Assembly (NCBI GenBank): GCA_015057715.1
Contig: SVDS01000041.1
Span: forward strand, 1 to 35,293
Direction: 5' to 3'
DNA: 35,293 nt
Source of the DNA: Paenibacillaceae bacterium
Lineage (GTDB): Bacteria; Bacillota; Clostridia; Lachnospirales; Lachnospiraceae
Part shown: piece by piece, positions 1 to 35,293 of the stretch
Layout: each line of letters begins with the position of its first letter
How positions within the stretch are numbered: the stretch's first letter is position 1
Translations under genes and position numbers: made by a program
The notes under the pieces: generated by a model
Told to the model about the DNA's origin: nothing
Databases searched by the model: none
What the model saw: the letters and a program-made list of their open reading frames with translations, nothing else

Positions 1-638
1 GTATCTACATCGCCAGCTTCTCCAATAGCAGGATCAACTAAAACTGCAGACTGTACATAGATCTCTTCTGCATCACAACCAGCCAGGTAACGAACCATAT
101 CAAAATCATGAATGGTCATATCAAGGAACATACCACCGGATACAGCTGCATATTCTGCGCTGGGCGGCTCAGGATCTCTGGAAGTAACCTTGATAATATG
201 TGGATCACCAATTTTTCCTGCAACAACTGCATTTCTGACTGCTTCAAAGTTATGGTCAAAACGGCGGTTAAAGCCTACCTGATATTTTACCTTACTGTCC
301 TTTAATGCATCAATTACTTCTTTGATCTTCTCTACATCATGATCAATTGGCTTCTCGCAGAATACATGCTTTCCAGCCTTAATTGCTTCTACAGAAATCG
401 GAGAATGTGTATTTGTAGAGGAGCAGATTAAAACTGCATCGATCTCTGGATCTGCCAGAATCTCTTTATAATCTTTGGTTGTATTAGATACACCCATGCT
501 CTTTGCCCAGTTTGCTGTTTCTTCGTTCATAAATGGGTCAGCGATTGTCTTAATTGTTGCGTTCTTAACGATATTGCAGATGCTTGCAGTATGAACCTTT
601 CCGATTCTGCCTGCTCCGATAATTCCTACGGTTACCAT
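1..638 (-). CDS. iolG: Inositol 2-dehydrogenase, Gfo/Idh/MocA family (partial, C-terminus outside window)
   Basis: The reading frame opens with ATG at 636-638 and runs off the left edge, giving about 212 residues. A good ribosome site (AAAGGAGAA) lies upstream. The start of the protein is a Rossmann NAD-binding fold (MVTVGIIGAGRIGKVH), followed by the family's EKP motif (HVFCEKPID) and by GFNRRFDHNF. IolG oxidises myo-inositol to 2-keto-myo-inositol (scyllo-inosose) with NAD+, the first step of inositol catabolism. It is the last visible gene of the iolC-D-B-E-G run and starts 27 bp after the iolE stop. A scyllo- or chiro-inositol dehydrogenase is also possible, because the family is broad and the substrate-specific half is missing. 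Context strongly favours an inositol substrate. Confidence 0.9.
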   Translation of the reverse strand, partial: MVTVGIIGAGRIGKVHTASICNIVKNATIKTIADPFMNEETANWAKSMGVSNTTKDYKEILADPEIDAVLICSSTNTHSPISVEAIKAGKHVFCEKPIDHDVEKIKEVIDALKDSKVKYQVGFNRRFDHNFEAVRNAVVAGKIGDPHIIKVTSRDPEPPSAEYAAVSGGMFLDMTIHDFDMVRYLAGCDAEEIYVQSAVLVDPAIGEAGDVD

Positions 639-665
639 AATATTCTTCTCCTTTTATCCTTTAAA

Positions 666-1565
666 TTAAAGACCTGTTTTTTCAGCAATAAACTTTCTGG
701 CGCGGATTGCATATTCTAATGGATTGGCCTTAGCCGGATCCTGCTCTGCTTCCACTACCATATATCCCTCATAAGCTGCATCTTCCAGAACCTTGAAGAT
801 TGGCTCAAACTCTACACAACCGTCGCCTGGAATGGTGAATGCGCCTGCGCGAACGCCTGCCAGGAAACTCATCTTCTCTTCTCTTACCTGTTTTACTACT
901 TCCGGACGAATATCTTTTAAATGAACATGTTTAATACGTTTGATGTGCTTTGTTACCATCTCAACCGGATTCTCTCCGCAGTAAGCAAAGTGGCCGCTGT
1001 CAAAAAGCAGGCTTACGTATTCCGGATCTGTATGTTCCATCATGCGGTCAGTCTCTGCAGCTGACTGAACTACAGTTCCCATATGATGGTGGAATGTTAA
1101 TGCCACACCGTATTTTTCTTTGGACAGCTTTCCAAGACGGTTTAAGCCTGTGCACAGAAGATCCCATTCTCTGTCGTCCATCTCATGCTTTCCTTCGAAA
1201 ACCGGCTGATCCTGAATTCCCTGTGTACTGTAGCTCTGCTCGGAAACACCAACTACTTTGGCGCCCATGGTTGCTAAGAAAGCTACATGCTTCTCAAACT
1301 CTGCCTCAGTCTCTTCGTAAGGCTTGCTGATTAAGAATGTGGAAAACCATGCGTTGCAGATCTCAACCCCTCTTAATTCCAGAGCCTTCTTTAAAACCTC
1401 CGGATCTTTGGGGTATTTATTACCCACTTCAGAACCGGTAAATCCTGCAAGTGCCATTTCGCTGACACACTGCTCGAAGGTATTCTCCTTACCTAAATCC
1501 GGAAGATCATCGTTTGTCCATGCAATTGGTGCAATTCCTAATTTAACTTTCTCCTTGTTTAACAT
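666..1565 (-). CDS. iolE: Myo-inosose-2 dehydratase
   Basis: IolE dehydrates 2-keto-myo-inositol to 3D-(3,5/4)-trihydroxycyclohexane-1,2-dione, step two of inositol breakdown. The protein is a TIM barrel of the AP-endonuclease-2/sugar-isomerase superfamily, beginning [20 protein letters not shown], the usual IolE opening. Metal-site segments are visible: [20 protein letters not shown] and [11 protein letters not shown] chose the internal ATG at 1565 because GGGAAGGGAAG sits just upstream; the frame extends nine codons further to 1592 without a good ribosome site. The length of 299 residues is normal. It lies between iolB and iolG in the same operon. Confidence 0.93.
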
Positions 1566-1635
1566 TTTTGCTTCCCTTCCCTGTCTTATCATATTTTTAT
1601 ACCGCTGGTTTCGCGGCGATTAACCCCTGACTTAT

Positions 1636-2421
1636 TTAAAACTCAGCATCATGAAGCCACACGTATCGTTCATCTTCGTTGCGGTCAGTCTGATTCCATG
1701 GATTGCCCTCCAGATGGCGGATCATCCAGCAGGTATACATCTGGTATCCCGGAGCCACTGCCTGGGGATGAAGCTCCCCTCCTGGAATTGCGGAAAAGCT
1801 TCCGTCTGTGCTTTTAAATACCTGGTCGCCTACAAAGCTTGCGCCGAATCCTTCCGGGTGATCAAAAAGGAAATAGTAGGTCTCCGGCTGTGGATGTCTG
1901 TGAGGAAGATAACCGGACCAGTTTCCCCGGTCATTTAAAACCTCTCCTAAAACCATATTGGAGTAAGGAGCGATCTCTATGTCAAAAATTGTATTCACCT
2001 GACGTTTTGCCACATTGCCAAACTTGCCCACAGAAGAATACTTCCACGGTGCATCCTCGGGCTGATACAGTTTTGCTTCAAAGGTTCTTTTATTTTCTGC
2101 TGACTGGACTAAAATTTCTGAATCCTCTTTTGCTTCCACGGAAATTTCTGTTCCAGCACAACCATGCAGACACCATGGTCCCTCCGTAAAAACATCTATT
2201 CTTGAGGCTTCCTGTTCCACATTGCCGCCACGGTATACGATCTTTCCCTTTAAAAGAAGCACAGCAGTTTCCTCTTCTTCTTTTAAGAAGGTTCTGGTTT
2301 CCCCGGCTTTCATGCGGTAAACACGGATGTCCATGTTCATCTCCTTATACTCATTGGTATAAGTTGTTAAAATCTTTTCTCCGGACTCATCAAATTCCGG
2401 ATATCCGAATACCTGACTCAT
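1636..2421 (-). CDS. iolB: 5-deoxy-glucuronate isomerase
   Basis: IolB isomerises 5-deoxy-D-glucuronate to 2-deoxy-5-keto-D-gluconate (DKG). It is a double-cupin protein. The C-terminal cupin has a clear metal site, HRHPQPETYY (about residues 174-183; His174, His176, Glu180), and a later His near residue 218 (GGELHPQ). The start at 2421 (MSQVFGYPEF) follows GGAAAGGAAG; upstream in-frame codons reach 2496 inside iolD and are less likely. The length is 261 residues. It follows iolD by 31 bp, with its ribosome site in the short gap, so the two are very probably cotranscribed. Confidence 0.92.
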   Translation of the reverse strand: MSQVFGYPEFDESGEKILTTYTNEYKEMNMDIRVYRMKAGETRTFLKEEEETAVLLLKGKIVYRGGNVEQEASRIDVFTEGPWCLHGCAGTEISVEAKEDSEILVQSAENKRTFEAKLYQPEDAPWKYSSVGKFGNVAKRQVNTIFDIEIAPYSNMVLGEVLNDRGNWSGYLPHRHPQPETYYFLFDHPEGFGASFVGDQVFKSTDGSFSAIPGGELHPQAVAPGYQMYTCWMIRHLEGNPWNQTDRNEDERYVWLHDAEF

Positions 2422-2452
2422 ATTTTCTTCCTTTCCGGTCATATCCGGCCGT

Positions 2453-4384
2453 TTAATACTTTCTTGCTGCGTTTCTGCCTTCCATGACTCTTCCAAACGC
2501 TTCGTTTACGCTGGTTTTTTCAGACGTATCAGCAAGCCCTACATTCCACCAGGATTCATATCCGTCGGACATGGTCTTTGGAATTACCTTTAAGTCAAAC
2601 AGGCAGGCTCTCTCCTGGCTCTTGGCATCATTTAACGCATCTTCCAGCTCTGCAATGGTACGGCAGGTATAAGTCTTTAATCCATACCCCTCTCCCACCT
2701 TTGCATAGTCAACGGGGATTAAATCGCCGGTTGGTTTTTTCCCGTCCGTATAGCGGTACTCCGTTGCAAGGCTTCCGATACCGTGGTTCATCTCCAGGTT
2801 GTTGATACAACCAAAGCCACAGTTATCAAAGATCAGGATATTGACTTTTTGTCTTTCCTGCATAATGGTCATAATTTCACTGTGCAGCATCTGAAAACTG
2901 GAATCGCCGACTACGCAGTAAACCTCATGTTCCGGCTCTGCAAATTTAACGCCCAGAGTTGCTGCAACTTCATATCCCATACAGGAATATCCATACTCAG
3001 CATGATATCCGCCCCGCTTGTCGGTAGTCCACATACGCTGCATACAGCTTGGAAGGGAACCTCCTGCCGTAATGATTGTGGCATCTGCATCGATCACTCT
3101 TCTAATGGCTGCCAGTGCTGCGGTCTGAGTGATCTTACCATTGGTCAGACGGACAAATTCCGGAATGGTTCTGGGATCTCTTGCCTTGATAATAGGTTCG
3201 AAATCATCTCCAGTATACTCAATACTGCCCAGGCGTACCATCTCTTCATCCCACTTTTTCTTAGCGTCTGTAATCTCATTCCGGTACTGGGACACATACT
3301 GTTTTTCTCTCAGTTTTTCTGTCAGTGCCTCAACAGTTACTTTTGCATCTCCCACTGCCATGGATGCATCCATCTTATAGGCATGGAATCTGCTGTTATT
3401 TATGGTAACAAACTTCACATTTTCTCTTTTAAACAGCCACTTGGAGCTGGTAGTAAAATCACTCAGTCTGGTTCCAATGGCGATTACCACATCTGCATCC
3501 TTTGCAATGACATTGGAGGCATAAGTACCGGTCACTCCGATTCCGCCAAGGCAGTAGGGATGGCTTGATTTGCAGGCACTCTTTCCAGCCTGGCTCTCTC
3601 CAAAGGGGATCTTAAATTCTTCACAGAAATTTTCTACAACTTCTCCTGCATCTGAGTAGCGTACTCCACCGCCCACAATCACGATAGGCTTCTTAGCTTC
3701 TGCAATGATGTCAGCAATCTCTTCCAGTTCTTCTTCCACTGCCACAGGTCTTGTAATCTTATGAACCCGTTTCTTAAAGAAATACTCCGGATAATCAAAT
3801 GATTCTCCCTCTACATCCTGACAGAGGGAAATACAGCAGGCTCCTGTCTCTGCGGGATCTGTGAGCACACGCATGGCATTAATCAAGGCGCTCATAATCA
3901 TCTCAGGTCTTGTAATTCTGTCCCAGTACTTGCAAACCGGTTTAAACGCATCGTTGGTGGTAGTTGCAAGGCTGCTGCTCTGCTCTAACTGCTGAAGTAC
4001 CGGATCAGGCTGTCTGGATGCGAAGGTATCCGCCGGAAATACCAGTAACGGAATGTTGTTCACAGTTGCAGTGGCACAGGCTGTTACCATATTGGCAGCG
4101 CCAGGTCCTACTGAGGAAGCACAGGGAATAATTCTTCTGCGCTGGTTCTGTTTTGCAAATGCAATGGCTGTATGGCACATCCCCTGCTCGTTTCTTCCCT
4201 GAAGAACCCGAAGCTGTCCCGGATTTGTGTCCAGTGCCTCTCCCAGACCAACTGCAATTCCATGACCGAAGATTGTAAAAAAGCCTTCAACAAACTTTAT
4301 TTCTGTTCCATCTACTGAAACATACTGGTTATCCAGGAACTTTACAAGTGCCTGTGCTGTTGTCATTCTTATTGTTTTTGACAT
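2453..4384 (-). CDS. iolD: 3D-(3,5/4)-trihydroxycyclohexane-1,2-dione hydrolase (ThDP-dependent)
   Basis: IolD opens the trihydroxycyclohexane-dione ring to 5-deoxy-D-glucuronate. It is a 643-residue thiamine diphosphate enzyme with the acetolactate-synthase-like three-domain layout. The N-terminal pyrimidine-binding domain has the activating glutamate in GRNEQGMCH (Glu66). The central domain contains IVIVGGGVRYSD. The C-terminal domain has the ThDP/Mg motif starting GDSSFQ (about residue 493) and ending CINN (about 529). The second position of the usual GDG motif is Ser, as is common in this family. The ATG at 4384 follows TAAAGGAGAG. It starts 21 bp after iolC. Confidence 0.95.
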   Translation of the reverse strand: MSKTIRMTTAQALVKFLDNQYVSVDGTEIKFVEGFFTIFGHGIAVGLGEALDTNPGQLRVLQGRNEQGMCHTAIAFAKQNQRRRIIPCASSVGPGAANMVTACATATVNNIPLLVFPADTFASRQPDPVLQQLEQSSSLATTTNDAFKPVCKYWDRITRPEMIMSALINAMRVLTDPAETGACCISLCQDVEGESFDYPEYFFKKRVHKITRPVAVEEELEEIADIIAEAKKPIVIVGGGVRYSDAGEVVENFCEEFKIPFGESQAGKSACKSSHPYCLGGIGVTGTYASNVIAKDADVVIAIGTRLSDFTTSSKWLFKRENVKFVTINNSRFHAYKMDASMAVGDAKVTVEALTEKLREKQYVSQYRNEITDAKKKWDEEMVRLGSIEYTGDDFEPIIKARDPRTIPEFVRLTNGKITQTAALAAIRRVIDADATIITAGGSLPSCMQRMWTTDKRGGYHAEYGYSCMGYEVAATLGVKFAEPEHEVYCVVGDSSFQMLHSEIMTIMQERQKVNILIFDNCGFGCINNLEMNHGIGSLATEYRYTDGKKPTGDLIPVDYAKVGEGYGLKTYTCRTIAELEDALNDAKSQERACLFDLKVIPKTMSDGYESWWNVGLADTSEKTSVNEAFGRVMEGRNAARKY

Positions 4385-4405
4385 GTTCCGCTCTCCTTTA
4401 TTTTT

Positions 4406-5440
4406 TTATACACGGGCGATCATCTCACCGAATTTTTCCTTTTCTTCTTTTATAAATGCATGCACTTCCTCTGGTGTGGGCAGGGAGTCTGAGCAGTTAT
4501 TGCTCTTTACCATCATGGACGCTTCTGCAGAACCAAATTCCAGGCAGTCAATAATATCCCAGCCCTGATACAGACCATATAAGAAACCGGAACCATATCC
4601 ATCTCCGCCTCCAAAGCCCTTTCTTGCCTCTACCGGGAACGGCTTAATGGAAAATGACTGACCATCCCGGGTATATGCGGTAGACCCCTTCATACCATGC
4701 TTAATCACCACGATTGCTGCATGATATCCCTGCCATAAAGCGGCACTTTCTTCATCTGTCATACCAGGTTTAATCAGATTTTCTGTCAGATCAAATTCTT
4801 CTCTTGATCCCATAATAATATCCGCTTCTTTTGCAACAGTTGAATAGTATATGGATAACTCATCTGAATTTTTCCAGTTATAAGCCCTGTAATCAATATC
4901 AAAAATAATTCTCACATCGTTTCTCTTAGCCAGCATCACAGCCTTAAGAGCCGCTTCTCTTGACGGGCTTTCCGCAAGTGCCGTACCTGAAATTAAAATG
5001 GCTTTTGCTTTTTTAATGTATTCTTCGTCAATATCTTCCACACTCAGCTGTAAATCAGCAATGCAGTTTCGATACATCAGAATGCTGCTTTCGCTGGAAG
5101 ATAACATCTCAGTAAAAGTGAGTCCCAGTTTTTCACCGTTTTTGCATTTTGTAATGTGGGAGGTATCAATTCCCTGCTCATTAAAATAATCCACCACAAA
5201 TTCGCCGAACTGGTCATCTGATACTTTTCCGATAAATCCAGCTTTCATACCATGTCTGGTCACGCCTACGGCAATGTTGGCAGGAGAACCGCCCACAAAT
5301 TTTTCAAACATGTGAACCTTCTTAAGCGGTTTAAACTCTTCCTTCACCTGCTCATTATAAGCAGGGTTAAAATCAATGGCCACTCTGCCAAGAAGTATTA
5401 AATCAAGCTCTCTGGCTTCGTTAAATTTTATATATTCCAT
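4406..5440 (-). CDS. iolC: 5-dehydro-2-deoxygluconokinase (PfkB family)
   Basis: IolC phosphorylates DKG to DKG-6-phosphate, the inducer in Bacillus and the substrate of IolJ. The 344-residue protein is a ribokinase/PfkB sugar kinase. The N-terminal signature region is FVGGSPANIAVGV (about 49-61). The C-terminal ATP/anion-hole motif is GGGDGYGSGFLYGL, with catalytic base Asp280; the usual GAGD is GGGD here. It is the first gene of the iolCDBEG operon, with its own promoter and operator-like repeat upstream (5495-5523). The ATG follows GGGAGAGGTG. Confidence 0.93.
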   Translation of the reverse strand: MEYIKFNEARELDLILLGRVAIDFNPAYNEQVKEEFKPLKKVHMFEKFVGGSPANIAVGVTRHGMKAGFIGKVSDDQFGEFVVDYFNEQGIDTSHITKCKNGEKLGLTFTEMLSSSESSILMYRNCIADLQLSVEDIDEEYIKKAKAILISGTALAESPSREAALKAVMLAKRNDVRIIFDIDYRAYNWKNSDELSIYYSTVAKEADIIMGSREEFDLTENLIKPGMTDEESAALWQGYHAAIVVIKHGMKGSTAYTRDGQSFSIKPFPVEARKGFGGGDGYGSGFLYGLYQGWDIIDCLEFGSAEASMMVKSNNCSDSLPTPEEVHAFIKEEKEKFGEMIARV

Positions 5441-5494
5441 CGTTACACCTCTCCCATCTGTTTGCGTGCTTTTTCGCTCATCTCATGTGCCTAC

Positions 5495-5523
5495 ATTATA
5501 CCACGCACGCAGTCCGCGTGCAA
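5495..5523 (-). promoter_or_regulatory. iolC operon promoter with embedded inverted-repeat operator
   Basis: On the minus strand, TTGCAC (5523-5518) and TATAAT (5500-5495) are separated by exactly 17 bp. The spacer is filled by an inverted repeat, GCACGC-N5-GCGTGC on the plus strand (5505-5521). It would block RNA polymerase if bound, so a repressor site is inferred. A further half-site, GCGTGC, is at 5464-5469 in the leader. The same half-sites occur at the LacI-type gene's own promoter (6672-6691), with a different spacing. Confidence 0.75.
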
Positions 5524-5544
5524 GTGATTTCGATTAGTTAATAA

Positions 5545-5590
5545 AAAAAATCAGGACCTGTTTTTTATCCTGAACAGACTCCTGATTCCA
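5545..5590 (-). terminator. Rho-independent terminator of the LacI-type regulator gene
   Basis: Arms AATCAGGA (5549-5556) and TCCTGATT (5580-5587) pair perfectly, with further CTGTT/AACAG pairing inside. On the minus strand the stem is followed by a run of T residues (plus-strand A run 5543-5550). It lies just after the regulator stop at 5599 and upstream of the iolC promoter, so iolC is probably driven mainly from its own promoter. Confidence 0.8.
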
Positions 5591-5598
5591 TGGTGATT

Positions 5599-6618
5599 TT
5601 AAATATTGTATTTTGTTTTAATAATAATATCCGTGTAAAAAAATTCCTGCTCTTTTCTGCTCCCAGACTGCATGATATCCGTAAGGATGAACAGGGCGCG
5701 GTACCCTTGTGTATAGCCATTCTGGTCAATGAGAAAATCCGCAATTCCTTCTTCCAGAGCTTTGATATTTCCCGTGGTTAAATCATAGATAATAATATGG
5801 GGCTTTTTTTCCGGCTTTAGCTCTTCAAACGCCTTTTTTACGCCCCCCTGGCCACCTGAGAATATGACTGCACCCTGGAGATCCGGATAAGCAGTGAGGG
5901 TGTTGACAAGGATCTTTTCCACCTCTTCCTTTTCATCAAAGCTGCTTTGTACTCCTACAAGCTCGAGCCCCGGAAATGTCCTCTTTATCTCATCCACAAA
6001 CCCATCCACACGCATACTGTTAACACTATTCCCAAAATATCCTGTAATAGCGAGAATCTTTCCCTGTCCGCCGGTTAGCATTCCCATAAGCCCAGCCGCC
6101 GTGCGTCCGCTCCGTTTGTTGTCCTGACCTACGAAACAGCTTCGTTTTGTCCCTACAATATCCGTATTAAACGTTACGACTGAGATCCCCTGTTCAATCA
6201 GGGAATTGATTTTATCCCTTATTTTATCGCACTCCACAGGCATGATTGCAATGCCTGACACCTTATTTTTTTCCAGCCTTTCAATGGCTGCAAGCTGCTC
6301 TTCCTCGCTTACAGTGACACACTCTTCCATTACAAAGACAATTCCTCTTTTTTTCAATTCTTTTTGCGCATCTTCTAACCCTTTTCTGATGGGAATCATA
6401 AATGACGATTTAGCCAGCTGGGTTACAATGCCGATTTTAACCGATTCCTTTTTTACTGCCGTTTTTTCTTTTTTCGGCACATAACCGATTTCATCTGCAA
6501 TCTGAAAGATCCGCTCTTCCACTTCCTTGTCAATCCGCCCCCGTTTATTTAACGCGCGGTCAACAGTACCTCTGGACACACCTGCCCGCTCTGCTATTTC
6601 CCGAATCGTTCCCGCCAT
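5599..6618 (-). CDS. LacI-family transcriptional regulator
   Basis: The 339-residue protein has an N-terminal LacI helix-turn-helix (TIREIAERAGVSRGTVDRAL, residues 4-23) and a periplasmic-binding-like sensor domain (from about residue 60, VKIGIVTQLAKSSFMIPIRKG) of the ribose-binding type. It most likely senses an inositol or an inositol pathway intermediate and represses iolC and itself; that target assignment is inference from the shared inverted repeats and position. Note that a second regulator, DeoR/IolR-like, lies at 9346-10125, so the locus has two candidate controllers. The ATG follows AAAGGAGAG. Confidence 0.88.
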   Translation of the reverse strand: MAGTIREIAERAGVSRGTVDRALNKRGRIDKEVEERIFQIADEIGYVPKKEKTAVKKESVKIGIVTQLAKSSFMIPIRKGLEDAQKELKKRGIVFVMEECVTVSEEEQLAAIERLEKNKVSGIAIMPVECDKIRDKINSLIEQGISVVTFNTDIVGTKRSCFVGQDNKRSGRTAAGLMGMLTGGQGKILAITGYFGNSVNSMRVDGFVDEIKRTFPGLELVGVQSSFDEKEEVEKILVNTLTAYPDLQGAVIFSGGQGGVKKAFEELKPEKKPHIIIYDLTTGNIKALEEGIADFLIDQNGYTQGYRALFILTDIMQSGSRKEQEFFYTDIIIKTKYNI

Positions 6619-6650
6619 CTGTTCTCTCCTTTAAGCAATTCACTTTAACC

Positions 6651-6679
6651 ATCATATCACACATAAAAATAGCACGCAA
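6651..6679 (-). promoter_or_regulatory. Promoter of the LacI-type regulator gene
   Basis: TTGCGT (6679-6674) and TATGAT (6656-6651) on the minus strand are separated by 17 bp. The -35 hexamer lies in one arm and the loop edge of the GCACGCA/TGCGTGC inverted repeat at 6672-6691, so autoregulation is likely. Confidence 0.6.
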
Positions 6680-6698
6680 GTGTATGCGTGCTATTTTT
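6665..6698 (-). terminator. iolA terminator that doubles as an operator-like inverted repeat
   Basis: Arms of 14 bp (6665-6678 and 6685-6698) are perfectly complementary around a 6-nt loop, with A/T-rich flanks that give U-runs on both strands. It starts 17 bp beyond the iolA stop, so it fits an iolA terminator. Its core GCACGCA-N6-TGCGTGC matches the half-sites in the iolC promoter and overlaps the -35 of the LacI-type gene. Confidence 0.75.
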
Positions 6699-6714
6699 TC
6701 AATAAAAACAACTT

Positions 6715-8226
6715 TTAGATTGTTCCATCCCAGGTATTAACAGCTGTGGATTCTCCGGTTTCTTCGTCGAACCATCTGGTGGTAACAACTTTATTTTCTG
6801 TATAGAATCTGAAACCATCTTTTCCTAAGCAGTGAAGATCTCCAATAAATGACAGCTTATTGCCGTTGAATGGGAACATACCAACCGGAACCGGAATTCC
6901 TACGTTGATACCGATCATACCGCCGTCTGTATGTCTTGCAAACTCTCTTGCATAACGTCCGTTCTGTGTAAAGATAACAGAACCGTTGGCAAATGGATTG
7001 GCGTTCATAACTGCAAGTCCTTCTTCAAAGTTCTTAACTCTCTTTATGCACAGTACCGGTCCAAAGATTTCTCTTTCACCTACGCTCATTTCAGGAGTAA
7101 CATGATCAAGAATTGTTGGCCCTAAGTAGAATCCTTTTTCAAAGCCTTCTACTACCACATCACGGCCGTCCAGTACCACTTTGGCACCTTCTGCGATTCC
7201 AGTCTCGATCCATTTTACGACTGAATCTTTATGTGCCTGATTAATAACCGGTCCAAGATTTGTGGTCTTGTCATAAGCGGGTCCTACTTTTAATTTTTTA
7301 GCCTGAGCTACGATTTCTGCTACAAGTGCATCGGCGATTTCTTCCTGAACAACCACTACTGGAAGAGCCATACATCTTTCACCAGCACAGCCAAAGGTGG
7401 AGTTGATAATACCTGCTGCCACACGTTTAACAGGAGCATCTTTTAATACAAGAGCGTGGTTCTTGGCTTCACAAAGAGCCTGAACTCTCTTTCCTGTTGC
7501 TGCAGCTGTGGAATAAATATGCTTTCCAACAGATGTGGAACCTACAAAGGTAATTCCCTTAACATCGTCGTGTGTAAGAAGTATCTCTGCTTCGTTTCTG
7601 GTGCAGGTAACGATATTAATTACGCCGTCTGGTAGTCCTGCTTCTTTGTACAGCTCAGCGATGCGCATGCTGGACTGAGGAGTAAAGGAAGCTGCTTTTA
7701 ATACGATGGTATTACCGCATGCGATACACATGGGAGTCATCCAGCCCATTGGAATCATAGCCGGGAAGTTAAATGGCACAATGCCTGCAAATACGCCCAG
7801 AGGCATACGATATAATACTGTGTCAAATCCGGTGGAAGCGTCCATTAAACTTTCTCCCATCATCAGTGACGGAGCGCTGATGGCCTGCTCGGTTCCTTCT
7901 TTTGCTTTGAGCACATCACCCTGAGCTTCTTCCCAGTTTTTACCGTTTTCTTTTGCTACCAGCATGGTCAGTTCATCCATATGCTCGATCAGTAAATCTC
8001 TCAGCTTATAAAGAATCTGAACTCTTTTAATAACCGGAGTTGCTGACCAGGAAGGAAATGCTGCTTTCGCTGCTGCTACAGCCTCTTCCACTTCATCCGG
8101 AGTACAGCATGGTACTTTTGCAATCACTTCACCAGTGCTTGGGTCAAAGGCATCTGTATACTTCGTTGTTTTAGATTCCTTCCACTGACCGTTTACAAAA
8201 TACTTTAATGTTTTTACTTCTCCCAT
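6715..8226 (-). CDS. iolA: Methylmalonate-semialdehyde / malonate-semialdehyde dehydrogenase (CoA-acylating)
   Basis: IolA (MmsA) converts malonic semialdehyde, released by IolJ, to acetyl-CoA with NAD+ and CoA, the last inositol step. The protein is an aldehyde dehydrogenase superfamily member of about 503 residues. PFNFPAMIPMGW (about 151-162), the NAD-fold segment FVGSTSVGKHI (about 227) and the catalytic cysteine in CAGERCMAL (Cys285) are visible. The frame extends to an ATG at 8238, but there the AAAGGA ribosome site touches the start codon; the ATG at 8226 has a better distance and gives the usual N-terminus (MGEVKTLKYFVNGQW). It follows iolJ by 49 bp, without a clear terminator between them. 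Confidence 0.93.
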   Translation of the reverse strand: MGEVKTLKYFVNGQWKESKTTKYTDAFDPSTGEVIAKVPCCTPDEVEEAVAAAKAAFPSWSATPVIKRVQILYKLRDLLIEHMDELTMLVAKENGKNWEEAQGDVLKAKEGTEQAISAPSLMMGESLMDASTGFDTVLYRMPLGVFAGIVPFNFPAMIPMGWMTPMCIACGNTIVLKAASFTPQSSMRIAELYKEAGLPDGVINIVTCTRNEAEILLTHDDVKGITFVGSTSVGKHIYSTAAATGKRVQALCEAKNHALVLKDAPVKRVAAGIINSTFGCAGERCMALPVVVVQEEIADALVAEIVAQAKKLKVGPAYDKTTNLGPVINQAHKDSVVKWIETGIAEGAKVVLDGRDVVVEGFEKGFYLGPTILDHVTPEMSVGEREIFGPVLCIKRVKNFEEGLAVMNANPFANGSVIFTQNGRYAREFARHTDGGMIGINVGIPVPVGMFPFNGNKLSFIGDLHCLGKDGFRFYTENKVVTTRWFDEETGESTAVNTWDGTI

Positions 8227-8275
8227 CTTTCTATCCATTCCTTTCTTAGCGGTTTTATTTATTTAATAGTTAATA

Positions 8276-9121
8276 TTATAGTGGCTCTACACAGTTAAAG
8301 ATCCTGATATGCTGCTTCACATTCTCGTATACACCCTGGACCATGGCTTCATTCAGTCCAAAGTAATCATGTCTGCCTTCTGATTTTAGATATTTTTCAG
8401 CTTCCCTTGTAAGACTGTCAAAGCTGGCTGTTGCAATGTTGATCTTGCGGATTCCAAGTCCAACCGCTTTTCTGAAATCTTCCGGAGTGATTCCGGTTCC
8501 GCCATGCAGTACCAGAGGCACATCTGTCTTTTCATCAATTGCCTTTAAAACATCAAAGGCCAGTCTGGGTGCTACCGGGTAGTTGCCGTGGGCATTGCCA
8601 ATGGCTACTGCCAACGCGTCCACACCTGTCTTTTCACAAAATACTTTCGCGTCTTCCGGATTGGTACAGCGTATTCCCTCATCTGTGCTCCCATCCTCGC
8701 TTCCGCCAACAAGACCAAGCTCCGCTTCTACGGTGGCCCCATATTCTTTTGCCAGACGGGCTGCTTCTAACGTTTTGTTTATGTTCTCTTCAAAGGGAAG
8801 TGTGGAGCCGTCCATCATGACTGAGGTAAATCCATATTCCAGAGCCTGTTTCAACACACCGATGGTCTTGCCGTGATCTAAATGAACTGCAATCTCTACC
8901 TTTGCATTCCTAGCAGCTTCCACCATCATAGGCCCCATGAGTGACAGCGGGGAATGTGGCAGACGAACTTCTGCAATCTGTAAGATAATAGGAGTATTCA
9001 TTTCTTCAGCTGCCTTTATCGCACCTTTTATCATCTCCAGATTACCAACGCTGAATGCTCCCACCGCACGATTTTGCTCTGATGCCTGATCCAGCAAATC
9101 TTTCATTTTTACTAATCCCAT
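8276..9121 (-). CDS. iolJ: 6-phospho-5-dehydro-2-deoxy-D-gluconate aldolase (class II)
   Basis: IolJ cleaves DKG-6-phosphate to dihydroxyacetone phosphate and malonic semialdehyde. The 281-residue protein is a class II, zinc-dependent aldolase of the FBA family. Zinc and catalytic residues are in VHLDHGKT (His80, Asp82, His83), EAELG (Glu134), GNAHGNYP (His178) and LVLHGGTG (His206). On sequence alone a fructose- or tagatose-bisphosphate aldolase is possible; the iol context makes IolJ the best call. It is the promoter-proximal gene of this minus-strand block and is divergent from the DeoR-type regulator. GAGAGGAAACAGG precedes the ATG. Confidence 0.88.
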   Translation of the reverse strand: MGLVKMKDLLDQASEQNRAVGAFSVGNLEMIKGAIKAAEEMNTPIILQIAEVRLPHSPLSLMGPMMVEAARNAKVEIAVHLDHGKTIGVLKQALEYGFTSVMMDGSTLPFEENINKTLEAARLAKEYGATVEAELGLVGGSEDGSTDEGIRCTNPEDAKVFCEKTGVDALAVAIGNAHGNYPVAPRLAFDVLKAIDEKTDVPLVLHGGTGITPEDFRKAVGLGIRKINIATASFDSLTREAEKYLKSEGRHDYFGLNEAMVQGVYENVKQHIRIFNCVEPL

Positions 9122-9190
9122 GTCCTGTTTCCTCTCTCTTCCTCCCTTTATGAGTATGTTTTGATTTTGTTTTTGTAATGTGTTGGTTAT

Positions 9191-9219
9191 ATTCTAACAC
9201 CTTAATCGATAACGGTCAA
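9191..9219 (-). promoter_or_regulatory. iolJ promoter
   Basis: TTGACC (9219-9214) and TAGAAT (9196-9191) on the minus strand are separated by 17 bp. An imperfect inverted repeat, GTGTTGG-N7-CTAACAC (9180-9200), covers the -10 and is a candidate operator for the divergent DeoR-type regulator. The operator role is inference. Confidence 0.65.
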
Positions 9220-9246
9220 GATGTACTGAAAAAAAATTTTCTTAAC

Positions 9247-9297
9247 TTGGTGATCTATTGGTGATTTCTTGATATTTTTGCTTGTGTCTGATATAAT
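9247..9297 (+). promoter_or_regulatory. DeoR-type regulator promoter with tandem TTGGTGAT repeats
   Basis: TTGATA (9269-9274) and TATAAT (9292-9297) are separated by 17 bp. Just upstream, TTGGTGAT occurs twice 11 bp apart (9247-9254, 9258-9265), one helical turn, which is a plausible autoregulatory site. Confidence 0.65.
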
Positions 9298-9317
9298 AGG
9301 TCAATAACAGCAGAACA

Positions 9318-9331
9318 TGGAAGCGCTATAT
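9318..9331 (+). promoter_or_regulatory. Possible cre-like (CcpA) site in the DeoR-type gene leader
   Basis: TGGAAGCGCTATAT matches most of the TGNAANCGNTNNCA catabolite-repression consensus but lacks the final CA. It lies after the promoter and just before the ribosome site. Weak on its own. Confidence 0.25.
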
Positions 9332-9345
9332 AAGGAGTACAAGCT

Positions 9346-10125
9346 ATGAGAATTTCCCGAATTGAACAATTAGAACAATATATACTGGAGCACAAATCCG
9401 CCTCCATCGATACCCTATGTGAATTATTTCAGATATCCAAAAACACGCTGCGCCGTGATCTGGAGGTGCTTGTGGGAAGAGGAACTGTGGAAAAGGTATA
9501 TGGAGGTGTGATTGCCTCTGAAAATATTCCTCCAATCCCAGATCTTGTTACATTTCAGGACAGGGCCAGCCGTAATTTTTTAAGCAAACAGCGAATCGCA
9601 TCTCTTGCCGCTTCCTTTGTACGGGACAGAGATATTATATTTATTGACAGCGGAACCACTACCATGAATATTGTAGACTTTCTCACTCATTTAAATACAG
9701 TCACTGTCATAACTAACAGCATTCAGGTCATTAACAAATCCATGAATTATCCGAATATTGACTTAATCGTGCTCCCAGGTACCTTAAAAAGGGATACGGC
9801 TTCTCTGACCGGCAGCTCCTGTGTGGAATATTTAGAGGATTATAACATCGTGCGTGCATTTATGGCATGCACCGGTATTTCAGTGGAATCAGGAATCTGT
9901 AATGCATCAACGGATGAGTATAATATAAAAAAAGCAGCATTAAAAAAAAGCCAGAAGCATTATCTTCTGGCGGATTCTTCCAAGTTTGGCCGGGCATCCC
10001 TTATGACCTATGGAGATATGAATCAGTTTGATTATATTTTAACCGAAAAGATGCCGGATGACGCGTTCTGCTCCTATTGCAAAGAACAAAACTGCGCCAT
10101 TTCCATTGCTTCTTATGAGGATTAG
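9346..10125 (+). CDS. DeoR-family transcriptional regulator, IolR-like
   Basis: The 259-residue protein has the DeoR layout. An N-terminal winged helix-turn-helix has the signature SIDTLCELFQISKNTLRRDL (about 20-39) and KVYGGVI. A sugar-phosphate-sensing isomerase-like domain has IFIDSGTTTMNI (about 98-109) and LLADSSKFG. It is divergent from iolJ. In Bacillus subtilis IolR is a DeoR-family repressor relieved by DKG-6-phosphate, so the same job is inferred here. The ATG follows AAGGAG. The 3' end overlaps the convergent GH28 gene by 4 bp. Confidence 0.88.
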   Translation: MRISRIEQLEQYILEHKSASIDTLCELFQISKNTLRRDLEVLVGRGTVEKVYGGVIASENIPPIPDLVTFQDRASRNFLSKQRIASLAASFVRDRDIIFIDSGTTTMNIVDFLTHLNTVTVITNSIQVINKSMNYPNIDLIVLPGTLKRDTASLTGSSCVEYLEDYNIVRAFMACTGISVESGICNASTDEYNIKKAALKKSQKHYLLADSSKFGRASLMTYGDMNQFDYILTEKMPDDAFCSYCKEQNCAISIASYED

Positions 10126-11441
10126 ATGGTGATTTCTTCTGCGTGGCTTAAGGTAACATCCTGCTTGTAGAACGGTCTCATAGATTCCGCCACCTGGATC
10201 TTCACATGCTCAAACCGGATATCCCTGGCATACTCTGCATAAATTCCGGATATTTTAGTACGAATCAGTCCATCTCCCTGGCAGGGGCGGATATCATATC
10301 CCTCAATCTCCCAGCGGGAGTTTTTCTCCAGAGTGAGGTGGATGTTTTCAAAACTCACATCTTCAATATAGTTATCTTCGCTTCCCCGGATAAAGATTCC
10401 GTTTTCACCCTTGCAGCTGATATTTTCAAACCGCACATTTCTGATTTTTCCAGCCTTTACACCCGGTTTTCTGTCATGGGCTGTGATGCAGATCGGTTCT
10501 GCCCTACCCCACCACTCATGGGAGAAGCGGCGTGTCTCAATGGTGATATTGGAGAATACCACATTTTCAACATTTCCTCCGTCCCTGATCTGTATGGAGA
10601 TGCCACGGTTGCTTTTACTGATGGTACAGTTTTCTACGAGAACATTTCTAAAATCACTTTCCCCTTCCGTTCCGAACTTGATAGCCGCACTGGTGGAGAT
10701 TAAGGTACAGTTAGAAATAACAATATTTTCACAGGGACCGTACTGTTTATAATCACCTGAATTTTTTAATACAATTGCATCGTCTCCGCATTCAATGTGG
10801 CAGCCGATAATCCGTACATTGGTGCAGTGATCCGGATCAATACCGTCGGAATTAGCCATCTGTAAGTTATTAATAAGGCGGATCCCCTCGATTAATACAT
10901 CGTTGCATCCTACCAGATGCACGGTCCAGAATGCGCAGTTTACCAGTTTCACGTCACGAATGGTAAGATGATTGAATTTTTCTAACAGCATCAGGGGAAT
11001 TCTGGGATAATAAGTTCCTTCAATGTGATAACCGGAATTATCCCCGTAAAATATGGATTCATTGGCATCTATGGTACCAAAGCCGGTGATTGCCACATTC
11101 TCCTGGTCATAACCGTATATAAATGCGTGAAATGGTCTGCCATTATATTCACTGTTTAAAAAAGATGGAAGGCCGGATTCATGAGCCACGATCTTTCCGC
11201 CGTTGGCCAGGGGATAATAATCATTTAAATCATCGCTGGCTTTTAATACCGCTCCCATCTCTAAATGAAACTCTACATTTGATTTAAGAAGAATTGAACC
11301 GCTGTTATAGATATATCCGCCGGGAAGGAGTACACGACCGCCGCCTGCGCCGGTGCATTCGTCAATTGCTTTCTGAATTGCTGCAGCGTCATTTGTTTTC
11401 CCATCGCCTTTTGCTCCGAATTCCAATACATTGTAAATCAT
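10122..11441 (-). CDS. Glycoside hydrolase family 28-type (polygalacturonase-like) protein
   Basis: The 439-residue protein is a right-handed parallel beta-helix of the GH28 pectinase group. The N-terminus YNVLEFGAKGDGKTNDAAAIQKAI is the usual pectate-lyase-superfamily opening. Catalytic acids are in NSDGID (Asp199) and GDDAIVLKN (Asp220, Asp221). The region where the classic GHG histidine lies reads STSAAIKFGTEG, and RIK is replaced by QIR, so a subgroup acting on short or modified substrates is likely. No signal peptide is visible, so it probably acts on imported oligosaccharides in the cytoplasm. The ATG at 11441 follows GGAGGAAATT; the ATG at 11453 overlaps that ribosome site. The 3' end overlaps the DeoR-type gene by 4 bp. 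Confidence 0.85.
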   Translation of the reverse strand: MIYNVLEFGAKGDGKTNDAAAIQKAIDECTGAGGGRVLLPGGYIYNSGSILLKSNVEFHLEMGAVLKASDDLNDYYPLANGGKIVAHESGLPSFLNSEYNGRPFHAFIYGYDQENVAITGFGTIDANESIFYGDNSGYHIEGTYYPRIPLMLLEKFNHLTIRDVKLVNCAFWTVHLVGCNDVLIEGIRLINNLQMANSDGIDPDHCTNVRIIGCHIECGDDAIVLKNSGDYKQYGPCENIVISNCTLISTSAAIKFGTEGESDFRNVLVENCTISKSNRGISIQIRDGGNVENVVFSNITIETRRFSHEWWGRAEPICITAHDRKPGVKAGKIRNVRFENISCKGENGIFIRGSEDNYIEDVSFENIHLTLEKNSRWEIEGYDIRPCQGDGLIRTKISGIYAEYARDIRFEHVKIQVAESMRPFYKQDVTLSHAEEITI

Positions 11442-11492
11442 AATTTCCTCCATTTCCTGTGCCTTAACCAGATTGTACTACTAAACTGCCCA

Positions 11493-11529
11493 ATTATACC
11501 AATTTAGACTGACAAATGAAAGGTCTAAA
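11493..11529 (-). promoter_or_regulatory. GH28 gene promoter with inverted repeat
   Basis: TATAAT lies at 11498-11493 on the minus strand, with a weak -35 (TTTCAT, 11521-11516) at 17 bp. The inverted repeat TTTAGAC (11503-11509) / GTCTAAA (11523-11529) covers the -35 and spacer, so the promoter is probably regulated. No regulator can be assigned. Confidence 0.5.
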
Positions 11530-11530
11530 C

Positions 11531-11581
11531 TAAAAAAAATAACAGAGGCGCACAAAAAAGCTGTTTTTTGTACTGCCTCTG
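11531..11581 (-). terminator. Terminator of the ABC transporter operon
   Basis: CAGAGGC (11543-11549) pairs with GCCTCTG (11575-11581), and ACAAAAAA with TTTTTTGT inside. On the minus strand it is followed by a T-rich run (11542-11531). It lies 8 bp after the stop of the last permease gene, separating the transporter operon from the GH28 gene. Confidence 0.85.
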
Positions 11582-11588
11582 CCATATT

Positions 11589-12434
11589 TTAACCTTTTAA
11601 TCCAGATGTGCTGATTCCTTCCACCAGATACTTCTGCAGGCTGATAAAAATAATAACTGCAGGCATAATGGAGAGTGTTGCCATTGCAAACATGGCTCCG
11701 TAATCAGAGGAGGAGCCTGGATCACAGAACAATTTTAATGCAAGGCTGACGGGATATTTTGCGGATTCATTAATGTATAAGAGGGCGGAAAGGAAATCAT
11801 CCCATCTCCACATGAATGAGAAAATGCTTGCAGTAATTAAAGCCGGTGTAATTAAGGGCAGTATAATTCTTGCAAATATACCGTAGTAGGAGCAGCCGTC
11901 AATCTTAGCCGCTTCATCAAGTTCCCTGGGAATTCCGTCAATGAAGTTAATCATCAGGTAGATGAAGAAGCCCTGAATTGCAAAATAATAGGGGACAATA
12001 AGGGGTCTGTAACTTCCTACCCAGCCCAGCTTCTGATACCATAAATACTGGGGAATCATTAATACCTGCGCGGGCAGCATCATGGAAAGAAGCATGGCTA
12101 CGAACAGGAACTTTCTTCCGAAAAATCTGCATCTGGCAAGTCCATATGCCACAAAGGCAGAGGAGAATACCGTACCAATTGTTGCAACAACGGCAATAAA
12201 CATGGAATTTCTTAAAAATACAACAAATCCTGTTTTTGCAAATCCCTTCCAGCCGGTTGCATAATTGGCAAACACGAACTTCCTGGGTATCAGCTGGCCT
12301 GCTGTAATAAAAATAGTATTGCTCTCCTTAAAGGAACTCATGATCATCCAGACAAGAGGGTAAATCATGATCAGACCAAGGCCGCAGACAATGACGTGAT
12401 AGACAATCCCGCCGATTCTTTTCCTTGTTTTCAT
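11589..12434 (-). CDS. Carbohydrate ABC transporter permease (MalG/UgpE type)
   Basis: The 281-residue membrane protein belongs to the binding-protein-dependent permease family for sugars. It has an N-terminal membrane segment (VIVCGLGLIMIYPLVWMIM), several further hydrophobic helices, and the cytoplasmic EAA loop that contacts the ATPase: ELDEAAKIDGCSYYGIFARIILPL. It pairs with the upstream permease, 5 bp away, to form the channel. The substrate is unknown; by context it is an oligosaccharide handled by the GH28-type enzyme or the nearby dehydrogenases. No ATPase gene is present in the window. Confidence 0.93.
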   Translation of the reverse strand: MKTRKRIGGIVYHVIVCGLGLIMIYPLVWMIMSSFKESNTIFITAGQLIPRKFVFANYATGWKGFAKTGFVVFLRNSMFIAVVATIGTVFSSAFVAYGLARCRFFGRKFLFVAMLLSMMLPAQVLMIPQYLWYQKLGWVGSYRPLIVPYYFAIQGFFIYLMINFIDGIPRELDEAAKIDGCSYYGIFARIILPLITPALITASIFSFMWRWDDFLSALLYINESAKYPVSLALKLFCDPGSSSDYGAMFAMATLSIMPAVIIFISLQKYLVEGISTSGLKG

Positions 12435-12439
12435 GAATA

Positions 12440-13351
12440 TTACACTCCTTCCGTATAGACCCAGAATTTTTTAGTAGCAAATAAGATTAACGTGATCAGA
12501 CCGATAATTCCCAGCATGATCCACGCCAGAGCAGCGCCGTAGCCGGTATTATAAAACTCAAAGGATTGCTGATACATATAAACCGTGTAAAACAAAGTGG
12601 AATTCAGGGGCTTCCCCTGTGTGATAATAAAGCACTGAGTAAATGCCAAAAATCCATTGATGGTCTGCATAACAAGATTAAAAAAGATGGTGGGAGTCAA
12701 AAGAGGCAGCGTGATCTTAAAAAACTGGGAAAACCGGTTTGCCCCGTCCACTCTTGCGGCTTCATAAAGCGTAACCGGAATCTGTTTCAGTGATGATAAG
12801 AAGATCAGCATGGAAGAGCCAAACTGCCAGACAGCCAGTATAATCAGGGTCCAAATGGCTGTGTTTACATTTCCAAGCCATGGAAAGCTGGTTTTTATTC
12901 CAATGATCCGAAGCAGCTGATTTACCACCCCGTCGGTTGCAAAAATACGCTTCCAAAGAATTGCCACCGCCACAGAACCACCGATAATAGACGGCAGATA
13001 GTAGGCTGCGCGGTAGAATGCCGTAGCTTTTGTAGCCCTAAATAAGATAAGTGCTACAATCAGGGCAAATACCAGACGCATGGGAACCGATACAAATGCA
13101 AAATAAAAGGTAACTCCAATGGTTTTTAAAAACACCGGATCATCCGTAAACATCTTTATGTAATTTTTCATTCCTACAAAAACTGGCGGTGCCAGAATGT
13201 TATAGTCACAAAAGGAATAATAAAGGGACAGACCCATGGGAACTACCATGAACATGAGAAACCCTATGCTGAACGGAAGGCTGAATACGATTCCTGCCGT
13301 GCTTTCCCTGTTCATAAAATGTCTTAAACTTTCCCTCTTTTTTTCTTTCAT
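12440..13351 (-). CDS. Carbohydrate ABC transporter permease (MalF/UgpA type)
   Basis: The 303-residue protein has six probable membrane helices and the EAA loop LYEAARVDGANRFSQFFKITLPLL near residues 200-225. It begins with the charged MKEKKRESLRHFMNRE segment typical of this family. It is the second subunit of the heterodimeric sugar channel, directly upstream of the MalG-type subunit. It follows the solute-binding protein gene, with a strong hairpin (13393-13416) in the gap. Confidence 0.93.
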   Translation of the reverse strand: MKEKKRESLRHFMNRESTAGIVFSLPFSIGFLMFMVVPMGLSLYYSFCDYNILAPPVFVGMKNYIKMFTDDPVFLKTIGVTFYFAFVSVPMRLVFALIVALILFRATKATAFYRAAYYLPSIIGGSVAVAILWKRIFATDGVVNQLLRIIGIKTSFPWLGNVNTAIWTLIILAVWQFGSSMLIFLSSLKQIPVTLYEAARVDGANRFSQFFKITLPLLTPTIFFNLVMQTINGFLAFTQCFIITQGKPLNSTLFYTVYMYQQSFEFYNTGYGAALAWIMLGIIGLITLILFATKKFWVYTEGV

Positions 13352-13392
13352 ATACGTCCCCTCCGTTCACATATCACTGCTCTGATTGAAAA

Positions 13393-13416
13393 CGGGGCAG
13401 AGCGTTCTCTGCCCCG
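13393..13416 (-). terminator. Intra-operon hairpin between solute-binding protein and permease genes
   Basis: A perfect 10-bp G/C-rich stem (13393-13402 with 13407-13416) with a 4-nt loop, followed on the minus strand by only a short T tract (TTTTC). It lies 15 bp after the solute-binding protein stop. It probably acts as a leaky terminator or a 3'-end stabiliser that raises binding-protein levels over permeases; this role is inferred from other ABC operons. Confidence 0.65.
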
Positions 13417-13430
13417 AATATTACCGGTAA

Positions 13431-14801
13431 TTATTTCTGACTCATGATCTTATTGGCACTGTTATAAAATTCCTCAGCAGCTGCTTTGGAATCAAATGTA
13501 CCATAGCAAAGCTGTTCCTGAACCTGATTTAACAGATTAAACACCTCACTTGCTCCATCTGGCTGGGGAGGATTAATCGGCGAACTGTTAGGGGTTACAA
13601 CATCGTTGATATAGCGGATAATCTCCTGGTTGATGGCATCCATCTTGGGTGAAAGCTCCTGTGCAATCTTGCTGGATGCAGGAACGCCTCGTTCGCCTAA
13701 AAGAATATTATTTGCATCGCTTGAATTAACCAGATAATTTAACACTTTCACTGCTTCATCCGGATTCTTGGTATGAGCCCCAACGGAGAAGAACTGGCTG
13801 GATTTTAAATAGCCGGATTTCTTAGGATCAGGAGACGGCCAGGTAGTCATGCCAATGGTCACGCCTTCCGGAGCAGCGTTCTGAACCGCTGTCAGCTGGT
13901 TGGAGTTTGCAAATGCACACCAGGACATGGTTTCCGGGCTGGAACCATTTACCATAGGATCCTGTTCAACAGAACCAATGGAAATTTCCGCAAATACGCC
14001 TGGATCAATGAGCCATCCCTCTTTTAAGCCGGTCTCATACATCTGGAAGAATGGAACGTAATCCTCTGCTTTTCCGCCCATCTTCTTGTCGCCGAATAAA
14101 ACCACATCGTATGCTCTCATAAAATAGTCCAGATAAGTCTGGGCTGTGCCGTAAACGATAGATGTCTTATATCCGGTTTTTTCATATACCTGACGGCAGA
14201 CTGCCTCAAAATCGTCAATGGTCATATAGTCCTTGATTGTAATGCCGTTCTTATCAAGTAAAGTCTTGTTATACATCATGGCCGGAGAGTTAATCCCTGC
14301 ACAGATTGCATAAACGCCTCCGTCTACGGTACCAGAAGCCATGGTGTTTTCCGAAATATTAGATACATCCAGGTCACCCTTTTCAATATAAGGCTTTAAA
14401 TCAACTAATAAGTTGTTCTTTACATACTGGTCTATGTACATGTAATCCATCTGAACGAGATCAGGAAGTGACTGGCCTGCTGCCGATGTGGCAAGCTTGT
14501 TCCAGTAATCGGACCACTCGGAAAACTGTCCTTCAATGGTTACTCCCTTATTCTGTTCGGAATAAAGGTCTAAAGCTGCCTGTGTTCTCTCATTTCTGAC
14601 CTGGTTCCCCCACCAGCTCATCGTAAGTTTCACATCTTGGCTTCCACCGGAGGCTTCCTTAGAAGGAGCCGCTGTGGCCGCCTGTGTGGTTGCAGGTGCC
14701 TGAGTTGCAGCTGTTGTAGCACTTGCAGAACTTCCTCCGCACCCTGCCAGAGAAGCTGCCGCCATACAGCATGTCATCAGTAATGCAATTTTTTTCTTCA
14801 T
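13431..14801 (-). CDS. ABC transporter extracellular sugar-binding lipoprotein (family 1)
   Basis: The 456-residue protein begins with a lipoprotein signal peptide (MKKKIALLMT...) and lipobox LAGC with Cys21, then a low-complexity Ala/Thr linker (to about residue 55). The mature part is a family-1 solute-binding fold (LTMSWWGNQVRNERTQAALD, then SLPDLVQMDYMYIDQYV). It would be anchored outside the membrane and deliver a carbohydrate to the two permeases. The YesM/YesN-type pair is divergent, and the shared gap contains a tandem activator-like repeat. The ATG follows AAGGAGGAAGG. The substrate is unknown; relatives next to YesMN often bind pectin-derived sugars. Confidence 0.92.
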   Translation of the reverse strand: MKKKIALLMTCCMAAASLAGCGGSSASATTAATQAPATTQAATAAPSKEASGGSQDVKLTMSWWGNQVRNERTQAALDLYSEQNKGVTIEGQFSEWSDYWNKLATSAAGQSLPDLVQMDYMYIDQYVKNNLLVDLKPYIEKGDLDVSNISENTMASGTVDGGVYAICAGINSPAMMYNKTLLDKNGITIKDYMTIDDFEAVCRQVYEKTGYKTSIVYGTAQTYLDYFMRAYDVVLFGDKKMGGKAEDYVPFFQMYETGLKEGWLIDPGVFAEISIGSVEQDPMVNGSSPETMSWCAFANSNQLTAVQNAAPEGVTIGMTTWPSPDPKKSGYLKSSQFFSVGAHTKNPDEAVKVLNYLVNSSDANNILLGERGVPASSKIAQELSPKMDAINQEIIRYINDVVTPNSSPINPPQPDGASEVFNLLNQVQEQLCYGTFDSKAAAEEFYNSANKIMSQK

Positions 14802-14845
14802 AATACCTTCCTCCTTAAAATTAATTACTCATCTTAGGTAGTTTT

Positions 14846-14911
14846 ATTATACGTTTCTAAGAATAAGCAGTAAATGTGGAAAACCGAGTTCAAAGTGGAA
14901 AAAACCGAGTT
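14846..14911 (-). promoter_or_regulatory. Solute-binding protein promoter with 21-bp tandem activator repeat
   Basis: The -10 TATAAT (14851-14846) and a weak -35 (TTTACT 14874-14869 at 17 bp, or TTACTG at 16 bp) are on the minus strand. Directly upstream are two direct copies of a site containing CCGAGTT on the plus strand (14884-14890 and 14905-14911), spaced exactly 21 bp, each with a GTGGAAAA block beside it (14876 and 14895). A two-turn spacing next to a weak -35 is the usual AraC-family activator arrangement, so the divergently encoded YesN-type regulator is the probable binder. Confidence 0.7.
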
Positions 14912-14947
14912 TTTTTGTATAATTTGTATATTTTTAACGGTTTTGTG

Positions 14948-14976
14948 TTGTATTATTGTCGCGTTTTATATATAAT
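14948..14976 (+). promoter_or_regulatory. Promoter of the yesM-like/yesN-like pair
   Basis: TTGTAT (14948-14953) and TATAAT (14971-14976) are separated by 17 bp, 40 bp upstream of the kinase start. Confidence 0.6.
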
Positions 14977-15015
14977 CTGTTTATCAGACCAGGGCTGTCC
15001 CGTTAAGGAGGACGT

Positions 15016-16773
15016 ATGAAAGCATTTATCCGGAATCTTACATTAAAAAAGAAGATTCAGTCCATTGTGTTTCTATGTATCCTGCTCCTTACCTCCGTTT
15101 CTATATTTAATATCCGTATGATCTCTGTGGCCCACCAGAAGGTTCTTTATCAGACAGTTGCTTCCTCTTTGTCTTTTTCCGCCAAGGAACTGAATAACCA
15201 TCTGGACGTAATCAGCACCATGGCGGATATGGTGCTTGCAGACAGTACCATGCAGAAAAATCTGGGGATTCTAAAGGATACAGAAAAGATCCAGGAACGC
15301 ACCGTGGCCTATAAGGCGATCTATGGTATGTTAAATGAATACTATTTTAACTTCAGGAAAAATAACATCCGCTACATGAGCCTGTACCAGGGTAATTTTT
15401 CCATTCACACCCACATTATCAATAAAGAAACACTTCCCGATTCCATACGCAAGGAATTAATTTCACGGGCTGAAGCGGCAAAAGGCAAGACCATTCTGGT
15501 AACGGATTACAGCGACCAGTACGGACTTTTTATGGTTAAGAACATCCGCCGCACCCAGTTTTTAAAGCTGGATTCCATAGGCAGTCTGATCATAAACATT
15601 GATATGAAGCAGCTGATTGACTCGTCAACGGATAACAGTCATCTTTACGAATCCGCCGATTATATCCTGTATGATGGGGATAATTTAATCTATCAGTCCT
15701 CTGCCGTTACTGATAAAGATCCCACGGTGATCTCAAAAATCTTTCTATCCCGTTATGGTCTGTTTCAGTCCATGGGAAAGAACTACTTCTATGTAAGACA
15801 GGCTCTATCCAATTATAACTGGGATTATGTCTGCATCATTCCTTATGACAACATCCTGGCTTCTCTTACGACAAGTTTTCGCTTCTCCTTTATTATCACT
15901 ATCATTGCAGTGATTATTTCAAGCATCTTATCTTCCGCACTGATTGACTCCATAATCCGGCATTTTAATAACCTGTTGTTAAAAATGAAGAACTTTGCTG
16001 ACGGGCAGAAAGAATCCCTTGATATTCCCTATGATTATACCGGGCGTACCGATGAACTGGGTATACTTCATACCCAGTTTGACCAGATGGTAAACCAGGT
16101 AAATGAACTGATCCAGAACGGCTACTTAAACGAGATACTAAGAAAGGAAGCGCAGCTGAAAGCACTGGAAACCCAGATGAATCCCCACTTTCTCTACAAC
16201 ACGCTGGAATCCATTAACTGGAGAGCCAAATCGGTAGGTGCAAAGGATATCTCTTCTATGGCTGAGAATCTGGGCACGCTTTTAAGAATCACTCTGGATC
16301 AGAATAGCAAAGAGGTTCCGTTAAGGAGGGAGCTTGAGCTGGTGCAGTGCTACATGACCATTCAGAAGTTCCGTTATGAAGACCGGTTGGAATATAAAAT
16401 TACAGTTCCCGAAGATCTTTACTCCTGCTACATGTTAAAACTCACCCTGCAGCCATTGGTGGAAAACTCCATACGATACGGACTGGAAGAGAATACAGAA
16501 GGCTGTTTTATTCATATATTGGCAGAACGGACTTCGGATGTTCTTTATGTTTACATAAAAAATAACGGATCTGCTTTTGAAGACCAGCTGTTAGAAAAAC
16601 TGAAGACCAGTCAAATCAGTCCCCATGGCTTTGGAATCGGGCTGCTTAACATTCTGCAGCGAATGCAGCTGACCTATGGGGAGGAATACGGTCTCACCCT
16701 TTATAATGAAAATGAACAGGCAGTGGCAAGGCTTGCCTTTCCTCTTGTCCGAAAGGAGAATGGAAATTGCTGA
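15016..16773 (+). CDS. Sensor histidine kinase, YesM/LytS type
   Basis: The 585-residue protein has an N-terminal membrane helix (about 17-35), a large extracellular sensor region, a second membrane helix (about 290-312, FSFIITIIAVIISSILSSAL), a HAMP-like segment, then the His_kinase module. Its phosphoacceptor region is QMNPHFLYNTLESINW, and the ATP-binding part has LTLQPLVENSIRYGL and GFGIGLLNI. This is the YesM arrangement that pairs with AraC-type response regulators to sense carbohydrates, often with help from a solute-binding protein. The ATG follows AAGGAGG. Its end overlaps the next gene by 7 bp. Confidence 0.94.
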   Translation: MKAFIRNLTLKKKIQSIVFLCILLLTSVSIFNIRMISVAHQKVLYQTVASSLSFSAKELNNHLDVISTMADMVLADSTMQKNLGILKDTEKIQERTVAYKAIYGMLNEYYFNFRKNNIRYMSLYQGNFSIHTHIINKETLPDSIRKELISRAEAAKGKTILVTDYSDQYGLFMVKNIRRTQFLKLDSIGSLIINIDMKQLIDSSTDNSHLYESADYILYDGDNLIYQSSAVTDKDPTVISKIFLSRYGLFQSMGKNYFYVRQALSNYNWDYVCIIPYDNILASLTTSFRFSFIITIIAVIISSILSSALIDSIIRHFNNLLLKMKNFADGQKESLDIPYDYTGRTDELGILHTQFDQMVNQVNELIQNGYLNEILRKEAQLKALETQMNPHFLYNTLESINWRAKSVGAKDISSMAENLGTLLRITLDQNSKEVPLRRELELVQCYMTIQKFRYEDRLEYKITVPEDLYSCYMLKLTLQPLVENSIRYGLEENTEGCFIHILAERTSDVLYVYIKNNGSAFEDQLLEKLKTSQISPHGFGIGLLNILQRMQLTYGEEYGLTLYNENEQAVARLAFPLVRKENGNC

Positions 16774-18293
16774 AATTGATGATTGCAGATGATGAACGTA
16801 TGATACGGGAATCCATTTCCAGTTTAATAGACTGGAACAGTCTGGGAATCGAGCTGATCGGAAGCTGCAGCGATGGCATCGAGGCCTATAACATGATACT
16901 GGATGAATCCCCTGATATTGTTCTGACCGACATCCGTATGCCGGGAATTTCTGGTCTTGAACTGGTCGAGCGGATCTCACAGACAGACATGGATATCCAG
17001 TTTATTATTCTTTCCGGGTTTGGAGAATTTGAATATGCCAAGCAGGCCATGAAATACCGGGTACACCATTACCTGCTAAAACCCAGCAATGAAGAGCAGA
17101 TTATCGAAAGTATGAAAGATGTGATTAAGGAATATTATCACAGGCGTGCGTTTAAAGATCTGCAGGACAGGCAGAAAGCGCTAACCTGCCACCTTCATTA
17201 CAGTGTGCTGGCAAATATTATTAACGAAGGAATTTTTATGGAGGAGGGTTCCGGTCCCGGCTGGGAAGTCTATTCCGGCTTTATGGATTTCTGCTACACC
17301 GGTTACGAGCTCTGCTACCTTTATTATCTGGAGGAACCCCTCCTGGAAACAGCTCTCCAGCTGATTTATGACTACATGACCGAAAGTGCACCAGGAATTG
17401 CCGTATACAGCATCTACGTTAAAAACACACTGATATTGTTTTTTGAAAGCCACCAGGTTTCCTATGAACTTCTGGATGATTTTATGAGACGGCTGGCATT
17501 AAACGATCAGTCTGTTACACTGGATTATCACAGAAGCACCTATCCAAATCTGATTCAGCTGATCGAAGCCTTAACCGCAAAGATCAGACGGTATGGTATG
17601 ATATATTTTATGAATGGCTTAAGACCAGTACCAATCTGCAATTATAAAAATCTGATCGAGAAACTGGAACAACTGACCACGCTTTTGATGGAGGCAGATA
17701 TGAAAGAACAGCAGATGGGCCTAAAAGAACTGAAGGACACGCTTCACGATATCAGCAATCCTGATTTTTTGAAGCAGGCAGGTTCCCGCATTATCATTAA
17801 ATTAACAGCGGGAAACCGCTATGGCTCTTCAATCGTAGCCACCGAATATTTATTGACCTTAAACCAGCAGACGGATCCTGAAATCATACGCAATATGCTG
17901 ATGGAGAAAATAAACAGGATACTGGAGGACTCTTCGGAAACCACCAGGTCTTACAGCCCGTTTATTGAAAAAGTCATACAGTATGTGGAGAACAATTTAG
18001 ACAATCCAAGTCTGACACTGAAATGGATTGCTGACAACTACTTATTTATGAATGTGGATTATGTAAGTGCCCGTTTTATGAGAGAAACCCGGCAAAAATT
18101 TTCCAATTACCTTACTACACAGCGAATCCAGAAAGCAAAGCAGCTTCTGGCTGAGGGGCACGCAGAGCAGATTCAATGGATTGCAGAAAAGGTAGGCTGC
18201 GGAAACAATCCACAGTATTTCAGTCAGATTTTTAAGAAAAATACCGGAATGTCGCCCAGTGCTTACGTGAAACGGATTAATGGAGGAGAATAA
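16767..18293 (+). CDS. AraC-type response regulator, YesN-like
   Basis: The 508-residue protein has an N-terminal receiver domain (phosphoacceptor Asp55 in DIVLTDIRMPG, switch Lys105 in HYLLKPS), a long central linker, and a C-terminal AraC helix-turn-helix domain (about 405-505; ending NPQYFSQIFKKNTGMSPSAYVKR). The start codon is TTG at 16767, preceded by GAAAGGAG 8 bp away; the next ATG (16779) is too far from that site. The 7-bp overlap with the kinase gene implies coupled translation. It likely activates the divergent transporter operon through the 21-bp-spaced repeats. Confidence 0.93.
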   Translation: MLKLMIADDERMIRESISSLIDWNSLGIELIGSCSDGIEAYNMILDESPDIVLTDIRMPGISGLELVERISQTDMDIQFIILSGFGEFEYAKQAMKYRVHHYLLKPSNEEQIIESMKDVIKEYYHRRAFKDLQDRQKALTCHLHYSVLANIINEGIFMEEGSGPGWEVYSGFMDFCYTGYELCYLYYLEEPLLETALQLIYDYMTESAPGIAVYSIYVKNTLILFFESHQVSYELLDDFMRRLALNDQSVTLDYHRSTYPNLIQLIEALTAKIRRYGMIYFMNGLRPVPICNYKNLIEKLEQLTTLLMEADMKEQQMGLKELKDTLHDISNPDFLKQAGSRIIIKLTAGNRYGSSIVATEYLLTLNQQTDPEIIRNMLMEKINRILEDSSETTRSYSPFIEKVIQYVENNLDNPSLTLKWIADNYLFMNVDYVSARFMRETRQKFSNYLTTQRIQKAKQLLAEGHAEQIQWIAEKVGCGNNPQYFSQIFKKNTGMSPSAYVKRINGGE

Positions 18294-18339
18294 AAGAACC
18301 GCCCTGGTCTGGTTTGAGATTTCCAGCCCATGGCGGTTC
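18292..18339 (-). terminator. Terminator between convergent genes
   Basis: GAACCGCC (18296-18303) pairs with GGCGGTTC (18332-18339), with more imperfect pairing inside. On the minus strand the stem is followed by TTTTATTC. It lies 21 bp after the stop of the TIM-barrel gene and just past the YesN-like stop. It clearly serves the minus-strand operon and may also stop the plus-strand one. Confidence 0.75.
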
Positions 18340-18360
18340 CAGCTACTAAGAAACTGGTAT

Positions 18361-19212
18361 TTAAGAAATGCGATTCAGTATTTTAATCAGAGAATCATGA
18401 GCTAAGGTAAACGCTTCTTCTCCGCTCATTTTTTTCTTCTGTTCTCCATGCTGCTCCAGTGCGGAGAAGCCGGCGAAATCACTAAGATGTGGTTCCAGAG
18501 ATAAAAAGCCCTGATATCCACTCTCTTTTAAATTTCCAAGTATCTTTTCCACATTTCCGTCTCCCATTCCTGCAGGAACCACGCTTGCATCTGCCCAGAG
18601 CGCATCCTTTATATGAATGTATGAAATATAAGGTTTTAACATCTCATAAGCTTCCATAGTATCCTGTTTGCACTGGACGAAATTAGCAAAATCAAATACT
18701 GCCTTGAAATGATCCCCATAAAATTCCTTCATAATTTCCAGGCATCGGTCTGCCATATCGCCATAGATATCCTTCTCATTTTCATGAAGAAGAATCACAT
18801 TATTTGCTTTGGCATAATCCACAAACTGACCCAGCTGATCCATCACCTTGTTTTTATAAGGCTCATAGCTGGAATTCTCCGGCATAAAAAAGCTGAACAT
18901 ACGGATATTGGGAGTTTCCATTACATGTGCCAGTTCCACAGTATGTTTAAATAACTCCATATGAGGAGCAAATTCATCTTCAATTTTAATTTTTCCAATG
19001 GGAGAACCAACGGATGATAATTTTATTCCATTGCTGTCAAGGCGTCTTTTAATCTCTTTTGCCTCGTCTGTTGTATGATTCACCAGACCTTTTCCATTTA
19101 CTCCGCGCATCTCTACATAAGACATTCCCAGCTTTTTAAGCACATTCATCTGAATGTCTAAATCCATATCAATCTCATCTGCAAATCCGGATAGTTTTAT
19201 TTTGTCCCACAT
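18361..19212 (-). CDS. Sugar phosphate isomerase/epimerase-type TIM barrel (AP-endonuclease-2 family)
   Basis: The 283-residue protein opens IKLSGFADEIDMDLDIQMNV and contains the metal-site segments VILLHENEKDIYGD (Glu), AVFDFANFVQC (Asp) and YIHIKDAL (His), the layout of IolI, IolE and YcjR-type enzymes. These enzymes epimerise or isomerise keto-sugars or inosose via an enediolate. Here it is the last gene of an operon with two Gfo/Idh/MocA dehydrogenases (17 bp gap), so a keto-sugar produced by one of them is the likely substrate. Inosose isomerase (IolI-like) and 3-keto-glycoside epimerase or lyase are both possible. Confidence 0.82.
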   Translation of the reverse strand: MWDKIKLSGFADEIDMDLDIQMNVLKKLGMSYVEMRGVNGKGLVNHTTDEAKEIKRRLDSNGIKLSSVGSPIGKIKIEDEFAPHMELFKHTVELAHVMETPNIRMFSFFMPENSSYEPYKNKVMDQLGQFVDYAKANNVILLHENEKDIYGDMADRCLEIMKEFYGDHFKAVFDFANFVQCKQDTMEAYEMLKPYISYIHIKDALWADASVVPAGMGDGNVEKILGNLKESGYQGFLSLEPHLSDFAGFSALEQHGEQKKKMSGEEAFTLAHDSLIKILNRIS

Positions 19213-19229
19213 TATGCTCTCTCCTTTTT

Positions 19230-20384
19230 TTAATAACTTCCTTCAGTATCAAATACCACGCCAGTTCCCTCTTTTTTTCTGGAAGCAGCACGCCTTTTAT
19301 TTAATTCCTCTAAAAACAGATTTTCATCAAATGGAATTTCAACTTCCTGATTCAGCCAGCTGGATAAATGCATGGCGTTTGATAAGGTCAGTCCATTGAT
19401 TCCTTCCACCCCTTCTGCCACCAGAGGTGTCCCTCTTAAAATTCTTCCTGCAAATGCCTTTAATACTCCCACATGCTGCTCGTTGACACCGTCTGTCTCC
19501 ACCTCTGTGACCGTACATTCCGGTGTATCAAATCCGCCTTTTGCGGTTTTGCAGAAGGTTCGCTCATTCTCCGCCAGTTTATAAAGCATAAGGCGGTCAT
19601 TTTCACAAACCACTTTACCCATTTCCATGGTAATCTCGAACCGGTTTGTACCGGGTGCATCTGCTGTTGTGGTTACAAAGACTCCTGTTGCCCCGTTTGG
19701 ATATTCCAGATAGGCCGTCACATCATCCTCCACCTCAATATCATGCCATTTTCCGTTGTGGCAGAAGGCACGTACCTTATCCGGCATTCCGCAGATCCAT
19801 TGAAGCAGGTCCATATTGTGAGGACACTGATTTAGCAGCACGCCTCCGCCTTCTCCGTCCCAGGTTGCTCTCCAGCTGCCGGAATCATAATAAGACTGTG
19901 TTCTGTACCAGTCAGTTACAATCCAGTTAACCCGTTTGATTGCTCCTAACTCTCCGCCAGTTACCAGCTCATGCAGCTTTCTGTATATGCAGTTGGTTCT
20001 TTGGTTGAACATCATGGCAAATACCCGGTCAGATTTTTGCGCTGCTTCATTCATCTCTCTAACCTGAGCTGTGTAAACGCCTGCAGGCTTCTCACACAGA
20101 ACATGGTGGCCGTGCTCCATAGCATAGATTGTAAGCTCCGGATGCTGATAATGAGGTACAGCAATTAATACAGCATCACACACTCCTGCATCGATTAAAT
20201 CCAATCCTTCTTTAAAAAACAAAGTCTCAGCAGGCATATATTCTTTCGCCCAGGCAATCCGTCCTTCTTCCCTGTCAGCCACTGCTGTCACTTCAATCTC
20301 TGGAACCTTCCCTTCCTGAATACTCTTCAAATGGTTGGTACCCATATTACCAATTCCGATAATTCCCAGTCTCACTTTTTCCAT
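19230..20384 (-). CDS. Gfo/Idh/MocA family oxidoreductase
   Basis: The 384-residue protein has an N-terminal Rossmann fold (VRLGIIGIGNMGTNHL), the family's EKP motif (HHVLCEKPAGVYT, about residues 93-105), and a C-terminal alpha/beta domain with GGGVLLNQCPHNMDLLQWICG, which carries the catalytic Lys/Asp/His-type residues of the family. It uses NAD(P) to oxidise or reduce a sugar hydroxyl. It starts 3 bp after the neighbouring dehydrogenase and precedes the TIM-barrel gene. The substrate cannot be named from sequence. Confidence 0.88.
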   Translation of the reverse strand: MEKVRLGIIGIGNMGTNHLKSIQEGKVPEIEVTAVADREEGRIAWAKEYMPAETLFFKEGLDLIDAGVCDAVLIAVPHYQHPELTIYAMEHGHHVLCEKPAGVYTAQVREMNEAAQKSDRVFAMMFNQRTNCIYRKLHELVTGGELGAIKRVNWIVTDWYRTQSYYDSGSWRATWDGEGGGVLLNQCPHNMDLLQWICGMPDKVRAFCHNGKWHDIEVEDDVTAYLEYPNGATGVFVTTTADAPGTNRFEITMEMGKVVCENDRLMLYKLAENERTFCKTAKGGFDTPECTVTEVETDGVNEQHVGVLKAFAGRILRGTPLVAEGVEGINGLTLSNAMHLSSWLNQEVEIPFDENLFLEELNKRRAASRKKEGTGVVFDTEGSY

Positions 20385-20387
20385 GAT

Positions 20388-21407
20388 TTATTTCTCCTCA
20401 CTTCCTGCAGATTCATAGATATCCATCATTGTATTAAATGTAAGCCGAACCGACTTAAGATCATTTCCATAAGCTTTTCCTGTGCTGACGCAATCATAAA
20501 AATCGTGAATGCAGGCTTCATGTCCACTGCCCCAGTAAGATTTTCCCGGTACAAGATTTTTTTTCGAACGCCAGATAACAGGTTCCATCTCTCCTGCCTC
20601 CTGATAAGTGACCGTATCTCCTTCCACCCGGATAAATCCTCGTTCCCCTGCAATCTCAATGAGAACAGGCGCGTCACTGACGTATGCAGTGGTAGCGTAG
20701 AAGCTGGCTCTTACAGGATCTTTCCCCTGGGTAAACTCCATATAGGCTTCCAGGGTATCCTCCACCTCCACAATACCCTTTAAGTGATGGTTGCTCATGG
20801 AAGCTTCTGTTTTAACCGGCTTGCCAAGCCAGCGAAGCAGCAGATCAAGAGCATGTATGGACTGATTCATAAGGGCTCCGCCGCCTTCTGTCTTAAGCTT
20901 TCCTCTCCATCCGCTTTCCGTGTAATAAGGCGCATCTCTATGCCAGGTGACAAATGCTCTGCCTCCCCGAATGGTGCCAATCTTTCCTTCCTCAATCAAC
21001 TCGGTGGCTTTTTTTGTAGTCTCGTTATACCGGTTCTGAAAGCAGATTCCAAGTCTTGCGCCGCTTTTTAACGATGCCTTCTCTAACTGTTCAAATTGTT
21101 GCCTGCTAATAGCCGGCGGCTTCTCCATAAATACGTGAAGGCCCTTCTTTAAGGCCATTTCCGCCATGGGAACATGACAAAAATGAGGCGTACAAATATG
21201 AATTCCATCCAGCTCTTCTTTCTCAAGCATCTCTTCTAATGATTCATATGCATGACCTTTTCCTTCCGTATATTGGCGGCAGAATTCCTCCGCCCTGTCT
21301 ATACGAATATCAGCCATGGCACAGAGCCTGACTTCTTTTAATTCCTTTAAGATCATGGAATGGACTTTTCCGATATTTCCGCAGCCAATCACTCCAACCC
21401 GAACCAT
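20388..21407 (-). CDS. Gfo/Idh/MocA family oxidoreductase
   Basis: The 339-residue protein has the Rossmann fold (MVRVGVIGCGNIGKVHSMIL), the EKP motif (HVFMEKPPAIS) and GGGALMNQSIHALDLLLRWLG in the C-terminal domain. It is distinct from its neighbour; they are two different dehydrogenases, not a recent duplication. The ATG at 21407 is preferred because AGAGGA lies 6 bp upstream; the ATG at 21413 abuts the ribosome site. It is the first gene of the operon, under the AraC-type repeat. It may oxidise the incoming sugar while the other reduces the product, or the reverse. Confidence 0.88.
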   Translation of the reverse strand: MVRVGVIGCGNIGKVHSMILKELKEVRLCAMADIRIDRAEEFCRQYTEGKGHAYESLEEMLEKEELDGIHICTPHFCHVPMAEMALKKGLHVFMEKPPAISRQQFEQLEKASLKSGARLGICFQNRYNETTKKATELIEEGKIGTIRGGRAFVTWHRDAPYYTESGWRGKLKTEGGGALMNQSIHALDLLLRWLGKPVKTEASMSNHHLKGIVEVEDTLEAYMEFTQGKDPVRASFYATTAYVSDAPVLIEIAGERGFIRVEGDTVTYQEAGEMEPVIWRSKKNLVPGKSYWGSGHEACIHDFYDCVSTGKAYGNDLKSVRLTFNTMMDIYESAGSEEK

Positions 21408-21448
21408 AATCATTCCTCTTTTCTTTTCCTTGTTTCTTCTGTATAACT

Positions 21449-21512
21449 ATTATATAATTATTTTAACGCAATTTGTTTGCGCAGATTGACTATAAACATG
21501 CGTAGATTGTCT
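21449..21512 (-). promoter_or_regulatory. Dehydrogenase operon promoter with 21-bp tandem AraC-type repeat
   Basis: The -10 TATAAT is at 21454-21449 on the minus strand, with no good -35. Immediately above that region are two direct repeats, TGCGCAGATTGACT (21478-21491) and TGCGTAGATTGTCT (21499-21512), 12 of 14 identical and offset by exactly 21 bp. The proximal copy begins next to where the -35 would lie (21472-21477). This is the classic class-II activation layout, so the adjacent AraC regulator (21529-22374) is the likely binder. Confidence 0.75.
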
Positions 21513-21528
21513 ATTTAAGGAGATGCCC

Positions 21529-22374
21529 ATGAGAAAAGAAAGCCCCTATCATTACAGCGAATTTACCGATCCCATCAGCTGTGATTTCACCACCAGCAAC
21601 ATGGCTGGTAATGTGGATTTTCACATGCATAACAGTCATGAAATTTATCTTCTGGTAGACGGCCATATCCAGTATTTTGTGGAAAATGCGTGCTATGACA
21701 TGAATCCTGGCAGCCTGATTCTATTCTCCAACCGGGAGATTCATAAAGCCATTAATACCTCCAATGAACCCTTTACCAGACTGGTGATTCATGTTAATCC
21801 ATCTTACATCCGGCCTTATTGTACCCCATTAACCAATCTCTTAGACTGCTTTCACAGAGATCCCGGAAAAAACAATCTGGTATTGCTGTCCCAGACCGAT
21901 CATGAACTTCTTATTTCCATGGCAAAAAATCTGGAGAAGGCAATAAAAAATCGCCGCCCTTACGGCAGCGATTTAACAGCGTTAACAACCATTATTCAGA
22001 TTCTCATACTTATTAATCAGGCCTGGCAGAATACCGGCTCTGTAAAAACAGCGCCAAGGCCTCACAGGGCACAGGCAATCATGAATTATATTGATGACAA
22101 TCTGACGGAACCCCTTACACTGGACTCCATCTCTCTCGCCCTGTCCCTTGATAAATATTATCTAAGCCACTTATTTAAATCAGAAACAGAAAGCAGCATC
22201 TTCCAGTATATTGTGGTGAAGCGGGTAGCTCTTGCAAAGGAACTGCTCTTAAAAGGTCATACGGTTTCAGAAGCCTGCCATCTGTCTGGTTTTGTAGATT
22301 ACTCCAACTTTATCCGTACGTTCCGGCAGACAACCGGCTGTACACCGGGTCAATTTAAACGGCTTAATCCATAG
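21529..22374 (+). CDS. AraC-family transcriptional regulator (cupin sensor)
   Basis: The 281-residue protein has an N-terminal cupin-like sugar-sensing domain (FHMHNSHEIYLLVDG, then NPGSLILFSNREIHKA) and a C-terminal AraC double helix-turn-helix (about 180-280; SLDKYYLSHLFKSETESSIFQYI and VDYSNFIRTFRQTTGCTPGQFKR). It is divergent from the dehydrogenase operon and probably activates it when sugar is bound. The ATG at 21529 has AAGGAG 6 bp upstream; the ATG at 21523 touches it. It converges with the DUF6062-like gene (13 bp gap). Confidence 0.9.
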   Translation: MRKESPYHYSEFTDPISCDFTTSNMAGNVDFHMHNSHEIYLLVDGHIQYFVENACYDMNPGSLILFSNREIHKAINTSNEPFTRLVIHVNPSYIRPYCTPLTNLLDCFHRDPGKNNLVLLSQTDHELLISMAKNLEKAIKNRRPYGSDLTALTTIIQILILINQAWQNTGSVKTAPRPHRAQAIMNYIDDNLTEPLTLDSISLALSLDKYYLSHLFKSETESSIFQYIVVKRVALAKELLLKGHTVSEACHLSGFVDYSNFIRTFRQTTGCTPGQFKRLNP

Positions 22375-22387
22375 TCATCAAAACAGA

Positions 22388-23149
22388 CTATTTCTGCTTA
22401 TAGGGAGGATCAGCAGGGTATCCTCCCCTGATCTTCTGCATGCCGCGCTGAACGGCATCCTTTGACTGCTTCCAGTCCGCATCCCTGTTTAAATAATCAT
22501 ACTTTTCAATAAACCAGTCTACGTCACCAGAAACCCGTTCCATGTTTGTAAGCATCAATGGAAAAATCAAAGAATACAGCCGGGTCCGTTCTTCTTCATT
22601 TAAGTACCGGTCTGACTCTCTTAACAGGTCTCCAAAGTGATGAAGACAAAAACCTTTGCTTTTCTTCAGCTTTTCAGGAAAGGAAGCATCCTTTTTATAC
22701 AGATGATAAAACGTAGCGATGTAGCGGTCATAAACCGCCGAAGACCTGTCGCAGATATAGCAGGTCTTCTCTTTGCCCTCAATCCAGCTGCAAATGGAAT
22801 TTTCCTCTGTCTTCCTGCCAGTGATTCGGTCCTTCAGGGATTTTTTACCGGGGGAAAAGTTCTTAAATTCTTCCTGCATTTCTGATATCATCTTCTTGTA
22901 ATAGGTTTTTAATATCCAGCCATTGCCCAGGGCATTGCCGTAATCAAACATCCGCTTCTGGTGGGTTCGGCAAAAGCCTGCACAGTCAGTTTTCTCTCTG
23001 GTATCACTCTCCATATAGGAGGCACAGGATCCCAGTACGAAGTCCATCAGTTCTTCTTCCCCTTTTCGCTCCAGATAGCAAAACGGACATTCATCATCCG
23101 CATCCATCGCATCATTTAAGGGAATCTCGTATAGTTTTTCCTTCATCAT
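22388..23149 (-). CDS. DUF6062-like protein with duplicated CxxC...CxxH modules
   Basis: The 253-residue soluble protein has no named function that I recognise; it resembles DUF6062, seen in clostridia. Two similar modules are visible: CPFC (21-24), then 35 residues, then CRTH (60-63); and CYIC (130-133), then 34 residues, then CLHH (168-171). Each looks like a zinc or metal site, and the repeated GFC..H suggests an internal duplication. The start overlaps the stop of the response regulator (TAATG), so translation is probably coupled; a second ATG at 23146 has slightly better spacing from AGGTG. It may tune the two-component system, but that is speculation. Confidence 0.75.
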   Translation of the reverse strand: MMKEKLYEIPLNDAMDADDECPFCYLERKGEEELMDFVLGSCASYMESDTREKTDCAGFCRTHQKRMFDYGNALGNGWILKTYYKKMISEMQEEFKNFSPGKKSLKDRITGRKTEENSICSWIEGKEKTCYICDRSSAVYDRYIATFYHLYKKDASFPEKLKKSKGFCLHHFGDLLRESDRYLNEEERTRLYSLIFPLMLTNMERVSGDVDWFIEKYDYLNRDADWKQSKDAVQRGMQKIRGGYPADPPYKQK

Positions 23150-23838
23150 TACACCTTAAAGCGGTAACCTACGCCCCAGATAGTTTCAATATACTGAGGT
23201 TTCGCCGTGTTGAATTCAATTTTTTCCCTGATCTTTTTAATATGCACCGTAACTGTGGCGATATCTCCGATGGATTCCATATCCCAGATCTTATTAAACA
23301 GCTCTTCTTTTGTATAAACATGGTTCGGATTCTGAGCCAGGAATGTAAGCAGATCGAACTCCTTGGTAGTAAAGTTCTTCTCTTCCCCATTCACCCATAC
23401 ACGCCTTGCCGTCTTATCGATCTTAAGTCCGCGGATCTCAATCATCTCATTATCCGGCATACCGCTGCCAATCAGCCGCTCATAACGGGCAAGATGAGCC
23501 TTTACGCGGGCAACCATCTCGCTGGGAGAAAAGGGTTTTGTAATATAATCATCGGCACCCAGTCCAAGTCCCCTGATTTTATCGATGTCCTCTTTTTTAG
23601 CAGAAACCATAATAATGGGAGTGTTTTTCACCTCACGAACCTTCCTGCATATCTCAAATCCATCCACTCCAGGAAGCATGAGATCCAGTATGAGTAAATC
23701 AAAATCCTCATGGAGTGCCAGCTTAAGCCCTTCTTCTCCGTCATTCTCAATCTCAACCTCAAAACCGCTTAACTCAAGATAATCCTTCTCCAGCTCTGCG
23801 ATGCTCTCTTCATCTTCCACAATTAATATTCTGCTCAT
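23149..23838 (-). CDS. OmpR/PhoB-family response regulator
   Basis: The 229-residue protein has a receiver domain (Asp52 in DLLILDLMLPG; Thr/Lys switch in DDYITKPFSPSE) and a C-terminal winged helix-turn-helix (about 130-229; KEFDLLTFLAQNPNHVYTKEEL and VTVHIKKIREKIE). It is cotranscribed with the histidine kinase, which it overlaps by ATGA. The target genes are not known. Confidence 0.95.
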   Translation of the reverse strand: MSRILIVEDEESIAELEKDYLELSGFEVEIENDGEEGLKLALHEDFDLLILDLMLPGVDGFEICRKVREVKNTPIIMVSAKKEDIDKIRGLGLGADDYITKPFSPSEMVARVKAHLARYERLIGSGMPDNEMIEIRGLKIDKTARRVWVNGEEKNFTTKEFDLLTFLAQNPNHVYTKEELFNKIWDMESIGDIATVTVHIKKIREKIEFNTAKPQYIETIWGVGYRFKV

Positions 23839-25331
23839 TCCTGCATGACCTCCTGGTATTTTCTTAAAACAAAGTGTATCTCAGTTCCAATTCCTTCTTT
23901 GCTGGTGGCCCAGATTCTGCCTCCATGGTCCTCAATGATCTTCTTAACAATGGATAAACCAATTCCGCTTCCGCCCTGGGAAGAATTTCGCGAGGAATCA
24001 GTCCGGTAGAAGCGGTCAAAAATACTCGGTAAGTCCTTCGCCGGAATTCCTTTTCCGTTGTCTTCAATCTCCACCTGGATAAAATCACCCACATCCTTGA
24101 TCCTGATATTAATGATTCCGCTCTTCTTATCCATATACTTTACAGAATTGCTTACGATGTTGTTAATGACTCTTCGCATCTGCTCCGCATCCGCTATAAT
24201 AATCACATCTTCATCTACATAATTAAAATAACCAAGCTCAATGCTTCTTGCCTCCATCTCCAGACCTACCTCATCGATACAGTCACCAAAATAATTGGAC
24301 ACATTGATTTTGGAAAAGGTATAAGGAATCTTATTGGTATCGATCTTGGAATAAAAGGTCAGCTCATCAATCAGCTTATCCATATCGTTGGCTTTGTTGT
24401 AGATTGTCCGGATATAGCGGTCTAACTTCTCCGGGGATGAGGCAACCCCATCCATAATTCCCTCCACATATCCTTTAATGGCGGTAATGGGCGTCTTTAA
24501 ATCATGGGAAATATTACTGATCAGTTCCTTGTTCTCCTTGTCGTACTGAACCTTTTCCTCTGCTGATTCCTTTAACCGGATTCTCATCTCTTCAAAATCC
24601 TGGCAGAGCTGACCGATCTCGTCATCATTCTCTACCTCCAGATTAAAATCCAGATTCCCATCCTTGATCTTTTTCGTGGCTACCTGAAGCCGTCCCAGAG
24701 GGCTTACTACAGACCGGTATACCCACATCATTAGAATCGCATCCGTAAATAATATGATCATAATGGCTGCAAACAGCATCTCCGCCATCATAACCTTGAT
24801 TTCAGGCAGAAGACCATCTACGTTGGATACGATGAAAACACTTCCTGTCTCCTGGTCTGAATACATGAAGTCCATCTGCTTCACCAGATGCTGTGTCTCC
24901 CCATCCAGATAAATGGCTCCATCAAGTGTGCTGTCTATCTCCTCATACTTGGGCAGCTGGTCTAAAATCCCCTGAGTGATATGGCTGTTACCGTCATAAA
25001 TTATATTATTCCCTTTTCGCACAATCATATAGGCATATTTGGATGCCAGATTATCATTGAGCTTCTGCAAAAAATCCTGATCATCAAACTGGTCAGGGTC
25101 GCTTTGTAATATTCTGCTGATCTCTTTTTGGGTTTCTCTGGTTAAACGGTTAAATATCTGCAGGGAATTGCCGGATAACAGATCAACATGCTCCGTTAAG
25201 TTATAAGCTTTGCGGAATGCTTTCATCTGATAACTTCCAAGACCTGCCACCACTGCAAAAATCATGGTCAGAGGAACGACCGTTATGATTATAAACGCTA
25301 CGACCAGGCGTGTTCTTAATTTTAGTTTCAC
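23835..25331 (-). CDS. Membrane sensor histidine kinase with HAMP domain
   Basis: The 498-residue protein has an N-terminal membrane helix (about 9-33), an extracellular sensor domain (about 35-180), a second helix (about 183-207), HAMP (about 208-260), a HisKA domain with phosphoacceptor His276 in NISHDLKTPITAIKGY, and an HATPase domain with NNIVSNSVKYM, DNGKGIP and GGSGIGLSIVKKI. The start is GTG at 25331, preceded by GGGAGAG; no in-frame ATG is better placed. It partners the OmpR-type regulator. The signal is unknown; its domain plan is that of many cell-envelope sensors. Confidence 0.93.
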   Translation of the reverse strand: MKLKLRTRLVVAFIIITVVPLTMIFAVVAGLGSYQMKAFRKAYNLTEHVDLLSGNSLQIFNRLTRETQKEISRILQSDPDQFDDQDFLQKLNDNLASKYAYMIVRKGNNIIYDGNSHITQGILDQLPKYEEIDSTLDGAIYLDGETQHLVKQMDFMYSDQETGSVFIVSNVDGLLPEIKVMMAEMLFAAIMIILFTDAILMMWVYRSVVSPLGRLQVATKKIKDGNLDFNLEVENDDEIGQLCQDFEEMRIRLKESAEEKVQYDKENKELISNISHDLKTPITAIKGYVEGIMDGVASSPEKLDRYIRTIYNKANDMDKLIDELTFYSKIDTNKIPYTFSKINVSNYFGDCIDEVGLEMEARSIELGYFNYVDEDVIIIADAEQMRRVINNIVSNSVKYMDKKSGIINIRIKDVGDFIQVEIEDNGKGIPAKDLPSIFDRFYRTDSSRNSSQGGSGIGLSIVKKIIEDHGGRIWATSKEGIGTEIHFVLRKYQEVMQE

Positions 25332-25482
25332 CTTTTCGTCTCTCCCACGTTTCTTTGATTTATAACAAAAAATTAATATTACGTAAAGGTATTATAACAC
25401 ACATAGCTCTCAAAATTTATAAAACAATTCTAAAATTTAAGGCATTATGTAAAATAAATAATATTACCGTTTTTATTCATAG
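25332..25482. other. Intergenic region upstream of the two-component operon
   Basis: Very A/T-rich. A TATAAT lies at 25396-25391 on the minus strand, but no convincing -35 is at 16-18 bp, so the kinase operon promoter is uncertain. I see no gene or repeat here. Confidence 0.4.
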
Positions 25483-25536
25483 AAAAAGGGATCGTCGATT
25501 CATAAGTTTCAATATCACTTATGGACCAATGATCCC
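25483..25536 (-). terminator. Terminator of the PTS/dehydrogenase operon
   Basis: GGGATC (25488-25493) pairs with GATCCC (25531-25536) around an internal loop, and CATAAGT with ACTTATG inside. On the minus strand it is followed by TTTTTC. It lies 14 bp after the stop of the zinc dehydrogenase gene. Confidence 0.75.
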
Positions 25537-25550
25537 TGATTTGTATTTAT

Positions 25551-26825
25551 TTATAATTCATTTGGATTAATGCCAAAATGATCAAAAAGAATCTTTTCCG
25601 CCTCCCGATTCCATAATCCCTTATGGGCATTGCAGGATTCACTGAGCTTTTTAAAAAGCGGATCAGTTTTTCCCAGTTCTTCGAAATCGTCAATGGCTGT
25701 TAAAGGCAGATCAAATTGGGTATAGGTGAGTTTTTTCCCTCCGGGAATGGAAGGCAGATTCTTTGTCGCCTCTGCAATGCTGTCGATTCCTCCCACATGG
25801 GTTACCATAACAGCAGCTTCAATGGCTCCATCGGCTGACAGCTGATTGGCCTCTACCAGATCATCTGTATTACCGCCAGTCGTTCCCATAATGTGTGTAC
25901 TTGTATAATGGCAGTTGTAAAGATTGATTTCCGCCTTAAACTGGCTGTCAGAGGGTCCGGCAAAAAAATTCATGCAGCCGTCAAATGCCAGGAGTTTATC
26001 CCCCATCTGTGCTACCTCTTTCACAGGTACATACACAAATACATCATCATAACCATGTCCCTCTGTAAAGTCCATAAGTTCCGAAACGGGATCAGCCATG
26101 ACAGCTGTATTCACATAGTGAAGCTCAATTCCTCTCTCCAAAGCAGACTCTTCTGAAATAACTTCCTTTGCCCGGGCAATCCGCTCATCGCTGATATCCG
26201 TTACCACAATTTTCTTTGGCTTATTTTCAAACTGCAGACCATAGCTAACTGCTCCCAGTCCCATGGGGCCGCAGCCTCCCATAATCAGAATATTACCATC
26301 TGCTTTGGTTCCCATTGCATGATCGTAATTCCTTTTATTGGTATGATAATTGGCATGAAATCCACCAATGATACAGCTCATTGGCTCTCCCAGTGATGCT
26401 TCAAAAAAGCTCTCTCCAGTATAATCAAGAAGACATCCCAGCTCCATAACCTCGTTAGGCATAATACAGTAAGTACAGGCCCCTCCGCAGAATTCATAGG
26501 AATATCCCGGTGAATCCAGCTTTCCCTTGTAATTTAACGCTGGCTGCAGAGAAAACTTCTGTCCCGGCCGAAACTGGTCCTTCCACTTGTTCCCGACTTC
26601 CACAATCAGCCCCGCACACTCATGACCCACAATGACTGGATTGGTATCCATGTTCTGAGGTGCTCTTTTATGCTTTTTCCCCTGCTTTACCAGCTTGTAG
26701 GTGGACATGCAAATGCTGTCGCTTACGATTTTTACAAGAATCTCATCTTCCTTAATGGGAGGAAGTTCAAACTCCTCCAGTCTTAAGTCATCTGCACCGT
26801 ACATTCTTACCGCTTTTGTTTTCAT
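25551..26825 (-). CDS. Zinc-dependent alcohol dehydrogenase, L-sorbose-1-phosphate reductase (SorE)-like
   Basis: The 424-residue MDR-family protein opens MKTKAVRMYGADDLRLEEFE, with catalytic zinc ligand candidates Cys39 and His68-Glu69 (VGHEC), and a Rossmann motif LIMGGCGPMGLGAV. Segments such as NYHTNKRNYDHAMG, FVYVPV and NFFAGPSDSQF recall SorE, which interconverts L-sorbose 1-phosphate and D-glucitol 6-phosphate. The ATG at 26825 follows GGAGG by 8 bp; the frame extends back to 26849. It is the last gene of the EIIA-kinase-dehydrogenase operon. In this locus it stands where mtlD would be in a mannitol operon, so a hexitol or ketose phosphate is its likely substrate. Confidence 0.8.
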   Translation of the reverse strand: MKTKAVRMYGADDLRLEEFELPPIKEDEILVKIVSDSICMSTYKLVKQGKKHKRAPQNMDTNPVIVGHECAGLIVEVGNKWKDQFRPGQKFSLQPALNYKGKLDSPGYSYEFCGGACTYCIMPNEVMELGCLLDYTGESFFEASLGEPMSCIIGGFHANYHTNKRNYDHAMGTKADGNILIMGGCGPMGLGAVSYGLQFENKPKKIVVTDISDERIARAKEVISEESALERGIELHYVNTAVMADPVSELMDFTEGHGYDDVFVYVPVKEVAQMGDKLLAFDGCMNFFAGPSDSQFKAEINLYNCHYTSTHIMGTTGGNTDDLVEANQLSADGAIEAAVMVTHVGGIDSIAEATKNLPSIPGGKKLTYTQFDLPLTAIDDFEELGKTDPLFKKLSESCNAHKGLWNREAEKILFDHFGINPNEL

Positions 26826-26860
26826 ATTTCCAGCCTCCAGCCTATTCATAAATTTTACTA

Positions 26861-27790
26861 TTAAATCTCCAACAGCTCTACCCGCTCCACCAGTTCATCC
26901 ACCAGGCTGCGTTTAGGCGGTTTGGTTCCTATGCTGGTAACCGCTCCTGCTGAAGCCCCCATACATAAACGGATACAGGTTTCAAGGGGAAGCTTTTGAT
27001 CCCAGCTGTGTGCCATGGCTGCAACCAGTGCATCTCCGGCGCCTACCGTGGAATGGGCTTTTACCCGAAGCCCGGGACAACGGTACCGTTTTCCCTTTGT
27101 TAAGAAAATGGCTCCCATTTGCCCAAGAGAGATTGCTGCCATGGAAACTCCCTGCTCAAGAAGCTTTTCTCCCATGGAGACCAGTTCCTGTTCGGAAGCC
27201 CTGTAATCCATCTGATAATACCGTTCCAGTTCTGAGCGGTTGGGCTTTAACATATCCGGTTTTCCTTTTAAGGATTCGGAAAACAGCACACCGTCTGCAT
27301 CCAGCAAAACCTTTGCACCTTTTTGGTGAACCTGTTCCGTAATTTTTCTGTATATATCCGTTGGTATCCCCGCCGGTATGCTTCCTGCCAATACAAACAG
27401 GGTATCCGGATTTGCATAACCTTCCAGCCTGTTAAGAAGATCGTTAAGCTGATCCTTTGATACTTCCGGTCCAGGCTCATTTAACTCTGTCACCTCACCG
27501 GTTTCCTCCACCACCTTTAAGTTCGTTCTCGTCTCCCCTTTTACTTCCACGAAATCGGTTCTGAGTCCCAGGTCAGTCAGAACCTGTTTGATGATGGTGC
27601 CGCTGGTTCCTCCCACAAAACCTGTGGCAATACTTTCCCCTCCTAATTCTCTGATTGTTTTGGAAACGTTAATGCCTTTTCCTCCGGCATCAATTTCCAC
27701 CCGCTTTATTCTGTTTAAATCTCCCCGTTCAAATTTTCCAATATCCACTGTTTTATCAATGGCTGGATTCATTGTTACTGTAACGATCAT
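26861..27790 (-). CDS. 1-phosphofructokinase family hexose-phosphate kinase (PfkB)
   Basis: The 309-residue protein opens with the 1-phosphofructokinase/LacC signature MIVTVTMNPAIDKTV and has the glycine motif DAGGKGINVSKTI and the catalytic GAGDALVAAM (Asp253). It phosphorylates a ketose monophosphate to the bisphosphate: fructose 1-phosphate (FruK) or tagatose 6-phosphate (LacC) in the family. The ATG directly follows the EIIA stop (TAAATG), so translation is coupled. Here it probably activates the product of the neighbouring dehydrogenase or PTS for aldolase cleavage. The substrate is not resolved from sequence. Confidence 0.87.
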   Translation of the reverse strand: MIVTVTMNPAIDKTVDIGKFERGDLNRIKRVEIDAGGKGINVSKTIRELGGESIATGFVGGTSGTIIKQVLTDLGLRTDFVEVKGETRTNLKVVEETGEVTELNEPGPEVSKDQLNDLLNRLEGYANPDTLFVLAGSIPAGIPTDIYRKITEQVHQKGAKVLLDADGVLFSESLKGKPDMLKPNRSELERYYQMDYRASEQELVSMGEKLLEQGVSMAAISLGQMGAIFLTKGKRYRCPGLRVKAHSTVGAGDALVAAMAHSWDQKLPLETCIRLCMGASAGAVTSIGTKPPKRSLVDELVERVELLEI

Positions 27791-28258
27791 TTAAGAACAC
27801 CCCTTTCCGGTAAACATGGTATAGATCTCCTTGGCGCTGCATCTGGTGATCCGTTCCACATCGTCCGGATCAGCAAGACACTGTGCAATGACAGAAAGTA
27901 TTTCCAAATGCTCCTCTCCTGCTCCAGCAATCCCTATAACCAGTTTTACCGTCTCTCCTCCCCAGTCTGTTCCATCAGGAAATACCATGACTGCAATACC
28001 GGAACGTCTGATGTTTTTTTTGGCTTCCTCCACACCGTGAGGAAGTGCAATTCCATTGCCGATATTCGTAGGAAAGGTCAGTTCCCGCCGAAGCATTGCC
28101 TCTATATAGGATTCATCCACGCAGCCACTTTCGCAAAGCATTCTCCCCACTTCCCTTATGACTGTATCTTTTTCTCCAGATCTGCAATTCAGGCGGATAT
28201 TACCAAGTTCCAAAAGTTCTGTATTCTTTTCTTCATTTTTTTTCCCGTATCCAAACAC
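27791..28258 (-). CDS. PTS EIIA component, mannitol/fructose type
   Basis: The 155-residue soluble protein has the phospho-acceptor His74 in GIALPHGVEE, the EIIA-Mtl/Fru active site. It accepts phosphate from HPr and passes it to the EIIB cysteines of the two EIICB proteins encoded upstream. The start codon is GTG at 28258, after AAGGAGGGG. It is the only EIIA in the locus, so one EIIA probably serves two EIICB proteins. It heads the second transcription unit, with a promoter matching that of the first. Confidence 0.88.
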   Translation of the reverse strand: MFGYGKKNEEKNTELLELGNIRLNCRSGEKDTVIREVGRMLCESGCVDESYIEAMLRRELTFPTNIGNGIALPHGVEEAKKNIRRSGIAVMVFPDGTDWGGETVKLVIGIAGAGEEHLEILSVIAQCLADPDDVERITRCSAKEIYTMFTGKGCS

Positions 28259-28290
28259 GCTGTTCCCCTCCTTCGCTGGTGTTCTATTAA

Positions 28291-28361
28291 ATTATAGGGT
28301 TTCTATCTTATGTTTTTCAACGAAAACAAAATGGCATTTGGCGTCATCAGATAATGCCAAA
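28291..28361 (-). promoter_or_regulatory. EIIA operon promoter with TTTGGC/GCCAAA operator
   Basis: On the minus strand TTGAAA (28320-28315) and TATAAT (28296-28291) are 18 bp apart. The inverted repeat TTTGGC-N13-GCCAAA (28337-28361) lies 16 bp upstream of the -35. The mtlA-like gene's promoter has the same -35, -10, spacer and operator distance. Activation by the MtlR-like protein is inferred. Confidence 0.8.
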
Positions 28362-28373
28362 ATTAAAAAGCAC

Positions 28374-28405
28374 AAAAAAACCAGGTCCTTTACGGACCCG
28401 GTTTT
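28374..28405 (-). terminator. Terminator of the mtlR-like gene
   Basis: CCAGGTCC (28381-28388) pairs with GGACCCGG (28394-28401), extended by AAAA/TTTT, and is followed on the minus strand by seven T residues. It lies 15 bp after the stop of the activator gene, so the EIIA unit needs its own promoter. Confidence 0.85.
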
Positions 28406-28419
28406 CCTGTTTTTAATCC

Positions 28420-30525
28420 TCAGATTTTATCCAGATAATGTCTGAAATATTGATTTAAATACTGGGAAACAAATGCTCTTATTTCCTCTTTTCCTCCATG
28501 TCTCACAGCTTCTAAGAACTCCTCTTCCTCAATCAGCCGCTCGCTTAAGACCCCCAGGATTTCACTGTTTTCTGCTGTGTGGTCATCCTTTGGAACCAGC
28601 ATGACCAGCACGACACAGACTCCTTTAAAATATGGATCAGAAAATGGTGTTCCGTCTTTTGTCTGGCAGACTGAAAATACCGGCTTACCTACCCCTTCCG
28701 TCCTGGCATGAAGCAGGGCGAAGTTTAAATCAGGGAATATCTGGCTGCAAAGCCGTTCTCTCCTCATTAAATCCTCCTGTATCATGATCTGACGTTCCGG
28801 ATAGGAAGCCAGCTTTTCACTGACAGCGATTAAAAGCTCATCAAAGTTGATTCCATTGTCTACCCGCTGATACTCCATGAGCCTGATCACATTTTTGATC
28901 TGGACCGCCATAAAATTCACCTGGTCCAGCTGTATGGTAAACTCCTTATTGTCCTGCTTTTTGGGCATATATTCGCATTGGCGCACCTTCCCCGCAATCC
29001 GTTCCATTTCTTCCACGGAAAGCAGAGGGCTCACAAACAGAATGTCTGCCTCTTCTTTTAGGGGAACCGTAGATACAAAGAAATCTGTCTTGTTTAACAC
29101 ATAGGGCGACAAGTCCGTCATACCATAAACAGACAGCTCCACCCTGTCCGAAAAATCTCTGGCAATTCTGGAAGACATAAGCCGGGAAATCCCGATTCCG
29201 CTGGCGCAGACGATCCCTATATTCACCTTCCTCCGGCTTTCCTTTCTGCTTTCCATACGGACTTCAGCCGCGCCAAAGTGTACGGCAAGAAACCCGATCT
29301 CCGGCTCCGGCACTTCATATCCGTATCGGTCTTCAATTACCCTGGCAACGGTTCTGCAGCGATCAAATATGGCCGGATAATCCCGTTTTATCTGCTCCAG
29401 CAATGGATTCTGAATCTTCATACCATTGGCAAGGCGAACCAGAGTGGGTTTTAAATGGGCAATCAGTCCCTGGATTACAAATTCTTCATCCTGTTTCAGC
29501 AAATATGCCATACCATCGTTATAGCAGTCAATCATTTCATTGACCACCTCCCACAGCTCCCTGGATTCCTCTATTTCACTTTTTGACTTCTCATCAATAT
29601 TCAGCTGCTGAATCTTAGAGCCTTTGATGTGCAGGCAAATATAGGCACACTCAATCTCCGGAATCTGAATCCGGAATTCTTCTTCCAGGGATTTGGTTAT
29701 GGTCCTGGCAAGATCATAGTCCTGGTCTTTCTGTAAAAAATCTGCCATTATGGGATTCTCTTCAATGATCTCCTGGCGGCGGATCCGGTTTACAGCAATT
29801 GCCACATGAATCACCAGACCAAGATAGGAATCCTGGGTCAGATTCAGGATTCGCTTATCTCTTATTCTTAAAATACAGGCGGTCACCCGCTTTACAATAT
29901 CATCATCCAGGATTCTGTAAATGTTTCTCTCACTCTTATTCTGAATTACATTTAACACGGTCTGGTTCCTGTCTTCATACATCCCCTGTATCATCTCAGT
30001 ATGAATGTTTTCATCGATAAAAACCCGGAGAGCTCTGCGAAAATCCCGTTCACTGCCCTCAATAAACACACCGTATCCCGGTTTTCTCTTAATCTCCAGA
30101 TGGTATCTGTGAAACCACTCTTTCACCGCTTCTAAATCCGAGCTGACGGTAGCCTCACTTACCCCAAAAATATCACTGTAATAATATAGTTTTTTTAACG
30201 TCTTATCCTTAAGAATTTCAAGGATCAGGCGCTTCTGGCGTTCAATCCGATCCGAAACATCAAGGGCATCATCCGCTTCAAGTTCGTCCTTTAAAGCTTC
30301 AATCTGAGCCCTGTCACCCTCCAGCCAGATACCAGTCCCGGTTTTGGAGCAAAAAGTCAGCCCGTATTTCTTCAGCGCTCTGGGAATGTACTCCAGCTCC
30401 CTTTGCACCGTTCTTTTGCTGATACGGATCTGGTCTGCAAGCTGCTTTACAGGAACAGGCCCCTGCTCTTTAATCAAAGCCAGAACGATTTGCTGCATTC
30501 TGGGCGTAAAATCACTGCCTCCCAT
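28420..30525 (-). CDS. PRD-containing transcriptional activator, MtlR/BglG type
   Basis: The 701-residue protein has an N-terminal HTH (about 1-60; VPVKQLADQIRISKRTVQREL), a Mga-like second HTH, two PTS regulation domains (about 190-415; conserved His in VIHVAIAV, CLHIKG, FLAVHFGA), an EIIB-like domain with the Cys in IGIVCASGIGISRL, and a C-terminal EIIA-like domain with His in ALLHARTEG. In MtlR, phosphorylation by the PTS at these sites controls DNA binding. It probably drives both operons through the TTTGGC/GCCAAA palindromes. The ATG at 30525 follows GGGAGG inside the previous gene; a GTG at 30534 is less well placed. Confidence 0.92.
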   Translation of the reverse strand: MGGSDFTPRMQQIVLALIKEQGPVPVKQLADQIRISKRTVQRELEYIPRALKKYGLTFCSKTGTGIWLEGDRAQIEALKDELEADDALDVSDRIERQKRLILEILKDKTLKKLYYYSDIFGVSEATVSSDLEAVKEWFHRYHLEIKRKPGYGVFIEGSERDFRRALRVFIDENIHTEMIQGMYEDRNQTVLNVIQNKSERNIYRILDDDIVKRVTACILRIRDKRILNLTQDSYLGLVIHVAIAVNRIRRQEIIEENPIMADFLQKDQDYDLARTITKSLEEEFRIQIPEIECAYICLHIKGSKIQQLNIDEKSKSEIEESRELWEVVNEMIDCYNDGMAYLLKQDEEFVIQGLIAHLKPTLVRLANGMKIQNPLLEQIKRDYPAIFDRCRTVARVIEDRYGYEVPEPEIGFLAVHFGAAEVRMESRKESRRKVNIGIVCASGIGISRLMSSRIARDFSDRVELSVYGMTDLSPYVLNKTDFFVSTVPLKEEADILFVSPLLSVEEMERIAGKVRQCEYMPKKQDNKEFTIQLDQVNFMAVQIKNVIRLMEYQRVDNGINFDELLIAVSEKLASYPERQIMIQEDLMRRERLCSQIFPDLNFALLHARTEGVGKPVFSVCQTKDGTPFSDPYFKGVCVVLVMLVPKDDHTAENSEILGVLSERLIEEEEFLEAVRHGGKEEIRAFVSQYLNQYFRHYLDKI

Positions 30526-30526
30526 C

Positions 30527-31855
30527 TCATCCACCTCCCATTAACCAGTCCAGGAGTTCCTTATAACCAGACATATCTGTTAAATTGTCCACCGTAAAGC
30601 ACGGAATATGAATTTGTGACAAAGTACGGGCAAAATCCTTCTGGCAGACAACCGCATCTGCATCTGCAGGAATCCGGTCAGCGGACACATGAAATACCTC
30701 AATCCCCGCTAGGCCTTCCAGTCTCAGTCTCTTCTTAAAAAGTGCACTGGCCATGGCACTGGATCCCATTCCTACATCACAGACAAAATATATTTTTGCA
30801 TGTTCCATTCTCATTGGCATCACTTCATCCTTTTGTTCCTTTTGTATATCAGCAGATGATTCACCCCTGTTTCTTAGCAGAATCAGGCAGGATACAAGGC
30901 AGGTCACAGCTGCGGATATAAAGATTCCCATAACAATCCCCAGCCAATGCTTTTTATCCGCCATAATCAGTATGGTAATAATGCTTCCAGGGGAAGCCGG
31001 TCCCAGAAGTCCGCTGTCTGTCATCATGAAACAGTAATTTCCCGCAATACTTCCGACTATGGCGCCCGCCAATAACCGGATATCTGAAAGAATATAGGGG
31101 AAATAAACCTCATGAATACCTCCCAGGGATTGTATAATAAGGCTGGAAACCATTGTTTTTCTCATATTGGGGTGAACCAGGGCGTAAGCAAGAAGAATAC
31201 CGAATCCCGGTCCGGGATTGGTCTCCAAAAGAAACAATATGGAACTCTCCTGGGTTTTTAACTGTTCCAACCCCAACGGCAAAAAAAAGCCGTGATTAAT
31301 CCAGTTATTAAAGAAAACAATTTTTAACGGCTCTACCATAAAGCTGATAAAAGGGATGATTCCCCTGTCTATCATAAACGATAAACCATTTCCCAAAAAT
31401 CCCAACAGCCATTCTGCCTCCGGTATTATAAAAAGATAGGCAGCGCCTCCGGCAAGCAGCCCCAAAGATGCTAAATATAAGTTGCCAAAGAGCATCTCAA
31501 AGCCGGAAGGAATCCAGTTTTTGATCCGGTCTAACCCTTTCCTGCATAGAACCCCGGCCATACTGCCTACCATTACAGACAGAATCATGGAAGAGGCAGG
31601 CTCTGCCATAACAACAACAGAAGCGGCAAGGGTGCCGGCTAACCCGCCGACCTCCCCGCCGCACACAGTGCCTGCTTTATATCCCATAAACACCGGAATC
31701 ACCAGAGAAGATAAAATTTTGGACATTTCATACAGGTGCTCATTCTGGAATATGCCTGCCGAAAAGGCTGACAGCAGTCCTGCTGTCACAAAAAGAGGTA
31801 TGCATTCAGCAATCACCCTGCTGTAATACTTCAGTACTTTCCCCGCTAATTTCAT
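30527..31855 (-). CDS. Second PTS EIICB, mannitol-type (divergent MtlA paralogue)
   Basis: The 442-residue membrane protein is a divergent relative of the EIICB encoded just upstream. Transport motifs shared with it are NNWINHG, ETNPGPGFGILLAY and GGIHEVYFPYIL. The C-terminal EIIB has the phosphocysteine Cys359 in FVCDVGMGSSAM. The active residues are intact, so it should be functional. It overlaps, on the 3' side, the leader of the MtlR-type gene (stop TGA one base before that start). The substrate may differ from that of the first EIICB, or the two may form a pair. Confidence 0.86.
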   Translation of the reverse strand: MKLAGKVLKYYSRVIAECIPLFVTAGLLSAFSAGIFQNEHLYEMSKILSSLVIPVFMGYKAGTVCGGEVGGLAGTLAASVVVMAEPASSMILSVMVGSMAGVLCRKGLDRIKNWIPSGFEMLFGNLYLASLGLLAGGAAYLFIIPEAEWLLGFLGNGLSFMIDRGIIPFISFMVEPLKIVFFNNWINHGFFLPLGLEQLKTQESSILFLLETNPGPGFGILLAYALVHPNMRKTMVSSLIIQSLGGIHEVYFPYILSDIRLLAGAIVGSIAGNYCFMMTDSGLLGPASPGSIITILIMADKKHWLGIVMGIFISAAVTCLVSCLILLRNRGESSADIQKEQKDEVMPMRMEHAKIYFVCDVGMGSSAMASALFKKRLRLEGLAGIEVFHVSADRIPADADAVVCQKDFARTLSQIHIPCFTVDNLTDMSGYKELLDWLMGGG

Positions 31856-31937
31856 CTGTGAAATTCCCCTTTTAAACCCATTATATGTTTTTGTTAGTAT
31901 TATAACATGGTTTACAAGCAGATGAAAGGCAGTAGTT

Positions 31938-33335
31938 TCACAATGAATTAATCTGGTTTTCTTTTAATGATTCCACCAGCTGGTCATATTCCGGAGCTGC
32001 CATAAAATTTGTAATCAGAACCAGCTGTGCATCCGGATTGCTGTGAGCCGCACGTTCCTTTAATTCCTTATGAGTTACTACGATCTGGGCATCCTGAGGA
32101 ATGGAGGATACGGGTGAATGGGCCACTGTAATATCTCCAAATCCGGCTGCTGCCAGCTTTTTTTTCAGAACAGTAGCTCCCATTGCGCTGGAACCCATAC
32201 CTGCATCACAGGCAAATACAATTTTTTTAACACTGCTGCTAAATGATGGATTCATTTCTACCGTCTGATTTCCTTTGGACTCCTGTTTCATCTTGTTAAC
32301 TTTATCCTTCGATTCTTCTAAATCCCCGCCTTTGCCTGTAAACCGAAGCAGAGGAAGAGCCACAAGGAAGGAAACTGCGGCAGCTACTGTAACACCTGCC
32401 AGAGTACCAAGGTATCCACCTCTTGGAGTCATTGCCAGAACAGCCAGAATGCTTCCGGGAGATGCAGGTGAGGTTAATCCCACACCAAGGAGCTGAAACA
32501 CAAAGATTCCGCTGGCTCCGCCTGAAATAACCGCCAGAAGTAACAGAGGATTCATCAGGATGTAAGGGAAATAAATCTCATGGATTCCTCCTAAAAAGTG
32601 GATGATAATTGCGCCAGGTGCTGAACTCTTGGCAGATCCCTTTCCAGCAATACAATAAGCCAGTAATATGCCAAGTCCCGGTCCCGGGTTTGCTTCAAGA
32701 AGAAAGAAAATAGATTTTCCAACTTCTTCTACCTGCTGAATTCCCATAGGAGAAAGAATTCCATGGTTAACAGCATTGTTTAAGAACAGAACCTTAGCAG
32801 GTTCAATAAAAACACTTGCCAGAGGCAGCAGTTTATGATCAACAAAGAAACCGACTCCGGATTCCATCACCCGGTTCATAACCTCTACAAAAGGAGCAAC
32901 TCCCTTTAATGCAATGACTGTTAAGATAGCACCGATGATACCCAGTGAAAAGTTGTTAACCAGCATTTCAAAACCAGCAGGGATCTTTCCCTCTATTTTA
33001 CGGTCGAACTTCTTAATCACCCAGGCACTGACAGGACCTACGATCATGGCTCCCATAAACATGGGAACACTGGAACCGACGATTACGCCCATGGCTGTAA
33101 TTGCACCAATCACGCCGCCCCGCTGACCATAAACAGCCGTACCGCCTGTATACGCGATCAAAAGAGGCAGAAGCATACTGGCCATTGGAGAAACCAGTGC
33201 TCCGATGGCTTCATTGGGATACCAGCCCGTTGGGATAAACAATGCCGTAATCAGTCCCCATGCAATAAATGCACCGATGTTAGGCATTACCATACCGCTT
33301 AAAAAGCGGCCAAATACTTGTACCTTCTCTTTCAT
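31938..33335 (-). CDS. mtlA: PTS mannitol-type EIICB (MtlA-like)
   Basis: The 465-residue membrane protein has about eight hydrophobic segments, the EIIC motifs NNAVNHG, EANPGPGLGILLAY and GGIHEIYFPYIL, and the C-terminal EIIB with phosphocysteine Cys376 in FACDAGMGSSAM. It imports and phosphorylates a hexitol, classically mannitol to mannitol 1-phosphate. There is no fused EIIA; the separate EIIA is at 27791-28258. The ATG at 33335 has GAGGG 8 bp upstream; the GTG at 33350 is less likely. It is the first gene of the PTS locus. The specificity is uncertain because no mtlD is present and the partner enzymes are SorE-like and FruK-like. Confidence 0.85.
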   Translation of the reverse strand: MKEKVQVFGRFLSGMVMPNIGAFIAWGLITALFIPTGWYPNEAIGALVSPMASMLLPLLIAYTGGTAVYGQRGGVIGAITAMGVIVGSSVPMFMGAMIVGPVSAWVIKKFDRKIEGKIPAGFEMLVNNFSLGIIGAILTVIALKGVAPFVEVMNRVMESGVGFFVDHKLLPLASVFIEPAKVLFLNNAVNHGILSPMGIQQVEEVGKSIFFLLEANPGPGLGILLAYCIAGKGSAKSSAPGAIIIHFLGGIHEIYFPYILMNPLLLLAVISGGASGIFVFQLLGVGLTSPASPGSILAVLAMTPRGGYLGTLAGVTVAAAVSFLVALPLLRFTGKGGDLEESKDKVNKMKQESKGNQTVEMNPSFSSSVKKIVFACDAGMGSSAMGATVLKKKLAAAGFGDITVAHSPVSSIPQDAQIVVTHKELKERAAHSNPDAQLVLITNFMAAPEYDQLVESLKENQINSL

Positions 33336-33389
33336 TTTACATACCCTCACTTTATGATATAGTATTTACTGTGTGACCCGTGGAAGGTA

Positions 33390-33403
33390 TGATTGGCCAA
33401 TCA
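33390..33403. repeat. Perfect 14-bp palindrome in the mtlA-like leader
   Basis: TGATTGGCCAATCA is perfectly self-complementary. It lies shortly after the predicted transcription start of the mtlA-like gene, where a repressor site could sit. There is no counterpart at the EIIA promoter. Confidence 0.5.
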
Positions 33404-33421
33404 ATTCCTTTTCATAGACCT

Positions 33422-33491
33422 ATTATAATCAATGTGAGGTTTAAATTTCAACACGAAGTAACTGGGATTTGGCGCTAGTTTTAGCGCCAAA
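33422..33491 (-). promoter_or_regulatory. mtlA-like promoter with TTTGGC/GCCAAA operator
   Basis: On the minus strand TTGAAA (33451-33446) and TATAAT (33427-33422) are 18 bp apart. A nearly perfect palindrome, TTTGGCGCTA-N4-TAGCGCCAAA (33468-33491), lies 16 bp upstream of the -35. It resembles the TTG...CAA MtlR sites described in bacilli. The EIIA promoter has the same architecture. Confidence 0.82.
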
Positions 33492-33524
33492 TATTAAAAA
33501 CCATAATCAGCTGTCTGTTTATCC

Positions 33525-33576
33525 ATAAAAAAAGATGCCGCGTGACAGCTGATTTACAGCTGGAAGCGGCATCTTT
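33525..33576 (-). terminator. metK terminator
   Basis: AAAGATGCCGC (33531-33541) pairs with GCGGCATCTTT (33566-33576), with CAGCTG/CAGCTG pairing inside. On the minus strand it ends in a T run. It lies 12 bp after the metK stop and upstream of the PTS promoter. Confidence 0.9.
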
Positions 33577-33588
33577 CTGATGTCATTA

Positions 33589-34776
33589 TTATAAATATGA
33601 TTTTAACATGGAAACCTTATCAAGCTTCTCCCATGGCAGATCTAAATCGTTTCTTCCAAAATGACCATAAGCAGCAGTCTGCTTATAAATCGGACGGCGT
33701 AAATCCAGCATCTTAATAATTCCAGCAGGACGTAAGTCGAAGTTTTCCCGGACAATCTCAACCAGCTTTTCATTGCTCAGTTTACCGGTTCCAAAGGTAT
33801 CAACCATGATGGAGGTAGGGTGAGCAACTCCAATGGCATAGGACAGCTGAATCTCGCACTTATCGGCAAGGCCTGCTGCCACAATGTTCTTTGCAACGTA
33901 ACGGGCTGCATAAGCGGCTGAACGGTCTACCTTGGTGCAGTCCTTTCCGGAGAATGCTCCGCCGCCGTGACGTGCATAACCGCCATAGGTGTCTACAATG
34001 ATCTTACGACCAGTAAGACCGCTGTCTCCATGAGGTCCGCCGATTACAAAACGACCGGTAGGATTAATGAAAAATTTAGTATGATCATCAACCAGTTCAG
34101 CAGGAATGATCTCATCAAATACATATTTCTTAATATCTTTGTGGATCTGTTCCTGGCTGACATCTTCATCATGCTGGGTAGATAATACTACCGCATCAAG
34201 GCGAAGAGGCTTGCCGTTCTCATCGTATTCTACTGTCACCTGGGTTTTTCCATCGGGACGAAGATACGTTAACGTTCCGTTCTTACGAACTTTTGTCAGC
34301 TGAAGTGCAAGCTTATGAGCCAGAGCAATTGGATATGGCATATATTCTTCTGTCTCGTTGCTGGCGTAACCGAACATCATACCCTGATCTCCGGCTCCAA
34401 TGGCATCGATTTCTTTGTCTGACATCTTGTTTTCTTTTGCTTCCAGGGCGCGATCTACACCCATAGCAATATCCTGGGACTGCTCATCAAGAGCAACAAT
34501 CACACCGCAGGTGTCACAGTCAAAACCATATTTTGCACGGTCATAACCAATTTCTCTTACTGTTTCACGCACTACTTTCTGAATGTCTACATATGCCTGG
34601 GTTGTGATCTCACCCATAACCATAACAAGACCGGTAGTAGTACAGGTCTCACAGGCTACCCTGCTCATGGGGTCCTGTTTTAACATCTCATCAAGAATTG
34701 CATCTGAAATCTGATCACACATTTTATCCGGATGTCCTTCAGTAACGGATTCTGATGTAAATAATAATTTTTCCAT
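33589..34776 (-). CDS. metK: S-adenosylmethionine synthetase
   Basis: MetK makes S-adenosylmethionine from methionine and ATP. The 395-residue protein has the family's ATP-site motifs: [18 protein letters not shown] (His15), [12 protein letters not shown] and [20 protein letters not shown], plus the metal/phosphate residues around them. The length is normal and it is complete. The ATG follows GAGGAAATG. A SAM-I riboswitch and terminator precede it, so it is shut down when SAM is plentiful. Confidence 0.98.
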
Positions 34777-34820
34777 GTTGTCATTTCCTCCTCTACTTTA
34801 CATGGGGGAATAACAAAAAG

Positions 34821-34843
34821 AAAAGTCCGCAGCAACGCGGACT
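34821..34843 (-). terminator. Expression-platform terminator of the SAM riboswitch
   Basis: AGTCCGC (34824-34830) pairs with GCGGACT (34837-34843), and the minus strand continues TTTTCTTTTT. It lies between the aptamer and the metK ribosome site, the position expected for transcription control by SAM. Confidence 0.9.
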
Positions 34844-34865
34844 TGATTCATATTTGTATCAAATC

Positions 34866-34991
34866 CTCTTATTGCTCGATTTCTCGCTCAGGTTGGCACC
34901 TTCCGGACGTTTTTTATGGTTAAAAACCACAAAACCGACTGGGGTTGCCGTGACTTCACAGATCCTTTGTATCTCCATCACTCTGAATAAG
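34866..34991 (-). promoter_or_regulatory. SAM-I (S-box) riboswitch aptamer
   Basis: On the minus strand the aptamer begins CTTATTCAGAG and ends CAATAAGAG, which pair as P1. Conserved S-box elements lie between: GATGGAGATACAAAGGATC, TGAAGTCACGGCAACC and GGAAGGTGCCAACCTGAGCG. Together with the terminator at 34821-34843 this is a complete SAM-sensing transcriptional OFF switch for metK. Confidence 0.96.
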
Positions 34992-35049
34992 GGATATTAC
35001 GACTTTTCATTTGTTATTCAATTTTAGCAGTAACAATATCTGCTTTTTC

Positions 35050-35078
35050 ATTCTACTCTAATAACGGACATATGTCAA
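35050..35078 (-). promoter_or_regulatory. metK riboswitch promoter
   Basis: TTGACA (35078-35073) and TAGAAT (35055-35050) on the minus strand are 17 bp apart, about 60 bp upstream of the aptamer. A near-consensus constitutive promoter. Confidence 0.75.
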
Positions 35079-35102
35079 TAGTCCAGTGTTTTTTCTGTCA
35101 GG

Positions 35103-35293
35103 TCAGTCCCAAAGCTTTTCGGGGTAAAGACCAGCGGCTTTAAAACCTGCAATTGCGTCCACAACCGTCTTTTTATCTTCCTGATAAGTGACACCATACC
35201 AGCGGTCTGTACTTTTTAAAACAGTTACCTCTGCTTTTTCCTCTTTTAGCAGCTCATCTACCACAAAGGGAAGAAAGTATTCGCATTTAAGAG
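35103..35293 (-). CDS. Sugar-nucleotidyltransferase-like protein (partial, C-terminal end only)
   Basis: Only the last 63 codons are in the window, ending in TGA at 35103-35105. The peptide includes KCEYFLPFVVDELLKEE, STDRWYGVTYQEDKKTV and AAGLYPEKLWD. This resembles the C-terminus of NDP-sugar nucleotidyltransferase-like proteins common in Firmicutes and Bacteroides. That family adds NTP to a sugar phosphate, but the catalytic N-terminal part lies outside, so the call is tentative. Confidence 0.6.
   Translation of the reverse strand, partial: LKCEYFLPFVVDELLKEEKAEVTVLKSTDRWYGVTYQEDKKTVVDAIAGFKAAGLYPEKLWD

Follow-up and report, generated by a model that had tools for sequence, protein, structure and literature searches.

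The window, a stretch of 35,293 nt from contig SVDS01000041.1 (GCA_015057715.1) analyzed at its full length, holds a mannitol-type sugar-uptake locus of a Lacrimispora-like bacterium, with every feature described here on the minus strand. The mtlA-like gene (31938..33335) encodes a PTS EIICB of 465 aa, counted from its ATG, and passes both mannitol models, TIGR00851 with 521.4 bits (cut-off 468.4) and NF011663 with 683.4 bits (cut-off 589). It is followed by a diverged EIICB-like paralogue of 442 aa (30527..31855; Pfam PTS_IIB), which stays under both of these cut-offs, and by the gene for an MtlR-type activator of 704 aa (28420..30534) with an HTH, two PRDs, and EIIB-like and EIIA-like domains. 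An MtlF-like EIIA (27791..28258; Pfam PTS_EIIA_2) opens a second unit, followed by a pfkB of the 1-phosphofructokinase type (26861..27790; TIGR03828, 321.5 bits, cut-off 292) and a zinc dehydrogenase (25551..26849), identified by domain and similarity searches as kin of E. coli YggP and SorE. A search of solved structures gave no match for the dehydrogenase, and the open-access literature on the enzymes of the locus held nothing decisive. No MtlD was found among the open reading frames of the locus, which in this respect departs from a classical mtl operon with its mtlD; two PF08125 proteins, with open frames of 509 and 541 aa, are encoded elsewhere in the genome.

Both units have promoters of one layout, TTTGGC-N12/13-GCCAAA, 16 bp, TTGAAA, 18 bp, and TATAAT. 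Upstream of the mtlA-like gene, these elements are the 24-bp dyad TTTGGCGCTAAAACTAGCGCCAAA (33468..33491), its spacer (33452..33467), the −35 box (33446..33451), and the −10 box (33422..33427). At the EIIA gene, the 25-bp operator TTTGGCATTATCTGATGACGCCAAA (28337..28361), located by pattern search and through relatives, precedes a spacer (28321..28336), a −35 box (28315..28320), and a −10 box (28291..28296); spacers and boxes were read from the sequence at both promoters. The identical architecture claimed in the earlier note was borne out to the base, coordinates included. TTTGGC-N12-13-GCCAAA matched twice in the window and not once in 100 dinucleotide shuffles. Across the whole genome (5.40 Mb, N11-14, both strands), there were three sites, namely the two promoter operators and an N11 site at C67:6853, and the control pattern, read backwards, gave one forward and one reverse match. 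As neither strand of the N11 site carries a TTG at 16 bp, this site was taken as a chance match and not as a third operator. It is scarcely credible that the likeness of the two promoters stems from a recent duplication or from chance, even though the genome holds only two N12-13 sites. Chance is excluded by the shuffles and by the genus counts given below. The spacer sequences differ between the two promoters, and the EIIA operators have retained a distinct centre across genera (mean of 1.33 bits vs 0.71 at mtlA), so the pair must be old.

The regulator gene lies next to the mannitol EIICB and EIIA genes, as expected of an MtlR-family member, and its product has domains of that family, with Pfam matches to HTH_11, PRD (twice), and PTS_EIIA_2. 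Residues H243, H360, H419, C443, and H609 were present in all 28 MtlR proteins compared, and H302 in 27 of them; C443 sits within IVCASGIG in the putative EIIB(Gat)-like domain, for which there was no Pfam EIIB match. Judged from its sequence, the regulator keeps the phosphorylation residues of MtlR, including the PRD and EIIA histidines; those named for B. subtilis MtlR in the accessible text of the source are H342, C419, and H599 (PMC3217849). An MtlR model was absent among the NCBIfam matches, and searching solved structures with MtlR returned only PRD antiterminators, EIIA proteins, and chance matches.

Scanning the genome and related Lachnospiraceae, as the earlier note had suggested, we found the motif upstream of orthologous loci at a fixed distance. 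Both sites were present in all nine near relatives (L004–L012), and operators followed by TTG at 16 bp occurred as pairs in 17 of 25 genus genomes (34 sites). Beyond these pairs, the genus scan gave one further, chance-like site, and its control gave one match. It is exactly these 17 pair-bearing genomes that have MtlR at 88–100%; none of the seven genus genomes without MtlR had the pair, and one more genome has MtlR at 48% together with an altered operator. Of the 16 family genomes with MtlR (E up to 1e-80), 6 had sites with at most one mismatch, against 0 of the 283 lacking it; the operators in the other 10 MtlR-positive genomes were altered. For the promoter-wide pattern, we counted only matches with at most one mismatch, a threshold that omits the window's own 24-bp mtlA site, and all 12 sites (in 9 of 397 genomes) lay upstream of mtlA or EIIA. 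Allowing up to three mismatches proved too loose, with matches in 64 of 397 genomes, and the backwards control at this setting was also scattered over many genomes.

In other genera, the operator again lies upstream of mtlA and/or EIIA. The spacer from operator to −35 box was 16 bp in 43 of 46 credible regions, under a scoring that gave this length no preference. Operator length, taken over 48 scored regions, was 25 bp in 38 and 24 bp in 8, with 2 spurious; three of the 24-bp operators are mtlA sites of the genus and five are mtlA sites of diverged loci. Ten mtlA promoters collected later had the 16/18 geometry, nine by script parsing and the tenth by eye, and locus L130, from a different family of the same order, has 16/18 at both promoters. 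No credible operator was found at the EIIA genes of L077 and L078. The EIIA genes of L031, L039–L043, L131–L133, and L138 were left unscored for an operator because they lie close behind mtlR or mtlA with no such promoter by eye; the contigs of L032 and L037 stop short of EIIA, so that the identity of the gene served by their second operator is an assumption. Loci nearly identical to the window were set aside (L134 from the consensus count, L134 and L135 from the dyad-extension count), as was L156, a copy of L155, from the latter count.

That both promoters share one kind of operator at an identical distance, in a layout kept in relatives, indicates that one MtlR-type activator very probably switches both units. 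On these comparisons, we put a probability of about 0.85 on the two sites being operators of the PRD activator encoded between them and on its activating both units. The earlier note had named the MtlR-type gene as the candidate for this role, and its choice is supported by the co-occurrence of MtlR with the operator, the geometry across genera, the conserved phosphosites, and a site in G138 at which mtlA and its operator lie ~20 kb from mtlR on one contig, the sole clear in-trans case. G246 was rejected as a second such case: its mtlA lies on another contig, yet the mtlR contig opens with the end of mtlA, which points to a contig break.

It is unlikely that the dyads belong to another regulator, such as a second PRD protein, a repressor, or a downstream two-component system, with MtlR a mere neighbor. 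Other PRD regulators do exist, as the genome has 24 PRD-domain matches, two of them in the MtlR-type protein, and a gene for a sensor kinase is found downstream, both in the window and in L135 and L136 of the genus. Moreover, we infer MtlR binding at the dyads, and linkage at the locus cannot part MtlR from another factor encoded there; at most loci, the presence of MtlR is circular, since this is how they were fetched. Among the genomes picked by the operator pattern alone (G302, G306, G346, G353, G366, and G379), however, mtlR adjoins in five of six; at L080 (G346), operator and promoter are present, but the stretch shows no gene of the locus. The kinase has only weak relatives in 15 family loci (23% in L035 and 26% in L042), and a site 16 bp upstream of the −35 box is more in keeping with an activator than with a repressor and agrees with what is seen for B. 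subtilis MtlR.

The bacillar MtlR consensus is TTGNCA...TGNCAA, in which N is free. The window has such a dyad close upstream of a sigma-A type promoter, and the claim that its GGC core sets it apart from the bacilli did not hold, as the base in question is this free N. In orthologous mtlA operators, the core base of the distal half was G in 14, T in 12, and A in 3 of 29, showing that it is free, and no recognition-helix residue was seen to track the choice of G or T among the 28 MtlR proteins. The real differences from the Bacillus operator are a longer dyad and other inner bases. As far as the accessible text of the B. subtilis study goes, the dyad there is ~21 bp with inner CACA/TGTG, against 24–25 bp here, and the PmtlA proximal half-site, read from primers, is GCCAAA, as here, with a similarly T-rich spacer but with 17 nt to the −35 box, again from primers, instead of 16 bp (PMC3217849). 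The same text describes a PRD activator whose phosphosites lie in the corresponding domains and two promoters under one activator, as predicted here; the pair, however, comprises mtlA and mtlR, rather than mtlA and the EIIA unit.

Parallels extend to other systems, again within the accessible portions of the sources. The MtlR boxes of B. licheniformis are likewise pseudo-palindromes, TTGTCA...TGCCAA, but shorter and with one GTC and one GCC half; a box with altered inner spacing was still bound in gel shifts (PMC10992428). B. methanolicus also spreads its transporter, regulator, and EIIA genes over several transcription units (mtlA, mtlR, and mtlF-mtlD), though with mtlD present and, within those portions, with no operator described (PMC5031790). 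A sister mtl locus of the same family, L040 (G168), differs in having MtlD and a classical, fused IICBA, and neither a YggP-like dehydrogenase nor a pfkB turned up in its stretch; its MtlR is ~38% identical, and its operator has the GTC form, TTTGTC...GACAAA, 16 bp from TTGATT.

An intrinsic terminator of the upstream gene could also produce a dyad, the likeness of the promoters being then a by-product. The mtlA dyad extends outward by at least 4 bp in 8 of 27 scored operators and in 6 of 9 later ones, as against 1.7% for shuffled flanks, and a T-rich spacer stands beside these extended dyads. As the main role of the sites, termination is nonetheless highly improbable. The window dyads extend by only 1 and 0 bp, metK has its own hairpin and T-run (by eye), exact extension of at least 4 bp occurs in 0 of 15 EIIA operators (2 of 15 with one mismatch allowed), and termination would require no TTTGNC/GNCAAA and no constant 16-bp distance to the −35 box. 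The mtlA operators of several genera do look like terminators as well, which is most readily understood as a further function acquired there.

In the activator model, MtlR, most likely as a dimer or larger oligomer, would bind the 24/25-bp dyad, whose centre would lie near −64 if transcription starts ~7 nt past the −10 box. From the fixed 16 bp, it would aid RNA polymerase carrying the housekeeping sigma factor at TTGAAA-18-TATAAT. The dyad centre alone would also permit class I contact; for B. subtilis MtlR, whose site stretches in the direction of the −35 box, class II contact has been argued on that ground (PMC3217849). By analogy, MtlR would be active with PRD2 phosphorylated by HPr and its EIIB/EIIA-like domains unphosphorylated, a state expected when the cognate hexitol, presumably mannitol, drains phosphate from EIIA and EIICB. 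Such hexitol-dependent activity would make the transporter (mtlA unit) and the EIIA and catabolic enzymes (second unit) rise together. No MtlR operator of Lachnospiraceae was found in the open-access literature; the present sites would extend the MtlR operator code to this family from the bacilli, with an exact 16/18-bp geometry, and provide a pattern with which gut-type bacteria can be searched for hexitol regulons.

The mtlA leader contains a conserved RNA element, possibly with two states, opposite its ribosome-binding site. Sequence comparison placed a conserved hairpin with a GGCC loop at 33384..33410, overlapping CAUACCUUC (33383..33391), the complement of the ribosome-binding site region GAGGGUAUG (33340..33348). 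The leader had no match in Rfam, and no mtlA leader RNA was found in the open-access literature. Hairpin energies of 17 leaders differed weakly from flank shuffles (mean z −0.49, Stouffer −2.0). An RNA model, R1, gave 23 matches in 250 genomes; 10 were mtlA leaders, all from the genomes used to build it, four of the other 13, viewed by eye (G132, G093, G076, and G192), were no mtlA leaders, and relatives of G138 supplied only one new genome, with no match. In state A, the 5′ hairpin would form; in state B, its 3′ strand (UCAUACCUC) would instead pair with the ribosome-binding site (GAGGUGUGA). Since the two states are mutually exclusive, some factor or the folding order would set translation of the transporter. 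We only tentatively propose that the mtlA unit is controlled at two levels, by MtlR through the common operator and by the leader RNA; if the latter is real, a PTS transporter gene would gain a translational switch. In some species, state B could also involve the 5′ strand of the hairpin (AUUGAUU), pairing with the start-codon region (AAUCAAUG).

Upstream of the mtlA-like gene (31938-33335, minus strand), the operator TTTGGCGCTAAAACTAGCGCCAAA (33468-33491) is followed by 16 bp, TTGAAA, 18 bp, and TATAAT, and upstream of the EIIA gene (27791-28258, minus strand), the operator TTTGGCATTATCTGATGACGCCAAA (28337-28361) is likewise followed by 16 bp, TTGAAA, 18 bp, and TATAAT. The common architecture that the earlier note described at these genes was borne out to the base when read from the sequence. 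The operator pattern matched twice in the window vs 0 times in 100 shuffles, and a relaxed pattern (N11-14) found three sites in the 5.40-Mb genome, the third of which (N11) had no TTG at 16 bp.

We then compared the distribution of the operators with that of MtlR, the 704-aa PRD regulator encoded between the two units (28420-30534, minus strand). The regulator recurs at 92-99% identity in nine loci, from six records named Lacrimispora, one Hungatella, and two Paenibacillaceae MAGs; the host genome is Lacrimispora-like. All nine loci retain the two operators, each with a TTG 16 bp away. Across the genus, the genomes with the pair (17 of 25) were the same ones that carry MtlR at 88-100% identity; one of these 17 had an extra, chance-like third site, and a backwards-pattern control matched once across all 25. 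Seven genus genomes, one of them only 67% complete, have neither MtlR nor the pair, and genome G730 has a 48% identical MtlR and an operator of the form TGTGTC-N13-GACAAA, 16 bp from TTGTAT. MtlR was found in 16 of 299 family genomes (E up to 1e-80). A strict scan of 397 genomes, including the 299 by handle, allowed at most one mismatch to the operator, TTG, and TATAAT, and gave 12 sites in nine genomes, all upstream of mtlA or EIIA; among the 299, such sites occurred in 6 of the 16 genomes with MtlR vs 0 of the 283 without, the remaining 10 having altered operators. At up to three mismatches the scan was noisy, with matches in 64 of 397 genomes and the backwards control spread over many genomes. 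When six genomes were chosen by pattern alone, mtlR adjoined the pattern in five, and no locus genes were found in the stretch (L080) of the sixth, G346. There, from ~14598 downwards on the minus strand, the mtlA operator, promoter, and leader hairpin remain, and by eye they are followed only by an internal mtlA scrap, an apparent deletion. In G138, ~20 kb of the same contig separates mtlA from mtlR, and mtlA retains the operator at 16/18 (bp from operator to -35 and from -35 to -10), placing this site in trans; G246, considered as a second such case, was rejected for a contig break. Scanning the genome and related Lachnospiraceae, the check proposed in the earlier note, located operators before orthologous mtlA and EIIA that track MtlR. 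The claim that one activator serves both units gains from this co-occurrence and from the in-trans site, and MtlR keeps the role of candidate. We consider its action on both units the most likely reading, with a probability of roughly 0.85.

The spacing between operator and promoter was nearly invariant. Scoring of 48 mtlA or EIIA upstream regions, 7 of them from the window's own genus, allowed operator-to--35 distances of 11-21 bp with no preference. No credible operator was found at EIIA of loci L077 and L078. In the 46 credible regions the distance was 16 bp in 43, 17 bp in two, and 13 bp as called in one (L042), for which an alternative parse places a -35 TGGATT at 16 bp and TATAAT 18 bp on. 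Ten mtlA promoters fetched later also had 16/18, nine by script and L159, which the script misread, by eye, as did both promoters of L130, which belongs to a different family within the order. Of 45 operators, 44 had an intact promoter-proximal half-site G.CAAA and 24 an intact distal half-site TTTG.C.

The bacillar MtlR operator consensus has the form TTGNCA...TGNCAA. At 29 mtlA operators, the distal core base was G in 14, T in 12, and A in 3, and the proximal one C in 15, A in 12, and T in 2, so that the varying base corresponds to the free N. Primers for B. subtilis contain TTGTCACAGTCATGTGCCAAA, 17 nt, and TTGTAT (PMC3217849); GCCAAA is therefore present in B. subtilis too, as far as these primers go. 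That the GGC core departs from the bacillar consensus, as had been proposed, is not supported, given this free base (G/T/A) and the primer sequence. The sister mtl locus L040 (of genome G168), with fused IICBA and MtlD, has a GTC form of the operator at equal distance and so connects operators of this class with true mannitol operons. The discussion in PMC3217849 treats MtlR as a likely class II activator, with its site reaching towards the -35 box, and the T-rich spacers here fit the class II activation argued there; taken alone, the dyad centre near -64 would fit class I as well.

In the regulator, H243 and H302 lie in PRD1, H360 and H419 in PRD2, C443 in the EIIB-like domain, and H609 in the EIIA-like domain. 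All are kept in 28 of 28 regulator proteins except H302 (27 of 28), which fits a presumed phosphorylation control like that of B. subtilis.

The two promoter classes also differ. The EIIA operator centre stays close to ATCNGAT, with an average of 1.33 bits across seven columns in 16 sequences, vs 0.71 bits at the mtlA operator centre (21 sequences), where ATCNGAT is not conserved, and EIIA promoters have their own spacer consensus. These distinct features make recent duplication unlikely, and both classes appear to be old. Among 27 mtlA operators, 8 had an outward dyad extension of 4-10 bp followed by a T-rich spacer, as did 6 of a later set of 9, of which 7 are from one genus and not independent. 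The extended operators are those upstream of mtlA in L032, L040, L042, L075, L076, L078, L081, L082, L149, L150, L153-L155, and L158. EIIA operators had it in 0 of 15 cases exactly and 2 of 15 allowing one mismatch; shuffled flanks had such extensions in 1.7%, and the window dyads extend by 1 and 0 bp. We read the extended mtlA operator as being, in some genera, a putative terminator of upstream transcripts as well.

Just past the presumed mtlA transcription start, the leader (33340-33410, minus strand) has a hairpin with a GGCC loop (33384-33410). Similar hairpins, mostly with GGCC, were present in L029, L031-L036, L075-L077, L079-L082, L129, L138 (from G730), L149-L156, L158, and L159; the motif is absent in L130. 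In 16 leaders, 92.5% of inner-stem cells pair and 4 cells changed on both sides, values reached by 4 and 9 of 500 shuffles with kinship not removed. A flanking outer helix gave Fisher p 1.6e-8 at its true position (17 leaders) and 9e-5 in ten held-out leaders, which include the alike L155 and L156 and the misparsed L159 (kinship ignored in both); 13 shifted anchors gave p 0.03 or more. The hairpin 3′ strand CAUACCUUC is complementary to the ribosome-binding site GAGGGUAUG in the window, as is UCAUACCUC to GAGGUGUGA in other leaders, ~half of leaders in all; kinship ignored, this second pairing gave Fisher p 1.3e-9 (16 leaders) and 5e-8 (ten held out). It did not reach p 0.05 in 8 of the 16 (L029, L031, L033-L036, L082, and L138) or in 5 of the ten (L149-L151, L158, and the misparsed L159). 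In L154, a hairpin G-C is changed to A-U and the ribosome-binding partner from G to A in step, and in L129, GACU, AGUC, and an AGUC near the start codon change jointly; start-codon pairing occurs in a subset of leaders (held-out p 0.014, kinship ignored). Hairpin energy was unremarkable against flank shuffles, and an Rfam search of the window stretch with the leader gave no match. Free folding retains the hairpin in the window and L033 and covers the ribosome-binding site in L032, L075, L076, L079, and L129. The mtlA leader is possibly a two-state RNA, with either the 5′ hairpin or its 3′ strand on the ribosome-binding site.

The locus itself begins with the gene for the mtlA-like EIICB, which scores above the curated cut-offs for mannitol. 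Next in order come genes for a second, diverged EIICB (30527-31855), MtlR, EIIA, a kinase of the 1-phosphofructokinase type, and a zinc dehydrogenase (25551-26849). Comparable gene sets recur in family genomes. Some of these sets lack the kinase, the second EIICB, or further components, and mtlR precedes mtlA in L040 and L042. The second EIICB-like paralogue, between mtlA and mtlR and in only some orthologous loci, may serve as another transporter or as a sensor of phosphorylation. The dehydrogenase shares ~51% identity with E. coli proteins, one of which carries the annotation yggP, and 43-46% identity with SorE. This YggP/SorE-like protein is encoded in most loci and was not found in L040, which has a true MtlD instead (6477-7616), so one may replace the other. 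As a guess, a SorE-like reaction would convert mannitol 1-phosphate to fructose 1-phosphate, a substrate for the kinase. G353 has a second hexitol-type set inside the first locus (L081 7112-12991, minus strand; mtlA 51%, dehydrogenase 48%, and MtlR 30% identical), and G730 has second copies of the dehydrogenase gene and, partly matched, of the kinase gene (L138 2099-5807). Single in-frame stops interrupt the mtlA matches at G026:C65:23034-24395 (TAG) and G794:C160:59730-61127 (TAA). Finally, an ordinary SAM riboswitch lies upstream of metK (34866-34993, minus strand; Rfam RF00162, 59.1 bits).
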